Assembly (NCBI RefSeq): GCF_027568515.1
Contig: NZ_JANKZF010000001.1
Coordinates: 434,001-498,000, forward strand
Reading direction: 5' to 3'
Length of the DNA: 64,000 nt
Origin: Arthrobacter sp. HY1533
GTDB lineage: Bacteria > Actinomycetota > Actinomycetes > Actinomycetales > Micrococcaceae
Shown: piece after piece, positions 1 through 64,000 of the stretch
How positions within the stretch are numbered: position 1 is the stretch's first letter
Layout: every line of letters starts with the position of its first letter
Translations under genes and position numbers: made by a program
The notes under the pieces: generated by a model
Told to the model about the DNA's origin: nothing
Seen by the model: the letters and a program-made list of their open reading frames with translations, nothing else
Database searches by the model: none

Positions 1-1
1 G

Positions 2-682
2 GACTACCCGCTGAACCGGGATGACTGGGAGTACATTGCGCTCAAGCCCAAGGACGTGGTGGTTGGCGCGGCCGTCGCCGCAGACAGCGACGAACTGGTC
101 TTCATCACCCGTGGCGCCCAGCTGCTGCACTTCAGCGCCGCCAGCGTCCGCCCCCAGGGCCGCACGGCCGGCGGCATGGCCGGCATCAAGCTCGCTGCCG
201 GGGATGAGGTCATCTCCTTCACGGCCGTATCCCCCGGGGATCCCGAGGCCGTGGTGGTCACCGTGGCCGGCGGCCAGGACGCCCTGCCGGGGACCCCTTC
301 CGGCTCTGCCAAGGTCACGGCCTTCTCCGAGTACCCGGCCAAGGGCCGTGCCACGGGCGGCGTGCGTGCGCACCGCTTCCTGAAGGGCGAGGACAGGCTC
401 TTCCTGGCCTGGGCCGGGCATGGACCGGCCAAGGCCTCCACGAGCGCCGGTGTGGTCCGGGCGCTGCCCGTTGAACATGGGCACCGCGACGGTTCCGGTG
501 TTGCGCTGGGTGCCGGCATTGACCTGGTGGGCCCCAGCCTTTCCGCGCACGACGCCGGCACCCCGGGCAGCGCCGCACCGGCGGCTCCCGCGGTGGGCAC
601 GCAGGCGCCGGCCGCCCCGGTCTTTGACCCCACCCCCATCACGGACAGCACGCAAGAGGCCTTCGAGCTGCCGCTGGACTAA
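2..682 (+). CDS. parC: DNA topoisomerase (gyrase/topo IV) subunit A, C-terminal part
   Basis: The gene is cut by the left edge; only the last 226 codons are present. The sequence reads as the C-terminal beta-pinwheel of a type IIA topoisomerase A subunit, which wraps DNA while the missing N-terminal part holds the catalytic tyrosine. Repeating blade motifs are visible (ALKPKDVVVGA, FITRGAQLLHF, VRAHRF), and QGRTAGGMAG resembles a degenerate GyrA-box. The tail is rich in Ala and Pro and ends in ELPLD. I prefer ParC over GyrA because a ParE-like B subunit lies in the same window (14218-16329) and the GyrA-box is degenerate; gyrA would normally lie by gyrB near the origin. Family assignment is firm; ParC versus GyrA is inference. 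Confidence 0.8.
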   Translation, partial: DYPLNRDDWEYIALKPKDVVVGAAVAADSDELVFITRGAQLLHFSAASVRPQGRTAGGMAGIKLAAGDEVISFTAVSPGDPEAVVVTVAGGQDALPGTPSGSAKVTAFSEYPAKGRATGGVRAHRFLKGEDRLFLAWAGHGPAKASTSAGVVRALPVEHGHRDGSGVALGAGIDLVGPSLSAHDAGTPGSAAPAAPAVGTQAPAAPVFDPTPITDSTQEAFELPLD

Positions 683-700
683 TCGGAATAGACTGGCCGC

Positions 701-1219
701 ATGGCTATCACCCCCGATGAAAAAGACTGGACCTGGGTCCTGGAGCGCACTTGCCCCGAGTGCGGCTTCAACGCCCGCGAGGCTACCCCGGCTTCCGTGG
801 CAACCACGATCCCGGCCTTGTTGCCGCGCTGGCAGGCGGCACTCAAGCGCGCCAACGTTGAGGAGCGGCCCGCTGCGGACACGTGGTCGGTGCTGGAGTA
901 CGGCGCGCACGTCCGGGACGTGTTCGACGTCTTCACCACCCGCCTGGAGCTCATGCTCAGCCAGGACAACCCCAACTTTGCCAACTGGGACCAGGACCAG
1001 GCGGCGGAGGAGGGCGGCTACTCCCGGCTGGATCCCGCCGAGGTGTCGGCGGAGCTGGTGCAAAACGGCCTTGATGCCGCATCTGCCTTTGGCGCCGTTG
1101 CGCCGGAGGCTTGGCAGCGGCGCGGCCTGCGCAGCAACGGTTCAGCCTTCACGGTGGAGACCCTGTCCGGCTATTTCCTGCACGACGTGATCCACCACCT
1201 GCACGACATTGACGCCTAG
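701..1219 (+). CDS. DinB-like (four-helix bundle) family protein
   Basis: This 172-residue protein looks like the DinB/YfiT superfamily of metal-binding helical bundles, which includes mycothiol- and bacillithiol-dependent enzymes. Putative metal ligands are His in SVLEYGAHVRDVF (about residue 70) and the HHLHDID motif near the C-terminus (about residues 166-172). A CPEC pair near residue 15 is unusual and might bind metal. Substrate is unknown; a thiol transferase role is only a family-level guess. The start has no Shine-Dalgarno sequence but has a TAGACT hexamer at 689-694, exactly 6 nt before ATG, suggesting a leaderless mRNA. It ends 6 nt before the convergent acetyltransferase gene. Confidence 0.8.
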   Translation: MAITPDEKDWTWVLERTCPECGFNAREATPASVATTIPALLPRWQAALKRANVEERPAADTWSVLEYGAHVRDVFDVFTTRLELMLSQDNPNFANWDQDQAAEEGGYSRLDPAEVSAELVQNGLDAASAFGAVAPEAWQRRGLRSNGSAFTVETLSGYFLHDVIHHLHDIDA

Positions 1220-1225
1220 GCGGGG

Positions 1226-2215
1226 CTAGAGGGACTTGTCCCACGCAATGGTCACACGCCCCGGGATGGCTGTGTAGCCCAGGTTTTGGTAGAGGCCAAC
1301 GGCGCCGCTGGGGTTCTCGGTGTCCACATCAAGGGTTGCCGCGTCCATGCCGGCGGCCTTGTAGCGTGCCATGGCATCGAGCAGGAGCGCCGGCGCAATG
1401 CCCCGCCCGCGCCAATTCCGGCGAACCCCGAGAATGTCCGTGTAGCCGCAGCGGCGGCCCTCCCTGGCCGCGGCATCGGCGTCGAACATGGACATTTGGT
1501 AGCCGGCCACCTCGCCGCTTGCGTCGTCAATGGCCACGGAGGACAAGTCCGGCCGGAAGCTCTCATGGCCCAGGAAGTACTCCCACTTTTCCGGGCTGCG
1601 GGATTCCGATCCCCAGTGGTCGGCAAAGGCCTCGTTGTGGGCCAGGCGCACCGCCTCGCCCAGCTCTGACCTGAACGGAACCACTGTGACGCCGCTGGGC
1701 GCAACCGGTCCCGGCAGTTCCTCAAGCGGGCGCTCCATCTCGGTGAAATAGCGGATCCTGCCAAAGCCCGCGGCCCTCAGCAGCGCTTCGTGGGGTGCAT
1801 TGCCCTCGCGTGAATAGCACCGCGCGGCGGCCCCTGCCTGGCCCTCCACAGCGAAGCGGGCCCGTGCCACCTCCTGCTGCCAGGCCAGCACGGCGGAGCC
1901 GATGCCGCGGCGCTGCCAGAGCGGATCAACGCCGCCGAAGACAAATGCCACGGGTCCGCCGGGGTTCTTTGACACGTAGCCGTAAGCACGCGGCACGCCG
2001 TCCACGTCCACTCCCACCAGGGTGTTCTCCACGGCCGGGTTGACTGCGGACCCCAGGACTTCCACAAGGTCCGAGAGCTGGTCGTGCCAGGGCGCGTCCT
2101 CCGCCTCGGCAATGCGGACCACCAATTCCAGCAACGCATCCGCATCGGCCATGGCCAACGGCCGGAATGCCAATGCGGGAACCACGGGCAGGGACACAGC
2201 TTGCATCGAAGTCAT
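1226..2215 (-). CDS. GNAT-family N-acetyltransferase, two tandem domains
   Basis: A 329-residue protein made of two GNAT folds, the layout also used by mycothiol synthase MshD. The acetyl-CoA pyrophosphate loop is visible twice: QRRGIGSAVL at about residues 100-110 and WRGRGIAPALL at about residues 265-275. The second domain ends with the usual ENPSGAVGLYQNLGY segment. It lacks enough MshD-specific sequence for me to call it mycothiol synthase, so the acceptor substrate is unknown. The start ATG has no clear ribosome site; on the minus strand TAGGCT (2222-2227) lies exactly 6 nt upstream, fitting leaderless translation. It is divergent from the phosphoesterase gene. Confidence 0.85.
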   Translation of the reverse strand: MTSMQAVSLPVVPALAFRPLAMADADALLELVVRIAEAEDAPWHDQLSDLVEVLGSAVNPAVENTLVGVDVDGVPRAYGYVSKNPGGPVAFVFGGVDPLWQRRGIGSAVLAWQQEVARARFAVEGQAGAAARCYSREGNAPHEALLRAAGFGRIRYFTEMERPLEELPGPVAPSGVTVVPFRSELGEAVRLAHNEAFADHWGSESRSPEKWEYFLGHESFRPDLSSVAIDDASGEVAGYQMSMFDADAAAREGRRCGYTDILGVRRNWRGRGIAPALLLDAMARYKAAGMDAATLDVDTENPSGAVGLYQNLGYTAIPGRVTIAWDKSL

Positions 2216-2307
2216 GGCCCCAGCCTAGGCCAGGCCGCCACGTGTTTTCGCCCTCCGTTTACGCAACCGTGTCCGCCCGTTCAAAATGGCCCCGTACGGT
2301 CGCTGCC

Positions 2308-4077
2308 ATGTCAACCACACTTTCACGCCGCAACATGCTTGCCGGCGGCCTCGCCGGTGCCGGTGCCGCCGCGGCCGCACCCTTCCTCCTCCCCCAGGCT
2401 GCCCGCGCTGCGGTGCCCGCCGCCCCGGCTTCCGCCTCCGGCAAGGTGTTCACCCTGGCCGTCATCCCTGACACCCAGTACCTGTTCGACGGCGAGTCGC
2501 TCCACCCCGAGCCCCTCGCCGAGACCATGAAGCACCTTGCGGGCATGAAGGACCTGGCCTTCGTGGCCCACCTGGGCGATGTGGTGCAGAACGGGCAGGC
2601 CCAGGAGGTCGCGGCCGCAAAAAAGCCCTTCGAGATCCTCACGAAGAAGGGCATCCCGTTCTCCGTGGTGGCCGGCAACCACGATTTGCCCAACTCGAAC
2701 ACCGACGACCAGCGCGGGCCCACCCCGTTCCTGGACGCCTTTGGGCCACTGGCCTCCCGCCGGCGCATTGCCCGGGATGCCGGGGGCTACAACTCCGCGT
2801 ACACCTTTGACGGGGCGGGGACCGAATTCCTGCTGCTGGCCCTGGACTGGCGACTGTCCACGGCGGGCATTGCCTGGGCACGTTCCGTGCTCGAAGCCCA
2901 TGCCGGGACGCCCACCATCATCACAGTCCACGATTCAATCAGCGCCGACAGCGGCACGGGCGTCCAGAGCGCCCACGGCAAATTGGTCTGGGACAAGCTC
3001 ATCAACGACAACCCGCAGGTCTTCCTCAGCATCAACGGCCACTTCTGGCCCTCGGGGCGGATGGCCCGGGAGAACGCCGCGGGCAGGCCGGTTGAGCTGC
3101 ACCTGGCCAACTACCAGCAGCTCTACTACGGCGGCGCAGCTGCCGTGCGCCTGTACCGCTTTGACCTGGAACGGGGCGTGGTGGATGTTTCCACCGAGGT
3201 GCCGCACATCGAGGCGGGCGGCCTCAACGAACTGGAGCGGGAGGAACTGCAGCTGACCGCGGCCACGGACCGCTTCTCCTTCGCCCTGCCGCCGTCGCTG
3301 ACACCGCCGAAGCGCCGCGAGCCCCGGCCCGCGTCGGCAATGCTCATCCGCGGGACCGAGGCATACTGGCGCTTCGAGGGAACGGGGCCCCTGGCCGCGG
3401 GCCGGCGCATTGAGGACGCCTCGGGCCGGGGCAACACGCTGGTGGTGACAGGGCCGTCAACCGTTCCGCTGGCCTTTGCCGCCGCCAGCCACCCCGCCCA
3501 GCCGTCCGGGTCATCGCTGACATTCACAGGTTCAAAAGACACCGGCGCCTACCTGCTCACGGCGGACACCGCGCCCATCAACAAGGCAGCCTTTGAGCGC
3601 GGCTACACGTTCGAGGCCTTCTTCAAGCTGCCGGAGCCGTTCACGGGCGACTCCGCCTGGAGCGCCATCATCTCCCGCTGGGTGTCCGCCAAGGCGGCAG
3701 GGCGGGTCAACGGCGACGTCGACGAGCCCGCCGCGACGCTGTCAGTCAGCGGCGGCCCCGAGCTGCAGTGGTGCGTCTACCCCACCAACCTGGACCGCGG
3801 GGTGACCAACTGGGGCCACGAGCTGCGGACCTCCCGCTGGTGGCACGTGGCCGTTGTCAACGACGGCCGGCACACCACCATGTACGTGGACGGTTGCGCC
3901 GTGGTCCGCAACCCCTCCACCGTCAACAAGGGACTGGCCGGCGGGGAGGCCGGCGCACCGTGGGCCGTGGGCGCCTACTCGTGGGCGGGCGAGCTCGACA
4001 AGACGTGGCTGGGCTCCATCGGCGACATCCGCATCGTCTCGCGTGCGCTGGCACCGCGCGAGTTCATGATCGCCTGA
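2308..4077 (+). CDS. Tat-exported metallophosphoesterase with C-terminal LamG-like domain
   Basis: 589 residues from the chosen ATG; a longer upstream reading frame is open but the N-terminus here is a proper Tat signal: SRRNMLAGG followed by an Ala-rich hydrophobic stretch and an AxA cleavage site near residue 33. The calcineurin-like phosphoesterase domain follows, with metal-ligand motifs VIPDTQY, HLGDVV, AGNHD and INGHFW in the right order (residues about 50-260). The C-terminal third (about 345-585) resembles a concanavalin-like LamG fold (AYWRFEG, FEAFFKL, WWHVAVVNDG, MYVDG). The enzyme should act outside the membrane on an unknown phosphoester, perhaps held to a glycan by the lectin-like domain. 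TACGGT at 2295-2300 lies 7 nt before the ATG. Confidence 0.85.
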   Translation: MSTTLSRRNMLAGGLAGAGAAAAAPFLLPQAARAAVPAAPASASGKVFTLAVIPDTQYLFDGESLHPEPLAETMKHLAGMKDLAFVAHLGDVVQNGQAQEVAAAKKPFEILTKKGIPFSVVAGNHDLPNSNTDDQRGPTPFLDAFGPLASRRRIARDAGGYNSAYTFDGAGTEFLLLALDWRLSTAGIAWARSVLEAHAGTPTIITVHDSISADSGTGVQSAHGKLVWDKLINDNPQVFLSINGHFWPSGRMARENAAGRPVELHLANYQQLYYGGAAAVRLYRFDLERGVVDVSTEVPHIEAGGLNELEREELQLTAATDRFSFALPPSLTPPKRREPRPASAMLIRGTEAYWRFEGTGPLAAGRRIEDASGRGNTLVVTGPSTVPLAFAAASHPAQPSGSSLTFTGSKDTGAYLLTADTAPINKAAFERGYTFEAFFKLPEPFTGDSAWSAIISRWVSAKAAGRVNGDVDEPAATLSVSGGPELQWCVYPTNLDRGVTNWGHELRTSRWWHVAVVNDGRHTTMYVDGCAVVRNPSTVNKGLAGGEAGAPWAVGAYSWAGELDKTWLGSIGDIRIVSRALAPREFMIA

Positions 4078-4087
4078 CGGCCACCGC

Positions 4088-7000
4088 CTAACTGTGCGCG
4101 GCCCGGGCTGCCTCCCGCCCGGCCCCCAGCGCAAGGTGGGTGTCGGCGGTGGCGGCCAGGCCGGCGTCGTGCGTCACGAGGACCACGGCGGCACCGGACA
4201 GGGCCCCGCGCAGCTCCGCCAGGAGTTCGGCCGACTCGTCCACGCCCAGGTGCGCCGTGGGCTCGTCGAGCAGCACGACGTCGGCTCCCGCCACGAGCGT
4301 GCGTGCCACCGACACTCGGGTGCGCTGACCGCCGGAGAGGTGGTGCCCGCCGGGGCCCAAGCGTGTGTCCAGGCCCGCGGGCAGCGACTCGAACCACGGC
4401 CCCAGGCCCACGGTGCCCAGTGACAGGGCCAGCTCGCCGTCAGTGGGGGCGCTGCCCGCCGGCTTGGCCAGGGCCAGGTTGGCGCGCAGCGTGGAGTTGA
4501 ACAGGTATGCGTCCTGCGGGCACCAGGCGATGCGGCCCAGTGATTCGGCCGTGGCCGGCCGTTCGTTGAGCAGGTAGCTGCCGGCCTCGGGCTTCAGGAA
4601 CCCCAGCAGCACGGCCAGCAGGGTGGACTTGCCGGAGCCGGAGGGGCCGCTGACGCGCCACCACCGCCCCCGTTCGGTGCCGCCGCTAATGCCCGTGAAA
4701 ACGGCATCCCGTGTGTTGGGGTAGCGGGCGGCGATGTCCCTGACGGCAAGGGTTTCCACGGCTTCCGTGGCACCGGCCTCCTCCACTGCTGCCTGGACAG
4801 TTGCGGGTGCGTCAAGCAGGGGCAGGGTGCGGTTCATGAGCGTGGCCAGGGCCGGCAGGGCACTGACGGCCTCGATGTACTGTCCCAGGGGCTCGGCCAG
4901 GGCCAGCATGAGCAGTGCGGCCACGGCGGCCGCACGGGGGTCGACCCCGGAGGTGATGGCAACCAGTGCCGCGGCCACGGCGGCCAGGGATGTCAGCAAC
5001 GTGACCGTGCCCTGGCCCAGGCCGTCGGCCCAGGCCAGCCGGCGCAGCGGCCTGGCAACGGCGGCGTCGGCCCGGCTGAACCGGGCGGCTTCCGCCGGGC
5101 CCACACCGTTGGCGGCGAGCTGGCCCGCGGCGGAAAACAAGGTGGTGGTGCGCCCGGCAAGCCAGACCCGGTGCACGGCGGCGGCGGCGGATGCCCGGCG
5201 CTGTGCCGCCAGCACCAAAACGGGCAGCAGGAGCAGGGCCAGGGCCCCGAGCAGAAGGACCACGCCGGCGGCCTCGGGCACCAGGAGCCAAACTGTCAGC
5301 AGCACAGCGCCGTAGGAAATGACGGCGGAAGGGATGGGGACCACGACGCGCGGCACGGCGTCGCGCAGCTCGTCGACATCGGCCACGAGGGTGCCCAACG
5401 CACCGCCGGAGCGGGTCAGCTTGCCCCAATGGACCACTGAGGAACCCAGCGAGTCCCAGAGCCGCAGGCGGAGATCGGCGGCCCAGCGGAACACGGCGTC
5501 GTGGGTGAGCAGCCGTTCCGAGTACCGCAAGAGGGAGCGGCCAATGCCGAAGGCCCGCACTCCAACAATCAGGGTCAGCAGGTACAGGATGGGCGGCTGC
5601 GCGGCGGCCCAGACAATGAGCCAGCCGGAGATGCCTGACAATGCCGCGGCGCTGAGGGTGGCCAGGGCCGAGACCAGCACGCCCGCGGCGAAGCGGGGTG
5701 AGCGCAGCGGCAGCCGGCGCAGGTGGCGCCAGTGGAAGCGGGCCGGCGGCGCCTCAACGGCTGCGGCGGGGCCCGCCACTGCGACGGCGGGTGACAGCTC
5801 TTCCTGCCCTGTCACGGCCGGGGCAGGCCCGCCTCGCAGCAGGCATACAAGCTGGGGATCGTGGCTTGCCACGGCAACGGCAACGCTCCCCCGCAGGGAT
5901 GCCACCGCCTTGCGGACGGCCTGGGCAGAGACGGGGTCCAGGTGGGCAGTGGGCTCATCCAGGAGCGCCAGCTCCACGCCGGGATCCACGGCAATCCGGG
6001 CCAGGGCACGGGCAACGGCCACGCGGCGCAGTTCGCCGGGGCTGCAGTCCACCACGTTCCGGTCCGCCAGGTGTGCTGCGTTGACCGCGGCAAGGGCATC
6101 CCGAACGGTGCCGGCCCCCAGCTCCAATTGTTGGGGCCCGGCGGCGTAGAGCGCCAACTCCGCCGTGACGGTTTCCTCGGTGAAGGCGGGGTGCTGGGAC
6201 ACGTAGACCACGGCGTCCGGGTTGCGCACGGCCAGCTGTCCCGAAACCGTGGCGGCGCCGGGGCCAGACGCGGGCAGGATGCCGGCCATGGCCGCGAGCA
6301 GTGTGGACTTGCCTGTGCCGCTGGGTGTTGCGAGCACCAGCACGCCGCCGGGGGCCAGCTTGGCCGTGAACCCCGAGACGGCCGCCCCGCCGCGCCCCGG
6401 GTAGCTGACGCCGAAGTCGCGGGCCTCCATGACGGTGCCCGGTGCGGGCGCCGCCATGGGCCGGGAGGGGGTTTCGGCGTCGAGAATTTCGGTGGCGCGG
6501 CGCAGGGCCTCCACGCCGTCCTCGCTGCCGTGGTGCGCGGCGCCGAGGTCGCGCAGGGGGCGGAAGCATTCGGGGGCCAGCATGAGTGCCAGCAGCCCGG
6601 CCTCCAGCGGCATCTCGCCGGCCACGAGGCGCACGCCAATGAACACGGCCACCACAGCCACCGAGATGGTGCTGATGAGCTCCAGGGCCATGGAAGACAG
6701 GAACGCGGTGCGCAGGGTGGCCATGGTGGACTTGCGGTAGGCCTCGCAGACATCTGCCAGGGCCTTGCGCTGTGCCGTGGCGCGGCGCAGGCCCACCAGG
6801 ACCGGCAGGCCGCGGGCCAGTTCCAGCAGGTGGTTGGAGAGCCGGTCCAGGCCGGCGGCGGCCGCCTCGACCCGCTCCTGGGTATGGAAGCCAATGAGGA
6901 TCATGAAGACGGGCACGAGTGGCAGCGTGAGCGCCACAATCAGGGCGCTGACCCAGTCGGACATCAGAATTTGGATCCCCAGCAGCAGCGGCAGCACGGC

Positions 7001-7411
7001 GCAGCTGACAAGGGCCGGAAGGTAGGCGCTGAAGTAGTTGTCCAGCCCGTCGAGCCCGCGGCTGGCGAGCATGCCCTCGGCACCCACGGCACCGCCCTGC
7101 CCGGCGTTGCGCCGGTCCAGGCGGTGCGCCACGAGCCTGGCCCGCAGTTCCTCCTTCGCGCCGAGGGCCGCGCGCCGGGCCAGGATCGACTGGCCCCACA
7201 CGGCACCGGCAAGCAGGACAGCGCCCACACTCCCCTGCACCAGCAGCTTGGCGGTGTCCAACTCCTGGCCGCCGGCCCATTGGGCCACGGCGTGGGCCAG
7301 TGCGCCCAGCCAAAGGACCAGGCCCACGGCCTTGAGTGCGGCCAGCCCGCCCAGGCCGGCAAGTGCCAGCCGGGTGGAGCGTCCGGGAGGAAGTGTGGGT
7401 CGCATGCCCAT
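4088..7411 (-). CDS. cydDC: Fused CydDC thiol-export ABC transporter for cytochrome bd assembly
   Basis: 1107 residues carrying both halves of the heterodimeric CydDC exporter, which moves cysteine/glutathione-type thiols and is needed to assemble cytochrome bd. The first half has six membrane segments and an ATPase domain with Walker A (PSGTGKSTLL), a divergent signature CSPGE and Walker B LLDEPTAHLD. The second half has another membrane domain, Walker [12 protein letters not shown], canonical LSGGQ and LLDEPTAHLG. I start at ATG 7411 rather than an upstream TTG (7429), because a GGAGGT site lies just upstream. The start lies 1 nt past the cydB stop, so translation is likely coupled. Fusion of CydD and CydC is common in actinobacteria. 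Confidence 0.92.
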   Translation of the reverse strand: MGMRPTLPPGRSTRLALAGLGGLAALKAVGLVLWLGALAHAVAQWAGGQELDTAKLLVQGSVGAVLLAGAVWGQSILARRAALGAKEELRARLVAHRLDRRNAGQGGAVGAEGMLASRGLDGLDNYFSAYLPALVSCAVLPLLLGIQILMSDWVSALIVALTLPLVPVFMILIGFHTQERVEAAAAGLDRLSNHLLELARGLPVLVGLRRATAQRKALADVCEAYRKSTMATLRTAFLSSMALELISTISVAVVAVFIGVRLVAGEMPLEAGLLALMLAPECFRPLRDLGAAHHGSEDGVEALRRATEILDAETPSRPMAAPAPGTVMEARDFGVSYPGRGGAAVSGFTAKLAPGGVLVLATPSGTGKSTLLAAMAGILPASGPGAATVSGQLAVRNPDAVVYVSQHPAFTEETVTAELALYAAGPQQLELGAGTVRDALAAVNAAHLADRNVVDCSPGELRRVAVARALARIAVDPGVELALLDEPTAHLDPVSAQAVRKAVASLRGSVAVAVASHDPQLVCLLRGGPAPAVTGQEELSPAVAVAGPAAAVEAPPARFHWRHLRRLPLRSPRFAAGVLVSALATLSAAALSGISGWLIVWAAAQPPILYLLTLIVGVRAFGIGRSLLRYSERLLTHDAVFRWAADLRLRLWDSLGSSVVHWGKLTRSGGALGTLVADVDELRDAVPRVVVPIPSAVISYGAVLLTVWLLVPEAAGVVLLLGALALLLLPVLVLAAQRRASAAAAVHRVWLAGRTTTLFSAAGQLAANGVGPAEAARFSRADAAVARPLRRLAWADGLGQGTVTLLTSLAAVAAALVAITSGVDPRAAAVAALLMLALAEPLGQYIEAVSALPALATLMNRTLPLLDAPATVQAAVEEAGATEAVETLAVRDIAARYPNTRDAVFTGISGGTERGRWWRVSGPSGSGKSTLLAVLLGFLKPEAGSYLLNERPATAESLGRIAWCPQDAYLFNSTLRANLALAKPAGSAPTDGELALSLGTVGLGPWFESLPAGLDTRLGPGGHHLSGGQRTRVSVARTLVAGADVVLLDEPTAHLGVDESAELLAELRGALSGAAVVLVTHDAGLAATADTHLALGAGREAARAAHS

Positions 7412-7412
7412 G

Positions 7413-8447
<1,035 letters not shown>

Positions 8448-8501
8448 CAGTAATCCTTGGGGGTTGTCGGCGGCGTGGGGCCAATTTGTGCGGGGCTGGG
8501 G

Positions 8502-10088
8502 CTAGTAGGCAAACGCAAGCACATCGTCGCCGCCTTCCCCGCCCGGGCCGTGGCCGCCGTCGTCCTTCTTCTTGGTCGCATCCAACTCCGGCATGGCCGA
8601 GACCACCCCGCCGCGGATGTACTTGGTCAGCAGGACCACTTCCACCACCAGGAGCACGGCGTAAACCGTGGTCAGGGCCACGAGCGAGAAGATGACCTCG
8701 CCGGCGGAGACCCCGGGCGAGACCGCGGCCGCGGTGAACATGAACACCTGGTCGATGCCTGTCATGACGGGGTTGGGGGCCACAACAAAGGGCTGGCGTC
8801 CCATTTCGGTGAAGATCCAGCCGGCGGCGTTGGCGCCGAAGGGGGCCAGGATGCCAATCAGGGCCAGGCGCATGAGCCCCTTGGACTGCGGCACGGTGCC
8901 CTTGCGGGCCAGCCACAGGGCAACGGCCGCCGCGGCAGCTGCGAGCCCGCCGAAGCCGATCATCATGCGGAAGCCCCAGTAGGTCACGGCCATGATGGGC
9001 ACGTAGTTGATTTCCTGCCCGGCACGGGAACCGTACATGGGGTCATCCGGGATGTGGGTGCCGTAGCGTTCCTGGTACTCGGGGACCAGGGTGTTGACGC
9101 CGCGCACTTCGGTGGTGAAGTCGCCATTGGCAAGGAAGGAGAGCAGGCCGGGGATTTCCATGACGGCCACGACGTCGGAGCAGTCGCGGCTGCCGACGTC
9201 GCCAATGGAGAGGACGGAGAAGCCGGTGCCGTCGTGGCAGGCGGCCTCAGCGGCGGCCATCTTCATGGGCTGCTGTTCGAACATCAGCTTGGCCTGGACG
9301 TCTCCGGAGATGGCAGTTCCGGCGAAGGCGATCATGGCCACCACGGCGCCCAGGCGCAGCGACTTGATCCAGACGGAGTGGTCTTTCTTGTCGCGGCCCG
9401 GAATGGTGGCGGATTCGCCCACGATGACGCGGCCGTCGGCGTCCACGGTGTCAATGCCGTCCTTGCGGCGGCGCCACAGCTGGTACCAGGAAATGCCGAG
9501 CAGGAAGCCGCCGGCCACGGCCAGGGCGCCGGTGATGGTGTGGAAGAACGCCACGATGGCCGTGTTGTTGGTGAAGACGGCCCAGGCGTCCACCATGACG
9601 GGGCGTCCGTCGATCATTTCAACACCCACGGGGTGCTGCATCCAGGAGTTGGCCACGAGGATGAAGTAGGCGGAGACAATGGAGCCGGCCACGGCAATCC
9701 ACAGGCAGGCCAGGTGGATCCTTGGCGGCAGCTTCTTCCAGCCGAAGATCCACAGGCCAAGGAACGTCGATTCGACGAAGAAGGCCAGCAGGGCCTCCAT
9801 GGCCAGCGGGGCGCCGAAGACGTCGCCCACAAAGCGGCTGTACTCGCTCCAGGCCATGCCGAACTGGAATTCCTGCACGATGCCCGTGGCCACACCCATG
9901 ATGAAGTTGATCAGGAAGAGCTTGCCCCAAAACTTGGTCATGCGCAGGTACGCCTCGTTGCCGGTCTTGTGCCAGCGCGTCTGCAGGATGGCCACGAGTG
10001 TGCCCAATCCGATGGTGAGCGGCACCATCATGAAGTGGTACACCGTCACAATCCCGAATTGCCACCGCGCTATGTCAAGAGCGTCCAC
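8502..10088 (-). CDS. cydA: Cytochrome bd oxidase subunit I
   Basis: 528 residues; the subunit carrying haems b558, b595 and d. ARWQFGIVTVYHF near the N-terminus contains the conserved haem-ligand His, and GRQPFVV corresponds to the family motif GRQPW, with Phe in place of Trp. I choose GTG at 10088, giving the usual MDALDIARWQFG start, because an AGGGGAAG ribosome site lies just before it; the reading frame is open to ATG 10103, which would place that site inside the gene. First gene of the cyd operon. The upstream region has a TTGACA/TAGAAC promoter covered by two TTCTAC-N5-GTAGAA dyads, so BlaI-type repression is likely. Confidence 0.94.
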   Translation of the reverse strand: MDALDIARWQFGIVTVYHFMMVPLTIGLGTLVAILQTRWHKTGNEAYLRMTKFWGKLFLINFIMGVATGIVQEFQFGMAWSEYSRFVGDVFGAPLAMEALLAFFVESTFLGLWIFGWKKLPPRIHLACLWIAVAGSIVSAYFILVANSWMQHPVGVEMIDGRPVMVDAWAVFTNNTAIVAFFHTITGALAVAGGFLLGISWYQLWRRRKDGIDTVDADGRVIVGESATIPGRDKKDHSVWIKSLRLGAVVAMIAFAGTAISGDVQAKLMFEQQPMKMAAAEAACHDGTGFSVLSIGDVGSRDCSDVVAVMEIPGLLSFLANGDFTTEVRGVNTLVPEYQERYGTHIPDDPMYGSRAGQEINYVPIMAVTYWGFRMMIGFGGLAAAAAAVALWLARKGTVPQSKGLMRLALIGILAPFGANAAGWIFTEMGRQPFVVAPNPVMTGIDQVFMFTAAAVSPGVSAGEVIFSLVALTTVYAVLLVVEVVLLTKYIRGGVVSAMPELDATKKKDDGGHGPGGEGGDDVLAFAY

Positions 10089-10129
10089 TATTCTTCCCCT
10101 CATCCGTAAGATGCAGAATCAAAACAAAC

Positions 10130-10146
10130 TTCTACATTATGTAGAA
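10130..10146. promoter_or_regulatory. Operator-like dyad 1 (TTCTAC-N5-GTAGAA)
   Basis: A perfect 8+1+8 dyad, TTCTACATTATGTAGAA, between cydA and the BlaI-type gene. It fits the TACA/TGTA half-site type bound by BlaI/MecI repressors. It lies where a cydA transcript would begin, given the promoter at 10153-10182. Confidence 0.7.
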
Positions 10147-10152
10147 ATACCA

Positions 10153-10182
10153 GTTCTACCCCGCGTAGAACTTTGCTGTCAA
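10153..10182 (-). promoter_or_regulatory. Predicted cydA promoter with embedded operator-like dyad 2
   Basis: On the minus strand TTGACA (10177-10182) is followed after 18 nt by TAGAAC (10153-10158), a plausible sigma-70-type promoter for cydA. The spacer and -10 are occupied by a second perfect dyad, GTTCTAC-N5-GTAGAAC (10153-10171). Its TTCTAC-N5-GTAGAA core is identical to dyad 1, and the two centres are 24 bp apart. A lone GTAGAG half-site at 10188-10193 continues the same spacing. Confidence 0.65.
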
Positions 10183-10204
10183 AACCTGTAGAGTTGGGCC
10201 ATGG

Positions 10205-10223
10205 GGTACATGTTGTATGTGCC
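10205..10223. promoter_or_regulatory. Imperfect dyad upstream of the BlaI-type gene
   Basis: GGTACAT-N5-ATGTGCC has one mismatch and the same arm-N5-arm architecture as the two dyads at 10130-10171. It lies 34 nt before the repressor start and could be a weaker autoregulatory site. Its relation to the other two is inference. Confidence 0.4.
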
Positions 10224-10256
10224 ACAGTATTTGGACGCTGTGACTTAAGGAAGTAA

Positions 10257-10634
10257 ATGGCAACACTTGGAGACCTCGAAAGGGCCGTCATGGACCTCTT
10301 GTGGGAGCATCAGGAAGCCATCACGGCCAATGTGCTGCGGGACCTTCTTTCGCAGCGACCCTCCGGCGACGATGACGCCACCGAGTCCCGCCCCCTGGCG
10401 GTCACCACGGTGCTTACAGTGCTCTCGCGCCTGGAAAAGAAGGGGCTTGTGGAGCGGGAACGTTCATCACGCCCGCACCGCTACCGCGCAGTGACGTCCC
10501 GCGAGGACCACACGGCGGAGCTCATGCTTGAGGTGCTGGGCTCGGCCCCGGACCGCGAAGCCGTGCTGGCCCGCTTCATTGGCACTGTCAGTGCCGGCGA
10601 GGCGGAAACGCTGCGGAAGCTTCTGGGCCGCTGA
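10257..10634 (+). CDS. BlaI/MecI/CopY-family transcriptional repressor
   Basis: 125 residues, the usual length of this winged-helix family. The N-terminus LGDLERAVMDLLWEH and the later AVTTVLTVLSRLEKKGLVER are the characteristic family segments (the latter is the recognition region), followed by a short dimerisation tail. Family members dimerise on TACA/TGTA dyads and are inactivated by cleavage through a partner M56 protease, which is the next gene here. Ribosome site TAAGGAAG precedes the ATG. It is divergent from cydA across operator-like dyads. In Mycobacterium tuberculosis a BlaI homologue is known to control respiratory genes as well as beta-lactamase; no beta-lactamase gene is visible here, so cytochrome bd is the obvious target. 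Confidence 0.9.
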   Translation: MATLGDLERAVMDLLWEHQEAITANVLRDLLSQRPSGDDDATESRPLAVTTVLTVLSRLEKKGLVERERSSRPHRYRAVTSREDHTAELMLEVLGSAPDREAVLARFIGTVSAGEAETLRKLLGR

Positions 10635-10643
10635 CGCCCGGTC

Positions 10644-10685
10644 CCGGATGGGCCCTCCCGGCAGTTTTTGGGCGGGCCCATCCGG
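10644..10685 (+). other. Perfect 12 bp inverted repeat between repressor and protease genes
   Basis: CCGGATGGGCCC at 10644-10655 pairs with GGGCCCATCCGG at 10674-10685 around an 18 nt loop. No T-run follows, so it may be a leaky terminator or mRNA stability element separating the BlaI-type gene from the M56 gene. Confidence 0.55.
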
Positions 10686-10720
10686 CATCCCGCCCCGCCG
10701 TGTCGGGGTAGGTTTAAGTC

Positions 10721-11674
10721 ATGTTCTGGACCTCCTGGTTCCTTGCTGTGCTGGCGGTTGTGCTGGCGTGGCCGGTTCCCGTTTTTCTCTCCCGTGCGGC
10801 CTGGCCTGCCCGGGCGCCTTTTGCTGCCATGGTGCTGTGGCAGTCCATAGCCCTGGCCGGTGGGCTCTCCATGATTGGCGCCATGCTCTGCTATGGGCTG
10901 GTGCCGCTGGGCGACAGCCTGGCCAGCGGCCTGCGCGGGCTTGTCCGGGTCTTCCTGGGGCTCGAATCGCTGGACACGCTTGGGTTCCTGCACGCCTTTG
11001 CCCTCAGCGCCGCGGCCCTGCTCACCGCCCACCTCGTGTTCACGCTGTGGCTGACGTACTTCCGCATCCACCGCCAGCGCAGCCGCCACCGCGACATGCT
11101 GCACCTGCTCAGCTCCCCCTCCAGCGACCGGCCCGACACCCTTGTCATCAGCCACCAGGCCCCAGTTGCCTACTGCCTGCCCGGGGGCTCGCGGTCAGTG
11201 ACGGTGCTGTCCGAAGGTCTCCTGGAGCTGCTCTCCCCCGCGGAACTGCACGCGGTCCTGCTGCATGAGGAAACCCACCTGACGCAGCGCCACCACCTGC
11301 TGCTGTGGGCCTTTGCCGCCTGGCGTTCGGCGCTGCCGTGGCTGCCCACCTCGAAGCTGGCCCAGCAATCCGTATCGTCCCTGATTGAGATAATGGCCGA
11401 CGACGTCGCCCTGCGTTCCGTGGGCAAGTCCACCCTGGTCACGGCCATCGCGCTCGTGGCCAGCGGGGCTGCGCAGCTGCCGGCCGACAAGCTGGTGGGC
11501 GGCGACTCCGCTGCGCAAATCGACACCCCGGCCACCACCTCGGCACGGCTTGCCCGGCTGCTGGCCCCCTCCCCCGCACTGTCCCGTGGCATGCAGGCGC
11601 TGATTGTGATCGCAGCCGTGCTGCTCCTGGCCATCCCCACAGCACTGCTGCTGGTGCCGGGCATCCTGCACTAG
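10721..11674 (+). CDS. M56-family membrane metalloprotease (BlaR1/MecR1-like)
   Basis: 317 residues with hydrophobic segments near the N-terminus (residues 5-25, 35-60, 85-115) and one at the C-terminus (about 287-312). The gluzincin motif HEETH, in LLHEETHLTQRHH, is at about residues 187-191, with a candidate third ligand in the IEIMADD segment further on. It lacks the penicillin-binding sensor domain of staphylococcal BlaR1, so the signal is not obviously a beta-lactam. The expected role is to cleave or inactivate the neighbouring BlaI-type repressor in response to an envelope or respiratory cue. TAGGTT at 10709-10714 lies exactly 6 nt before the ATG, so it may also be transcribed separately as a leaderless message. 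Confidence 0.85.
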   Translation: MFWTSWFLAVLAVVLAWPVPVFLSRAAWPARAPFAAMVLWQSIALAGGLSMIGAMLCYGLVPLGDSLASGLRGLVRVFLGLESLDTLGFLHAFALSAAALLTAHLVFTLWLTYFRIHRQRSRHRDMLHLLSSPSSDRPDTLVISHQAPVAYCLPGGSRSVTVLSEGLLELLSPAELHAVLLHEETHLTQRHHLLLWAFAAWRSALPWLPTSKLAQQSVSSLIEIMADDVALRSVGKSTLVTAIALVASGAAQLPADKLVGGDSAAQIDTPATTSARLARLLAPSPALSRGMQALIVIAAVLLLAIPTALLLVPGILH

Positions 11675-11686
11675 GGGCGCCTGCCC

Positions 11687-11885
11687 GTCGAGCCTCTCGA
11701 GGCCACTACCGACGCCGCATCACTTGATGCTGGTTTTTTGCCAACGCCGCATCACCTTTGACATGAAATCGGGTGTCTCTGCTGCATTCACTTCGAAGCC
11801 GGAAGCCTCGGTGGGCGATCCAGTGCGCGGTGGTCGAGCTTGTCGAGATCCCGGCGCACCCCGGTGGTCGAGCCTGTCGAGACCC
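11687..11885. repeat. TCGA-rich short repeats (two full copies, one degenerate)
   Basis: Two 23 nt copies of GGTGGTCGAGCYTGTCGAGA plus a short CC tail lie at 11829-11851 and 11863-11885, 34 nt apart. A degenerate relative, GTCGAGCCTCTCGAGG, starts at 11687. Each contains two inverted TCGA cores. Repeats of this kind are frequent between genes in Micrococcales and Propionibacteriales genomes. The 11675-11975 gap otherwise holds only the terminator above and the promoter below. Confidence 0.7.
11717..11739 (+). terminator. Candidate rho-independent terminator after the M56 gene
   Basis: A short palindrome GCATCACTTGATGC is followed within three bases by TTTTTT. The sequence ACGCCGCATCAC overlapping its left arm recurs at 11744-11755. 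Confidence 0.5.
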
Positions 11886-11963
11886 TGGTGCAGCCTGGCG
11901 TTGGGATGGGAAAATATGTCCGATAACTTCTCCACACCCATGTCACTACTAGTGAATTTGATC

Positions 11964-11976
11964 TATAATTGATGCA
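11964..11976 (+). promoter_or_regulatory. TATAAT -10 element placed for a leaderless transcript
   Basis: A consensus TATAAT at 11964-11969 ends 6 nt before the ATG of the HNH gene, putting the expected transcription start on the start codon. No convincing -35 hexamer is seen. Confidence 0.6.
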
Positions 11977-14168
11977 TGGGCGGTTCGGTGAATTTCCCGG
12001 CTGATCGGGAGGGTTCCTCCACCACAGGTGCTGTGGCGGACCTGCTGGATGCCTTCATCTTTCCCACCATCATTCCTCTGGCCACCGACATCGCGGCTCT
12101 GGAGGGTTTGTCCGATTATCCGGAGCCACTGCTCTCCGGTCACCCGGACAACGAGGCCCCGGATTCCCGTCTGGGCGGAATTCGGGCCCTGCGGGACAGC
12201 ACCACGACGGCCTTGGCTGCGATGCACCGACACAAGAACCAGGGCGCTGCCCTCACCGCGGTGTTGGTGGAACGAATGCTCTCCGCGGCCTTGGCCGAAG
12301 CCACCGTGTTGGAGTTGGATCCGTGGCAGCGCGAAACGTCCCGGGCCGGGGTGCGGGCCGAGATCGCCGCGCTGTTTAACATCACCGAGGGCTACGCCGG
12401 GGCCCTGATGATGGATGCAGCCACCCTGGTCAGGCAGCTGCCCGCGACCATGGCGCAGCTCTCTGCCGGGGTGTTGGGGTGGGAGCATGCGGTCATCATC
12501 GCCGAAGAAACCAGCCTGCTCCGCCAAGACCGCCTACCCCAGGACACCATTGATGCTTTCGAGGGAGTGTTGTTGGGGAAGGCGGAGCATGCCACGCTGC
12601 ACGGTTTCCGGGAGAAGGCCCGCCGCGCGCGGGAACGGGCCTACCCGGAGACCCTGGTCCCCAAGACCCGGCAGGCGTATGAGCGCCGACAGCTGGGGAT
12701 CAGCAGGTCCCGGGACGGGATGGCCTGGCTCAACCTCTACGGCCCCTCCCCAACCATCGAGGCGATCTGGACCCAATGCACCGCCACCGCCCAGGCGGCC
12801 CAAGGCCCCCACGAAGACCGCACCCTCACACAACTAAGGGCCGACATCGCCGCCGCCCTCCTCCTCTGCCAAACCCTGGACGCCAACAACATCCACGCCC
12901 CTGCACCTATCAACGAGGACACCAGCCCGGAACACCCAGCGGAACCAGGCGGCGCCGGCGGGCAGGGCGCCTGGTTTACCACCCTGGCCGACACCGGACC
13001 GGATCCCTGCCAGGGCGGGGCGTTCCCGGACCCCGACCGCCTCGGCCCACACTTCCACTCCTGGCAACTGCCCGTCTTTGACGACCCCGACTACCAGGAC
13101 CCGGCCTTGAGGGAGCCGGACCCGCGGAACCAGCCCGACTGGCCAGTGCCCGGACAGCCACCACACCTCACACCCACCAGCGACAACCCCGCCAATACCA
13201 GCGGTGCCGGCGGCAATGGCGCAGCCGGGCCCGAAAGCAGTCAGAACGGGAGCGGTGTGTCCGGACGTGGTGGTGGGGTGTGGCCTCCACTCCCACAGGT
13301 CACCCCCGTGTTGTTGGTGCCGGCGTTGTCGCTGCTCGGGCTCACGGACGAGCCGGCCTGGATGCCAGGGGCAGGACCGATCAGCATCGAGGTGGCGAAG
13401 TACCTCACCGCGAACGCACCGAGTTTCTACCGGGTCCTGGTGGATCCGATCAGCAACCAACCCCTGGATGCCGCCCCCGATGTCCACCGGGTCACGAAGG
13501 CCATGCAGATCAGGCTGCTGATGAGGGACGAGTACTGCGTGTTCCCGGGCTGCAACGCCAGGGCGGTGAACTGCGAAACCGACCACCTCCAAGCCTTTAG
13601 CACCGGCGGACCCACCACCTACGCCAACCTCGAGAGCCTGTGCAGGCTGCATCACCGGCTCAAGCACCACAAAGACGACAGAACCCGCAACGGCCACGTG
13701 CGCACCGAGCAGTCCTTTGAACGGCAATCCGTCCACCCCCGCGCCTGGAGTCCCCGCAAGACCCCGGAGGGCATCGAGTGGACCAGCCCCACCGGCCACC
13801 AACACCCACCCGAGCCGCAGGACACCCAGCCGCCGGTCTACAACGAAACCCTCAAAACCCTCATCGATGCCACCCTGAAGGCACTCCAACAACGCCAGGA
13901 GTCCGGGAACGACGAGGACGGCACGGGCGCCTACGACCTCACCGCACCGCCCTGGGAATACCGCCCCGACGAAAATGACGGTGGCCCCGAAGCCCACCCC
14001 GACTGGATCGACGAAGACGACATGGACCCCCAGGATCCCCGCTGGGAAAGCTACTTCTGGGATCCCGACAACCTCCCCGAGCCACCGGCCCAAAGCGAGG
14101 AAGAAGTGGAAATCCTGGACCGCATGTCCATCGAAGACTACCTACGCCGCCACCCCAACGCCGCCTGA
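11976..14168 (+). CDS. DUF222 / HNH endonuclease family protein (13E12 type)
   Basis: 730 residues. The N-terminal half is the helical DUF222 region found in the 13E12 repeat family of actinobacteria. A Pro/Asp/Gly-rich low-complexity linker spans about residues 310-440. The C-terminal HNH domain (about 510-570) is complete: CVFPGC zinc pair, then NCETDHLQAF (catalytic DH), GGPTTYANLESLC and HHRLKHH. A long acidic tail follows. Such genes are multicopy, behave as putative selfish endonucleases, and are associated with integration hot spots in mycobacteria; their biological role is not settled. The reading frame looks intact. It sits between TCGA-rich repeats and the parE-type gene and ends 49 nt before the convergent stop. 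Confidence 0.88.
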   Translation: MGGSVNFPADREGSSTTGAVADLLDAFIFPTIIPLATDIAALEGLSDYPEPLLSGHPDNEAPDSRLGGIRALRDSTTTALAAMHRHKNQGAALTAVLVERMLSAALAEATVLELDPWQRETSRAGVRAEIAALFNITEGYAGALMMDAATLVRQLPATMAQLSAGVLGWEHAVIIAEETSLLRQDRLPQDTIDAFEGVLLGKAEHATLHGFREKARRARERAYPETLVPKTRQAYERRQLGISRSRDGMAWLNLYGPSPTIEAIWTQCTATAQAAQGPHEDRTLTQLRADIAAALLLCQTLDANNIHAPAPINEDTSPEHPAEPGGAGGQGAWFTTLADTGPDPCQGGAFPDPDRLGPHFHSWQLPVFDDPDYQDPALREPDPRNQPDWPVPGQPPHLTPTSDNPANTSGAGGNGAAGPESSQNGSGVSGRGGGVWPPLPQVTPVLLVPALSLLGLTDEPAWMPGAGPISIEVAKYLTANAPSFYRVLVDPISNQPLDAAPDVHRVTKAMQIRLLMRDEYCVFPGCNARAVNCETDHLQAFSTGGPTTYANLESLCRLHHRLKHHKDDRTRNGHVRTEQSFERQSVHPRAWSPRKTPEGIEWTSPTGHQHPPEPQDTQPPVYNETLKTLIDATLKALQQRQESGNDEDGTGAYDLTAPPWEYRPDENDGGPEAHPDWIDEDDMDPQDPRWESYFWDPDNLPEPPAQSEEEVEILDRMSIEDYLRRHPNAA

Positions 14169-14217
14169 GAGGAGCAGCCCGATGGAAGCAATTTCCCGGA
14201 ACTCGGCGCACATGCCG

Positions 14218-16329
14218 TCAGGCGTCGATGCGGTCCTGGTCCAGGTGCTCGCTGCCCGCCACGATGAATTCCTTGCGCGGGGCCACCTCGGATCCCATAA
14301 GCAGCTCGAAGGTGTGCTCGGCACGGTCGGCGTCGGCACTCGTTACCCGTCGCAGCATGCGGTGGCGCGGGTCCATGGTGGTTTCGGCCAGCTGGTCGGC
14401 ATCCATTTCACCCAGACCCTTGTAGCGCTGGATGGGCTGCTTGTAGCTCTTGCCAGCCTTCTCCAGCTTGGCCAGCAGCGTGTGCAGCTCCCGCTCCGAG
14501 TAGGTGTAAACCATCTCATTGGCTTTGGAGCCGTGGTTGACCACCTCCACCCGGTGCAGCGGCGGAACGGCCGCGAACACCCGGCCGGCGTCGATCATGG
14601 GACGCATGTATCGGAAGAACAACGTGAGCAGCAGTGTTCGGATGTGCGCGCCGTCGACGTCGGCGTCCGTCATCAAGATCACCTTGCCGTAGCGTGCAGC
14701 CTCCAGGTCGAAGCTGCGCCCGGATCCGGCACCCACCACCTGGATGAGAGCGGCGCATTCGGCGTTGGCCAGCATGTCCCCCACCGAGGCCTTCTGCACA
14801 TTCAGGATCTTGCCGCGGATGGGCAGCAGGGCCTGGAAGTCGGAGGACCGGGCCAGCTTGGCCGTGCCGAGGGCGCTGTCACCCTCCACGATGAACAGTT
14901 CACTCTTGGCCACGTCGGTGCTGCGGCAGTCGGCCAGCTTGGTGGGCAACGAGGAAGATTCCAGGGCGTTCTTGCGCCGCTGGGTTTCCTTGTGCACCCG
15001 GGCAGAGATGCGGGACTTCATCTCGGATACGACTTTTTCAAGCAATTGCGCGGACTGCGCCTTGTCCGCACGCTGGGTGGACTCAAGGCGCGCCTTCAAC
15101 TCGCGCTCCACCACCTTGGCCACGATGTTCTTCACGGCCGGGGTGCCCAGGATTTCCTTGGTCTGGCCCTCGAACTGCGGCTCGGCCAACCGGACGGTGA
15201 GCACGGCCGTCATGCCGGCCATGACGTCGTCTTTTTCAATCTTGTCGTTGCCGGCCTTGAGCTTGCGCGCGTTGGCCTCAATGACCTTGCGGAACGTCTT
15301 CAGCAGGGCAGCCTCAAAGCCTTCCTGGTGCCTTCCGCCCTTGGGGGTGGCGATGATGTTGACGAAGCTGCGCATGGTGGTGTCGTAGCCAACACCCCAG
15401 CGCAGGGCAATGTCCACCTCGCAGTCGCGGTCCACGGCCGTGCTTTCCAGGTGCCCTTCGGCGTTGAGCACGGGCACAGTTTCGGTGAAGGAGCCGTGTC
15501 CCTGCAGCCGCCAAATATCGGTCACGGCCCCGCCGACGGAAAGGAAGTCAACAAATTCGGAGATGCCGCCGTCGTGGTGGAATGTCTCCTCGTGGGTGGC
15601 GAATTCGCCGGGCGTGCCGGGCACCCGGCGCTCATCGATGACGCGGATCTTCAGGCCGGGCACCAGAAAGGACGTCTGGCGGGCGCGCGCCACGAGCTCG
15701 TCATAGGAGAACTTGGCGTCAGCCGTGAAGATCTGACGGTCGGCCCAATACCGGATCCGGGTGCCGGTCACGCCGCGCTTTGTGGTGCCGACAATGTCCA
15801 GGCTGGACTTGTCGGTGAACGGGTCAAAGGCCACATCGGGGCTGAGCGTGCGGCCCACGTCCTTGAAGTGGCCGGGCTCGCCGCGGCGGAAGCTCATTTG
15901 GTAGGTCTTGCCGCCCCTGTCCACCTGGGCGTCCATGCGGGCCGAGAGCGCGTTGACCACGCTGGCGCCCACACCGTGCAGGCCACCGGAGGCGGCATAG
16001 GAGCTGCCGCCAAACTTGCCTCCGGCATGCAGCTTGGTCAACACCACCTCGAGGCCGGTCAGGCCTGTCTTGGGTTCAACGTCCACGGGGATGCCGCGGC
16101 CGTCGTCGTGCACTTCAACGGAGGTGTCCTTGTGCAGGATGACCGTGATGTTTTGGCCGTAACCGGCCAGCGCCTCGTCAACGGAGTTGTCAATGATCTC
16201 CCACAGGCAGTGCATCAGGCCACGCGAGTCGGTGGATCCGATGTACATGCCCGGGCGCTTCCGGACCGCCTCCAGTCCTTCAAGGACGGAGAGGTGGCGT
16301 GCACTGTAATCGGAACTCTGGCGTGCCAC
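14218..16329 (-). CDS. parE: DNA topoisomerase IV / gyrase subunit B (ParE-type)
   Basis: 703 residues. The GHKL ATPase domain shows IDNSVDEALAG, the DDGRGIPVD loop and the GGLHGVGASVVNALS ATP lid. The TOPRIM domain shows VEGDSALGTAK and the acidic TDADVDGAHIRTLLLT. The C-terminus has IQRYKGLGEMDADQL. It passes strands in complex with the A subunit to relax or decatenate DNA. I start at GTG 16329 (MARQSSDYSARHLSVLEG): an AAGGAG site lies about 10 nt upstream of it but only 1 nt before ATG 16338. ParE rather than GyrB is inferred from a ParC-like gene in the window. The two subunit genes are separated here by about 13.5 kb. Confidence 0.88.
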   Translation of the reverse strand: MARQSSDYSARHLSVLEGLEAVRKRPGMYIGSTDSRGLMHCLWEIIDNSVDEALAGYGQNITVILHKDTSVEVHDDGRGIPVDVEPKTGLTGLEVVLTKLHAGGKFGGSSYAASGGLHGVGASVVNALSARMDAQVDRGGKTYQMSFRRGEPGHFKDVGRTLSPDVAFDPFTDKSSLDIVGTTKRGVTGTRIRYWADRQIFTADAKFSYDELVARARQTSFLVPGLKIRVIDERRVPGTPGEFATHEETFHHDGGISEFVDFLSVGGAVTDIWRLQGHGSFTETVPVLNAEGHLESTAVDRDCEVDIALRWGVGYDTTMRSFVNIIATPKGGRHQEGFEAALLKTFRKVIEANARKLKAGNDKIEKDDVMAGMTAVLTVRLAEPQFEGQTKEILGTPAVKNIVAKVVERELKARLESTQRADKAQSAQLLEKVVSEMKSRISARVHKETQRRKNALESSSLPTKLADCRSTDVAKSELFIVEGDSALGTAKLARSSDFQALLPIRGKILNVQKASVGDMLANAECAALIQVVGAGSGRSFDLEAARYGKVILMTDADVDGAHIRTLLLTLFFRYMRPMIDAGRVFAAVPPLHRVEVVNHGSKANEMVYTYSERELHTLLAKLEKAGKSYKQPIQRYKGLGEMDADQLAETTMDPRHRMLRRVTSADADRAEHTFELLMGSEVAPRKEFIVAGSEHLDQDRIDA

Positions 16330-16526
16330 GGTGGACATGCTCCTTCGGGGTTGGTGGGCCATTCACTATCAAGGTTAAGGGGTAGCCCTGACATTTTCTG
16401 CCAGATCCGGCGCGCCCCGCCCCGGCAGCCTCCGGATACGCGGTTAGCGAAAGTCGGCCCCTGCATGGAAGGAACGGGGCCCCGGGATGGTTGTATGAAG
16501 TACAGGAACTTTTGAAGGAGGCCATC

Positions 16527-16748
16527 ATGACCACCAGCGTCATCAGCACACAGCTGACAACCATTGACCGCTGCGACCGTTGCGGCGCACAGGCTTACGT
16601 GCGGGTAGTTTTGGAGTCCTCCGGCGGCGAACTGCTTTTCTGCGGCCACCACGCCCGGGCAGTGGAAGCCACCCTGAAGCCGATGGCTTCGGAATGGCTC
16701 GACGAGACCGGCCGGCTGCACGAGAAGGCTCCCGTTTCAGTCGACTGA
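16527..16748 (+). CDS. DUF7455-type small zinc-ribbon protein
   Basis: 73 residues from the ATG that follows a strong AAGGAGG ribosome site; a longer open frame exists upstream but lacks one. It has a likely zinc site: CDRCGAQA at about residue 15 and the FCGHHAR motif at about residue 41. Proteins of this family are widespread, uncharacterised and often encoded next to parE or the primary sigma gene in actinobacteria, as here. Function unknown; protein or RNA polymerase binding would be guesswork. It is divergent from the parE-type gene and has its own terminator. Confidence 0.85.
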   Translation: MTTSVISTQLTTIDRCDRCGAQAYVRVVLESSGGELLFCGHHARAVEATLKPMASEWLDETGRLHEKAPVSVD

Positions 16749-16796
16749 CACCAGAAATGGCCCGGCGCGCAACTCGCGCACCGGCATGCACCACGC

Positions 16797-16826
16797 AAGA
16801 GGGTCCCGGGCAACCGGGGCCCTCTT
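16797..16826 (+). terminator. Terminator after the DUF7455 gene
   Basis: A 13 bp stem with one G-T pair (16797-16809 with 16814-16826) closes a GCAA tetraloop. Only TT plus a G-rich stretch follows, so it may be imperfect. The remaining gap to 17016 shows nothing convincing. Confidence 0.65.
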
Positions 16827-17016
16827 GTGCGTCCGGGCCATGTTCGACGGCGCGGGGCCTCCTTTCGCCGGCCTAAGGCCTCCGGTGTGCCTTAGTGGAC
16901 CCCGACAGGGCAAAGATAGGGCATCCTCCCCATGTTCGCAGTGCCCTGTTTCGGAAGAATTGAGTCATCACGAAGGGTCCGCCACCGCAAGGAACCTTCT
17001 CTAACAAAGGGTGACC

Positions 17017-17214
17017 ATGTCCGACTTCGTGGCTTTGTTGATGAACCAGCAGAACGAACACCAGCTGCAGATTTCCCTGGAACGCCGCAGGCTGCAGCGC
17101 GAAGCAGCAGCGTCAACGGCACCTACTGGACGCCCGTCGGGGCGCCTGCGCGGTTACTGGGTCCGCATGACCCAGCCGGCCCAGCCGATTGGCCGCAGCG
17201 CCCGTGCCCACTAG
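17017..17214 (+). CDS. Small hypothetical protein
   Basis: 65 residues; start ATG is preceded by AAAGGGTG, and GTG 17011 is an alternative. The N-terminal part MSDFVALLMNQQNEHQLQIS followed by LERRRLQREAAAS looks like an amphipathic, charged helix; the C-terminal part is Arg/Pro-rich and basic. I do not recognise the family. Coding character is plausible but could be chance in this GC-rich background. It ends 58 nt before the start of the large LuxR-type regulator and could be co-transcribed with it. Confidence 0.5.
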   Translation: MSDFVALLMNQQNEHQLQISLERRRLQREAAASTAPTGRPSGRLRGYWVRMTQPAQPIGRSARAH

Positions 17215-17272
17215 CAGCCCAAGTGTCTCCTCCCAGCTGACCCGGACGGCTGGACCGTGGCAGGATTGGGTT

Positions 17273-20140
17273 ATGCAGATGACTCCCGCCAGCGCGCAAA
17301 TGATCGGCCGGGAAGCAGAGATGCAGGCCCTTCTGGCCTCCTTCGCGGACGCCGCCGACAGCAAGCCCCAGGCGGTCATCGTCGGCGGCGAGGCTGGGCT
17401 GGGCAAGACCCGGTTGCTGGATGAATTCCTGGCCGGCATTTCCGGCCAGGCCCGGATCGTCACGGGCCAGTGCGTGGACCTTGGCACGCTCGCGCCGCCC
17501 TATGCACCGCTGACTGGTGTGTTGCGCTCGCTCGCTGCGCAGATTGGGCTCGACACCGTGCTGGAGTATGCCGGACCAGGCCGTGACGCGCTTGCGCTGC
17601 TGCTGCCCGAGGCCGCCGTGGAACTCGAGGGCCTCCCCACCGCAAACAGGGTTCTGGAGGCTGTCAGCACGGTCTTTGAGCGGGCCAGCGCCACTCAGCC
17701 GGCCGTCGTCGTGATTGAGGACCTGCACTGGGCCGACGACGCCACCCTGACGGTCCTTCGCTTCATCCTGCGGGCCTTCAACGGCGGGCAGTTCCTGCTG
17801 GTCATGAGCTACCGCAGCGACGACATTCACAGGGGGCACCCGCTGCGGGACTTCCTGGCCGAGTCCGAACGCGGCCGCTATGCCAAGTCCATCCGGCTTG
17901 AGCGGCTGACCAAGGACCAAGTGCGCGCCCAGGTCGAGGCCATCACAGGCCAGGGCGCAGAGTACGAAGTCGTGGAGAGCGTTTTTGCGCGCAGCGAAGG
18001 AATACCGTTCTTCGTCGAGGAGTTGCTGGGGCTCGGTGACTGCAATGTGGCCGGCGACCTTCCAGCCACGCTGACGGAGCTGCTCCTGGCCCGGTATGAG
18101 CGCATGGCGGAACCGGTCCAGTACTTCCTGCGGGTTCTCGCCGCCGGCGGGGTATGTGTGCCGCACACCCAGGCACTGGCGGCCTATGACCGCTCCGTTG
18201 AGGAATTCGAATCCTCCGCCCGGGCGGCCCTTGGCGCCAACTTGCTCTTGCTGGACGGGCGTTCCTACGCCTTCCGCCATGCCCTGGTGCGCGAGGCCAT
18301 CCACGCCGACCTGCTGCCCGGGGAACGCACGCGCTTCCACACGCGGTACGCGCAGGCACTTGAATCGGCGGGCCCAGGACAGCTCAATGCGGTTGAAATT
18401 GCCTACCATTGGCACGCCGCCAGCGCCCAGCAGAAAACGTTCAAGGCATCCATTGCCGCCGTGGCCGAGGCTGAGCGCAGCTACGCGTATTCGACGGCGG
18501 CCCGCATGGGCGAGCGTGCCTTGGAACTCTGGGACCGGGTCGAGGATGCGCAGGAGTTGGCCGGCATGACGCGTCATGCGCTGATGGCCCGGACGGCCTG
18601 GGCGCACAACCAGGCCGGGGACGGTGAACGGTCCATTGCAGTCATCCGGCTGGCGGCCGCAGAGCCAGGCGTCGAAGGTCCAGAGCTGGCCCGGCTGCTG
18701 GCCGACCAGGCCCGCTACCTGGGCTTCAACGCCCAGCGGGGCTCGGCCGAGTTGCTGCTGCGGGCACTGGAACTGACTCCCCGCGGCAGCGACGACATGT
18801 TGCGGGCAGCGCTGCTGAACCACCTCGCAGCCCGGTACATGCTCCAGGCGCGACTCGCCGAAGCCATGGCTGTGGCCACCGAGGCCCTGGAACTGTCCAC
18901 TGCCACAGGGCACCGCAGCGAACAGTCCGTTGCCTTGAACCTGCGCGGAAGCTCGCGCGCCATGGCCGGGGACATTGCCGGTTGGCGCGCGGACCTCACG
19001 GCATCCAAGGAACTGGCACAGGGCAACACCGATGCCATGCTGCGGTTCCGGGTCAACTACTCAGACACCCTGTACCTGCTGGGCCTCTACGACGAGTCGA
19101 TCAGCATTGCCCAGGAGGGGATAGAGCAGGCGCGCAAACTGGGTGTGGAACGGACCACGGGCGCCATCCTGTCCTCGAACGCGGTGGAGCCCCTCTTTGC
19201 CAAGGGCGACTGGGAGAAAGCCAGCGCGCTCCTGGCCCGCAACTTGACCTTGTCCCCGCCAAGCTCCTTTCACGGCTACCTGCTGCGCTCCAAGATCTGG
19301 TCCACGCTTTGGGGCGGCAACAGCGCCGCGGCCGAGCAGCTGTTTCGCCAGTGGCAGCCGCTGCTGCGCGAACTTGCACAGGTGGAGGTCCAGTCAAGCC
19401 TGCCCCTGGCCATGCTTGCCGCGGAGCTGGCGTGGATGCGTGGGGACCTTGACACCGCGTGGCGGGAGGCGACGGTTTTGACCAGCCAGGACTTCCGCTC
19501 GCTGCCCGGCCATGACCTGCCGCTGCTGGCTGTCGCGGCCAGGGTGTTGGCTGCCCGGCGGGCCGCCGGGGCGGATCCCGAAACCGCGACTGAGCTGCAA
19601 ATGCGGGCCATTCTGGCGCGGGATGATTTTTGGCCGACCCACCCGGCGTGGGCAGCCTTGTTCGAGGCGGAACTTGGCGGCGAAGGTGGCACGGGGACCG
19701 ATCCGGATGCCTGGCACGTTGCCGTGCAACGAAGCGGGGCCCTGCCCGCCCACCTGCGCGGCTATGTTTCATTCCGGCTGGGCCAGGCGGAGCACGCGGC
19801 GGGCAACAGGCCCGGGGCCGTGGCGGCGTTGCTGGCCGCACGGGATGGCGCGGACAAGCTGGGCGCCGGGCTTGTTGTGGCGCTGGTGCGGGACTTCGCG
19901 GGCAGGACCGGGCTGAGCCTCACTGGCCCCAGCCTCCGCCCCAACACCATGGAGCTGACGGCACGCGAGTCGCAGGTTCTGGGCCTGGTCGCCGATGGCC
20001 TGAGCAACAAGGAGATTGGCACGCAACTGTTCATCAGCGCCAAGACCGTCAGCGTCCACGTCTCGGCCATCATGCGCAAGCTCGACGCCGGAAGCCGCAC
20101 CGAGGCCGCCAAGCACGCCAGGGCCACCAGCGGGCTGTAG
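17273..20140 (+). CDS. LuxR-family regulator with N-terminal AAA/NTPase domain (LAL type)
   Basis: 955 residues from ATG 17273; the frame is open upstream, but the protein naturally begins just before the MIGREAEMQALL motif. The ATPase domain has Walker A GGEAGLGKTRL at about residue 40 and Walker B VVVIEDLHWAD at about 150. A long helical, TPR-like middle region (about 350-870) follows. The last 65 residues are a GerE/LuxR HTH: LTARESQVLGLVADGLSNKE then LFISAKTVSVHVSAIMRKL. These STAND-like regulators couple ligand or protein sensing to activation of metabolic operons; the signal and targets are unknown. No partner operon is adjacent, the next gene being the convergent sigma factor. Confidence 0.9.
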   Translation: MQMTPASAQMIGREAEMQALLASFADAADSKPQAVIVGGEAGLGKTRLLDEFLAGISGQARIVTGQCVDLGTLAPPYAPLTGVLRSLAAQIGLDTVLEYAGPGRDALALLLPEAAVELEGLPTANRVLEAVSTVFERASATQPAVVVIEDLHWADDATLTVLRFILRAFNGGQFLLVMSYRSDDIHRGHPLRDFLAESERGRYAKSIRLERLTKDQVRAQVEAITGQGAEYEVVESVFARSEGIPFFVEELLGLGDCNVAGDLPATLTELLLARYERMAEPVQYFLRVLAAGGVCVPHTQALAAYDRSVEEFESSARAALGANLLLLDGRSYAFRHALVREAIHADLLPGERTRFHTRYAQALESAGPGQLNAVEIAYHWHAASAQQKTFKASIAAVAEAERSYAYSTAARMGERALELWDRVEDAQELAGMTRHALMARTAWAHNQAGDGERSIAVIRLAAAEPGVEGPELARLLADQARYLGFNAQRGSAELLLRALELTPRGSDDMLRAALLNHLAARYMLQARLAEAMAVATEALELSTATGHRSEQSVALNLRGSSRAMAGDIAGWRADLTASKELAQGNTDAMLRFRVNYSDTLYLLGLYDESISIAQEGIEQARKLGVERTTGAILSSNAVEPLFAKGDWEKASALLARNLTLSPPSSFHGYLLRSKIWSTLWGGNSAAAEQLFRQWQPLLRELAQVEVQSSLPLAMLAAELAWMRGDLDTAWREATVLTSQDFRSLPGHDLPLLAVAARVLAARRAAGADPETATELQMRAILARDDFWPTHPAWAALFEAELGGEGGTGTDPDAWHVAVQRSGALPAHLRGYVSFRLGQAEHAAGNRPGAVAALLAARDGADKLGAGLVVALVRDFAGRTGLSLTGPSLRPNTMELTARESQVLGLVADGLSNKEIGTQLFISAKTVSVHVSAIMRKLDAGSRTEAAKHARATSGL

Positions 20141-20168
20141 CCGCCTCAGCCCGGCGCGTTTGGACAAC

Positions 20169-20203
20169 AAAAAGCGGGCCCCAACAAAAGTTGGGGCCCG
20201 CTT
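20169..20203 (-). terminator. Terminator of the primary sigma factor gene
   Basis: A perfect 14 bp stem (20172-20185 with 20190-20203) closes an AAAA loop. On the minus strand it is followed by a T-run, so it serves the sigma gene; on the plus strand it may also stop the LuxR-type gene. Confidence 0.85.
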
Positions 20204-20212
20204 CCCTTGTGC

Positions 20213-21466
20213 CTAGTCCAGGTAGTCGCGCAGGACCTGTGAGCGCGAGGGGTGGCGCAGCTTGGACATGGTCTTGGATTCGATCTGGCGGATGCGCTCA
20301 CGCGTAACGCCGTAGACCTTGCCAATTTCGTCTAAAGTCTTCGGCTGGCCGTCGGTCAGGCCGAAGCGCATGGCAACCACGCCTGCTTCACGCTCGGACA
20401 GCGTGTCCAGGACGGAGTGGAGCTGCTCCTGCAGCAGGGTGAAGGAGACGGCGTCGGCGGGGACAACTGCCTCGGAGTCCTCGATCAGGTCACCGAATTC
20501 GGAGTCGCCGTCCTCACCCAGGGGGGTGTGGAGCGAGATGGGCTCGCGGCCGTACTTCTGGACCTCAACGACCTTTTCCGGGGTCATGTCCAATTCCTTG
20601 GCCAGTTCTTCCGGTGTTGGTTCGCGGCCCAGGTCCTGGAGCATCTGGCGCTGGACGCGGGCCAGCTTGTTGATGACTTCCACCATGTGCACGGGGATGC
20701 GGATGGTGCGGGCCTGGTCTGCCATGGCGCGGGTGATGGCCTGGCGGATCCACCACGTTGCGTAGGTGGAGAACTTGAAGCCCTTGGTGTAGTCGAACTT
20801 CTCGACGGCGCGGATCAGGCCCAGGTTGCCTTCCTGGATGAGGTCCAGGAACAGCATGCCGCGGCCGGTGTAGCGCTTGGCCAGTGAGACCACAAGGCGC
20901 AGGTTGGCCTCGAGCAGGTGGTTCTTGGCGATCTTGCCGTCGTGGACAATGCGCTCGAGGTCGCGCTTGAGCTGCGGTTCCATGGAGGCAGCCGAGGTTT
21001 CAAGCTTCTCGTGGGCGAACAGGCCGGCCTCGATGCGGAGCGCCAGGTCGACTTCCTGCTCGGCGTTGAGCAGGGCGACCTTGCCGATCTGCTTCAGGTA
21101 GTCCTTGACGGGGTCGGCGGTGGCACCGGCGGACATGACCTGCTGGACGGGGGCGTCGTCGTCGTCGGAGTCCGAGTAGACAAATCCGGTGCCGGTGGCC
21201 ACGGGGACCTCGGCGGCGGGCTCCTCGTGGTCTTCTTCCACGACGGCGTTCTCACCGGTGGGCTCGTCCTCGGCGGGGGCAGCCTTGCCGCGCTTGGCGG
21301 CGGGCTTCTTGGCAACGGGTGCAACCTCGCCGGCTGCTGCGGCAGCCTTCTTCGCGGCTATTGTCGCGGCACGCTTCTGTGCGGTCGTCAGAGGCACGGT
21401 GGCATCCAATGCGGGATCCTCAATCTCCTTGGACGTGGAGACTTTGCTCTTGGCAGTAGCAGACAC
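20213..21466 (-). CDS. sigA: Primary RNA polymerase sigma factor (RpoD/HrdB/SigA)
   Basis: 417 residues. The N-terminal 130 are low-complexity Ala/Lys/Glu-rich and acidic. Region 1.2 starts at [17 protein letters not shown]. Region 2 contains [19 protein letters not shown] and the -10 recognition helix [17 protein letters not shown]. Region 4.2 ends [19 protein letters not shown]. This is the housekeeping sigma factor. The start is GTG with an AGAAAGG site 7 nt upstream. The DUF4192 gene lies behind it on the same strand. Confidence 0.95.
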
Positions 21467-21780
21467 AGAAAACCTTTCTTACGGCGGTCTGTGGAGTTAC
21501 CTTCGGGCAACACCACTATGACCCTGTCAAGTCCATGTTGCTTGGCGCATCACATCCGCTTGGAGGGTCACAGGGTACAACTCCCTGCGCGGCGGCGTTG
21601 TTCCCGCCACCCTGGAAACTTTTGCTTCCAGCCGCTCTTGCCCAAACATTGTCAATGCATCAACACGGACCCAACCGGGTCTCGGCTTTAAGTGTCTCAC
21701 GATTTGCCGCAGCACATTGCCTTTCTGGCCGCAAGGGTGCGTCCGTGTGCAGTATGTCTCATTGTGCCCCGCCGGGGCCC
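21467..21780 (-). other. Upstream region of the sigma factor gene (314 bp without a gene)
   Basis: Two TTGACA hexamers occur on the minus strand (21525-21530 and 21650-21655), but neither has a TANNNT hexamer at 16-18 nt. No hairpin with a T-run was found. The region probably holds the sigA promoter and leader, but I cannot place it. Confidence 0.4.
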
Positions 21781-23073
21781 CTATGCCGCCTGGCCGGGAG
21801 CCTTCCCCCGGCCTTCCCCTCCTTCTGCGTTGCCGTGTCCATGCCACGCGGTGCGGGGATCCTTGGCGCATTCGGCAATGTAGCCCACGGCCAGCAATTG
21901 GTCCAGCAGGCCGGCGAGCTTGTACCCGGGCTGGCTGGCCTGGCAGGCCTGGAAGTAGTGCCCGGCCCAGGTGCCCCGGCCCTTGCACCACTGGATCCAG
22001 CCTAGGATGCACAGCACCGGCGCCCTGTCCCGCCCCTCCGTGGAGCGGGCCAAGAATTGCAGCAGCGGTTCGGCGCGGTCCAGCCTGCCCCAGTCCGGTC
22101 CGGCAGTGGCCGTGCGCCTTTTCCTGCCGGAGAGGTCGCCAACCAGGATGTTGGTGAAGTCATGCACGGCCGCCAACACAGTCTTCTCCCCCGCCCCTTC
22201 CAGGGTGACGGGGCAACAGGCCGCCTGGTTGCCGCCGTACCAGTTGGCCGGCACCAGCACATCCAGCGGGTCAGGCTGCAGCAGCCCCAGTCCGGCGGCA
22301 CCCATGAGCGCGTGCTGGGGCGTGGTGGCCAGCGCCACCATGACGGCGTCGCGCACGTTCACGTCCCCGAGGCTGGCCAGCAGGTATGCGGCCATCGACT
22401 TGTCGGGCGTCTTGGGCCACCCGGACAGGCTGTGCTCCCAGGCCGAGAGCGTGGCGGACATTTGGTTCAGGCCCGAACCAAATGCGGCGAGTTCATCCCG
22501 CAGCCCGTCGCCGGCCGCCCGCACGGCCCCGGCGAATTCGAGGTCCACGGGGGTGGTCAGCTCCCTGATTTGTTGCCGGGGCGGCTCGCGAACCATGCTT
22601 CCGCGGTAGATGAATTCGGCGTTGACAAAGCTTTCCCTGATGCTGGCTATGTCCTTGCCGGGCCAGGGGCAGCATTCGGCCGCCGTGCATTGGATGCTGC
22701 GCCAGTGGCCGGGCCCCACATACCAGGCGTCACGAACCGGCAGCCCGTGCAGGGCCAGTGCCTCGCCCAGCTCCCGAAACAGCCCGGCATGGGGCAGCGC
22801 TCCGGGATCCGTCCAGTCTTCCCTGCCGAAGATGGCCACGAGGCAGCCGTCGGAGCCAGGGTCGCTGGCCAGCTGGGAGGATGCCACCTCGGCCAGGCGG
22901 GCAGCTTCGCCGCCGTCCTCCGGCAGGTCCAGGCGCATGGTGGCCCGCAGCATTTTGCCCGCCATCCCAATGCAGACAACGCTGGCCTCGGGCCAGTACC
23001 CCATGGTGTGGGGTATGAATGCCAGCAGGTCCTCGCCGGCACTGACTCTGATCTTGTCTATTTGCTCCTTCAT
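21781..23073 (-). CDS. DUF4192 family protein
   Basis: 430 residues. The N-terminus IRVSAGEDLLAFIPHTMGYWPEASVVCIGM matches the start of the DUF4192 family, a soluble actinobacterial family of unknown function with a highly conserved LLA-x-IP-x-x-GY-x-P motif. A second conserved segment, DAWYVGPGHWRSIQCTAAEC, is at about residues 112-131, and an Ala/Trp-rich helical C-terminus follows. No signal peptide or membrane segment. It commonly neighbours sigA in Micrococcales, as here, but no mechanism can be inferred. Confidence 0.85.
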   Translation of the reverse strand: MKEQIDKIRVSAGEDLLAFIPHTMGYWPEASVVCIGMAGKMLRATMRLDLPEDGGEAARLAEVASSQLASDPGSDGCLVAIFGREDWTDPGALPHAGLFRELGEALALHGLPVRDAWYVGPGHWRSIQCTAAECCPWPGKDIASIRESFVNAEFIYRGSMVREPPRQQIRELTTPVDLEFAGAVRAAGDGLRDELAAFGSGLNQMSATLSAWEHSLSGWPKTPDKSMAAYLLASLGDVNVRDAVMVALATTPQHALMGAAGLGLLQPDPLDVLVPANWYGGNQAACCPVTLEGAGEKTVLAAVHDFTNILVGDLSGRKRRTATAGPDWGRLDRAEPLLQFLARSTEGRDRAPVLCILGWIQWCKGRGTWAGHYFQACQASQPGYKLAGLLDQLLAVGYIAECAKDPRTAWHGHGNAEGGEGRGKAPGQAA

Positions 23074-23209
23074 GCCTCAAGGCTGGCGCGGCCAAGGCGC
23101 CCGGGAAAGGGCAATTGCCGGCAATGGGCAAATCTGTGGATATCAGGGTCCCGCATCGGCATGAATGGCGGGGGAAATTTTCTGTCCACAGGCGGCGGGA
23201 GGCCGCGTG

Positions 23210-24568
23210 TCAGTCCTTGCGGGGCCTGCGGCGGTCCCGCTCCTCTGCCTTGAACTGCAGCCGCCGGCGGCGGTTGTCGGCCAGCACCGAACGCAGCGGC
23301 GGCACAATTTCGCCGCGTTCGGCCATGGTGCGCCGCACCTTCCGCCGGGTGGCAACGACGGCAACAATGCCGATCCCCAGGACTAGGAATTGGAAGGAGA
23401 AGGCAACGCGGAAGGCATCCAGGGAGTAGAGGCCGTCCTGCGAAAAGCCAATGTTGTTCAGCAGGTCCAGCAGGAGCCCCACGATGTACATGGTCACGAG
23501 CGCCGCCGCGAAACCGCCCACGTTGACGATTCCGGTGGCCGTGCCGATCCGGTGCGAGGGGTTGAACGTCCTGGCGAAGTCAAAGCCGATCATTGACGCG
23601 GGCCCGCCAATGGCCAGGACCAGGATGAGCACCACGAGCAGCCAGACGGGCGACGGTCCGGAGTGCAGGATCACGGCCAGCCACGCGGCGGCAATGGAAA
23701 GGGAAACTGCCAGCACCATGGTGGAGCGGCGCAGCGGATGGCGCCCCACCCAACTGCCCAGGAACGGGCCGCAGACAATGCCGACCACCACAAAAAGGCT
23801 CAGGAGAACGCTTGCGGTGCCCGTGTCCAGGCCCTGTCCGGACACCAGGAACGGATAGCCCCACGTGAGCACAAAAACGGTGCCGGAAAATTGGGTGGCA
23901 AAGTGGCTCCACATGCCCAGCCGGGTTCCGGGCTGCCGCCAGGCGGTGGTGAGGTTGGCCGCCGTCTCCTTCATGCCCGGGTGCCGCACCGGCGGCGTGG
24001 TCCCGGCCGGGGCGTTGCGGACCAGGGCGGCCGAGAGCACACAGGCCAGGACGCCCAATCCGGCCAGACCCACAAAGGCCTGGCTCCAGCCGGCGGTGTG
24101 CAGCACCCAGGCGAACGGTGCGAGGCTGATGAGCTGGCCGAACTGGCCCAGCTGGCCCGTGAGCTGGGTCAGCACGGGTACGCGGCGGGCGGGGAACCAC
24201 AAGGGTATGAGGCGGATGACGGCGATAAAGGTCATGGCGTCACCGGCGCCCACAAATATCCGCCCGGTGACCCCGGCCGGCACGGACTCGGCAGCGGCCA
24301 GTTGCAGCTGGCCCACAGCCATGAGCGCGGCCCCCGTGGCGATCATGATCCGCGGGCCGAAGCGGTCCACCAGCACGCCCACGGGGATTTGCAGGGCCGC
24401 ATAGACCACAAGCTGGATGACTGTGAAGGCGGACAGTGCCGAGGCGGTGGCGTCAAAGCGTTCGGTGGCAACCAGGCCGGCCACCCCGAAGGAGGTCCTG
24501 TGCGTGATGGCCGTCAGGTAGGCGAAAACACCGATTCCCCAGACAAGCCATGCGCGTTTGCTATCCAC
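23210..24568 (-). CDS. MFS transporter
   Basis: 452 residues with about 12 hydrophobic helices and the MFS loop motif VDRFGPR after helix 2. The N-terminus WLVWGIGVFAYLTAITHRTSFGVAG and GRIFVGAGDAMTFIAVIRLIPLWFP resemble the anion/nitrate-type branch of MFS, but substrate cannot be told. The C-terminal cytoplasmic tail is very basic. GTG start; TAGGCT at 24575-24580 lies exactly 6 nt upstream, so probably leaderless. Confidence 0.88.
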   Translation of the reverse strand: MDSKRAWLVWGIGVFAYLTAITHRTSFGVAGLVATERFDATASALSAFTVIQLVVYAALQIPVGVLVDRFGPRIMIATGAALMAVGQLQLAAAESVPAGVTGRIFVGAGDAMTFIAVIRLIPLWFPARRVPVLTQLTGQLGQFGQLISLAPFAWVLHTAGWSQAFVGLAGLGVLACVLSAALVRNAPAGTTPPVRHPGMKETAANLTTAWRQPGTRLGMWSHFATQFSGTVFVLTWGYPFLVSGQGLDTGTASVLLSLFVVVGIVCGPFLGSWVGRHPLRRSTMVLAVSLSIAAAWLAVILHSGPSPVWLLVVLILVLAIGGPASMIGFDFARTFNPSHRIGTATGIVNVGGFAAALVTMYIVGLLLDLLNNIGFSQDGLYSLDAFRVAFSFQFLVLGIGIVAVVATRRKVRRTMAERGEIVPPLRSVLADNRRRRLQFKAEERDRRRPRKD

Positions 24569-24624
24569 CCAACCAGCCTATGCCAGAGGCGCTGCGCCCA
24601 AGCCGCAATCCGACATGAACCCCG

Positions 24625-25578
24625 TCACGGAAGGATCTCGGGGTCCCCCGGGCCCCTGCTGGCCAGGTACGCCTCCACGGCGGCACCGAGCTCGTCGGCA
24701 CCGGGCAGTTCGTCGTTCTCACCTGCCAGCAGGGAGCGGCGGGCGGTGCCGTCCGTGTGCTCGTCATATTGCTTTTCCAGGTTGGTCACCACGGTGGCCA
24801 CCTCCGCGGAACCCTCAACCTGTTCGGTGATCTGGCGTTCCACGGCCCGGCCGGTTTCGCGGAGCCTTTCACTGGGCAGCATGAGTGAGGCTGCCGCGCC
24901 CAGGAACTCAAGGCCGGCGACGGCGGCAGGCGGGTACTCGGCGTCGGACAGGTAGTGCGGCACGTGGATGGCGTAGCCCACCACATTGCGGCCCGCGGCG
25001 TCGAGCTTGTATTCGAGCAGGTGCCCCACGGCGGAGGGAATCTCCAAGGTGGTCTTCCAGGCCGAGATGCCCTCGATGAGGTCGGGCCGGTTGCCGTGGA
25101 CGGTGGCGCCAATGGGGCGCGTGTGCGGCACCGGCATGGGCACCGAATGCACCCAGGCAACCAGGTTCACGTCAAAGCGCTCCACGAGTCCCAGCACGGC
25201 AAGGCTGAAGCGCTCCCACTGCAGGTCAGGCTCGCTGCCGCGCAAGTACAGGAACGGGGTGCCGAGCGCATCGACCATGCGGTAGAGCACGAGCGAGGGG
25301 GCCTTGTAGTCGCTGAGGCGGTCCTCGGAGAAGGTGATGCGGGGCCGGCGGGAGCGGTAGTCAATGAGCTGGTCAATGTCGAAAATGGCCAGCGGCTCCC
25401 CCTCCAGCTCGTCAACGAGTTCGGCGGAAATCTGCGAGACCACGTGGCCGGCGTCGGAAAATCCGGTGAAGGACATCAGCAGGTTGCTGCCGGAAAGGTC
25501 TTCCGCGGCGATCAGCTCTTCATTGAGGACGTACAGGGACTCGGGGTCTTGGAACGGGGTGTACTCGGTGAATGTCAT
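24625..25578 (-). CDS. PAC2 family protein (proteasome assembly chaperone-like)
   Basis: 317 residues; ATG 25578 follows GAGGAAA. The frame is open far upstream, but that extension is the shadow of gcvT. Conserved PAC2 features include MSFTGFSDAGHVVSQ near residue 38, a DIDQLIDYRSRRP segment around 70-80 and the VGYAIHVPHYLS motif around 210. The family resembles eukaryotic proteasome assembly chaperones and is conserved in actinobacteria; its function is unknown. It lies 140 nt behind gcvT on the same strand, with a long-range stem in its leader. Confidence 0.85.
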   Translation of the reverse strand: MTFTEYTPFQDPESLYVLNEELIAAEDLSGSNLLMSFTGFSDAGHVVSQISAELVDELEGEPLAIFDIDQLIDYRSRRPRITFSEDRLSDYKAPSLVLYRMVDALGTPFLYLRGSEPDLQWERFSLAVLGLVERFDVNLVAWVHSVPMPVPHTRPIGATVHGNRPDLIEGISAWKTTLEIPSAVGHLLEYKLDAAGRNVVGYAIHVPHYLSDAEYPPAAVAGLEFLGAAASLMLPSERLRETGRAVERQITEQVEGSAEVATVVTNLEKQYDEHTDGTARRSLLAGENDELPGADELGAAVEAYLASRGPGDPEILP

Positions 25579-25612
25579 CGTTTTCCTCAGCAGCTTGTTT
25601 CTCTGCACAGCA

Positions 25613-25688
25613 CAACACCGCAGGCACCTCGAACATTCCGGCGCCCGGCGATGGCGCGGCCGGCGTGTCCGATCCGCCTGCGGTGTTG
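25613..25688 (-). other. Long-range stem in the leader between gcvT and the PAC2 gene
   Basis: A perfect 13 bp inverted repeat (25613-25625 with 25676-25688; arm CAACACCGCAGGC) encloses 50 nt that itself contains GC-rich complementary pieces. It lies 35 nt upstream of the PAC2 start and 31 nt after the gcvT stop. No T-run follows, so it is not a classical terminator. Confidence 0.45.
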
Positions 25689-25718
25689 AAAGTTGGTGTT
25701 GTTGCGGCGCCCGTCGGG

Positions 25719-26852
25719 CTAGCCCTTGACGTTGACCTGCACGAACGGGGGCTTGACCACCGTGACGCCAAGGCGGCGGCCCCGGATGTCCAGGGCCAGG
25801 TCCTGGCCCAGCTGCACGGCCGGATCCACGAGGGCAAGGGCGACGCCGTTGCCCAGGGTGGGCGAGAACGTCCCGGACGTGGTCCGGCCAACCTCGTTGC
25901 CCTCGGCATCCAGCACGGCGACGTCGGCACGCGGCACGCCGCGCCCCGTGGCCAGCAGGCCCACGGACTTGCGGGGTGCACCCGCGGCCTTCTGCGCCGT
26001 GAGCGCCTCCTTGCCCCAGAAGGCTTCCTTCTTCCAGCCCACGGCCCAGCCCACGCCCGCCTCGACGGGGGTGATGTCGGTGGACAGCTCGTGGCCGTGC
26101 AGGGCGTAGCCCATTTCGGTGCGCAGGGTGTCGCGGGCGCCCAGGCCGGCTGCGCGTCCACCGGTTTCCTCGACCGCAGCGGCGAGTGCCTCCCAGACGG
26201 TCGCTGAGTCCGCCCAGGTGGGCACAACCTCGTAGCCAAGCTCGCCCGTGTAGCCGGTGCGGCACACGGTCAGGGCAATCTCGGAACCGCCCAGGGAGAC
26301 GGTGGCATCCACGAAGGACATGTAGTCGGCCGGCTGCGGCAGGCCAACTGCCTCCATGACGGCGTTGGCCAGCGGGCCCTGGACGGCAAAGACGGCAAAG
26401 TCGCGGTGCAGGTTTTCAATCTCGACGCCGGACCCTTCCGCCTCGCGTGCGGCCTCCAAGGCTGCAACGACGGCCGCGGTGTTGGCGGCGTTGGGGATGA
26501 GGAACAGCTCGGTTTCGGAGCGCAGGTAGGCAATGAGGTCATCTGTGACAGTGCCCGTCTCGGTCAGGGCCAGGGTGTACTGGGCGCTGCCGGGGGCGAT
26601 CCGGCCGAGGTCGTTGGAGAGGCAGCGGTTGGCGAAGTCCAGGGCGCCTTCGCCGCGGATTGCCGCCTTGCCCAGGTGGGAAACGTCAAAAAGGCCAACC
26701 GCGGTGCGCACTGCCGTGTGCTCGGCAACCACGCCGCCGCCGTCGTACTGCAGCGGCATCAGCCAGCCGCCGAATTCTGCCATCTTCGCGCCGCGGCCAA
26801 CGTGCCACTCGTGAAGCGGCCCTTGCAGGAGGTCTTCGGTGTTTTCACTCAT
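25719..26852 (-). CDS. gcvT: Aminomethyltransferase, glycine cleavage system T protein
   Basis: 377 residues, normal length. It takes the aminomethyl group from lipoylated GcvH to tetrahydrofolate, releasing ammonia and methylene-THF. Seen: [15 protein letters not shown] at about residue 24, [11 protein letters not shown] at about 51, [10 protein letters not shown] at about 195 and [17 protein letters not shown] near 232. No gcvP or gcvH is nearby, so the other subunits are encoded elsewhere. TACCGT at 26860-26865 lies 7 nt before ATG, suggesting a leaderless transcript and leaving no room for a glycine riboswitch. Confidence 0.93.
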
Positions 26853-26957
26853 GGCTCATACGGTACCGCAGCAGGGGCGGGCGGCAGGATGAAAGGGGAT
26901 ACGATCGAAACGCGGCAATACCCGTTCACCAACACCAAAAGTGAGGACAGTATTTCA

Positions 26958-28481
26958 GTGAGTGCAAAAGATAACGTCAGTTTCCACGTCGTCAGCGGCG
27001 AGCTGTCGAAAGTTTCCGCGGACGCCCTCGTGGTGGCCGTCAGCAAGGGCACGGACGGTCCGGCAATCCTGGACGCGCCGCTGGCCCCGGCAGCCCTCGC
27101 CTCGCTCAAGGCATCCCTTTCCGCCCTCGGCGTCACCGGTGCCGCCGACCAGGTGGTGCGCCTCCCCGGCCTGCCCGAAACCGGCGCCAAGACCCTGGTC
27201 CTGGCCGGTGTGGGTGCCGCAGCAAACGGCGCACCCAGCGATGAGGCACTGCGCCGTGCCGCAGGTGCCGCCGTGCGCCAGCTCGCAGGGCTCAAGCACG
27301 TGGTCTTTGCCTTCCCCACGACGGCGGTGGGCCAGGTTGCCGCCATCGCCGAAGGTGCCGCGCTGGGCGCCTACCAGTACGCCAGCCTGCACTCCTCCAC
27401 CAAGGGCAAGCTGGAGTCCGTGTCCAAGGTCACAATCCACTCAACCCTGGCCAAGGACCCCGAGCTCGCGGCCGCGCTGGAACGCGCCTCCGTGGTGGCC
27501 AAGGCCGTCAACGCCACCCGCACGCTCGTCAACGAGCCGCCGAGCCGCCTGTACCCCTCCACCTTTGCCGACGCCGCGAAGGAACTGGCCAAGGGCCTGC
27601 CCGTGAAGGTCACCATCCTGGACGAGAAGCGCCTGCTCAAGGACGGCTACGGCGGCATCATGGGCGTGGGCCAGGGCTCCGCCCGCCCGCCGCGCATGGT
27701 CAAGCTGGAATACAAATCCGAGCGCGCAGTGGCCACCCTGGCCTTCGTGGGCAAGGGCATCACCTTTGACTCGGGCGGAATCTCCATCAAGCCCGGCGCC
27801 GGCATGGTGACCATGAAATGCGACATGGCAGGTGCCGCTGCCGTCCTGAACGCCGTGCTGGCCGTGGCCGCACTGGGCCTGCCCGTGAACGTGACCGGCT
27901 GGCTGTGCATCGCCGAGAACATGCCCTCGGGCACCGCGATCCGCCCCTCCGACGTGCTGACCATCTTCGGCGGCAAGACCGTCGAGGTGCTCAACACCGA
28001 CGCCGAGGGCCGCCTGGTCATGGCCGACGGCCTGGTTGCCGCCTCGCAGGAATTCCCCGACGTGATCATCGACGTCGCCACCCTGACCGGCGCACAGATG
28101 GTGGCACTGGGCAACCGCACCGCGGGCGTCATGGGCGACGAAGGCGTCAGCGCAGCCCTGAAGGCCGCCGCCGACCGTGCCGGGGAGCTTGTCTGGCCCA
28201 TGCCGCTGCCGGAGGAACTGCGCGCCTCGCTGGACTCCCCCGTGGCAGACATGGCCAACATTGGCGAACGCATGGGCGGGATGATGACCGCAGCCGTGTT
28301 CCTGCAGGAATTCATTGGCAAGGGCAAGGACGGCAACGTGATCCCGTGGGCGCACCTGGACATTGCCGGACCGGCATTCAACGAGGGTTCCCCCTACGGC
28401 TACACCCCCAAGCAGGGCACCGGCATGTCGGTGCGCACGCTCGTGGCCTACGTGGAAGACGTTGTGGCCCGCAGCGCATAG
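26958..28481 (+). CDS. pepA: Leucyl (cytosol) aminopeptidase, M17 family
   Basis: 507 residues from GTG 26958, which follows GAGGA by 11 nt; an ATG at 26889 and a far longer open frame exist upstream but overlap the divergent gcvT. The C-terminal catalytic domain is complete: GKGITFDSGGISIKPG with the two-metal ligands, MKCDMAGAAAVL, and the family hallmark NTDAEGRLVMADGL. It is a cytoplasmic di-zinc exopeptidase that recycles peptides. Divergent from gcvT across about 105 bp. Confidence 0.93.
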   Translation: MSAKDNVSFHVVSGELSKVSADALVVAVSKGTDGPAILDAPLAPAALASLKASLSALGVTGAADQVVRLPGLPETGAKTLVLAGVGAAANGAPSDEALRRAAGAAVRQLAGLKHVVFAFPTTAVGQVAAIAEGAALGAYQYASLHSSTKGKLESVSKVTIHSTLAKDPELAAALERASVVAKAVNATRTLVNEPPSRLYPSTFADAAKELAKGLPVKVTILDEKRLLKDGYGGIMGVGQGSARPPRMVKLEYKSERAVATLAFVGKGITFDSGGISIKPGAGMVTMKCDMAGAAAVLNAVLAVAALGLPVNVTGWLCIAENMPSGTAIRPSDVLTIFGGKTVEVLNTDAEGRLVMADGLVAASQEFPDVIIDVATLTGAQMVALGNRTAGVMGDEGVSAALKAAADRAGELVWPMPLPEELRASLDSPVADMANIGERMGGMMTAAVFLQEFIGKGKDGNVIPWAHLDIAGPAFNEGSPYGYTPKQGTGMSVRTLVAYVEDVVARSA

Positions 28482-28617
28482 CCGCCAGCCCTGCATCACA
28501 CCGTCTGCAACGCCACAGTGAGTATGACCACATTCACCTTTACTGTGACAGCCCCACGGGTGTTGCATGGAACAACTGACGTAAGGTAAATGCTGAAAGT
28601 ATTTGTCTTTGACTAAG

Positions 28618-28656
28618 GAGTTGCGGGCCGCCGCCACACGGCCCGGCCCGCAACTC
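28618..28656 (+). other. 12 bp stem between pepA and lpdA
   Basis: GAGTTGCGGGCC (28618-28629) pairs with GGCCCGCAACTC (28645-28656), loop 15 nt. No T-run. It could be the pepA terminator or part of the lpdA leader, whose start is 64 nt away. Confidence 0.45.
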
Positions 28657-28719
28657 TCAACAATTGATGAGATGGCGCGCCGTATGGTGTGCGCCACCCG
28701 AACGCGAGGGAGCGTCTAA

Positions 28720-30102
28720 GTGGCCGAACAGGCAGCTGGGCAAGAATTCGATATTTTGGTTCTCGGCGGTGGCAGCGGCGGATACGCAACTGCCCTGCGC
28801 GCAGTCCAATTGGGCATGACCGTTGGTCTGGTGGAGAAGGGCAAGCTGGGCGGCACGTGCCTGCACAACGGCTGCATCCCCACCAAGGCGCTGCTGCACG
28901 CAGCAGAGGTCGCTGACCTCTCCCGCGAGGGCGCCTCGATCGGTGTGAACAGCCAGCTCAACAGCATCGACCTGGTGGGTGTGAACAAGTACAAGGACGG
29001 CATCATCGCCGGCAAGTACAAGGGCCTGCAGGGCCTCATCAAGGGCAAGGGCGTCACCGTCATCGAGGGTGAAGGCCGCCTGACCGCCGCCAACACCATC
29101 ACCGTGAACGGCGTGAACTACACGGGCAAGAACATTGTCCTGGCCACGGGCTCCTACTCCCGCAGCCTGCCCGGACTGGAAATCGGCGGCAAGGTCATCA
29201 CCTCCGACGAAGCCCTCTCCATGGAGACCCTGCCCAAGAGCGCCATCGTGCTCGGCGGCGGCGTCATCGGCGTCGAATTTGCTTCCGTCTGGAAGTCCTT
29301 CGGCGTTGACGTGACCATCATCGAAGGCATGGCCTCACTGGTCCCCAACGAAGATGCCTCGATCATCAAGGTCCTGGAGCGGACCTTCCGCAAGCGCGGC
29401 ATCAAGTTCAACACCGGCACCTTCTTCCAGGGCGTGGAGCAGAACGCCGACGGCGTCAAGGCCACCCTGGTTGACGGCAAGACCTTCGAAGCCGACATCA
29501 TGCTCGTGGCAGTGGGCCGTGGCCCGTCCACCGCAGGCATGGGCTTCGAGGAAGCCGGCGTCACCATTGACCGCGGCTTCGTCATCACCAACGATCGCCT
29601 GCACACCGGCGTCGGCAACGTCTACGCAGTGGGCGACATCGTCCCCGGCGTGCAGCTGGCCCACCGCGGCTTCCAGCAGGGCATCTTCGTCGCCGAGGAA
29701 ATCGCCGGCATGAACCCGGTCATCGTTGAGGACATCAACATCCCCAAGGTCACCTTCTGCGACCCGGAGATTGCCTCCGTTGGCTTGAACGAGAAGCAGG
29801 CCAAGGAAAAGTTCGGCGACGACAACGTTGAATCCACCGAGTACAACCTGGCCGGCAACGGCAAGAGCGCCATCCTGGGCACCGGCGGCATCATCAAGTT
29901 CGTCCGCGAAAAGGACGGCCCCGTGGTTGGCGTGCACATGATCGGCAGCCACATTGGTGAGCAGATCGGTGAAGCCCAGCTCATTGTGAACTGGGAAGCC
30001 TACCCCGAGGACATTGCCGGCCTCATCCACGCACACCCCACGCAGAACGAAGCACTCGGCGAGGCCGCCATGGCCCTGGCCGGACGCCCGCTCCACGGCT
30101 AG
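28720..30102 (+). CDS. lpdA: Dihydrolipoyl dehydrogenase (E3)
   Basis: 460 residues; GTG start after GAGGGAG. FAD-binding LGGGSGGYATALRA at about 14, redox disulphide GGTCLHNGCIP at about 42-52, NAD-binding LGGGVIGVEFASVW at about 178, and the C-terminal active-site HAHPTQNE at about 435. The enzyme reoxidises the dihydrolipoyl groups of 2-oxoacid dehydrogenases and GcvH with NAD+. It lies 142 nt upstream of sucB and on the same strand, so the two probably form an E3-E2 pair; the E1 gene is not in the window. Confidence 0.95.
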   Translation: MAEQAAGQEFDILVLGGGSGGYATALRAVQLGMTVGLVEKGKLGGTCLHNGCIPTKALLHAAEVADLSREGASIGVNSQLNSIDLVGVNKYKDGIIAGKYKGLQGLIKGKGVTVIEGEGRLTAANTITVNGVNYTGKNIVLATGSYSRSLPGLEIGGKVITSDEALSMETLPKSAIVLGGGVIGVEFASVWKSFGVDVTIIEGMASLVPNEDASIIKVLERTFRKRGIKFNTGTFFQGVEQNADGVKATLVDGKTFEADIMLVAVGRGPSTAGMGFEEAGVTIDRGFVITNDRLHTGVGNVYAVGDIVPGVQLAHRGFQQGIFVAEEIAGMNPVIVEDINIPKVTFCDPEIASVGLNEKQAKEKFGDDNVESTEYNLAGNGKSAILGTGGIIKFVREKDGPVVGVHMIGSHIGEQIGEAQLIVNWEAYPEDIAGLIHAHPTQNEALGEAAMALAGRPLHG

Positions 30103-30114
30103 CGGCCAAAAACA

Positions 30115-30142
30115 GTGCACCCGGCGTCCGCGCCGGTTGCAC
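30115..30142 (+). terminator. Hairpin after lpdA
   Basis: A 12 bp stem with one mismatch (30115-30126 with 30131-30142) around a TCCG loop, directly after the lpdA stop. It lacks a T-run, so readthrough into sucB is likely. Confidence 0.4.
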
Positions 30143-30244
30143 TAAGCTACACAACAACCTCAAATTTCAAGAATTTCCCGGGTTTTGCAGTTTATCGAGC
30201 GATCCCGGACAAATGCAGCACACAAGAAGGAGAACGGGGACGAA

Positions 30245-31918
30245 ATGTCTGAATCCGTGAACTTGCCCGCCTTGGGTGAAAGCGTCACCGAAGGTACCGT
30301 CACGCGATGGCTGAAGCAGGTCGGGGAGCGCGTTGAAGTAGACGAGCCCCTGCTGGAAGTTTCCACCGACAAGGTTGACACCGAAATCCCGTCACCCTTC
30401 GCCGGCATCCTCGAGGAAATCCTCGTGCCCGAAGACGAAACCGCTGAAGTTGGCGCCACCTTGGCCCGCATCGGCACGGGCGCAGCCGCACCGGTGGCTG
30501 AAGCACCGGCAGCACCGGTTGAGGCACCTGCCGCACCGGCAGCCGAGCCTGTTGCAGCCCCGGCCGCCGCAGCCGCCCCCGCCGGCGACGCACACGAGCT
30601 GGTTCTGCCGGCCCTGGGCGAGTCTGTCACCGAAGGCACCGTCACCCGCTGGCTCAAGGCCGTTGGCGACACCATTGAAATCGACGAGCCGCTGCTCGAG
30701 GTCTCCACCGACAAGGTCGACACCGAGATCCCCTCCCCCGTGGCCGGCGTGCTGCTGGAGATCCGGGTTCCCGAGGACGAGACCGCCGAGGTTGGCGGAG
30801 TGCTGGCACTCATCGGTGCAGCAGGCGCAGCGGCCCCGGCCGCTCCCGCACCGGTTGCCGCTCCGGCTCCCGTTGCAGCCCCGGCCCCGGTTGCCGCTCC
30901 GGCCCCCGTAGCCGCACCCGCCCCGGTTGCAGCCCCGGCTGCACCTGTTGCTGCTCCCGCAGCGCCCGCAGCTGCACCCGCAGCCGGCGCCGAGTCCAAC
31001 TACGTGACCCCGTTGGTGCGCAAGCTTGCCAACCAGCACGGCGTTGACATCACCACCGTCACCGGCACCGGTGTTGGCGGACGCATCCGCAAGCAGGATG
31101 TTGTCGCAGCAGCAGAGGCCGCCAAGGCCGCTGCCGCCCCGGCTCCCGCCGCAGCCCCGGCCGCGAAGGCCGCCCCCGCCGTCGTGCCGTCCTCATTGCG
31201 CGGCACCACCGTCAAGGCTCCCCGCATCCGCCAGGTCATCGCCCGCCGCATGCGCGAGTCGCTGGACGCCTCCACGCAGCTCACGCAGGTGCACGAGATC
31301 GACATGACGCGCATCGTCAAGCTGCGCAACTCGGCCAAGAACCAGTTCGCTGCCACCAACGGCACCAAGCTGACGTTCCTGCCGTTCATTGCCAAGGCTG
31401 TGACCGAGGCGCTCAAGCAGCACCCGGCCGTCAACGGTGAATACAACGAGGAAACTCAGCAGATCACCTACCACAACGCCGAGCACCTGGCGATTGCCGT
31501 GGACACCGACAAGGGCCTGCTGGTTCCTGTCATCTCCAACGCGGGCGACTTGAACCTGGCCGGCCTGGCCGGCAAGATCGCCGATGTTGCCTCACGCACC
31601 CGCAGCGGCAAGATCGGTCCGGACGAGCTCTCCGGCGGCACATTCTCCATCACGAACATCGGCTCCGTTGGCGCCCTGTTCGACACCCCCATCATCAACC
31701 AGCCCAACGTTGCCATCCTGGGCACCGGCGCGATCGTCAAGCGCGCAGTGGTTGTTGCCGACGCAGACGGCGATGACACCATCGCCATCCGCCACATGAT
31801 GTACCTGTGCCTGACGTACGACCACCGCCTGGTGGACGGCGCGGACGCCGGCCGCTTCCTGCAGACCTTGAAGGCCCGCCTGGAAGATGGCGCGTTCGAG
31901 GCTGATTTGGGCCTGTAA
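30245..31918 (+). CDS. sucB: 2-oxoglutarate dehydrogenase E2, dihydrolipoyllysine succinyltransferase
   Basis: 557 residues; ATG after an AAGGAG site. Two lipoyl domains (about 1-78 and 117-195) each carry the lipoylation motif [12 protein letters not shown]. An Ala/Pro linker with tandem APAPVA units (about 200-255) follows. The peripheral subunit-binding domain is at about 258-295 ([15 protein letters not shown]...[11 protein letters not shown]). The acyltransferase domain ends with the catalytic [18 protein letters not shown] SucB role is inferred from the 2-lipoyl actinobacterial layout; branched-chain or pyruvate E2 cannot be excluded. lipB and lipA, which supply lipoate, lie 3 kb away. 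Confidence 0.88.
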
Positions 31919-31929
31919 GGCCCTGAAGC

Positions 31930-31977
31930 ACGACGGCGGCCGGTGACTTGAGCAATCAAGTCACCGGCCGCCGTCGT
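31930..31977 (+). terminator. Very long hairpin terminator after sucB
   Basis: A perfect 22 bp stem (31930-31951 with 31956-31977) closes a GCAA tetraloop, 11 nt past the stop codon. The trailing T content is low, but stem strength makes termination likely. Confidence 0.85.
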
Positions 31978-32069
31978 TGTGTCAGCTGTTGTTGCACCCA
32001 GTTGTCATGTTTGCCACATAAGGCGGGCCTTGATAGACACTGTGTCAGCAAGTTGCATAAGCTGGAGGC

Positions 32070-32423
32070 ATGGACTTCCTACACTCATTGCTCGTGTTCT
32101 TGCACATCCTCGGCGCAGCCGCGATCGTCGGCGGCTGGCTCGCCGCCTTCAAGACGCCCACCGTCACCAAATGGCAGTGGATTGGTGCGCTGACCCAGCT
32201 CATCACCGGTCTGCTGCTGGTTGGCCTGGCCCAGATGGGTGATGGCGACGGCCCCAACAACGCCAAGGTTGCCGTGAAGCTCCTCATCGCCCTCGTGGTG
32301 GTTGTGGCAGCGTTCATTGGCCGCCGCAAGGCCAAGAACAACGAAGACGTTTCCAAGGGCCTGGCCCACGCCGTGGGCGGCATGGCCTTCATCAACGTCG
32401 CCGTGGCCGTTTTCTGGCAGTAA
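32070..32423 (+). CDS. Small integral membrane protein, unknown function
   Basis: 117 residues with about four hydrophobic segments (residues 5-27, 33-53, 65-83, 97-115) and short polar loops. The fold resembles small four-helix membrane proteins such as the CopD/DUF2269-like group, but I do not recognise a defined family. A leading LHSLLVFLHILGAAAIVGGW segment puts a His in the first helix, which is common in haem or copper membrane proteins; that is only a hint. TAAGCT at 32058-32063 lies exactly 6 nt before ATG; a GGAGG also fills the gap. Confidence 0.8.
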   Translation: MDFLHSLLVFLHILGAAAIVGGWLAAFKTPTVTKWQWIGALTQLITGLLLVGLAQMGDGDGPNNAKVAVKLLIALVVVVAAFIGRRKAKNNEDVSKGLAHAVGGMAFINVAVAVFWQ

Positions 32424-32439
32424 CAGCGCCGAAGCACAC

Positions 32440-32501
32440 AACCGCACCTTTCCCGCTTATCGGGGGTATATATCCCCCGGTCAAGCGCCAAAGGTGCGGT
32501 T
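32440..32501. terminator. Nested bidirectional terminator between convergent genes
   Basis: Outer 12 bp stem AACCGCACCTTT (32440-32451) with its complement (32490-32501), enclosing a second hairpin CGGGGG...CCCCCG (32461-32466 with 32474-32479). T-rich tails lie on both sides, which suits a two-way terminator for the membrane-protein and VOC genes. Confidence 0.75.
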
Positions 32502-32514
32502 TTGGCGTTAAGGC

Positions 32515-32862
32515 TTAACTGTGGCCGGGCGCAATGCAGAATTCATTGCCGTCGGGGTCGGCAAGCACCACCCAGTTGAAGCTGCCAATGGCGTGCTCGG
32601 CAACGCGGGAGGCCCCGAGGCCCAGGGCACGTTCCACCTCGAGGGCGACGTCGTCGGCCGCAAAGTCCAGGTGCAGCCGCCGCGTCCCCTCGGTGGGGCT
32701 CCCAACCTCCTGGAGGGCGATCCGCGGCGCACCCGGCAGCGCCTTGAGCCAGGTGAAGCCCTCGGCACTGCTTTCCACTTCCGTGCCCAGGAACGCTGTC
32801 CAGAACTCTGCCAGCGGCGCAGGGGCCTGTGTGTTGATGACAATGGTTGCAAGCTTGATCAT
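32515..32862 (-). CDS. VOC (glyoxalase/bleomycin-resistance fold) family protein
   Basis: 115 residues from ATG 32862, a compact double beta-alpha-beta-beta-beta fold. ATIVINTQAPAPLAEFWTAFLG is the typical first motif, and FNWVVLADPDGNEFCIA near the end carries the usual DPDGN and the Glu metal ligand. Substrate unknown; many such proteins bind metals or antibiotics. TACACT at 32869-32874 lies exactly 6 nt upstream of ATG on the minus strand, so the longer upstream frame is probably not used. Confidence 0.85.
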   Translation of the reverse strand: MIKLATIVINTQAPAPLAEFWTAFLGTEVESSAEGFTWLKALPGAPRIALQEVGSPTEGTRRLHLDFAADDVALEVERALGLGASRVAEHAIGSFNWVVLADPDGNEFCIAPGHS

Positions 32863-32974
32863 GAGGCCAGTGTAATGGTGCCGCACACAAGGGCCCCAGG
32901 GCATAAGGTGGAGAGGCAAGCCCGGATGAAGAGGTCCGGGCCCATGGATTTTGCACCAATCTCAAGGAGTCATC

Positions 32975-33403
32975 ATGGCAACAGTACGCAACGCCCACAC
33001 CGCCTGGGTCGGAGACCTTCCCACCGGAGCCGGCCAGGTCACCCTGGACAGCTCAGGCCTGGGCACCTTTGACGTCACCTGGAAGGCCCGCTCCGAAGCG
33101 GCCGAAGGAAAGACCAGCCCCGAAGAGCTCATCGCAGCAGCACACTCATCCTGCTTCGCCATGGCCTTCTCCAACGAGCTCTCCACAGCCGGCCACGCAG
33201 CCGAATACGTGAACACCAGCGCTGCTGTCACGTTCGTGCCCGGCACCGGCATCACCACCAGCCACCTGACGCTGGCCGCCAAGATCCCCGGCATCAGCCA
33301 GGAAGAGTTCGACACCATCGCCAACGGCGCCAAGGCCGGCTGCCCCGTCTCGGCCGCACTGGGCGGCGTCGAGATCACGCTCGAGGCAACCCTGGAGGCA
33401 TAA
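32975..33403 (+). CDS. osmC: OsmC family peroxiredoxin-like protein
   Basis: 142 residues; ATG after AAGGAG. OsmC/Ohr proteins reduce organic hydroperoxides using a reactive cysteine pair. Both are visible: AAHSSCFAMAFS (about residue 56) and KAGCPVSAAL (about residue 122). SPEELIAAAHSSC is a conserved OsmC signature, favouring the OsmC subgroup over Ohr. Monocistronic, with its own terminator. Confidence 0.9.
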   Translation: MATVRNAHTAWVGDLPTGAGQVTLDSSGLGTFDVTWKARSEAAEGKTSPEELIAAAHSSCFAMAFSNELSTAGHAAEYVNTSAAVTFVPGTGITTSHLTLAAKIPGISQEEFDTIANGAKAGCPVSAALGGVEITLEATLEA

Positions 33404-33424
33404 CTCCACGGCGTTTCAACAACT

Positions 33425-33458
33425 GGCGGCAGCTGCCTTCGCGGCTGCCGCCTTTTTT
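33425..33458 (+). terminator. Rho-independent terminator after osmC
   Basis: Stem GGCGGCAGC (33425-33433) with GCTGCCGCC (33444-33452) followed by TTTTTT. A textbook terminator for the plus strand. Confidence 0.9.
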
Positions 33459-33471
33459 GTGCCCGGCCAAC

Positions 33472-35136
33472 TCACCCCGCCGGCGCCCGGACTTCCCTGA
33501 CCAGCCACCTCCCGTCCACGCGGAGAAGGACAATGGCCAGTTCCTGCAGCTGCCCCTGCGCTGTGCGGTGGACAAGGTTGCCGGCAGCGTCCTGCTCGGC
33601 AAAGGGGCCCGTGGCCACGGTGGCCAGCACGGTGGCCGTGTCCGCCGAATCTGCCTCCGGCGCTGTTCGCGCCTTGGAAATGCTGCTCTCAAATCCCGTC
33701 AGGGTGTGTCCGTTCTCCAGAAGTCTCCGCAGGATCGCACTGTCCGCGGCAGCGGCCGGCGACCCCTGTGCGTTGACGTGCGCCAGCAGCCCCGCGTCGG
33801 TGGTGGCCAGGGCGTAGCTGCGCGTCCAGGCCAATGCCGCCAACGCAGCGACCGGGTCCTCATCCGCAAGCCCCGACTGGATCGCGGGCGGCAGGGCCCG
33901 CGCCCACGCCATGTCCTCCCCGCCCGGGCTGGCGGCCGGGGAAGGCGCCCGCTGTTGCACACCCCCGGCGCGCAACAGGCCCCAGCCGCCCGTCAGCGAA
34001 GCAAGCAGCACGGCCGCGGACATTGCCGCGAGGGCGGCGATGGCCGCCGTGGCCGCCCAACGCCGTGCGCCTCGCGTTCGCGGTGCACGGCGCCCGCCGC
34101 CGTCCCACATCCCGGCGAGCCGCCTGGGCCTGCGCCCGCGAATCCGGGGCGGGAGCACCCGCCTGCAGAGGCCAACCACGGCCCGGACGGGACCGGCAAG
34201 CTTCAGCCGCCCTGCACTTCGGCGCTTCCCCGCCCCACGGCCGCGGATCCGCACATCCCTGCGGGTGGGCAGCTCGGGAAGCACGCTCGGGTGGACTGCG
34301 TTGCCGAGCACCACCGCCTCGGCCCGGGCACTGCGGAAGACGGCTTGGGCAAACGCCGCCGCCGTCGGCCGGTGGGCAGGGTTCTCGTCGAGTCCGGCCT
34401 CGAGTGCCGCCACGAGCTCTGGTGGGACCTCCGGCACGAGTGCCACGAGCGGTGTCCGTTCCCGCGTGGGCGGGGCCGGGCGGCCCGTGAGCGCAAACCA
34501 GCCCACAGATGCCAGGGCGTAGACGTCCGCGGCCCCGTCACGCCCGGTGTCGCCCGGGCAGTGGTATCCGGGGGTGCCGGCCGGCGGCCCGGCGGCCTGG
34601 CCCAGCAGGCGGCCAAATCCGAAGTCGGCCAGCAGGGGCTTCCCGGCGGCCGTGAGCAGGACATTTCCGGGCGAGACGTCCCCGTGCACGGCGCCCCGCC
34701 CGTGCAGGAACGCCAGGACCTGTCCCATGGGCGTCAGCACCGTGACGGCCTCCCCCACAGTCAGCGGCCCGCGGGCCTGGACAATCTGGTGCAGGGAGCC
34801 GCCCTCGGCGAAGTCCATCAGGAGCACCGGGGCGCCGCCAGCATCCCGGGCCAGGCGCTGGGCCTGGACCAGGTGCTCGTGCCGGAACTGCGCCAGGACC
34901 CGCCACTCATGTGTGATCCGGCTTTCATTGTGACGCGCTGCCCCGTCATCGCACAGCTCCGTTTCGCCGTCCCCGGCGACCGGCCCGAGGAATTTTGCGG
35001 CCAGCGGCGCGGAGCCGTCGCGCGGGGCCACGAGCCAGACATGGCCCTGAGATCCACGGCCCAGGCTCCGCACCGGGTCAAAGTCGGGGATGTCCGGAGC
35101 GGCCCCGTCCCGGCCCGCCAGGGGAAAAGTATCCAT
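33472..35136 (-). CDS. Membrane-anchored Ser/Thr protein kinase, HRD variant
   Basis: 554 residues. The N-terminal kinase domain (about 18-270) has a glycine loop LGRGSQGHVWLV, a lysine in PLAAKFLGP, catalytic loop HGDVSPGNVLL (HGD instead of HRD; Asp and Asn retained) and ADFGFGRLL. The activation end GTPGYHCPGD replaces the usual APE. A basic juxtamembrane stretch and one membrane helix (about 350-370, ATAAIAALAAMSAAVLLASL) follow, then an extracytoplasmic tail of about 180 residues with no PASTA repeats. It should be an active non-RD kinase, though substrates and signal are unknown. Confidence 0.85.
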   Translation of the reverse strand: MDTFPLAGRDGAAPDIPDFDPVRSLGRGSQGHVWLVAPRDGSAPLAAKFLGPVAGDGETELCDDGAARHNESRITHEWRVLAQFRHEHLVQAQRLARDAGGAPVLLMDFAEGGSLHQIVQARGPLTVGEAVTVLTPMGQVLAFLHGRGAVHGDVSPGNVLLTAAGKPLLADFGFGRLLGQAAGPPAGTPGYHCPGDTGRDGAADVYALASVGWFALTGRPAPPTRERTPLVALVPEVPPELVAALEAGLDENPAHRPTAAAFAQAVFRSARAEAVVLGNAVHPSVLPELPTRRDVRIRGRGAGKRRSAGRLKLAGPVRAVVGLCRRVLPPRIRGRRPRRLAGMWDGGGRRAPRTRGARRWAATAAIAALAAMSAAVLLASLTGGWGLLRAGGVQQRAPSPAASPGGEDMAWARALPPAIQSGLADEDPVAALAALAWTRSYALATTDAGLLAHVNAQGSPAAAADSAILRRLLENGHTLTGFESSISKARTAPEADSADTATVLATVATGPFAEQDAAGNLVHRTAQGQLQELAIVLLRVDGRWLVREVRAPAG

Positions 35137-35248
35137 GTACCAGTAGTAGTCCGGTTTCGCCTTTTGTGCTTGAAGTTGTCCACAGGCTATGTGTCGGGCC
35201 GGTTTTTCTGATTTAGGCGAAGTTCCTTCGTCCTCTAAAGTGTCCGGT

Positions 35249-35965
35249 ATGAGTGTTCAGTTCACCGAAGTAGGATTTTCCCCGAATTTCATCGACTACA
35301 ACGGCGCATGGGACCAGCAGAAGGCAATCCACGACGCCGTGGTTGCCGGCAGCTCGCCCAATACAGCAATGTTGCTGGAACATGCGGCCGTCTACACCGC
35401 CGGCAAACGCACGGAAGACCACGAACGGCCTTTCGACGGAACTCCCGTGGTCAACGTTGACCGCGGGGGCAAGTTGACGTGGCACGGTCCCGGCCAGCTG
35501 GTCATGTACCCGATCGTCAAGCTCGCCGATGCCCACAGCATCCGGGCCTACGTCCACGCCCTGGAAGACATCATCATCGAGGTCCTGGCCCATTTTGGGG
35601 TCGACGGCGTACGTGTGGACCGGCGTGCCGGCATCTGGCTCACCGCGGATGAGAAGGGCGGGGACCGCAAGATCGCCGCCATTGGCATCCGCGTCCACGA
35701 CGGCGTGACCATGCACGGCATTGCCATCAACGCCAACAACAGCCTGGCCCCCTACGCCCAGATCATCGCCTGCGGGATCCAGGACGCCGGCACCACAACC
35801 CTGGCGGCCGAGACTGGCCGCGACATCACCGCAGCCGAACTCGTCCCGGTGCTCAAGGAAGCCACGGCCAGGCTGCTGGCTCCCCTCATCACCGACCCGC
35901 AGGCCGTGCAGGCCGCAACCGCCGAATCCGCAGACGCGGCCCGGACTGAAGGAGCAATGCTGTGA
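35249..35965 (+). CDS. lipB: Octanoyltransferase (lipoate biosynthesis)
   Basis: 238 residues. Moves octanoyl from acyl-carrier protein to the lipoyl domains of E2 and Gcv[17 protein letters not shown] (about residues 71-86), DRRAGIWL, the catalytic Lys region KIAAIGIRV and the catalytic Cys in IIACGI are present and in order. The ATG at 35249 is chosen: TAAAGT at 35236-35241 lies 7 nt upstream and the longer frame has no ribosome site. Its stop overlaps the lipA start, so the two are translationally coupled. Confidence 0.94.
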
Positions 35966-36978
35966 CGTTGGCACCAGAAGGTCGCAAGTTGCTGCGCATT
36001 GAGCAGCGGAACGCCGCGGTTCCGGTGGAGCGCAAGCCGGAGTGGATGAAGGCCAAGGTCGAGATGGGCCCGGAATTCATTGCGATGAAGAACCTGGTCA
36101 AGGGCCAGGGCCTGCACACCGTCTGCGAGGAAGCGGGCTGTCCGAACATTTTCGAGTGCTGGGAGGACCGTGAGGCGACCTTCCTCATTGGTGGTTCCGA
36201 ATGCACGCGCCGCTGTGATTTCTGCCAGATCGACACCGGCAAGCCGTCCCCGATCGACATGTTCGAGCCCACCAAGGTGGCCCGCTCGGTGGTGAAGATG
36301 AACCTGCGCTACGCCACCGTGACCGGGGTGGCCCGCGATGACCTGGCCGATGAGGGCGTGTGGCTGTACGCCGAGACGGTGCGCAAGATCCACGAGCTGA
36401 ACCCGAACACCGGGGTGGAGCTGCTCATCCCGGACTTCTCCGGCAAGCCCGAGCACATCACGGCGATCTGCGAGTCCAAGCCCGAGGTGTTCGCGCACAA
36501 TGTGGAGACGGTGCCGCGGATCTTCAAGCGCATCCGCCCCGCCTTCCGCTACGACCGCTCCCTGGATGTCATCACCCAGGGCCGCAACCACGGCATGGTG
36601 ACCAAGTCCAACCTGATCCTGGGCATGGGCGAAACCCGGGAAGAAATCAGCCAGGCCCTGCAGGATTTGCACGACGCCGGGACGGACCTGATCACGATCA
36701 CCCAGTACCTGCGTCCCTCCGAACGCCACCTGCCCGTGGACCGCTGGGTCAAGCCGCAGGAATTCCTGGAACTGAACCAGGAAGCCGAGGAAATCGGCTT
36801 CCTGGGCGTCATGTCCGGCCCGCTGGTGCGCTCCTCCTACCGGGCCGGGCGCCTGTGGGCCACGGCCATGCGCAAGAAGGGCCTGGACATCCCCGAACAC
36901 CTGGCCCACATCGCCGACGGCATCGAGGACTCCGGCCACACCCGCCAGGAAGCCGCCTCCCTCATCCCCGCACCGTAA
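35962..36978 (+). CDS. lipA: Lipoyl synthase (radical SAM)
   Basis: 338 residues, starting at a GTG that overlaps the lipB TGA by 4 nt. Inserts two sulphurs into protein-bound octanoyl chains. Both iron-sulphur cluster motifs are present: the auxiliary cluster [12 protein letters not shown] (about 54-65) and the radical-SAM CTRRCDFC (about 80-87). The family ends with the [14 protein letters not shown]-type segment seen here as [16 protein letters not shown], whose RSSYR is conserved. Acts on the lipoyl domains of sucB and GcvH. Confidence 0.96.
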
Positions 36979-36984
36979 GTTGCA

Positions 36985-37023
36985 GGCATTTGCCGTGCCG
37001 CCACGTGCGGCCCGGCAAATGCC
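36985..37023 (+). other. Hairpin downstream of lipA
   Basis: A perfect 11 bp stem GGCATTTGCCG / CGGCAAATGCC with an inner GCCGC/GCGGC stem. No T-run; likely a stabiliser or weak terminator after lipA. Confidence 0.55.
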
Positions 37024-37085
37024 ATGCCGGGCGGCGAGTGCCGCGCGCGGCATTCCCGCCCAACACCCGCTAGAATTGACTCACT

Positions 37086-37856
37086 ATGGCCAAAACCACT
37101 GACTCCGCAAACAGCAACGCTGACGAACCCAAGCGTTCCCTCTTTTCCCGTGCACCGAAGGCCGACAAGCCGAAAAAGGACAAGAAGCCCGGGCGCATGA
37201 AGCAAATGGTGGACATCTTCAAGATGACCCGCCGCCACGACCCCATGGTCACGTGGATCATGCTGGGCGCCTTCCTGGGCCTGATCCTGGTCTCCATGCT
37301 GGTGGTATTGCTGATCTCCCCCGGCAACTGGATCACGGGCCTTTTGGTCGGCATTCCCTTGGGCCTGCTGGGCGCACTGCTGCTGATGTCGCGCCGTGCC
37401 GAGCGTGCCGCCTACGCACAGATTGAAGGCAAGCCCGGCGCAGCCGGTGCCGCACTCAGCTCGCTGAAGAAGGGCTGGATCTTTGACGAGCAGCCCGCCT
37501 CGGTCAACCCGCGCACACAGGACGTCGTGTTCCGTGCCATCGGCCGACCCGGCATCGTGCTGGTCACCGAGGGTCCCTCCACCCGGGTCAAGGGCCTGGT
37601 GGACGCCGAGCGCCGCCGCCTGAACCGCATCCTGCCCAACGTCACCATCACCGTCATCGAGACCGGCCGCGGCGAAGGCCAGGTTCCGGTTGCCAAGGTC
37701 ACCAAGGCCATGGGCAAGCTGAAGAACGAGCTGACCAAGATTGAGGTCAGTGCCGTCAACAAGCGCATCGCCTCGATGGGCAACAAGCTGCCCATCCCCA
37801 AGGGCATCGACCCCTACAAGGCGCGCCCGGACCGCAAGGCATCACGCGGACGCTAA
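37086..37856 (+). CDS. DUF4191 family membrane protein
   Basis: 256 residues. A basic N-terminal tail (about 1-45) precedes two adjacent hydrophobic helices (about 58-80 and 84-102), then a soluble C-terminal domain with a VLVTEGPSTRVKGL segment and a basic end. The family is conserved beside lipA in actinobacteria; its function is unknown. TAGAAT at 37071-37076 lies 9 nt before ATG, so any 5' leader is only a few bases. It has its own strong terminator. Confidence 0.85.
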   Translation: MAKTTDSANSNADEPKRSLFSRAPKADKPKKDKKPGRMKQMVDIFKMTRRHDPMVTWIMLGAFLGLILVSMLVVLLISPGNWITGLLVGIPLGLLGALLLMSRRAERAAYAQIEGKPGAAGAALSSLKKGWIFDEQPASVNPRTQDVVFRAIGRPGIVLVTEGPSTRVKGLVDAERRRLNRILPNVTITVIETGRGEGQVPVAKVTKAMGKLKNELTKIEVSAVNKRIASMGNKLPIPKGIDPYKARPDRKASRGR

Positions 37857-37869
37857 AGCAATCTGATGC

Positions 37870-37908
37870 AAGAGGCCCGATGGGATTTTCCCATCGGGCC
37901 TCTTTTGT
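37870..37908 (+). terminator. Terminator after the DUF4191 gene
   Basis: A 16 bp perfect stem (37870-37885 with 37889-37904) closed by TTT, followed by a T-rich tail. Strong plus-strand terminator. Confidence 0.9.
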
Positions 37909-37943
37909 TTTTGCACCGCTTGCAGCATCAGCGGGGTTGTTGG

Positions 37944-38381
37944 CTAACGGCGGACCAGAATGGTTTTCATGGCCTTGTCGTGAAGTCCGCGGTGGTCGGC
38001 GTCGATGATGATTGCCGGAATCACCAGGCACACGAGCACGGCGCGGACCACACCCGCCAGCAGGCCTGGAGGGCCGCCGTCGAGCGTTGTCACCTTGATG
38101 CCCATGATCCTGTGGCCCACGCTGTAGCCGAGGGTGCCCACAAGCACCATTTGCTCGGCCGCGAAAATCGCCAGGATGGCGTTGGGGTGGGAATTGAAAA
38201 ACGCGGCGGCGATCAGGTACGACAGCCCCCAGTCAATGCAGATGGCCAGGATGCGCCGGCCGGCGCGGGCCATGGAACGGGGTCCGGATTCCGGAAGGCC
38301 CAACCGTTCGCCGGGGAATTTGGATATATTGGACGTGTCCGGGCCGCTGAGCCAGGAACCTAAGTCTTTGCGATCTACCAC
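37944..38381 (-). CDS. RDD family membrane protein
   Basis: 145 residues with three hydrophobic segments. RRILAICIDWGLSYLIAAAFF contains the family Arg-x-x-x-x-x-x-Asp arrangement at the first helix; YSVGHRIMGIKV is also typical. RDD proteins are membrane proteins of unknown function. GTG start; TAGGCT (38388-38393) lies exactly 6 nt upstream. It sits between DUF4191 and glnA, an arrangement conserved in actinobacteria. Confidence 0.85.
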   Translation of the reverse strand: MVDRKDLGSWLSGPDTSNISKFPGERLGLPESGPRSMARAGRRILAICIDWGLSYLIAAAFFNSHPNAILAIFAAEQMVLVGTLGYSVGHRIMGIKVTTLDGGPPGLLAGVVRAVLVCLVIPAIIIDADHRGLHDKAMKTILVRR

Positions 38382-38439
38382 CCCTCCAGCCTACCGTTGC
38401 CGCACAGAACCGGGCACCGGGGCCATGGCCGGAGGGTTT

Positions 38440-38455
38440 GTAACGTGCCGGAAAC
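38440..38455 (+). promoter_or_regulatory. GlnR-like box upstream of glnA1
   Basis: GTAAC-N6-GAAAC exactly matches one a-b half of the GlnR box described in streptomycetes and mycobacteria (GTnAC-N6-GaAAC). The following 22 nt fit a second copy poorly (GACAC...GTAAT). It lies about 106 nt upstream of the glnA1 ATG, suitable for nitrogen control. Whether this organism uses GlnR is not shown by the window. Confidence 0.55.
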
Positions 38456-38560
38456 ATTTCCGACACCGTTGAGTAATGGCGTCGCCCTAGGCTTGTCTCA
38501 GTTGCACAGGCACACAGGCCGCACCCAGCCGGCCAAAATCCCCAGCGCCAAGGAGCGTAG

Positions 38561-39985
38561 ATGTTCAAGAACGCCGAAGAAGTACTTCAGTTCATCAAGG
38601 ACGAAGATGTAAAATTCGTCGATATTCGGTTCACCGACCTGCCCGGCGTCCAGCAGCACTTCAATGTGCCCGCCAAGACTGTAGACCTTGACTTCTTCGT
38701 CAACGGCCAGCTCTTCGATGGTTCCTCCATCCGCGGCTTCCAGGGCATCGCCGAATCAGACATGCAGCTGATCCCGGACCCCAAGACCGCTTTTGTTGAC
38801 ACGTTCCGCAAGGAAAAGACCCTCGCGCTGAACTTCTCGATCGTGAACCCGCGCACGGGCGATCCCTACCACCGCGACCCGCGCGGCGTGGCCGAAAAGG
38901 CCGAGGCGTACCTGGCCTCCACCGGCATTGCCGACACCGCATTCTTCGGTGCCGAGGCCGAGTTCTTCGTCTTCGACAACGTCCAGTACGAGTCCACGCC
39001 GCAGGGCTCCTTCTACAAGATCGACTCCGAAGAGGCCAACTGGAACACGGGCCGCGAAGAAGTTGGCGGAAACCTGGGCTACAAGACCCCCGTCAAGGGC
39101 GGTTACTTCCCGGTTGCCCCGATTGACCACCAGGCAGACCTGCGCGATGCCATGTGCATCGAGCTTGATGCCGCCGGCCTTGAGGTCGAGCGCTCACACC
39201 ACGAAGTTGGCGCAGCCGGCCAGGCTGAAATCAACTACAAGTTCAACACCCTTGTCCACTCGGCCGATGACCTGCAAAAGTTCAAGTACGTCATCAAGAA
39301 CACCGCCTGGGCCGCAGGCAAGTCCGTGACCTTCATGCCGAAGCCCGTCTTCGGCGACAACGGCTCGGGCATGCACTGCCACCAGTCGCTGTGGAGCAAC
39401 GGCGAGCCGCTGTTCTACGACGAGAAGGGCTACGCCGGCCTGTCCGACATGGCACGCTGGTACATCGGCGGCCTGCTCAAGCACTCCTCCGCTGTTTTGG
39501 CCTTCACCAACCCGACGGTGAACTCCTACCGCCGCCTGGTCAAGGGCTTCGAAGCCCCCGTGAACATGGTTTACTCGCAGGGCAACCGCTCCGCCGGCAT
39601 CCGCATCCCGATCACGGGTTCCAACCCGAAGGCCAAGCGCCTGGAGTTCCGTGCGCCGGACCCCTCCTCCAACCCGTACCTGGCCTTCTCAGCCCAGCTG
39701 ATGGCCGGCCTTGACGGCATCAAGAACCGGATCGAACCCCCGGCTCCCATCGACAAGGACCTCTACGAGCTGCCCCCCGAGGAAGCCAAGGACATCCCCA
39801 AGGCTCCCGAGTCGCTCGAAGAGGCCCTGATTGCCCTGGAGAACGACAACGAGTTCCTGCAGGCCGGTGGCGTGTTCACCCAGGACCTGATTGACACCTG
39901 GATTGAATACAAGCGCGAATACGAGATCAAGCCGCTCTCACTGCGCCCGAACCCCTACGAGTTCGAGCTCTACTACGGCTGCTAA
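38561..39985 (+). CDS. glnA: Glutamine synthetase type I (GlnA1)
   Basis: 474 residues, normal for GSI-beta, with ATG after AAGGAG. Signature motifs: [29 protein letters not shown] region at about 267, [17 protein letters not shown] at about 312, and the regulatory adenylylation loop [12 protein letters not shown] near residue 400. The loop tyrosine is present, so the enzyme should be a GlnE substrate; glnE lies 9 kb downstream. Catalyses ATP-dependent ligation of ammonia to glutamate in the cytosol. A GlnR-like box precedes it. Confidence 0.96.
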
Positions 39986-39992
39986 GCACCAT

Positions 39993-40036
39993 AAAAAGCG
40001 GGGCCGGAACACAAGGTGTTCCGGCCCCGCTTTTTT
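39993..40036. terminator. Bidirectional terminator between glnA1 and the small HTH gene
   Basis: Stem of 14 GC-rich pairs (39998-40011 with 40017-40030), flanked by an A-run on the left and a T-run on the right, so it works in both directions for the convergent pair. Confidence 0.92.
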
Positions 40037-40059
40037 CGTGCCCCCAATCCCCGTGGAAC

Positions 40060-40260
40060 TCAGCGCTTGCCGAACTTCCTGTGCACCGCCTGCTTGCTCA
40101 CTCCCAGGCACAGCGCGATGGCTTCCCAGGACAGTCCGGCCGCACGGGCCCTGGCCACCATTTCGGATTCGGTGCGGGCAAGTTCCCTGCGGGCCTCCGC
40201 CACGGCGTACAAGGCCTCGGCCGGCCCCATTCCCTCAGTGTTTCCAAGCAGCGTTTTCAC
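40060..40260 (-). CDS. Small helix-turn-helix protein
   Basis: 66 residues from GTG 40260, chosen because an AGGAGG lies 8 nt upstream; GTGs at 40269 and 40266 directly abut that site. N-terminal half is helical (ALYAVAEARRELART), and the C-terminal LSWEAIALCLGVSKQAVHRKFG is a clear HTH. In other actinobacteria HTH proteins with this GWSWxxIAxALGVSKQAVHxK ending accompany a Clp N-terminal-domain protein; none is here. Its promoter is covered by two GTCAAC-N4-GTTGAC dyads, implying autoregulation. Confidence 0.85.
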   Translation of the reverse strand: MKTLLGNTEGMGPAEALYAVAEARRELARTESEMVARARAAGLSWEAIALCLGVSKQAVHRKFGKR

Positions 40261-40277
40261 GGCCACCACCTCCTGCC

Positions 40278-40321
40278 GTCAACTTTAGTTGACAGCAGGA
40301 GGTCAGTCAACGTTTGTTGAC
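40278..40321 (-). promoter_or_regulatory. Promoter of the small HTH gene covered by two identical-type dyads
   Basis: On the minus strand TTGACT (40305-40310) and TAAAGT (40282-40287) are 17 nt apart, a near-ideal promoter. GTCAAC-N4-GTTGAC occurs twice with perfect 6 bp arms, at 40278-40293 (over the -10) and 40306-40321 (over the -35), centres 28 bp apart. Binding by the HTH protein itself is the simplest reading. Confidence 0.75.
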
Positions 40322-40331
40322 GCTTTCGGCG

Positions 40332-40865
40332 CTAGAACGTCTTGTGCATGATGCGCTGCGGCCCCGAGCGCCCGCCCAGGTAGCGCCCGCTGTCGGCGAA
40401 TCCGGCCTTGAGGTAGGCCGCCTGCCCGGCCGCGTTCCGCTCATTCACGCCCAGCACGACGCCCGTGGCCGGCAGCCGCAGCTGGGCCGCCAGCCCGCTC
40501 GCAAGTTCGACGGCGGCCAGGGTCGCCGCGGTGCCGTAGCCGCGCCCCTGGGTGCGGTGGTCAACGAGGAAGCCGCGGAGCAGGATGGCGCTGTCGTCAT
40601 CGTGCCAGCCAGTGTCGGTGGCAGCGCCCGTGTGCAAGGTGCCCATGCCCACCACTGCGGACTCCGGGCCGGGCGTGGTGATGACAAAGGGGTGGCGCTG
40701 CGCATCGGCCAGTCCGGCCTCTGCCATCTCCACAGGATCCCCCACAAAGGCGGCCTGCCCGGGCGCGAGCTGCAGCTCGGCGATGCCCGCCAACAGCCGG
40801 CCACGCTCCCCTTCAGCAACGGATTTCAGGGGCACAAGCGCTACTGTGGCGGCGGAGTTCAGCAT
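40332..40865 (-). CDS. GNAT-family N-acetyltransferase
   Basis: 177 residues from ATG 40865; the longer open frame upstream is a glutaminase shadow. FLVDHRTQGRGYGTAAT is the acetyl-CoA-binding Q-x-x-G-x-G motif at about residues 98-114, and NERNAAGQAAYLKAGF is the usual C-terminal segment. It may belong to the spermidine/amine acetyltransferase-like group, but the substrate is unknown. TATGAT (40872-40877) lies exactly 6 nt before ATG. Its stop is 11 nt from the operator region of the HTH gene. Confidence 0.87.
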   Translation of the reverse strand: MLNSAATVALVPLKSVAEGERGRLLAGIAELQLAPGQAAFVGDPVEMAEAGLADAQRHPFVITTPGPESAVVGMGTLHTGAATDTGWHDDDSAILLRGFLVDHRTQGRGYGTAATLAAVELASGLAAQLRLPATGVVLGVNERNAAGQAAYLKAGFADSGRYLGGRSGPQRIMHKTF

Positions 40866-40917
40866 CGAAAAATCATAACCCGACCGCAGGACCCGGCCGA
40901 GCTGGAACCCCGCTGCA

Positions 40918-41832
40918 CTAGAAGATGGACCAGCCCGTGCGGGTGGTGAATTCATCCAAGGCGGCAATGCCGGCCACGGAGTTTCCGTTGGGCCCCAGTG
41001 CCGGGCCCCACACGGTGATGGCGCAGCGTCCTGGCACAATGGCCACGATGCCGCCGCCCACGCCGCTCTTGCCCGGCAGCCCCACCCGGTAGGCGAACTC
41101 CCCCGCGGCGTCATAGGTGCCGCAGGTGAGCATGACGGCATTGACGCGCTTGCTTTGGTTGGGTGCCAGGAACGGGGTGCCGCCGGCCGCGACGCCGTGC
41201 CTGGCCAGGAACAGCGAGGCCTTGGCCAGGTCTTCACAGCACATTTCCAGGGCGCACTGCTTGAAGTAGTTGTCCAGGACCTCATCCACGGGATTTTCGA
41301 GGTTGCCATAGCTGGCCAGCAGGTGGGCCATGGAGGCGTTGCGGTGGCCGTGGTCTGCCTCGGAGGCGGCCACCACCGCGTCCACGTCAACGGCGGGGTT
41401 GCCCGACTCCTGGCGCAGCAGCCCGCGCACGGAGGCCGCGGCGTCCCCTGTCAAGGTCAGCAGCCTGTCGGTCACCACCAGGGCGCCGGCATTGATGAAC
41501 GGGTTGCGGGGAATGCCGTGGTCGGCCTCCAGCTGCACCATGGAATTGAAGGGCGTGCCGGAGGGTTCACGGAAAACGCGCTTCCAGATGGAGTCGTAGT
41601 CGTAAGACATGACAAGAGCCAGGGAGAAGACCTTGGAGATGCTCTGGATGGAGAATGGCACCTGCCAGTCCCCCGCACCGTACACGCCGCCGTCGGCCAT
41701 GGCCACGCAGATGCCAAAATTGTCCGGCGACACCCCGCCCAGGCTGGGAATGTAGGAGGCCACCTGGCCCTGCCGGCACAGCGGCGCAACGTGCGCGGCA
41801 ATGCCGTCCACAATCCCCTGCATGTCCTCCAC
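40918..41832 (-). CDS. glsA: Glutaminase (serine-dependent beta-lactamase-like fold)
   Basis: 304 residues from GTG 41832, chosen for the AGGGGAG site 5 nt upstream; the open frame extends 15 codons further. Hydrolyses glutamine to glutamate and ammonia. The catalytic serine and lysine are in PFSIQSISKVFSLAL (about residue 60), the oxyanion segment NAGALVVTD is at about 113, and GKSGVGGGIVAIVP is near 250. No transporter domain is present. It lies just upstream of, and on the same strand as, the amino acid ABC genes. Confidence 0.94.
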   Translation of the reverse strand: MEDMQGIVDGIAAHVAPLCRQGQVASYIPSLGGVSPDNFGICVAMADGGVYGAGDWQVPFSIQSISKVFSLALVMSYDYDSIWKRVFREPSGTPFNSMVQLEADHGIPRNPFINAGALVVTDRLLTLTGDAAASVRGLLRQESGNPAVDVDAVVAASEADHGHRNASMAHLLASYGNLENPVDEVLDNYFKQCALEMCCEDLAKASLFLARHGVAAGGTPFLAPNQSKRVNAVMLTCGTYDAAGEFAYRVGLPGKSGVGGGIVAIVPGRCAITVWGPALGPNGNSVAGIAALDEFTTRTGWSIF

Positions 41833-41875
41833 GGGAGCTCCCCTCGGTTGTCGTCTCGCCCGGCGTGGTGCCGGC

Positions 41876-41920
41876 ATTAAAAGAGTGCGGGGCGGCAGGC
41901 CCCTTGGCCCGCCGCCCCGC
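41876..41920 (-). terminator. Terminator of the amino acid ABC operon
   Basis: Stem GCGGGGCGGC (41887-41896) with its complement (41911-41920), followed on the minus strand by CTCTTTT. It ends the operon before glsA. Confidence 0.8.
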
Positions 41921-41931
41921 CAGCATTCAAG

Positions 41932-42672
41932 CTACAGGACCTTCGCGAGGAATTCCTGCAGGCGGGGCTGCTGGGCATTGCTGAAGATGGCCTCGGGCGT
42001 GCCCTCCTCGCAAATGTACCCGGCATCCATGAAGATGACCCGGTCGGCCACTTCGCGGGCAAAGCCCATCTCGTGCGTGACCACCACCATTGTCATGCCC
42101 TCGGCGGCCAGGTCGCGGATGACCTGCAGGACCTCGCCCACCATTTCGGGGTCGAGGGCGCTGGTGGCCTCATCGAAGAGCATGATGCCGGGGTTCATGG
42201 CCAGTGCGCGGGCAATGGCCACGCGCTGCTTCTGCCCACCGGACAGGGAGGCGGGGCGGGCATCGGCCTTGTCGGCCAGGCCAACGCGCGTGAGCAGTTC
42301 CATGCCCTTGGCACGGGCGGCGGCCTTGTCCAGCTTCTTCAGCTCCACCGGCGCCAGCATGATGTTCTGCAGGACGCTCATGTGCGGGAACAAGTTGAAG
42401 TGCTGGAAAACCATGCCAATGTTCTGGCGCACCGCGTTCAGGTCCACCTTGGGGTCGGTCAGGTCGTGCCCGTTGACTGTGACGGTGCCGCCGGTGATGT
42501 CCTCAAGCTTGTTCAGGCAGCGCAGGAACGTGGACTTTCCCGAACCGGAGGGGCCGATGACACAGACCACCTCGCCCTCGGCAATGTTGACGTCCAGGCC
42601 CTTGAGCACCTCGTTGTGGCCGTAGGACTTCTTCAGCCCTGCGACGGCAATCTTCACGTTTTCTGCGCTCAT
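41932..42672 (-). CDS. glnQ: Polar amino acid ABC transporter ATP-binding protein (GlnQ-type)
   Basis: 246 residues, normal length. Walker [19 protein letters not shown] at about residue 37, Q-loop [20 protein letters not shown], signature [19 protein letters not shown], Walker [22 protein letters not shown]-loop [19 protein letters not shown]. These are the standard features of the HisP/GlnQ subfamily. It overlaps the fused substrate-binding/permease gene by 4 nt (ATGA), so the two are translated together. Confidence 0.95.
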
Positions 42673-44192
42673 TTGTTGAACTTCCTGTCCAGGACGTTGG
42701 AAAGCTGGGTCAAGATGGTGATCACGATGAAGTACAGCGCGGCCACGATCAGCAGTGTTTCACCCGTGCGGAAGTTGGACGCGTAGATCTGCTGGCCCTG
42801 GTAAGTCAGTTCCGCGAAGCCAATGACGGCCAACAGGGACGTGTCCTTCAGGGTGATGACGAACTGGTTGATGAACGACGGCGTCATGATCTTGATTGCC
42901 TGCGGAACCACCACGCGGCGCATGGAGGTGACGTAGCCCAGCCCCAGGCTGCGGCTGGCCTCAAGCTGGCCCGGGTCAACGGACTGGATGCCGCCGCGCA
43001 CAATCTCGGTCATGTAGGCACCGGCGTTAAGGCTCAGGGTGAGCACGCCCGCGGTCAGGACGTCGATGGGCTGCCCGGTCATCTGCGGCAGGCCAAAGTA
43101 GAAGAAGAACGCCTGGACCAGCAGCGGGGTGCCGCGGAAGATGGCCACATAGGTGGTGGCAATGCCGCGCAGGATCTTGCTCTCGGAAACCTTGAAGAAG
43201 CCGAACAGGATGCCCAAAACCAGGGCGATGGCCAGCGACAGCACGGTGGCCACAATGGTCAGCCACAGGCCCTTCATGAGGGCCGGGAAGCTGTCCTTGA
43301 CGAGCTGGAAGAAGCCGCCCTGCTCGGTCACCTCGGACTTGGCCAGGTACTTGTCCAGGATCTTGTCGTACTCGCCGTTGGCCTTCAGGGTGGCCAGGCC
43401 GTCGTTGAAGGCTGCCAGGAGGTCCTGGTTCTGGCCCTTGTTGACGGCGAAGCCGTAGGAGCTGCCCTGTTCCTTTTCGGTGACAATCTTCAGCCCGTTG
43501 TTCTGGCTGACGCCATAGGCAAGGACGGGGTAGTCGTCGAACACGGCCACGGAGTTGCCGGCCTTGACGTCGTCGTACATCGTGGCGGAGTCCGCCAGGG
43601 CCTTGACGGTGAATCCGTACTGGTCCTTGATGGAGTTGGCGAACGTTTCGCCCTCGCTGCCGCGCTTGGCGGTGACGGTCTTGCCCTTCAGGTCCGCGTA
43701 GGACTTGATGTCGGAATCGTTCTTGCCCACGGCCATCTGCACGCCGGAGTCGAAGTACGGCTCGGAGAAGTCAAAGATCTTCTTGCGCTCGTCCGTGATG
43801 GACATGCCGGCGATGACGCCCGCAACCTGGTTGGACTGCAGGGCCTGCAGGGCGGCGTCGAAGCCGAGCGACTTGATGTCGACCTCGAAGCCCTCCTGCT
43901 TGGCAATGGCGCGCAGCAGGTCCATGTCGATGCCGACCAGTTCGCCGCTGCCGTCGCGGAACTCAAACGGGGCGAAGGTGGTGTCGGTGGCGACGGCAAA
44001 CTTCTTGCCGGATGCGTCAGTGACCTGGATGCCGGCCTGCGTGGCTGCCTGTGCGGCGGCTGCCGGGGCGGACGGCATGCTCAGCGCCGAGGCGCCGCCA
44101 ATCCCCAGGAACATGGTCGCAACAGTAAAGAAGGCGGCGAGGGCGGCAAATGTGCCACCCCTGCGCCGCCTCATGGGTGGAAGCTTGTGCAT
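42669..44192 (-). CDS. glnP: Fused substrate-binding and permease protein of a polar amino acid ABC transporter
   Basis: 507 residues from ATG 44192; the upstream frame is not needed because a signal-like segment ([23 protein letters not shown]) follows this start. Residues about 50-275 form a family 3 substrate-binding domain ([35 protein letters not shown]). Residues about 290-500 are a HisM-type permease with [20 protein letters not shown] and the EAA-like [20 protein letters not shown]. GlnP-type fusions, as in lactococci, import glutamine and related amino acids; the exact ligand is not certain. Confidence 0.92.
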
Positions 44193-44409
44193 AAGATTTC
44201 CCTTGAACAACGGTTGTTGGCCCCTCCTGGGGCGAATGAAGTACCCCTCGACGTTACAGCCTTGCGCGGATTCCCGCGAGGCAGGAGCCGCTTTCACGCG
44301 GATTTTCACCTGTTTGTAACCAAATCCGGGCACGGGATCCGGCTGTGGCGTGGACTACGCTGGTGTGGTCCCGGTTACCCGCCGCCGTGCGGCCGTCCTG
44401 AGAGAAGCC

Positions 44410-45897
44410 ATGACCAAGCCCAACGTGATCCTCATCTGCGTCGACGAGTGGCGCGGCGACTGCCTCGGCGCCGAAGGCCACCCCCACCTCCAAACACCGA
44501 ACCTGGACGAGCTGGCCGGGCGGGGTGCCCGATTCCGGCACGCCTACTCCGCCACCCCCACCTGCGTCCCCGCCCGGGTCGCCTTGTTCACGGGCCAGTC
44601 GCAGGAGCGGCACGGCCGGGTGGGCTATGAGGAGGGCGTGCCGTTCGACGCCGTCCATCCCGTCACGCTGCAGGGCGAGTTCCGCAAGGCCGGCTACCAG
44701 ACACAGGCCATCGGCAAGCTGCACGTGTATCCGGAGCGCTCCCGGGTGGGCTTTGACGAGGTGCTGCTCCATGACGGCTTCCTCCACCACGCCCGGCGCG
44801 GGCACCGCCGCGACTTCAAGTTCTTTGACGACTACGTGCCCTGGCTGCGCCGCCAACCCGGTGTCAGCGCCGATGAGGAGTACCTGGACAACGGCGTTGG
44901 CTGCAATTCAACCGTGGCCAGGCCCTGGGACAAGGCCGAGCGGCTGCACCCCACGGCGTGGGCCGGCAGCCAGGCCGTGGAGTGGCTGTACCGCCGCGAC
45001 CCCACCCGGCCCTTCTTCCTGTACCTGTCCTTCCACCGCCCGCACGCGCCCTACGATCCGCCAGCGTGGGCCATGGACATGTACCTGGACCTGCCGGCGT
45101 TCCGGCGGCGGGTGGGCGACTGGGAGCACCACTTCGAGTCGGTGCGCCGGGACGGCTACCACCAGCTCTCCTTCGGCACGCTGCCTGAGGCAGTGACGCA
45201 CCGGGCCAGGGCCGGCTACTACGGGCTCATGACGCAGATTGACCACCAGCTCATGCGCGTCTTTGAGGCGCTGGCCGAGTTTGGCCTGTCCGATGACACG
45301 ATCATTGCGTTCACCTCAGACCACGGGGAGATGATGGGCGACCACGACTTCTACCGCAAGGCTGTGGGCTACGAGGGCTCGGCGCGCGTGCCGCTGATTG
45401 TGGCCCCAGCAGCGAGTGATGCAGCCGCTGCGCACGGGGCCGTGGTGGATGAGGTGGTGGAGCTGCGCGACATCATGCCCACCCTCCTCGACCTTGCCGG
45501 GGTTCCCGTGCCGGAGAGCTGCGACGGGAAGTCGCTGCTCCGTTTTGTGCGCGACTCCCCCGCCGATGCCCCCGAGCCTGGGCCGTGGCGGGAGTGGCTG
45601 CACGGTGAGCACGTCTACTTCGGCCAGTCGCTGCAGTGGGTCACCGACGGCCACGTCAAGTACCTGTGGGCCTCGGGCTGGGGCACGGAGGAACTCTTTG
45701 ACCTGGACAGCGACCCCGGCGAACTGCGCAACCTGGCTCCGCTGCCCGAACATGCACCGTTGCTTGCCCTGTGGAAAGGCCGGCTCATTGAAGCGCTCAC
45801 GGGCCGCGAGGAGGGCTTTGTGCACGACGGCGAACTGGTCACCGGCGCGCCGGTGGTCACCATGCTCGCGCACGCCCGGGCCCTGGCGAATCCCTAG
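44410..45897 (+). CDS. Sulfatase family hydrolase
   Basis: 495 residues. The N-terminus NVILICVDEWRGDCLGAEGH has the metal-binding Asp, and TPTCVPARVALFTG carries the C-x-P-x-R motif whose cysteine is converted to formylglycine in type I sulfatases. IAFTSDHGEMMGDHDFYRKA supplies two later metal ligands. No signal peptide, so it appears cytoplasmic. A choline-sulfatase-like or arylsulfatase-like role is possible but the substrate is unknown. ATG after GAGAAG. Confidence 0.9.
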   Translation: MTKPNVILICVDEWRGDCLGAEGHPHLQTPNLDELAGRGARFRHAYSATPTCVPARVALFTGQSQERHGRVGYEEGVPFDAVHPVTLQGEFRKAGYQTQAIGKLHVYPERSRVGFDEVLLHDGFLHHARRGHRRDFKFFDDYVPWLRRQPGVSADEEYLDNGVGCNSTVARPWDKAERLHPTAWAGSQAVEWLYRRDPTRPFFLYLSFHRPHAPYDPPAWAMDMYLDLPAFRRRVGDWEHHFESVRRDGYHQLSFGTLPEAVTHRARAGYYGLMTQIDHQLMRVFEALAEFGLSDDTIIAFTSDHGEMMGDHDFYRKAVGYEGSARVPLIVAPAASDAAAAHGAVVDEVVELRDIMPTLLDLAGVPVPESCDGKSLLRFVRDSPADAPEPGPWREWLHGEHVYFGQSLQWVTDGHVKYLWASGWGTEELFDLDSDPGELRNLAPLPEHAPLLALWKGRLIEALTGREEGFVHDGELVTGAPVVTMLAHARALANP

Positions 45898-45915
45898 CCA
45901 CGGCCCAACGCGAAG

Positions 45916-45955
45916 GAGCCCGGCTCCCCACCCTTTTGGGGCGGGAGCCGGGCTC
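45916..45955. terminator. Hairpin terminator between convergent sulfatase and NEW3-type genes
   Basis: Perfect 13 bp stem GAGCCCGGCTCCC (45916-45928) with GGGAGCCGGGCTC (45943-45955), loop 14 nt. Short T-rich tail on the plus strand. Confidence 0.8.
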
Positions 45956-45974
45956 TTCTTGTGGCTGGAACCCG

Positions 45975-47468
45975 CTAGCGGTGGCTGGCGCGGTTGCGGC
46001 GGCGCACCTCGGACGTTGCCGTCAGTGCCAGTCCGCCGAACACCAGCAGCCCGGCCACGGCAAGGAGCGGCGCGCTGGAGCTTCCTGTCTCGGACAGCCC
46101 GGCTCCCGTTGAGGGTCCCTGGCTGGCAGGCGTTGTGCCGCCAGTTGACGACGAGGCGGTTGTTGTGCTGCCGGGCGCGGCTGCCTTCGTGGTTGCCGGC
46201 ACGGTGGGAGCCCCTGTGCCGGGGGCATCCGTGGTGGGAACGGTCGTCACCGGCGGGATGGTGGGCGCCTGGGTGGACGGCACAGTGGTGGGGCTGGGCT
46301 CCGCCGTCGTTGGTTCAGCCGACGGAGCCACGGAAGGGTCCACGGTGGCCGGCGCTGACGTTGCGGGGGCCGTGGTGGCGGGCGCTGACGTTGCGGGGGC
46401 CGTCGTGGCAGGCGCCGTAGTGGCAGGTGCTGTCGTTGCAGGCGCCGTCGCTGCAGGGGCCGTGGTCGGCGGAACCTCGGCTGCCGGAACAAACGCCATG
46501 GCGAAGATGTGGATGCCGCTGTTGTTGGGCAGCGTCACCATGCTGACGGTCTTGGCCTGGTCAATGCCGATGGTGTTCGAGAACATCCGGTAGTCATACT
46601 CGGCATTTGCATAGCCGGCCGGCGTGTTGCGTCCCTTGGTGGTCACCTCGAGCTTGGCTCCATGTGCCGTCGCAGGATCAAAGCCCCAGTTGGGGAAGCC
46701 AAACGTGCCCTTGGAGCTGGACCCATCTGTGTAATGCACAGTGGCTTCGCCCACGGCGCCCTGCGCCACGCCGGAACCCAGGAAGGCGATCTTGCTGCCC
46801 TTTCCGCTGAACGTAAACGTCTGGCCCTTGGCCGAGACATTGTCGGGCTCGCCGGCTGCTGCCGCAGGCCAGGTGAATTCCGTGCCGGCGGCAGTGACCT
46901 TGGCGCCGGGGGTGATGCCCTTTTCGGCGAGGCGTTCGCGGGAGAAGCTGTTCTTTTCACCGTCGTAGTTGCCCTGGGGAATGGCTGCCACGGTGGTGGT
47001 GCCGACGTTGTCGAACAGCTCGGCCAGTGATGCCGGAACGGCGCCGGTGAACTGGTTCCGCTCGGTGAAGGAGGTCTTGACGCCGTCGCCGCCCGCGTAG
47101 GTGGCGGTGGCCGTGAAGTTGCGCGTCAAGGACCCCTCGGGGTTGTTGGGCACATGGATTTCCGCTTTGACAGTGGCGGTGGCTCCTGCTGCGAGGGCGG
47201 CGGGCAGCGTCTGGGTTTCAGGGTACAGCGTCCAGTTGATGGGGCCCGTGACCTTGACAGAGACATCGCTCATGGCCGTGGCCGAGGTGTTCTTCAGGGT
47301 GACCACAATGTCCGAGATGGCCGGACCCTCAAGGTCCACCGCCGCGATGCTCATGGTGAGTGCCGAATTGGAGCCCTCCGCGCCTGCCGGTGCGGTGATG
47401 ACTGTCATGGCCCCGCCAAAGACGAGTGCGGTGGCCAGCATGGCAATGATTGCCTTCATTTTTTTCAT
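45975..47468 (-). CDS. Secreted wall-anchored NEW3-type protein with Thr/Ala/Pro repeat
   Basis: 497 residues. Sec signal peptide (about 1-30, cleaved near APAGA). A NEW3-like domain (about 35-120) has typical NTSATAMSDVSVKVTGP and GATATVKAEIHVP. A beta-sandwich of the type seen after NEW3 in glycosidases follows (about 125-325; GNYDGEKNSFSRE, GEPDNVSAKGQTF). A Thr/Ala/Pro stalk with (A)TTAPA units spans about 333-430. The C-terminus has a sortase-like LSETG, a hydrophobic helix and an Arg-rich tail. LSETG differs from LPXTG. The protein probably binds or presents glycans at the cell surface. No catalytic residues identified. Operon with the GH109-like gene 30 nt upstream. Confidence 0.85.
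   Translation of the reverse strand: MKKMKAIIAMLATALVFGGAMTVITAPAGAEGSNSALTMSIAAVDLEGPAISDIVVTLKNTSATAMSDVSVKVTGPINWTLYPETQTLPAALAAGATATVKAEIHVPNNPEGSLTRNFTATATYAGGDGVKTSFTERNQFTGAVPASLAELFDNVGTTTVAAIPQGNYDGEKNSFSRERLAEKGITPGAKVTAAGTEFTWPAAAAGEPDNVSAKGQTFTFSGKGSKIAFLGSGVAQGAVGEATVHYTDGSSSKGTFGFPNWGFDPATAHGAKLEVTTKGRNTPAGYANAEYDYRMFSNTIGIDQAKTVSMVTLPNNSGIHIFAMAFVPAAEVPPTTAPAATAPATTAPATTAPATTAPATSAPATTAPATSAPATVDPSVAPSAEPTTAEPSPTTVPSTQAPTIPPVTTVPTTDAPGTGAPTVPATTKAAAPGSTTTASSSTGGTTPASQGPSTGAGLSETGSSSAPLLAVAGLLVFGGLALTATSEVRRRNRASHR
46351..46470 (-). repeat. Four 30 bp tandem repeats encoding the Thr/Ala/Pro stalk
   Basis: Four consecutive 30 nt units (46351-46380, 46381-46410, 46411-46440, 46441-46470). 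The first two differ at only 2 positions; the others are diverged. A 15 nt subperiod encodes the pentapeptide A-T-T/S-A-P. Likely to vary in length between strains. Confidence 0.85.
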
Positions 47469-47498
47469 TGTTGTTGCTTCTCCTTTCCAGGAAGGTTC

Positions 47499-48908
47499 TT
47501 AGGCCACCGGGGGCATGTCGAGTTCAACAGAATCAAGGCCAACGCGGGGCCGCACCCATCCGCCGCGGGTGAAGTCGGGGATGTCCACGGCGCGGCCGCC
47601 GTCGGCCAGGGACATCACGCTCAGCGGGACCGGCGCACACCACGCTGCCGAATCGTAGACGTCAATGTCCGGGATGATGCCGGTGCGCATCGACTGGATG
47701 GTGCGCCACTGCAGGATGTAGTCCATGCCGCCGTGGCCGCCGTTGGCTGCGGCGTCGTCGCCCACCTTCCGCCACAGCCAGTGGTCAAATTTCCCGCGCG
47801 AGGGCGCAAAATCGGCCCAGTTGTGGCCGCCGTGCTCCGGTTCCAGGTAGACACGCGCACCCGTGCTGCCGCCCCCGGCGTAGTCCTCGAAGAGGCCGCG
47901 GCTGCCGGCCAGGCTGTTGATCCGGCTGTAGGGGCGCGGGGTTGAAACGTCGTGCTCGGCGCGGATGATCCTGCCCTTTTCGGTGCCGATCATGCACGTG
48001 ACAAGGTCGCCGTTGATGTACTCCTCGTTCCAGGAGCGGTGGCCCTTGGGGACCTTGCGGGCGCGGTAGTCAGCCAGGCCCTTGGGCGGGGTGGCCGTGG
48101 CCGAGAGGGTCTTCATGCGGTCGCCACGGTTGATGTCCATGGCGGCGGCAATGGGGGCCAGGCCGTGCATGGCGTAGAAGCTTGCGGTGCTCCGGGTGTG
48201 CCATTTGCGGCGCCAGTCGTCGGTGTAGTAGCCGTCAGCAAACAAGAGGTCGCGCAGGTCGTGGAGGTAGCCGCCATGGCCGTTGGTGACGTCGCCGAAC
48301 ACACCCTCGTGGGCCATCTTCAGCATGGCCAGCTCATTGCGGCCGTAGCTGCAGTTCTCGGCCAGCATGAGGTGCTTGCGGGTGCGCTCGGAGGTGTCCA
48401 CCAGGTCCCACAGCTCGGCGAGCTCGGTGGCGACGGGCAGTTCCACCATGACGTGGGCCCCTGCTTCCATGGCTGCCTTGCCCTGGGCGTGGTGAAACTC
48501 CCAGGGCGTGGCAATGAAGACAAGGTCGAGGTCCATGGTGTTCAGCATTGTCTTGTACGCATCTGCCGTGCCGCCAAAGTCGGCCGGGCGGGGCCGGCCC
48601 CGGTTTTGCAGGTTTGCCGCCATGTTGGTGGCACGGTCCTTGCGGATGTCGCACACGGCCACGACAGTGGCCCCGGGGACGGCCGACCACCCAATGGTCA
48701 TACTGTTTCCGCGGTTGCCCACGCCAATCACGCCCACGCGCACGGTCTCGTGGCGTTCAAAGGGAACGCCGATCATGGTTTCCTGGCCGGCGGGCCGGGC
48801 CTGGGCGTTCCTGGCAGCCAGGGAGCCGGGCGCCATGGCGGCCAGCAGGCCGGTGGCCAGGGCCCCTCCCAACACGGTTCGCCGGGAAGCTGTGGATAGG
48901 TGTGGCAT
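47499..48908 (-). CDS. Tat-exported Gfo/Idh/MocA-type glycosidase (GH109-like)
   Basis: 469 residues from ATG 48908, which follows AGGAGG by 7 nt; about 40 further upstream codons are open. Tat signal: ASRRTVLGGALATG and an AxA cleavage site. A Rossmann NAD-binding domain begins VRVGVIGVGNRGNSM (about residue 55), with VAVCDI, FIATPWEFHH and HVMVELPVAT. This Tat plus Gfo/Idh/MocA layout is that of GH109 alpha-N-acetylgalactosaminidases, which use tightly bound NAD. Substrate is inferred. It precedes the NEW3-type gene by 30 nt. Confidence 0.85.
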   Translation of the reverse strand: MPHLSTASRRTVLGGALATGLLAAMAPGSLAARNAQARPAGQETMIGVPFERHETVRVGVIGVGNRGNSMTIGWSAVPGATVVAVCDIRKDRATNMAANLQNRGRPRPADFGGTADAYKTMLNTMDLDLVFIATPWEFHHAQGKAAMEAGAHVMVELPVATELAELWDLVDTSERTRKHLMLAENCSYGRNELAMLKMAHEGVFGDVTNGHGGYLHDLRDLLFADGYYTDDWRRKWHTRSTASFYAMHGLAPIAAAMDINRGDRMKTLSATATPPKGLADYRARKVPKGHRSWNEEYINGDLVTCMIGTEKGRIIRAEHDVSTPRPYSRINSLAGSRGLFEDYAGGGSTGARVYLEPEHGGHNWADFAPSRGKFDHWLWRKVGDDAAANGGHGGMDYILQWRTIQSMRTGIIPDIDVYDSAAWCAPVPLSVMSLADGGRAVDIPDFTRGGWVRPRVGLDSVELDMPPVA

Positions 48909-49265
48909 GTGCAATCCTCCTGCAAGAATTTGAACCCCGGGGCACTGCGGCCGGAGCCGGGGGAAATTGGTGTAGTGATGCATAACAAAGTGACGTGCAT
49001 CATGCTTGCAAGCTGATTGTGAACTAGTCAACTCATGACGAATATGGCATGGAATCCATCATGTTTAGTCATGGGAGCGGTAACATTCCCACACAGGCCA
49101 CCGGGACGCCGCACACCCCGGCAGCGCGTGCAGAATGGCCCGGCGGACAGTCGCGCGCGGCGCGTCTTTGTGTCAACTATTGTTCGAACCCGTGATTGGA
49201 TGTGCGATTATTCATCCGATGTTTTTTGAATATGACATGGGATGACACGCGCACTGTTGCAGGCC
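48909..49265. other. 357 bp intergenic region upstream of the GH109-like operon
   Basis: Contains several short dyads: TGATGCA / TGCATCA (48976-48982, 48996-49002), GCTTGCAAGC (49004-49013) and ATGGAATCCAT near 49050. One may be a carbohydrate-responsive operator for the GH109-like operon, but no promoter can be fixed. Locally AT-richer than its neighbours. No ORF is convincing. Confidence 0.4.
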
Positions 49266-52200
49266 TTAGCCGTAAAACAGGCGTTCAAAAACCGCCCGGG
49301 CGCGCCGGGTGAGGCCCAGGTACTCCTCTTCAAAGGCCGCGGCGCTGCCTGGCTCGTGCCCGCAGGAGCGCGCAACGGCCTCCAGATCGCGCCTGGCCGA
49401 CGGCAGGAGGTCGGAGGTCTTGCCCGTCCACAACACATTGGCGTTGCGAATCCGCCCGGCCAGCCGCCACGCCGCCTCGAGCTGTTCGGCGTCCTCGGCG
49501 GCCAGCAGGCCCAGGTCCAGGGCCGCGTGCAGCGCCTGGAGCGTCTGGGTGGTGCGCAGCTCCGGGTGGGCGTGGGCGTGCTGGAGCTGCAGCAACTGGA
49601 CAAGCCATTCAACGTCGCTCAGCCCGCCCCGGCCGAGCTTTACGTGCCGGGCGGGGTCGGCACCGCGCGGGAGCCGCTCGGATTCCATGCGCGCCTTGAT
49701 CCGCTTGATCTCGAGCACGTCCTCCGCGGAGATGGCGGCCGGGTAGCGGACGGGGTCGGCCATGGCAGTGAACGCCGCAGCCAGATCGTCGGAGCCCGCC
49801 ATGGGCCGGGCCCGCAGCAGCGCCTGGGCCTCCCATGCCGAGGACCAGCGTGCGTAATACTCAGCGTAGGCATCAAGGGAGCGCACCAGCGGGCCGCTGC
49901 GCCCCTCGGGGCGCAGGTCCGCATCGATCGCCAGCACCCGCTCGGCCTGGATGGCGGGGCGGACGGGGGCCGTCAAGAGCGCCGTGAGCCTTTGCACCAG
50001 GGCCTTGGCCTGCTGGTTTGCGGCCTCCGCTTGGCCATCGCCAAGCCCGGCCAGGGGCCTGTGCACAAACAAGACGTCGGCATCGGAGCCGTAGCCGATC
50101 TCCCGCCCGCCCTGGCGGCCCATGGCCACCACGAGCACGTCCGTGAGTTTTTCCCCGGCCGGCTGGACCTCGCTTTCGGCAACATGCAGGGCACCAAGAA
50201 CGGCCGCCCTGTCGGCATCGCTGAGGGCCGCCGAGACCTGGTCCGGCTCCAGCAGCCCGCAGCTGTCGGCGATGGCGATGCGCAGGATCTCGCGCTGCCG
50301 AAGGAGCCGGACCAGCCGGATGGCGTCCATGGGATCGGAATGGCGGGAGAGCTTGGCCTGGATTTCCGTCCACTGCGCCTCAAAACTCAGCGGCACGAGT
50401 TCCTTGGAGTTGCCCAGCCACGCCGTCGCCTCGGGTGAGACCTCCAGCAGGTCGCTGACCAGCCGGGAGCTGGAGAGCAGGTGGCACAGCCGCTCGGCGG
50501 CGGCCTGGTGGTCGCGCAGCATGCCCAGGTACCAGTGCGAGGTGCCCAGCGCGTCGCTGACGCGGCGGAAGGCGAGAAGTCCGGCGTCGGGGTCCACTCC
50601 GTCGGCCAGCCAGCCAAGGAGCACGGGAAGCAGCTGGCGCTGCAGGGCCGCACGCCGGCTCACCCCGGCCGTCAGGGCCTCGATGTGGCGGGTGGCGCCG
50701 GCCGCGTCCCGGTAGCCCAGGGCTGCGAGCCGGGCCCGCGCCGCATCCGTGCTGAGGGCTGCGTCCTCGGCGCTCAGGTGTGCGGCCGTGGCCAGGATGG
50801 GGCGGTAGAAGATGCGCTCATGCAGGGAGCGCACGGAGCGCTTCACCTTGGCCCAGTCGGCCTCCAGGGACTCGGCGCTGGGGCGTTTGCTGCCGTTGGG
50901 GCCCTGCAGCGCCCGGGCCAGGGCACGCAGCTGGGCCGGGGCCGTGGGCATTGCGTGGGTGCGCCGCATGTGGACCAGCTGGATGCGGTGCTCGAGCACG
51001 CGCAGGTACGTGTAGTGGTTGAACAGCAGGGCCGCATCCGTGCGGCCAATGAAGCCTGCCTTGGTGAGGGCCTCGATCGCGGCCGTCGTGGCGCGCGGGC
51101 GGATGCGCGGATCGCTCTTGCCGTGCACCAACTGGAGCAACTGCACGGTGAATTCCACGTCGCGCAGCCCGCCCTTGCCCAGCTTGATCTGGCGGTCGGC
51201 GTCCGCGTCGGGGATGTTGGCGGTGACACGCCGGCGCATGGCCTGGACAGATTCCACGAAGCCGTCCCGTTCGGAGGAGGCCCAGATGAGCGGCGACACG
51301 GCCGCCTCGAATTCCTGGCCAAGCTCCGGGTCGCCGGCCACAGTGCGGGCCTTGAGCAGCGCCTGGAATTCCCAGCTCTGCGCCCATCGCTGGTAGTAGG
51401 CCAGGTAGGAGTCAAGGGTGCGCACCAGTTGCCCGTCCTTGCCCTCGGGGCGCAGGTTCGCGTCAACCTCCCACAGGCCCGGCTCACGATCCGGGGCGTA
51501 GATGGCCCGTGACAGGGCGGAGGCCAGGGCGTTGCCGATGCGGACGGCGCCAGACTCATCGAGGCCGCCGGCTGCCGGGGCATCGGTGTCCAGGGCCACC
51601 ACGTACATGACATCGACGTCGGAAATGTAGTTCAGTTCCCGTGCCCCGCACTTGCCCATGCCAATCACGGCCAGGCGGACGGCGGCGACGTTTTCGGCAC
51701 CGGCCGTGGCCCCCACCTCGGCGCGGGCCACGGCCAGGGCGCCATCCAGTGCCGCCCCGGCCAGGTCGGCCAGTTCGGCGCCAACCAGCGGCATGGCGTC
51801 CTGGGGCGAGGGCGCGGCCAGGTCGCGCAGCGCCAACTCGCACAGGTGCCGGCGGTACTGGCTGCGCAGCGCCATGCGTGCCTCGGCGCCTGTCAGCTGG
51901 GCCACGGGGCGCCCCGACGAGGGGTCCGCTCCGACGGCGCGCAGCAGCGAATCCCGCAGTTCCCCGGCGGTGGCCCAGGCACCGGGTCCCGCGGCCGGGT
52001 CCACCACGTCAAGGTTGTGCGGGTGGCGCATGAGGAAGTCCGCCAGGGCCTCGGAGGCGCCCAGCAGGCGGAACAGCGGCGTGTTGGGCACGCGGTCCTC
52101 CGTGTCGGGGTCCACGTGGCCCAGCAGGCGCCGGCCCTGGGGGGCGGCGCTGAGCAGCCGGACCAGGGACTGCAGGGCCATGTCCGGGTTGTCGGCCACG

Positions 52201-52322
52201 GACAGGGCATCCAGCAGTTCAACTGTGTCGAGCCCGGCCAGCTCGGGGAAGCCCAGGAACCTCTCACACATTTCCAGGTCGGAGAATCCGCGGGAGATCA
52301 GGGTGCGGGTCAAGGAGCTCAT
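49266..52322 (-). CDS. glnE: Bifunctional glutamine synthetase adenylyltransferase / adenylyl-removing enzyme
   Basis: 1018 residues from ATG 52322, 8 nt after the glnA2 stop. Modifies the loop tyrosine of GlnA and reverses it according to nitrogen status. The two nucleotidyltransferase domains each show the G/S-x-D-x-D motif: YISDVDVMYV at about residue 230 and GYGSDADVLFVHRP at about 757. A central helical domain and the GKGGLRDVEFTVQLLQL / GRGGLSDVEWLVQLLQL segments are also present. Stop-start spacing indicates a glnA2-glnE operon. The frame upstream of 52322 would run into glnA2. Confidence 0.95.
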   Translation of the reverse strand: MSSLTRTLISRGFSDLEMCERFLGFPELAGLDTVELLDALSVADNPDMALQSLVRLLSAAPQGRRLLGHVDPDTEDRVPNTPLFRLLGASEALADFLMRHPHNLDVVDPAAGPGAWATAGELRDSLLRAVGADPSSGRPVAQLTGAEARMALRSQYRRHLCELALRDLAAPSPQDAMPLVGAELADLAGAALDGALAVARAEVGATAGAENVAAVRLAVIGMGKCGARELNYISDVDVMYVVALDTDAPAAGGLDESGAVRIGNALASALSRAIYAPDREPGLWEVDANLRPEGKDGQLVRTLDSYLAYYQRWAQSWEFQALLKARTVAGDPELGQEFEAAVSPLIWASSERDGFVESVQAMRRRVTANIPDADADRQIKLGKGGLRDVEFTVQLLQLVHGKSDPRIRPRATTAAIEALTKAGFIGRTDAALLFNHYTYLRVLEHRIQLVHMRRTHAMPTAPAQLRALARALQGPNGSKRPSAESLEADWAKVKRSVRSLHERIFYRPILATAAHLSAEDAALSTDAARARLAALGYRDAAGATRHIEALTAGVSRRAALQRQLLPVLLGWLADGVDPDAGLLAFRRVSDALGTSHWYLGMLRDHQAAAERLCHLLSSSRLVSDLLEVSPEATAWLGNSKELVPLSFEAQWTEIQAKLSRHSDPMDAIRLVRLLRQREILRIAIADSCGLLEPDQVSAALSDADRAAVLGALHVAESEVQPAGEKLTDVLVVAMGRQGGREIGYGSDADVLFVHRPLAGLGDGQAEAANQQAKALVQRLTALLTAPVRPAIQAERVLAIDADLRPEGRSGPLVRSLDAYAEYYARWSSAWEAQALLRARPMAGSDDLAAAFTAMADPVRYPAAISAEDVLEIKRIKARMESERLPRGADPARHVKLGRGGLSDVEWLVQLLQLQHAHAHPELRTTQTLQALHAALDLGLLAAEDAEQLEAAWRLAGRIRNANVLWTGKTSDLLPSARRDLEAVARSCGHEPGSAAAFEEEYLGLTRRARAVFERLFYG

Positions 52323-52330
52323 GGCAGGGC

Positions 52331-53677
52331 TTAGAGCACTCCCAGGTAGCGGTTGATCTCGTAGGGGGTGACCTGGAGCCGGTATTCCTGCCATTCGTCG
52401 CGCTTGTTGCGCAGGAAGTTTTCAAACACCTGCTCGCCCAGGACCTGGGCCATGAACTCGGATTCCTCCATCTGGCGGACGGCGTCGTGCAGGCTCGAGG
52501 GCAGGGGGTCGTGACCCATGAGCCGGCGCTCTGCGCTGGTCAGCAGGCTGACGTCTTCCACGGCCGCCGGCGGCAGCTCGTAGCCTTCCTCAATGCCCTT
52601 CAGCCCGGCCCCGAGAAGCACCGCGTAGGCCAGGTAGGGGTTGGCGGCGGAGTCGATGCCGCGGTATTCCAGGCGGGCGGCCTGGCCCTTGCCGGGCTTG
52701 TATAGGGGAACGCGCATGAGGGCCGAGCGGTTGTTGTGCCCCCAGGAGACGTAGCTGGGCGCCTCTCCCCCGCCCCACAGGCGCTTGTAGGAGTTGACGA
52801 ATTGGTTGGTGACGGCCGTGAATTCGGGGGCGTGCTTGAGAATGCCGGCCATGAACTGGCGGGCGGTCTTGGAGAGCTGGTATTCGGCGCCGGGCTCGTG
52901 GAACGCGTTGCTGTCGCCCTCAAACAGGGAGAAGTGGGTGTGCATGCCGGAGCCGGGGTGGTCCGAGAACGGCTTGGGCATGAACGTGGCGTAGGTGCCT
53001 TGTTGGATGGCAACCTCGCGGATCACGGTGCGGAACGTCATGATGTTGTCGGCCGTCTGCAGCGCATCGGCGTAGCGCAGGTCAATTTCGTTCTGCCCCG
53101 GGCCGCCCTCGTGGTGGCTGAACTCCACGGAGATGCCCACATCCTCGAGCATGGTGACGGCGGTGCGGCGGAAGTCCTGGGCCACGCCGCCGGGCACGTG
53201 GTCAAAGTAGCCGGCCTGGTCCACGGGGACGGGGACGCCGTCGGGCCCGGGCTTGTCGGACTTGAGCAGGTAGAACTCAATCTCGGGGTGCGTGTAGCAG
53301 GTGAAGCCCATGTCGGCTGCCTTGGCCAGGGTGCGCTTGAGGACGTTGCGGGGGTCCGCTGCGGAGGGTTCGCCGTCGGGCGTCAGGACGTCGCAGAACA
53401 TGCGCGAGGTCTGCTCTGACTTGCCGTTGCCGCGCCAGGGCAGGATCTGGAAGGTGGACGGGTCGGGCTGGGCCAGCATGTCGGATTCAAAGACCCGTGC
53501 CAGGCCCTCAATGGCCGAGCCGTCGAATCCCAGGCCCTCCTCGAAGGCGCCCTCAACCTCGGCGGGGGCCAGCGCAACGGACTTCAGGCTGCCCACCACG
53601 TCAGTGAACCAGAGCCGCACAAACCGCACGTCCCGCTCTTCAATGGTGCGCAACACAAATTCCTGCTGACGGTTCAT
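52331..53677 (-). CDS. glnA2: Glutamine synthetase type I, GlnA2 group
   Basis: 448 residues, shorter than GlnA1, the length of actinobacterial GlnA2. VGSLKSVALAP, GFDGSAIEGLARVFESDM, HHEGGPGQNEID, NSYKRLWGGGEAPSYVSWG and RLEYRGIDSAANPYLAYAVLLGAGL are visible. The adenylylation loop of GlnA1 ([10 protein letters not shown]) is replaced by GYELPPAAVEDV without an equivalent tyrosine site, so GlnE control is not expected. Operon partner of glnE. ATG at 53677 preceded by GAGGG. Confidence 0.92.
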   Translation of the reverse strand: MNRQQEFVLRTIEERDVRFVRLWFTDVVGSLKSVALAPAEVEGAFEEGLGFDGSAIEGLARVFESDMLAQPDPSTFQILPWRGNGKSEQTSRMFCDVLTPDGEPSAADPRNVLKRTLAKAADMGFTCYTHPEIEFYLLKSDKPGPDGVPVPVDQAGYFDHVPGGVAQDFRRTAVTMLEDVGISVEFSHHEGGPGQNEIDLRYADALQTADNIMTFRTVIREVAIQQGTYATFMPKPFSDHPGSGMHTHFSLFEGDSNAFHEPGAEYQLSKTARQFMAGILKHAPEFTAVTNQFVNSYKRLWGGGEAPSYVSWGHNNRSALMRVPLYKPGKGQAARLEYRGIDSAANPYLAYAVLLGAGLKGIEEGYELPPAAVEDVSLLTSAERRLMGHDPLPSSLHDAVRQMEESEFMAQVLGEQVFENFLRNKRDEWQEYRLQVTPYEINRYLGVL

Positions 53678-53853
53678 GGACGGCCCTCTTCCTTGTGACA
53701 TCCCGCTGCTGGCAGCCGGCAGCGGCGGGTTTGCTGGCAGGAGTGTTCCCTGCAGTGATTACTCTACTAACAGCGGGGGCGCGGATGTGCCCCGTTCGCC
53801 ACATTGCGCCCGCGGGGTCCGGAAAGATCTGTGAACAGTAATAAGCTGGAGCC

Positions 53854-54756
53854 ATGGCACCCATGAGCACCCCAGAGTCCGCTGCGTCCGAACCCGCCGA
53901 GGTGGCGGCCCCCTACGGAACGGGAGCGGCCCCGGCCCGAACGGGCGGCGTCCCGGCCACGGCCGCCAAGGTCCGCACCCACCACCTGCAGGCCGCCAAG
54001 GCCGCCGGGCAGAAATTCGCCATGCTGACCGCCTACGACCAGTACACGGCGCAGATCTTTGACGAGGCCGGCATTGAGGTGCTCCTGGTGGGCGACTCCG
54101 CCTCCAACAACGTGCTGGGCAACGAGACGTCCCTGCCCATCACCCTCGATGAAATGATCATCTTCTCCCGCGCCGTGACGGCCGGCTCCAAGCGCGCCCT
54201 CGTCGTGGCTGACCTGCCCTTCGGCAGCTACGAGCAGTCCCCCGCGCAGGCCATCGCCTCCTCGGTGCGCCTCATGAAGGAGGGGCTCGTGCACGCGGTC
54301 AAGATGGAGGGCGGCGCCTACTACGCCCCCACCGTCCGCGCCCTGACCCAGGCCGGCATCCCCGTCATGGCACACATCGGCTTCACCCCGCAAAGCGAGC
54401 ACATGCTCGGCGGCTACCGTGTCCAGGGCCGCGGCGAAATGGCCCAGGCCATGGTTGACGACGCCGTTGCCCTGACGGAGGCCGGCGCGTTCTGCGTGCT
54501 GATGGAGATGGTCCCGGCCGAAACAGCCGCTTTGGTGGACGCCGCCATTTCAGTACCCACCGTGGGCATCGGCGCCGGCAACACCACCACGGGCCAGGTC
54601 CTGGTGTGGCAGGACATGGCAGGGCTGCGGACCGGCAAGATGGCCAAGTTCGTCAAGCAGTACGCCCAGATGCGCACCATCCTGGCCGACGCCGCCACCG
54701 AGTTTGGCGCCGAAGTCCGCTCCGGCGTGTTCCCGGGCCCCGAGCATACGTTCTAG
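53854..54756 (+). CDS. panB: 3-methyl-2-oxobutanoate hydroxymethyltransferase (pantothenate synthesis)
   Basis: 300 residues; an Ala/Pro-rich 40-residue N-terminal tail precedes the TIM barrel. MLTAYDQYTAQIFDEAG, LLVGDSASNNVLGNE, VVADLPFGSYE and KMEGG are family motifs; GIGAGNTTTGQVLVWQDM and KQYAQ follow. Transfers a hydroxymethyl group from methylene-THF to 2-oxoisovalerate. TAAGCT at 53842-53847 lies exactly 6 nt upstream of ATG, so leaderless initiation competes with the GGAG in between. panC and panD are not here. Confidence 0.95.
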   Translation: MAPMSTPESAASEPAEVAAPYGTGAAPARTGGVPATAAKVRTHHLQAAKAAGQKFAMLTAYDQYTAQIFDEAGIEVLLVGDSASNNVLGNETSLPITLDEMIIFSRAVTAGSKRALVVADLPFGSYEQSPAQAIASSVRLMKEGLVHAVKMEGGAYYAPTVRALTQAGIPVMAHIGFTPQSEHMLGGYRVQGRGEMAQAMVDDAVALTEAGAFCVLMEMVPAETAALVDAAISVPTVGIGAGNTTTGQVLVWQDMAGLRTGKMAKFVKQYAQMRTILADAATEFGAEVRSGVFPGPEHTF

Positions 54757-54761
54757 CCAAG

Positions 54762-54785
54762 GACCCCGGCCCCTGGGCCGGGGTC
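54762..54785. terminator. Hairpin between panB and the 58-residue gene
   Basis: 11 bp stem GACCCCGGCCC / GGGCCGGGGTC with a very short loop. The right arm overlaps the stop codon of the convergent small gene. No clear T-run. Confidence 0.65.
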
Positions 54786-54960
54786 AGTCTTCGTTGTCCT
54801 CTTCGTCCAGGGCGTCGGCGGCCTCGTTGCGCTCGCGCACCCGCGCCAGCGCCTGTTCGGCTTCCTCCCGGGATTCATAGGGGCCGATGAGGGACTTCCA
54901 GCCGGACTGGGCATCCTTCTCCACCTCATGGGTTTCCACGTTGTACCAGTACTGCGCCAT
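54784..54960 (-). CDS. Small acidic protein, SPOR-like
   Basis: 58 residues encoded on the minus strand. MAQYWYNVETHEVEKDAQSG begins it; the middle WKSLIGPYESREEAEQAL reads like the core of a SPOR or similar aromatic/beta fold (GPYxSREEAEQAL), and the C-terminus is acidic (DEEDNED). A GGAGG lies 6 nt before ATG, so it is very likely real. Similar tiny proteins sit upstream of the methionine aminopeptidase in Micrococcales. Function unknown. It is divergent from map. Confidence 0.82.
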   Translation of the reverse strand: MAQYWYNVETHEVEKDAQSGWKSLIGPYESREEAEQALARVRERNEAADALDEEDNED

Positions 54961-55041
54961 GTCGGCCTCCAGATGTGAGCGGGCGGATCTAACGGACTCC
55001 TGCCATCATAGGCCGCGGCCAAAAACTTATAGGATGGTGCC

Positions 55042-55920
55042 ATGTCTTCCACAGCCACCACTGCCCCGATCGGCAAGCTCGTCCCCGGAACCATCAGCGG
55101 CGAGCTGCCGGTTCCGTTCTCCATCCCCCGCCCCGAATACGTGGGCAAGGCCGGCCCCGCGCCGTTCAAGGGTTCCGAGGTCAAGGACGCAGAGACGCTG
55201 GAAAAGATCCGCATCTCCGCCAAAATCGCCGCCCAGGCGATTGTCGAAGTGGGCAGGCACATTGTTCCCGGCGTCACCACCGACGCACTGGACCGGATCG
55301 GCCACGAGTTCCTGCTGGACCACAAGGCCTACCCCTCAACGCTGGGCTACCGCGGCTTCCCGAAGTCCCTGTGCTCCTCGATCAATGAGGTCATCTGCCA
55401 CGGCATCCCGGACACCACAGTGGTTGAAGACGGCGACATCATCAACATCGACATCACGGCGTTCAAAAACGGTGTGCACGGCGACACGAACTGGACGTTC
55501 ACCGTGGGCGACGTCGACGAGGAATCCCGCCTGCTGGTGGAGCGCACCCAGGAATCGCTGAACCGTGCCATCCGGGCCGTGGCCCCGGGCCGGGAAATCA
55601 ACATCATCGGCCGGGCCATCGAGTCCTACGCCAAGCGTTTTGGCTACGGCGTGGTGCGCGACTTCACCGGCCATGGCGTGGGCGAAGCGTTCCACACCGG
55701 GCTGATTATTCCGCATTATGACGCCGCGCCGGCCTACAACACTGTGTTGGAGGAGGGGATGGTGTTTACCATTGAACCCATGCTCACGCTGGGCACGATT
55801 GACTGGGACATGTGGGCCGATGACTGGACGGTTGTCACCCGCGACCGCAAGCGCACGGCGCAGTTCGAACACACCATGGTGGTCACCGCCACGGGCGCCG
55901 AAGTCCTCACGCTTCCGTAA
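55042..55920 (+). CDS. map: Methionine aminopeptidase, type I
   Basis: 292 residues; an N-terminal extension of about 45 residues (with IPRPEYVGK, common in actinobacterial MetAP) precedes the pita-bread fold. The five metal ligands are visible in order: [40 protein letters not shown] and the final QFEHTMVV. Removes initiator methionine from nascent proteins. TAGGAT at 55030-55035 lies exactly 6 nt before ATG. Confidence 0.95.
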
Positions 55921-56002
55921 CTTTCCCCGCGCGAAGGCCCGCCAGGGCAGCCGCGTGCCGCGACACCCCTGCACCTGACAGTTCCCTACCCCTGGAGTAC
56001 GC

Positions 56003-56797
56003 ATGTCCAAGAAGCACTCACCCAAGACGACCGTCATCGGCATCGACATTGGCGGCACCGGCATCAAGGGCGGCATCGTCGACCTCGAGAGCGGCCAGGT
56101 CGTGGGCGAACGCTTCCGGATCCCCACCCCCACCCCCTCCACGCCGCAAAACGTGGCCAAGGTGGTCAAGGAGATCGTGGACGAGCTCTCCGGCCGCGAG
56201 CATGCGCCGGCCAAGGACGCCCCCGTGGGCATCACCTTCCCGGCCATCATCGCCCACGGCGTCTCCCTCTCGGCTGCCAACGTGGACCAGTCCTGGATCA
56301 ACGCCGACGTGGACCACATCTTCTCCAGGGAACTGGGCCGCGATGTCCAGGTCATGAACGACGCCGACGCCGCCGGCCTCGCCGAGGCCCGCTACGGCGC
56401 CGGCAAGGACGTCAAGGGCACCGTCCTGGTCATCACTTTGGGCACCGGCATCGGTTCGGCCTTCATCTTCAACGGCAAGCTCATCCCCAACGTGGAACTG
56501 GGCCACCTGGAACTCGACGGCCACGACGCCGAAACGAAGGCCTCCGCCAGCGCACGCGAACGCGACGACATCAGCTGGGACGAGTACGCCGTGCGCCTGC
56601 AGCGCTACTTCTCCCACGTGGAATTCCTGTTCTCCCCCGAACTGTTCATCATCGGCGGCGGCATCTCCAAGCGCAGCGAAGACTACCTGCCGCAGCTGGA
56701 CCTGCGCACCAAGATCATCCCGGCCGAACTGGCCAACAACGCCGGCATCGTCGGCGGCGCCCTCCAGGCAGCCGTCCACTTCAAGATCACCAAGTAG
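56003..56797 (+). CDS. ppgK: Polyphosphate/ATP glucokinase (ROK family)
   Basis: 264 residues, the usual PpgK length. GIDIGGTGIKGGIVDLESG is the ATP/polyP-binding loop; TFPAIIAHGV, VMNDADAAGLAEARYGAGKD and TLGTGIGSAFIFNGKLIPN follow, as in PpgK. LGHLELDGHDAE is typical. Phosphorylates glucose using polyphosphate or ATP, a hallmark of actinobacteria. It lies 82 nt after map and 6 nt before the SDR gene, so the latter two are probably co-transcribed. Confidence 0.93.
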   Translation: MSKKHSPKTTVIGIDIGGTGIKGGIVDLESGQVVGERFRIPTPTPSTPQNVAKVVKEIVDELSGREHAPAKDAPVGITFPAIIAHGVSLSAANVDQSWINADVDHIFSRELGRDVQVMNDADAAGLAEARYGAGKDVKGTVLVITLGTGIGSAFIFNGKLIPNVELGHLELDGHDAETKASASARERDDISWDEYAVRLQRYFSHVEFLFSPELFIIGGGISKRSEDYLPQLDLRTKIIPAELANNAGIVGGALQAAVHFKITK

Positions 56798-56803
56798 CCC
56801 ACC

Positions 56804-57559
56804 ATGGACGGCCGGCACGACGTTGCCATTGTGACCGGGGCAAGCCGGGGCATAGGTGCCGCGACGGCCGTCCTGGCCGCCCGGGCAGGGCGTGCCGTGG
56901 TGGTCAACTACTCGCAGGACGCCGACGGCGCCGCCGCCGTTGTCCAGGAGATTGAGGGCCTGGGCGGCAGGGCACTGGCCGTGCAGGCCGATGTGTCCGA
57001 CCCCAACGCCGTGCGGGCGCTTTTCGACGCCGCCGCCACGCTGGGGCCCGTGCGCGCCGTCGTCAACAATGCCGGCATCACGGGTGACTTGATCGGGCCG
57101 CTCGTGGACGTCCCGGCCGAAACTGTCAGGCGCGTGCTGGACGTCAACGTGGCCGGCGCCATCTACATGTGCCAGGAGGCACAGCGGCGCATGTCCACGG
57201 CAACGGGCGGGGACGGCGGCAGCATCGTCAACATCTCCTCAACCGCCGTCAAGGCCGGCTCCCCCGGCACCTGGGTGCACTATGCCGCATCCAAGGGCGC
57301 ACTCGACGTGCTGACCATTGGCTTTGCCACCGAGGCGGCGGCACACGGCATCCGCGTCAACGCAGTATCCCCCGGCAGCACCAACACGGGTTTGCACGCC
57401 GCGGCAGGCATGCCGGACCGGGTGGAGCGCCTGAACCACCTGATCCCCATGGGACGCGGCGGCGAGCCGGAGGAGGTTGCCGCGGCGGTGCTGTGGCTCC
57501 TCGGCCCGGAGGCCTCCTATGTCACGGGCGCCATCCTGCCCGTTGCCGGCGGCCGCTAA
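56804..57559 (+). CDS. Short-chain dehydrogenase/reductase (SDR) family oxidoreductase
   Basis: 251 residues, classical SDR. TGASRGIGAATAVLA (cofactor motif), NNAG, catalytic Ser in SIVNISSTAVKAGS, and active-site HYAASKGALD giving Y-x-x-x-K (about residues 157-161). An LIPMGRGGEPEEVAAAVLWL segment is typical of sugar or 3-oxoacyl-type SDRs. Cofactor preference: NADPH is suggested by the Arg in ASRG and the Ser-Gln after NY, tentatively. Substrate unknown. Starts 6 nt after ppgK. Confidence 0.92.
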   Translation: MDGRHDVAIVTGASRGIGAATAVLAARAGRAVVVNYSQDADGAAAVVQEIEGLGGRALAVQADVSDPNAVRALFDAAATLGPVRAVVNNAGITGDLIGPLVDVPAETVRRVLDVNVAGAIYMCQEAQRRMSTATGGDGGSIVNISSTAVKAGSPGTWVHYAASKGALDVLTIGFATEAAAHGIRVNAVSPGSTNTGLHAAAGMPDRVERLNHLIPMGRGGEPEEVAAAVLWLLGPEASYVTGAILPVAGGR

Positions 57560-57613
57560 GGGCAGCCAACAGCGGCAAACATCACGCCCGGCGCCCCCTG
57601 CATGGCCCTTTTG

Positions 57614-58099
57614 TCAGCTGCCTGCGGCCGCGCTTCGGCCGGCCGGCTGCTGCTGGGCCTCGCTGCGCAACTGCGCAATGGAAGCCTCAAAGTCCTCCAG
57701 CGATTCAAAGGCCTGGTACACGCTGGCAAAGCGCAGGTACGCCACGAGGTCCAGTCGGCGCAGCGGCGCAAGGATGGCCAGGCCGACGTCGTTCGCGTCA
57801 ATTTCCGCAGCCCCGCTGGCGCGGATGGATTCCTCGACTTCCTGCGCCAGCATGGCGAGGTCGTCGTCGGTGACGGGGCGGCCCTGGCAGGCCTTGCGCA
57901 CGCCGCTGATGACCTTGCTGCGGCTGAACGGCTCGGCCACCCCTGAGCGCTTGGTCACGGAGAGGCTGGCGGTTTCCATGGTGCTGAAGCGGCGGCCGCA
58001 CTCGGTGCATTGCCGGCGGCGCCGGATGGAGGATCCGTCGTCGGAGAGACGGGAGTCCACCACCCTGGAGTCAGGATTGCGGCAAAACGGGCAGTACAT
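57614..58099 (-). CDS. nrdR: Transcriptional repressor of ribonucleotide reductase
   Basis: 161 residues. Zinc-ribbon at the N-terminus (MYCPFC...CTECGRRF), with the [10 protein letters not shown] segment conserved, followed by the ATP-cone from about residue 46 ([21 protein letters not shown]). NrdR senses dATP/ATP and represses nrd operons via NrdR boxes. AAGGAAA precedes ATG 58099. It is divergent from nothing and lies behind hisD on the same strand, a common arrangement. Confidence 0.94.
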
Positions 58100-58202
58100 G
58101 CGTTTTCCTTCGGCTCATGGTGTGTCCCAGTCTAGGTCCGGGCCCAGGCTAATGACAATCGTGTAAGTATCGTGCGCGCAGGGCGCCGCGCCTGGCCGGC
58201 GA

Positions 58203-59594
58203 CTAGGCGAAACGGACGGCGACGGCGTCACCGTGCGCCGGCAGGCCCTCGGCCTTGGACAGCGTGATGACGTGCCCGGCAACTTCCGCAAGTGCATCCT
58301 TGGAGTAGTTGATGACCTGCACGGCACGCAGGAACGTTGTGACGTTCAGTCCCGAGGAGAATGCCGCGGTGCCGCTCGTGGGGAGCACGTGGTTTGAACC
58401 TGCGCAGTAGTCGCCCAGGCTGACGGGGCTGTAGTCCCCCACAAAGATGGCGCCGGCGCTCGTGATGCGCGCAGCCACCCCGGCGGCGTCCTCGGTCACG
58501 ACCTCCAGGTGTTCGGCCGCGTAGGCGTTGCACACCTGGACGCCCTGGTCCATGCCGTCCACCAGCACGATGCCGGACTGGGGCCCGGCCAGAGCCGTCT
58601 CCACCCGTTCGCGGTGCCGGGTCAGGGCCACCTGGCGCAGCAGTTCACGGTCGACGGCGTCAGCCAGTGCCGGTGAATCCGTCACCAGCACGGAGGCGGC
58701 GTTGGGGTCGTGCTCGGCCTGGCTGATGAGGTCGGCTGCCACGAACACGGGGTTGGCGGTGTGGTCTGCCAGCACGGCAATTTCGGTGGCGCCGGCCTCC
58801 GAGTCGATGCCCACCACGCCCTTGACCAGGCGCTTGGCGGTGGCGACAAAGATGTTGCCGGGGCCGGTGACAACGTCGACGGGCTCAATGGCCCCGCCTT
58901 CGCCGTTGGCGCTGCTGCCTGCGGCAACACCGTGTGCAAAGGCCGCGATGGCCTGCGCCCCGCCCATGGCGTAGACCTCATCAATGCCCAGCAGCGCGGC
59001 GGCGGCCAGGACGGTCAGGTCCGGCAGACCGCCGTTTTCCTTCTGCGGCGGGGAGGCCAGGGCCACGGAGCCAACGCCGGCGGCCAGGGCGGGCACCACG
59101 TTCATGACAACGGACGAAGGGTAGGCGGCAAGGCCACCGGGCACATACAGTCCCACACGGCGCACGGGCAGCCAGTGTGAGGAGACCACGGCGCCGCTGG
59201 CCACGGGGAAGTCAACATTGGCGGGCTTTTGTGCCTGGGCGAAGGCAGAGGCGCGTGCGATGGATTCCTCGAGGGCGGCCCGCACGGCCGGGTCAAGGTT
59301 TTCCAGGGCCTCGGCGAGTGCTGCGGCGGGGATCCGAGGGTGTTCCTGGGCGACGCCGTCGAACTTTTCGGCGAGCTCGGACAGGGCCGCGTGGCCGCGG
59401 AGCCTGACGTCGGCAATGATGGCGTGCACGGCGTCCTCGGCCGTGGTGACCGTCGAGTGGGCAGTGCGCGGCACGGCCACCTTCAGCTCGGCAAGGCTGA
59501 GTGCCTGCCCGCGCAGGTCCGTGCGGCGCAACATGGCCGGGGCTGTGCCGGTTCCGGCGGGGCTGCTGGACGTGGGGATCTCTTCGTAGCTCAC
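58203..59594 (-). CDS. hisD: Histidinol dehydrogenase
   Basis: 463 residues from GTG 59594; the open frame reaches 59858. TAAACT at 59603-59608 lies 8 nt upstream, and no ribosome site exists; an internal ATG 59534 would also give a plausible protein. [20 protein letters not shown] (about residue 135), [12 protein letters not shown] and [34 protein letters not shown], and the zinc region [14 protein letters not shown] are family hallmarks. Performs the last two steps of histidine synthesis. Only hisD of the pathway is in the window. Confidence 0.93.
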
Positions 59595-59644
59595 AGAACT
59601 TGAGTTTACCCGTTGCACAGCACCATGGCGTTCAGTGCGGCGGC

Positions 59645-60280
59645 TCAGTCGGCCGCAGGCTCCTGTGCCACGCGGGGCGCTGTCGCCGCCGGCACAAACG
59701 AGTACGAGATGAGAGACCAGGCGAAGACCACTACTGAGCTCGCCAGCGGCCAGAGCAGCAAGATGGAGCCGGAGCGCAGCGAGAAGACCATGCTGGGGCT
59801 GGCCATGTCGGCAGGCGGCTTGTGGAAGAGGTCGCCTGCGAAGACGCCTGTGCGCCACGCAATCACGGCCCCCGCCGCGCCTGCCACCGCCAGGACAACC
59901 GCAATGAGGGGCGACTGTGCCGAGCCACCCATGCGGGTGCGGCGGCGGCCGCCCATGGCCAGGACAGCGGAAATGATGCCGCCGGCCACGAGCAGGATGG
60001 CCAGCACGGCGTCACGGGCGAACCAGGTGGCATGGTCGGTGCTGTCCCCGTGGAAGGCGCCGCCCGGGGCGATGAGCCACCACAGCACGCCGGCCGCGGC
60101 CCCCGCCGCTGCGCAGAAGCCAAGCCAGCGGCGCCACAGGGCCGCCGTGCCCTGGGCCAGGGCTGCGGCCCGGCCGCGGCGGGGACCGCGGGCGTCGCGG
60201 CGCGCCAACACGGCAGGCACCGGGCTTGCGGGCACCGGGGCAGGCAGTGCGGCAGTTGCTGCCTGGGGTTCTTCAGTCAT
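59645..60280 (-). CDS. Hypothetical membrane protein
   Basis: 211 residues. A Pro/Ala-rich, then Arg-rich N-terminal cytoplasmic tail (about 1-50) precedes four hydrophobic segments (about 52-72, 85-108, 122-143 and 170-195). Family not recognised. TACGGT (60287-60292) lies exactly 6 nt upstream of the ATG. It lies 30 nt after dnaE on the same strand, so it may also be transcribed from dnaE. Confidence 0.78.
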
Positions 60281-60310
60281 GGTTCAACCGTATCCTGCCC
60301 GGGGGCCCGC

Positions 60311-63300
60311 TCAGCCCTCAAGGCATGTGGGTCCGAGGAGAACCTTCAGGTCGCCAAACAATGCCGGGGTGGGGTTGACCCTGTGGTGCAGCGGCAGTTT
60401 CATGACCTTCACGGCCCGGCTGCCGGCCAGGTGCATCTTGACCTCGGTGTTGCCGCGGTGGTCGCCCAGGACCTGCTTGAGCGCAGTCAGCACGGCCTCG
60501 TTGGCCTTGTGCTCGGGCATGGAGATGACAAGGGGTCCGGACATGCCTTCGCTGAGGTCGGGGACGGAGAGCTCCATGGCGTTGAGGGTGATGGCGCCGT
60601 CGTCCCGCTTTTGCAGCCTGCCCTTGACCACCACGATCAGGTCCTCGGCCAGCACGTTGGCGATGGGGCCGTAGGTCTGGCCGAAGAACATGACCTCGAT
60701 GGAGCCGCCCAGGTCCTCGACCTCGCAGCGGGCGTAGGGGTTGCCGCTGCTCTTGGCGATGCGGCGCTGCAGGTTGGTGATCATGCCGGAAATCGTGATG
60801 ATGTGCCCGTCCTGCGGGCCGTCGTCGCCCAGCACCTGCGTGATGGACAGGTCGGCGTTCTGGCTCAGGATGCCTTCCAGGCCGCGCAGCGGGTGGTCGG
60901 AGACGTACAGGCCCAGCATGTCGCGCTCAAACGCGAGCTTGTCCTTCTTCTCCCACTCGGGCAGGTCGGGGATTTCGGTGGTCAGCGCCGATTCCGGCTC
61001 GGCATCCCCGCCCAGGCCGGCAAAGAGGTCAAACTGGCCCACCGCCTCATTGCGCTTGATGGTGATGACGGAGTCCACGGCCTCTTCGTGGATCATGGCC
61101 AGGGCGCGCCGGGCGTGGCCCAGCGAGTCAAAGGCGCCTGCCTTGATGAGCGATTCAATGGTGCGCTTGTTGCACACCACGGCCGGGACCTTCATGAGGA
61201 AGTCGGAGAAGTTCTCGAAGTTGCCGCGCTCCACGCGCGATTCCACCAAGCCGTTGACAACGTTGGCGCCCACGTTGCGGATGGCGCCCATGCCGAAGCG
61301 GATGTCGTTGCCCACGGGGGTGAAGTTGAGGGCAGATTCGTTGACGTCGGGGGCCAGGACCGTGATGCCCATGCGGCGGCATTCGTTCAGGTACAGGGCC
61401 AGCTTGTCCTTGTCGTCGCCCACGCTGGTGAGCAGCGCGGCCATGTATTCGGCCGGGTGGTGGGCCTTGAGGTAGGCGGTCCAGTAGCTGATGACGCCGT
61501 AGGCGGCCGAGTGGGCCTTGTTGAAGGCGTAGTCGGAGAACGGCAGCAGGATGGCCCACAGGGTCTTGACGGCCTCGTCGGTGTAGCCGTTGTCCAGCAT
61601 GCCCTGGTGGAAGCCCTCATACTGCTTGTCCAGCTCGGACTTCTTCTTCTTGCCCATGGCACGGCGCAGGATGTCGGCGCGGCCCAGCGAGTAGCCGGCC
61701 AGCTTCTGCGCGATGGACATGACCTGCTCCTGGTACACGATCAGCCCGTAGGTGCCGCCCAGGATTTCCGCGAGTGGTTCCTCCAGCGTGGGGTGGATGG
61801 GGGTGATGGGCTGGAGCCCGTTCTTGCGCAGAGCGTAGTTGGTGTGCGAATCGGCACCCATGGGGCCCGGGCGGTAAAGCGCCAGGACGGCGGAAATGTC
61901 CTCGAAGTTGTCGGGGCGCATGAGCTTCAGGAGCGAGCGCATGGGCCCGCCGTCGAGCTGGAACACGCCCAGCGTGTCGCCGCGGGCCATGAGCTCGTAG
62001 GAGGCGACGTCGTCGTACTCCAAACCTTCAAGGTCAAGGTCAAAGCCCTTGTTGGCCTTGATGTTCTCCAGGGCATCGGTGATGATCGTGAGGTTTCGCA
62101 ACCCCAAAAAGTCCATCTTGATCAGGCCAAGGCCCTCGGAGGTGGGGTAGTCGAACTGGGTGATGACCTGCCCGTCCTGGATGCGGCGCATGATCGGGAT
62201 GACGTCGATGATGGGGTCCGAGGACATGATGACGCCGGCCGCGTGCACGCCCCACTGGCGCTTGAGCCCCTCCAGGCCCTTGGACAGTTCAAAGACCTTG
62301 GCCGCTTCGGGATCCGTGTTGATCAGGTTGCGGAAATCCCCGGCCTCGCCGTAACGCTTGGCCTCGGGGTTTTCAATGTCATTGAGCGCAATGTCCTTGG
62401 CCATGACGGCAGGCGGCAGCGCCTTGGTCAACATTTCGCCCATGCTGAAGGGGTGCCCCAGCACGCGGGAGGAGTCCTTCAACGCCTGCTTGGTCTTGAT
62501 GCTGCCGTAGGTCACGATCATGGCGACTCGCTCGTCACCGTACTTCTCGGTCACATACTTGATCACCTCATGGCGGCGGCGATCATCGAAGTCCACGTCA
62601 AAGTCAGGCATGGATACACGTTCCGGGTTCAGGAACCGCTCAAAGATCAGGCCGTGGCGCAACGGGTCAAGGTCGGTGATGCGCATGGCGTAGGCCACCA
62701 TGGAGCCGGCACCTGAACCACGGCCCGGGCCCACGCGGATGCCGTTGTCCTTGGACCAGTTGATGAAGTCGGCCACCACCAGGAAGTAGCCGGGGAAGCC
62801 CATCTTGATGATGACATCAAGCTCGTAGTCGGCCTGCTTGCGGACCGCGTCCGGGATGCCGCCCGCGTAGCGGTACTTGAGTCCTGCGTCGACCTCCTTG
62901 ACCAGCCAGGAGGTCTCGTCCTCCCCTGGCGGGCAAGGGAACTTGGGCATGTAGTTGGCGTTGGTGTTGAAGGAGACGTCGCAGCGCTCGGCGATGAGCA
63001 GCGTGTTGTCGCAGGCCTCGGGCAGTTCGGAGAAGAGCTGGCGCATCTCGGCCGGGGACTTCAGGTAGTAGCCGCTGCCACTGAAGGCAAAGCGCTTGCC
63101 GCCCTCGTCGTAGGTGGGCTCGGTCAGGGTGGAGGCTGACTGCAGGGCCAGCAGGGCCTCGTGCGCTTTCGCATCGTGCTCGTGCGTGTAGTGGAGGTCG
63201 TTCGTGGCCACGAGCGGGATCTGCAGGTCCTTGGCCAGGCGCAGCAGGTCCTTCGTGACGCGGCGTTCAATGTCGAGCCCGTGGTCCATGAGCTCGCAGA

Positions 63301-63877
63301 AGTAATTCTCTTTGCCGAAGATGTCCTGGAACTCGGCGGCGGCAGCCCTGGCCTCGTTGTACTGGCCCAGGCGGAGCCTTGTCTGCACCTCGCCGGAGGG
63401 GCAGCCGGTGGTGGCGATGAGGCCCGTGTGGTACTCGTTGAGCAGCTCGCGGTCCAGGCGCGGGTACTTGCCCATGGGCGAATCCAGGGAGCCCAGCGAG
63501 GATGCCCTGAACAAGTTGCGCATGCCCTGGTTGTTGTAGCTCAGCAGGGTCATGTGCGTGTAGAAACCACCGCCGGAGACGTCGTCCTTCTTCTGCGACT
63601 CGTCCGTGCGCCACTTGACCCTGGACTTGTCGGTGCGGGCCGTGCCGGGGGTGACGTATGCCTCGACGCCGATGATGGGCTTGATGCCGGCGTCGGTGGC
63701 CTTCTTCCAGAAGTCAAAGGCGCCGAACAGGTAGCCGTGGTCGGTGGTGGCCAGGGCCGGCATTTCAAGGCGCTTGGCCTCGTCAAACAGTTCGGTCAGG
63801 CGCGCCGCACCGTCCAGCATGGAGTATTCGGTGTGCGTATGGAGATGGACAAAACTGTCAGTCGATGAGCTAGCCAC
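60311..63877 (-). CDS. dnaE: DNA polymerase III subunit alpha (DnaE1)
   Basis: 1188 residues, full length. The N-terminal PHP domain shows HLHTHTEYSMLDGAARL and the later ATTDHGYL. The C-family polymerase core has PGRGSGAGSMVAYAM and PDFDVDFDD (catalytic Asp residues), followed by the helix-hairpin-helix and OB-fold (about 1000-1080). As DnaE1 it is the main replicative polymerase. GTG start; TAGAAT (63884-63889) lies exactly 6 nt upstream, indicating a leaderless message. No other replication gene is adjacent. Confidence 0.95.
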   Translation of the reverse strand: MASSSTDSFVHLHTHTEYSMLDGAARLTELFDEAKRLEMPALATTDHGYLFGAFDFWKKATDAGIKPIIGVEAYVTPGTARTDKSRVKWRTDESQKKDDVSGGGFYTHMTLLSYNNQGMRNLFRASSLGSLDSPMGKYPRLDRELLNEYHTGLIATTGCPSGEVQTRLRLGQYNEARAAAAEFQDIFGKENYFCELMDHGLDIERRVTKDLLRLAKDLQIPLVATNDLHYTHEHDAKAHEALLALQSASTLTEPTYDEGGKRFAFSGSGYYLKSPAEMRQLFSELPEACDNTLLIAERCDVSFNTNANYMPKFPCPPGEDETSWLVKEVDAGLKYRYAGGIPDAVRKQADYELDVIIKMGFPGYFLVVADFINWSKDNGIRVGPGRGSGAGSMVAYAMRITDLDPLRHGLIFERFLNPERVSMPDFDVDFDDRRRHEVIKYVTEKYGDERVAMIVTYGSIKTKQALKDSSRVLGHPFSMGEMLTKALPPAVMAKDIALNDIENPEAKRYGEAGDFRNLINTDPEAAKVFELSKGLEGLKRQWGVHAAGVIMSSDPIIDVIPIMRRIQDGQVITQFDYPTSEGLGLIKMDFLGLRNLTIITDALENIKANKGFDLDLEGLEYDDVASYELMARGDTLGVFQLDGGPMRSLLKLMRPDNFEDISAVLALYRPGPMGADSHTNYALRKNGLQPITPIHPTLEEPLAEILGGTYGLIVYQEQVMSIAQKLAGYSLGRADILRRAMGKKKKSELDKQYEGFHQGMLDNGYTDEAVKTLWAILLPFSDYAFNKAHSAAYGVISYWTAYLKAHHPAEYMAALLTSVGDDKDKLALYLNECRRMGITVLAPDVNESALNFTPVGNDIRFGMGAIRNVGANVVNGLVESRVERGNFENFSDFLMKVPAVVCNKRTIESLIKAGAFDSLGHARRALAMIHEEAVDSVITIKRNEAVGQFDLFAGLGGDAEPESALTTEIPDLPEWEKKDKLAFERDMLGLYVSDHPLRGLEGILSQNADLSITQVLGDDGPQDGHIITISGMITNLQRRIAKSSGNPYARCEVEDLGGSIEVMFFGQTYGPIANVLAEDLIVVVKGRLQKRDDGAITLNAMELSVPDLSEGMSGPLVISMPEHKANEAVLTALKQVLGDHRGNTEVKMHLAGSRAVKVMKLPLHHRVNPTPALFGDLKVLLGPTCLEG

Positions 63878-63883
63878 CGAACC

Positions 63884-63889
63884 ATTCTA
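63884..63889 (-). promoter_or_regulatory. TAGAAT -10 element of dnaE
   Basis: TAGAAT on the minus strand ends exactly 6 nt before the GTG start of dnaE, the same geometry as at twelve other genes in the window. No -35 is evident. Confidence 0.55.
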
Positions 63890-63932
63890 GTGCCATAGAC
63901 CGAGCCCCGCCCGGCCACCCAAAGCCACCGCA

Positions 63933-63984
63933 TACGTTCCCGCTTTGCGCACATGTCCGGACATGCGCGCAAAGCGGGAACGTA
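63933..63984. repeat. 52 bp near-perfect palindrome
   Basis: Two 18 bp arms (63933-63950 and 63967-63984) are perfectly complementary. Between them is a second perfect palindrome, CATGTCCGGACATG (63952-63965). A single A/C mismatch separates the two parts, so 25 of 26 pairs match. It lies in the dnaE upstream region, beyond its -10. It may be a repeat element, a terminator of an unseen gene, or a binding site. Confidence 0.85.
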
Positions 63985-64000
63985 CGCGACGGACCGCTGT

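Follow-up and report, generated by a model that had tools for sequence, protein, structure and literature searches.

Two perfect inverted repeats of the form TTCTAC-N5-GTAGAA (dyads) between cydA and a divergent blaI-type gene are predicted to be operators of the BlaI repressor, and BlaI together with the M48/M56-type membrane protease encoded beside it is proposed to run a regulon for respiration and haem in which the protease relieves repression; judged from sequence comparison, this reading is given a probability of roughly three in four. In relatives the dyads are conserved and are associated with BlaI, with cydA and with a set of other operons. The window, i.e. the whole stretch of 64,000 nucleotides that was analysed, contains the following features of the locus:

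4088..7429, minus strand: cydDC, fused thiol-reductant ABC exporter of 1113 aa (TIGR02857 and TIGR02868, both above cut-off)
7413..8447, minus strand: cydB, cytochrome bd oxidase subunit II (PF02322, 1.5e-101; TIGR00203)
8502..10103, minus strand: cydA, cytochrome bd oxidase subunit I (PF01654, 8.7e-151)
10130..10146, no strand: candidate operator O1, perfect dyad with spacer ATTAT, TTCTACATTATGTAGAA (arms invariant, spacer variable in relatives)
10153..10158, minus strand: predicted -10 hexamer TAGAAC of the cydA promoter
10154..10170, no strand: candidate operator O2, perfect dyad with spacer CCCGC, TTCTACCCCGCGTAGAA (from the sequence and the alignment of relatives)
10177..10182, minus strand: predicted -35 hexamer TTGACA of the cydA promoter
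10257..10634, plus strand: BlaI-family repressor (Penicillinase_R) of 125 aa (Pfam PF03965, 8.4e-21)
10721..11674, plus strand: M48/M56-type membrane metalloprotease of 317 aa (Peptidase_M48, 1.3e-9; HEETH and EIMADD motifs)

Strands and coordinates agree with the divergence of the blaI and protease genes from cydA-cydB-cydDC that had been described in the initial annotation, and its description of a protease without a penicillin-binding sensor domain was borne out, no such domain being present among the Pfam hits of the 317-aa protein. The Penicillinase_R domain spans BlaI residues 4–123 (74.9 bits; cut-off 22.6) and the 125-aa translation contains no cysteine. The only solved relative that was found for this BlaI is PDB 2g9w, which we take to be M. 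tuberculosis BlaI (Rv1846c). A CopY/TcrY match in NCBIfam was weak (26.9 bits against a cut-off of 121.95), and without cysteine the protein cannot carry the CopY-type metal-binding motif; a CopY-type metal repressor was rejected on the score, far below cut-off, and on the lack of cysteine. For the protease, the Pfam score for M48 (38.6 bits; cut-off 20.3) was better than that for M56 (20 bits, 4e-4), which lies below its cut-off of 31. The H, E and H residues and those of the E-x-x-A-D-D motif are invariant in an alignment of 10 proteins; upstream of HExxH, the cysteine of an AYC-P motif is invariant across 17 aligned proteases and could, as a lead only, be part of the sensor. By eye, no beta-lactamase or mecA gene was seen among the genes neighbouring blaI in the window. 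Downstream of the protease gene a 730-aa frame (11976-14168, plus strand) was noted, with a C-terminal part that is HNH-like by eye.

The two perfect dyads reported between cydA and blaI are present, 24 bp apart from start to start; base composition predicts about 1.3e-5 perfect dyads per 153-bp cydA-blaI intergenic stretch. O2 overlaps the predicted cydA -10 hexamer, and O1 lies at or just past the predicted transcription start. The case for the cydA promoter itself is weaker than had been claimed: the TTGACA and TAGAAC hexamers are there, 18 bp apart, and TTGACA was counted on the alignment in 10 of 17 sequences (window and 16 relatives), but no sigma-70 promoter over cydA was called by automatic scan, because the scan demands a final T in the second hexamer. 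A third, imperfect dyad before blaI had also been proposed and had to be given up; its best candidate by eye (GTACATGTTGTATGTGC, 10206-10222) lies where the alignment of the window with 16 relatives shows no conservation, and the site was rejected as an operator in the window. A third perfect dyad is found in 59 of the 80 named loci described below, though not in the window's nearest relatives.

Weight was given to perfect and one-mismatch sites and to conserved position. Sites with up to three mismatches were only mildly more frequent in the window than in shuffled sequences (8 versus 3.6 on average; 2 of 100 shuffles reached this count), and sites with up to two mismatches were rarer in the window's genome than matches to the reversed control (77 versus 209), so that such sites were counted only where their position is conserved. 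A chance origin of the perfect dyads was rejected on base composition, on the genomes of relatives and on control DNA.

Conservation was assessed in 80 named loci from relatives, with titles mostly of Arthrobacter, Pseudarthrobacter or Paenarthrobacter. All 80 have the protease gene after blaI and at least one perfect dyad before it (at sequence level), while cydA is divergent from blaI in 77. Retention of the dyad beside cydA and blaI in related Micrococcaceae had been set beforehand as a test, and it was conserved, with at least two perfect dyads in 77/77 loci with divergent cydA; the first two are spaced 23–25 bp apart in 76 of these. There are 59 loci with three perfect dyads and 18 with two; the 3 loci with a single one are those without an adjacent cydA. 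Among the 216 dyads of the 80 loci the N5 spacer takes 87 forms with fixed arms, so that only the arms are kept, as if they alone were read. Among the best 30 loci from relatives, cydA adjoins blaI in 29, of which 28 have at least two perfect dyads and L030 a single one; the remaining locus (L024) has no cydA alongside and one perfect dyad. One record titled Sporosarcina beigongshangi (L287, NZ_JADHDY010000017.1) contains an Arthrobacter-type cydA-blaI-M56 locus with a BlaI that is 91% identical, and is possibly mislabelled or contaminated.

A perfect dyad before blaI without an adjacent cydA (3/80 loci, and G026) would also be expected if the dyads served autoregulation of blaI and the protease gene only, cydA being a chance neighbour. 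This is very improbable, as dyads persist at cydA genes that lie apart from blaI (L253, L269, L420 and L426): perfect dyads were found 58–92 bp upstream of cydA in G026 and G033, and before the bd-oxidase genes of G175 and G164 (family f36; L420 and L426). All four genes were identified as bd oxidase by Pfam, no BlaI-like sequence was found in the four stretches read around them (3.4–4.5 kb), and no cydA was found in 15 kb around the G026 blaI. These blaI-remote genes make the strongest case that the operators serve cydA besides blaI. Together with the other targets that have the dyad in common (a small membrane protein gene, hmp, atp, hemQ and ccdA), they led to rejection of mere autoregulation.

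The window's genome contains ten dyads with at most one mismatch. Seven are located less than 80 bp upstream of a mechanically called start codon, two of them at cydA; of the other three, two lie inside coding sequences and one has no assigned gene. Perfect dyads precede hmp (Globin, FAD and NAD domains) and the gene of a 119-aa membrane protein without Pfam hit (L047:3416-3775, minus strand; membrane nature judged by eye), which is, from the sequence, a candidate for a new respiratory or haem-related protein. Further dyad sites precede a small gene ahead of atpB (ATP-synthase operon), hemQ (chlorite-dismutase family) followed by ferrochelatase (hemH), and, for cytochrome-c assembly, a thioredoxin-like gene that leads a ccdA-like gene and resB. 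Provisionally, we take hemC to follow hemQ-hemH and the thioredoxin-like gene to be resA. Next to the hmp dyad, and behind an Rrf2-family gene, lies a palindrome like AAGTAGCATTTnAAATGCTACTT that is conserved (L046:1245-1354 in the window's genome, C3; also in same-genus genomes); it is presumably NsrR-like, and two regulators may meet at this promoter.

In same-genus genomes, each target was scored by its best site in the upstream 500 or 1500 bp. This site is a perfect dyad in 23/23 genomes for the small membrane protein and in 21/21 genomes with Hmp for hmp (in G007 and G008 it lies 373–439 bp upstream); it has one mismatch in 23/23 genomes for atp, in 23/23 for hemQ and in 20/23 for the ccdA operon, where at most two are found in 23/23. 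The same-genus atp, hemQ and resA sites thus each carry at least one arm mismatch. The two genomes without an Hmp orthologue contain three perfect dyads, the other 21 four or five. Control DNA (gene bodies and downstream DNA, 325,180 bases) contained no site with at most one mismatch. With relatives included and 30 loci per target, i.e. the best 30 matches from 58 genomes searched, sites with at most one mismatch were present at 27 loci for atp, 29 for hemQ, 26 for ccdA, 24 for hmp and 27 for the small protein. Despite a BlaI match, no dyad within two mismatches was found for hmp in G023 and G025, for atp in G025, G033 and G035, for ccdA in G023, G032, G033 and G035, for hemQ in G032, and for the small membrane protein in G023, G032 and G033. 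The hemQ match of G005 (L108) consists of two overlapping pieces in different frames, from a frameshift or an assembly error.

The dyad tracks BlaI from genome to genome. Of the 58 relatives, 35 have a BlaI of at least 59% identity, and 34 of these contain a perfect dyad; of the 23 without such a BlaI, 22 contain none (p=9e-14; the 59% threshold was chosen after the identities had been seen, and a placeholder of 90 stood for the same-genus identities, whose true values are 85–100%). With one genome per genus the table reads 12/1/1/21 (p=2e-7; G057, of the same genus as G039, was left out). The exceptions are G040, with a 59% BlaI and no perfect dyad, and G033, with a 45% BlaI match and its perfect dyad before its cydA. 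G024 and G027, the two Micrococcaceae of the set that lack a BlaI match, are free of perfect dyads; nothing within two mismatches was found in their hmp upstream parts or in five of their atp, hemQ and ccdA stretches either. A reversed-pattern control gave 24 matches in the same 58 genomes versus 162 for the dyad. In a class survey of 158 genomes, all 20 with a perfect dyad have a BlaI match versus 68 of the 138 others (p=3e-6); these 68 have a BlaI-family match yet no perfect dyad.

This association, and the position of dyads before blaI itself in genomes and families with differing surroundings, argue against a reading in which the dyads are bound by another factor, one for respiration or nitric-oxide stress, and BlaI has a separate role. 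The target set is typical of Rex, NsrR or haem regulators, and the presumed NsrR-like palindrome behind the Rrf2-family gene at hmp points the same way; taken together, we consider such a factor improbable.

Further targets were sought in 30 Micrococcaceae stretches around perfect dyads, a subset of all dyads that was hand-picked from genome listings, with mechanical gene starts and, in six stretches (L254, L268, L271, L276, L281 and L282), with assignment by likeness and not by Pfam scan. Fourteen stretches lie beside genes for respiration, haem or oxidase assembly (by Pfam or likeness): cydA (twice), hemQ, hemA-hemE and hemE; a UbiA-type ctaB, COX2 (191 bp) and SURF1; CopD-CtaG (behind a short frame) and CopC; Sdh_cyt (242 bp) and sucC; and, twice, a phosphoglycerate-mutase-like gene ahead of cytochrome-c assembly genes. 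Other stretches are located between HTH and ABC genes (two), at pyridoxamine-oxidase-like genes (two), at small membrane proteins (two, one near isocitrate lyase too) and at PPK2 (one); for nine no target was assigned. The largest number of perfect dyads in the 58 genomes was 15, in G034 (L254-L265), some of them at oxidase, haem and succinate dehydrogenase genes.

Neighbours of blaI outside Micrococcaceae were surveyed with 1.5-kb flanks at 28 loci among the best 30 of 88 BlaI-matching genomes. A protease match is present at 28/28 loci of this best-scoring set, and at 14/28 a bd-oxidase gene diverges from BlaI at a distance of up to about 0.9 kb, distributed by family as 4/4 in f19, 6/11 in f36 and 4/4 in f38, with none in f35 (0/7), f22 (0/1) and f2 (0/1). 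CydA of the window and the bd subunit of f36 share only 27% identity, so that BlaI is paired with two bd types that are far apart. The dyad of the window is present at 4/4 loci of f19, and two or three copies 19 bp apart are found at some loci of f36. In f38 a different, GTCGTAGAnnnTCTACGAC-like dyad lies 67 bp before blaI at 4/4 loci (L381, L383, L389 and L390). Among the f36 stretches read, 7/18 are at cyd or hemE, 2/18 are about 650–670 bp from a CopD-like gene (one Pfam-tested) and 9/18 have no evident respiratory neighbour; in f19, 0/2 stretches read have one.

In the mechanism that we infer, BlaI dimers would bind O1 and O2 and mask the -10 region and the transcription start of cydABDC; the location of O1 and O2 over these elements is what points to repression, a reading confined to the cydA sites. 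BlaI would probably restrain its own operon too, since the divergent blaI promoter must share the same short stretch. Through the same dyad BlaI would act at hmp, the ATP-synthase operon, hemQ-hemH-hemC, resA-ccdA-resB and the small membrane protein gene, and it is the dyad common to these operons that would make it a regulator of respiration and haem. BlaI control of the bd oxidase, as first proposed, is retained in so far as the dyads track cydA and BlaI in relatives; as an account of the regulator it was too narrow, the target set being wider.

Repression would most likely be lifted by the sensor-less M48/M56-type protease through cleavage of BlaI. By analogy the protease is the natural candidate, because S. 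aureus BlaR1 is reported, in work on the BlaR1 structure, to cleave BlaI directly. The membrane part of the protease might sense failing respiration as a block of the main oxidase, nitric oxide, the quinol redox state or membrane potential, the target list suggesting failing respiration or haem supply as the signal. A repressor BlaI might instead be induced by a ligand bound to BlaI or by another protease, and the protease does lack a sensor domain and is a putative BlaI-cleaving enzyme. Such an inducer appears unlikely, as the protease gene stands beside blaI in 80/80 named relatives, with a protease match at 28/28 loci of other families, and as its catalytic residues are invariant; the lack of cysteine in BlaI further speaks against direct thiol or CopY-like metal sensing.

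Following a proposal made for M. tuberculosis, the pair might instead serve a beta-lactam or cell-wall response, with respiration as a side branch. The family name would fit, and in published work M. tuberculosis blaC is under BlaI, and cydAB and blaI-blaR are induced by amoxicillin-clavulanate. The protease without a penicillin-binding domain stands against beta-lactam sensing, and in the window's genome no gene assigned to a perfect or one-mismatch dyad looks like a beta-lactamase; we would give this reading only a small chance.

The preferred reading, a BlaI/protease pair for respiration and haem, may extend beyond the locus. In a wide set of actinobacteria, the conserved sites suggest that a BlaI/BlaR-like pair regulates the respiratory chain and haem supply, in a family that was named for, and has mostly been studied in, antibiotic resistance. 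More tentatively, and at somewhat less than even odds, the actinobacterial BlaI/M56 pair may be at root a respiration and haem regulator whose protease reads the electron-transport chain and destroys BlaI, with beta-lactamase control coming later; if so, bd oxidase, nitric oxide dioxygenase, haem synthesis, cytochrome assembly and ATP synthase would rise together. A soil-bacterial system would thereby be available that is simple enough to learn what a sensor-less M56-like protease senses, predictions are at hand for many promoters, and the 119-aa membrane protein and some further genes gain a respiratory context.

Compared with known systems, the pair resembles BlaR1-BlaI and MecR1-MecI of S. 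aureus in consisting of a repressor and a predicted membrane zinc protease with HExxH...E, and BlaI-family repressors in general are described as binding inverted-repeat operators. Unlike BlaR1/MecR1, the locus has no penicillin-binding sensor and, by eye, no adjacent beta-lactamase or mecA, and its targets are respiratory. HrrSA of Corynebacterium glutamicum is a two-component system, not a BlaI/M56 pair; it is likewise described as a single actinobacterial regulator for haem and terminal oxidases. In the literature searched, mostly openly accessible, neither a BlaI-cydA locus nor a BlaI regulon for respiration or haem was found outside mycobacteria, and the divergent blaI-M56-cydA arrangement, paired operators and targets in haem, nitric oxide and cytochrome assembly were not found there.

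The remaining likeness is to BlaI-BlaR of M. tuberculosis (Rv1846c-Rv1845c), which shares the BlaI relative with solved structure 2g9w, the Rv1846c identity being our assumption. According to published work, mycobacterial BlaR has no extracellular beta-lactam sensor domain and BlaI binds the promoters of the cytochrome bd and ATP-synthase genes (PMC5473688, which cites Sala 2009 for the binding), BlaI represses Rv1303, which is co-transcribed with ATP-synthase genes, with gel shifts (PMC12565901), and atpH and sigC are members of the regulon (PMC8265638); blaC is named as a target too. That BlaI touches cyd and atp is, by these accounts, already in print for one species, M. tuberculosis, and a respiratory role in Arthrobacter would fit the reports on ATP synthase and, as cited, cytochrome bd. 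As for M. tuberculosis, the ATP-synthase operon would be a target here, to judge by motif only, from a one-mismatch dyad upstream of atpB in 23/23 same-genus genomes. In Arthrobacter, unlike M. tuberculosis, blaI and cydA face away from each other across paired candidate operators, and hmp, hemQ-hemH-hemC and the cytochrome-c assembly genes carry the dyad as well.
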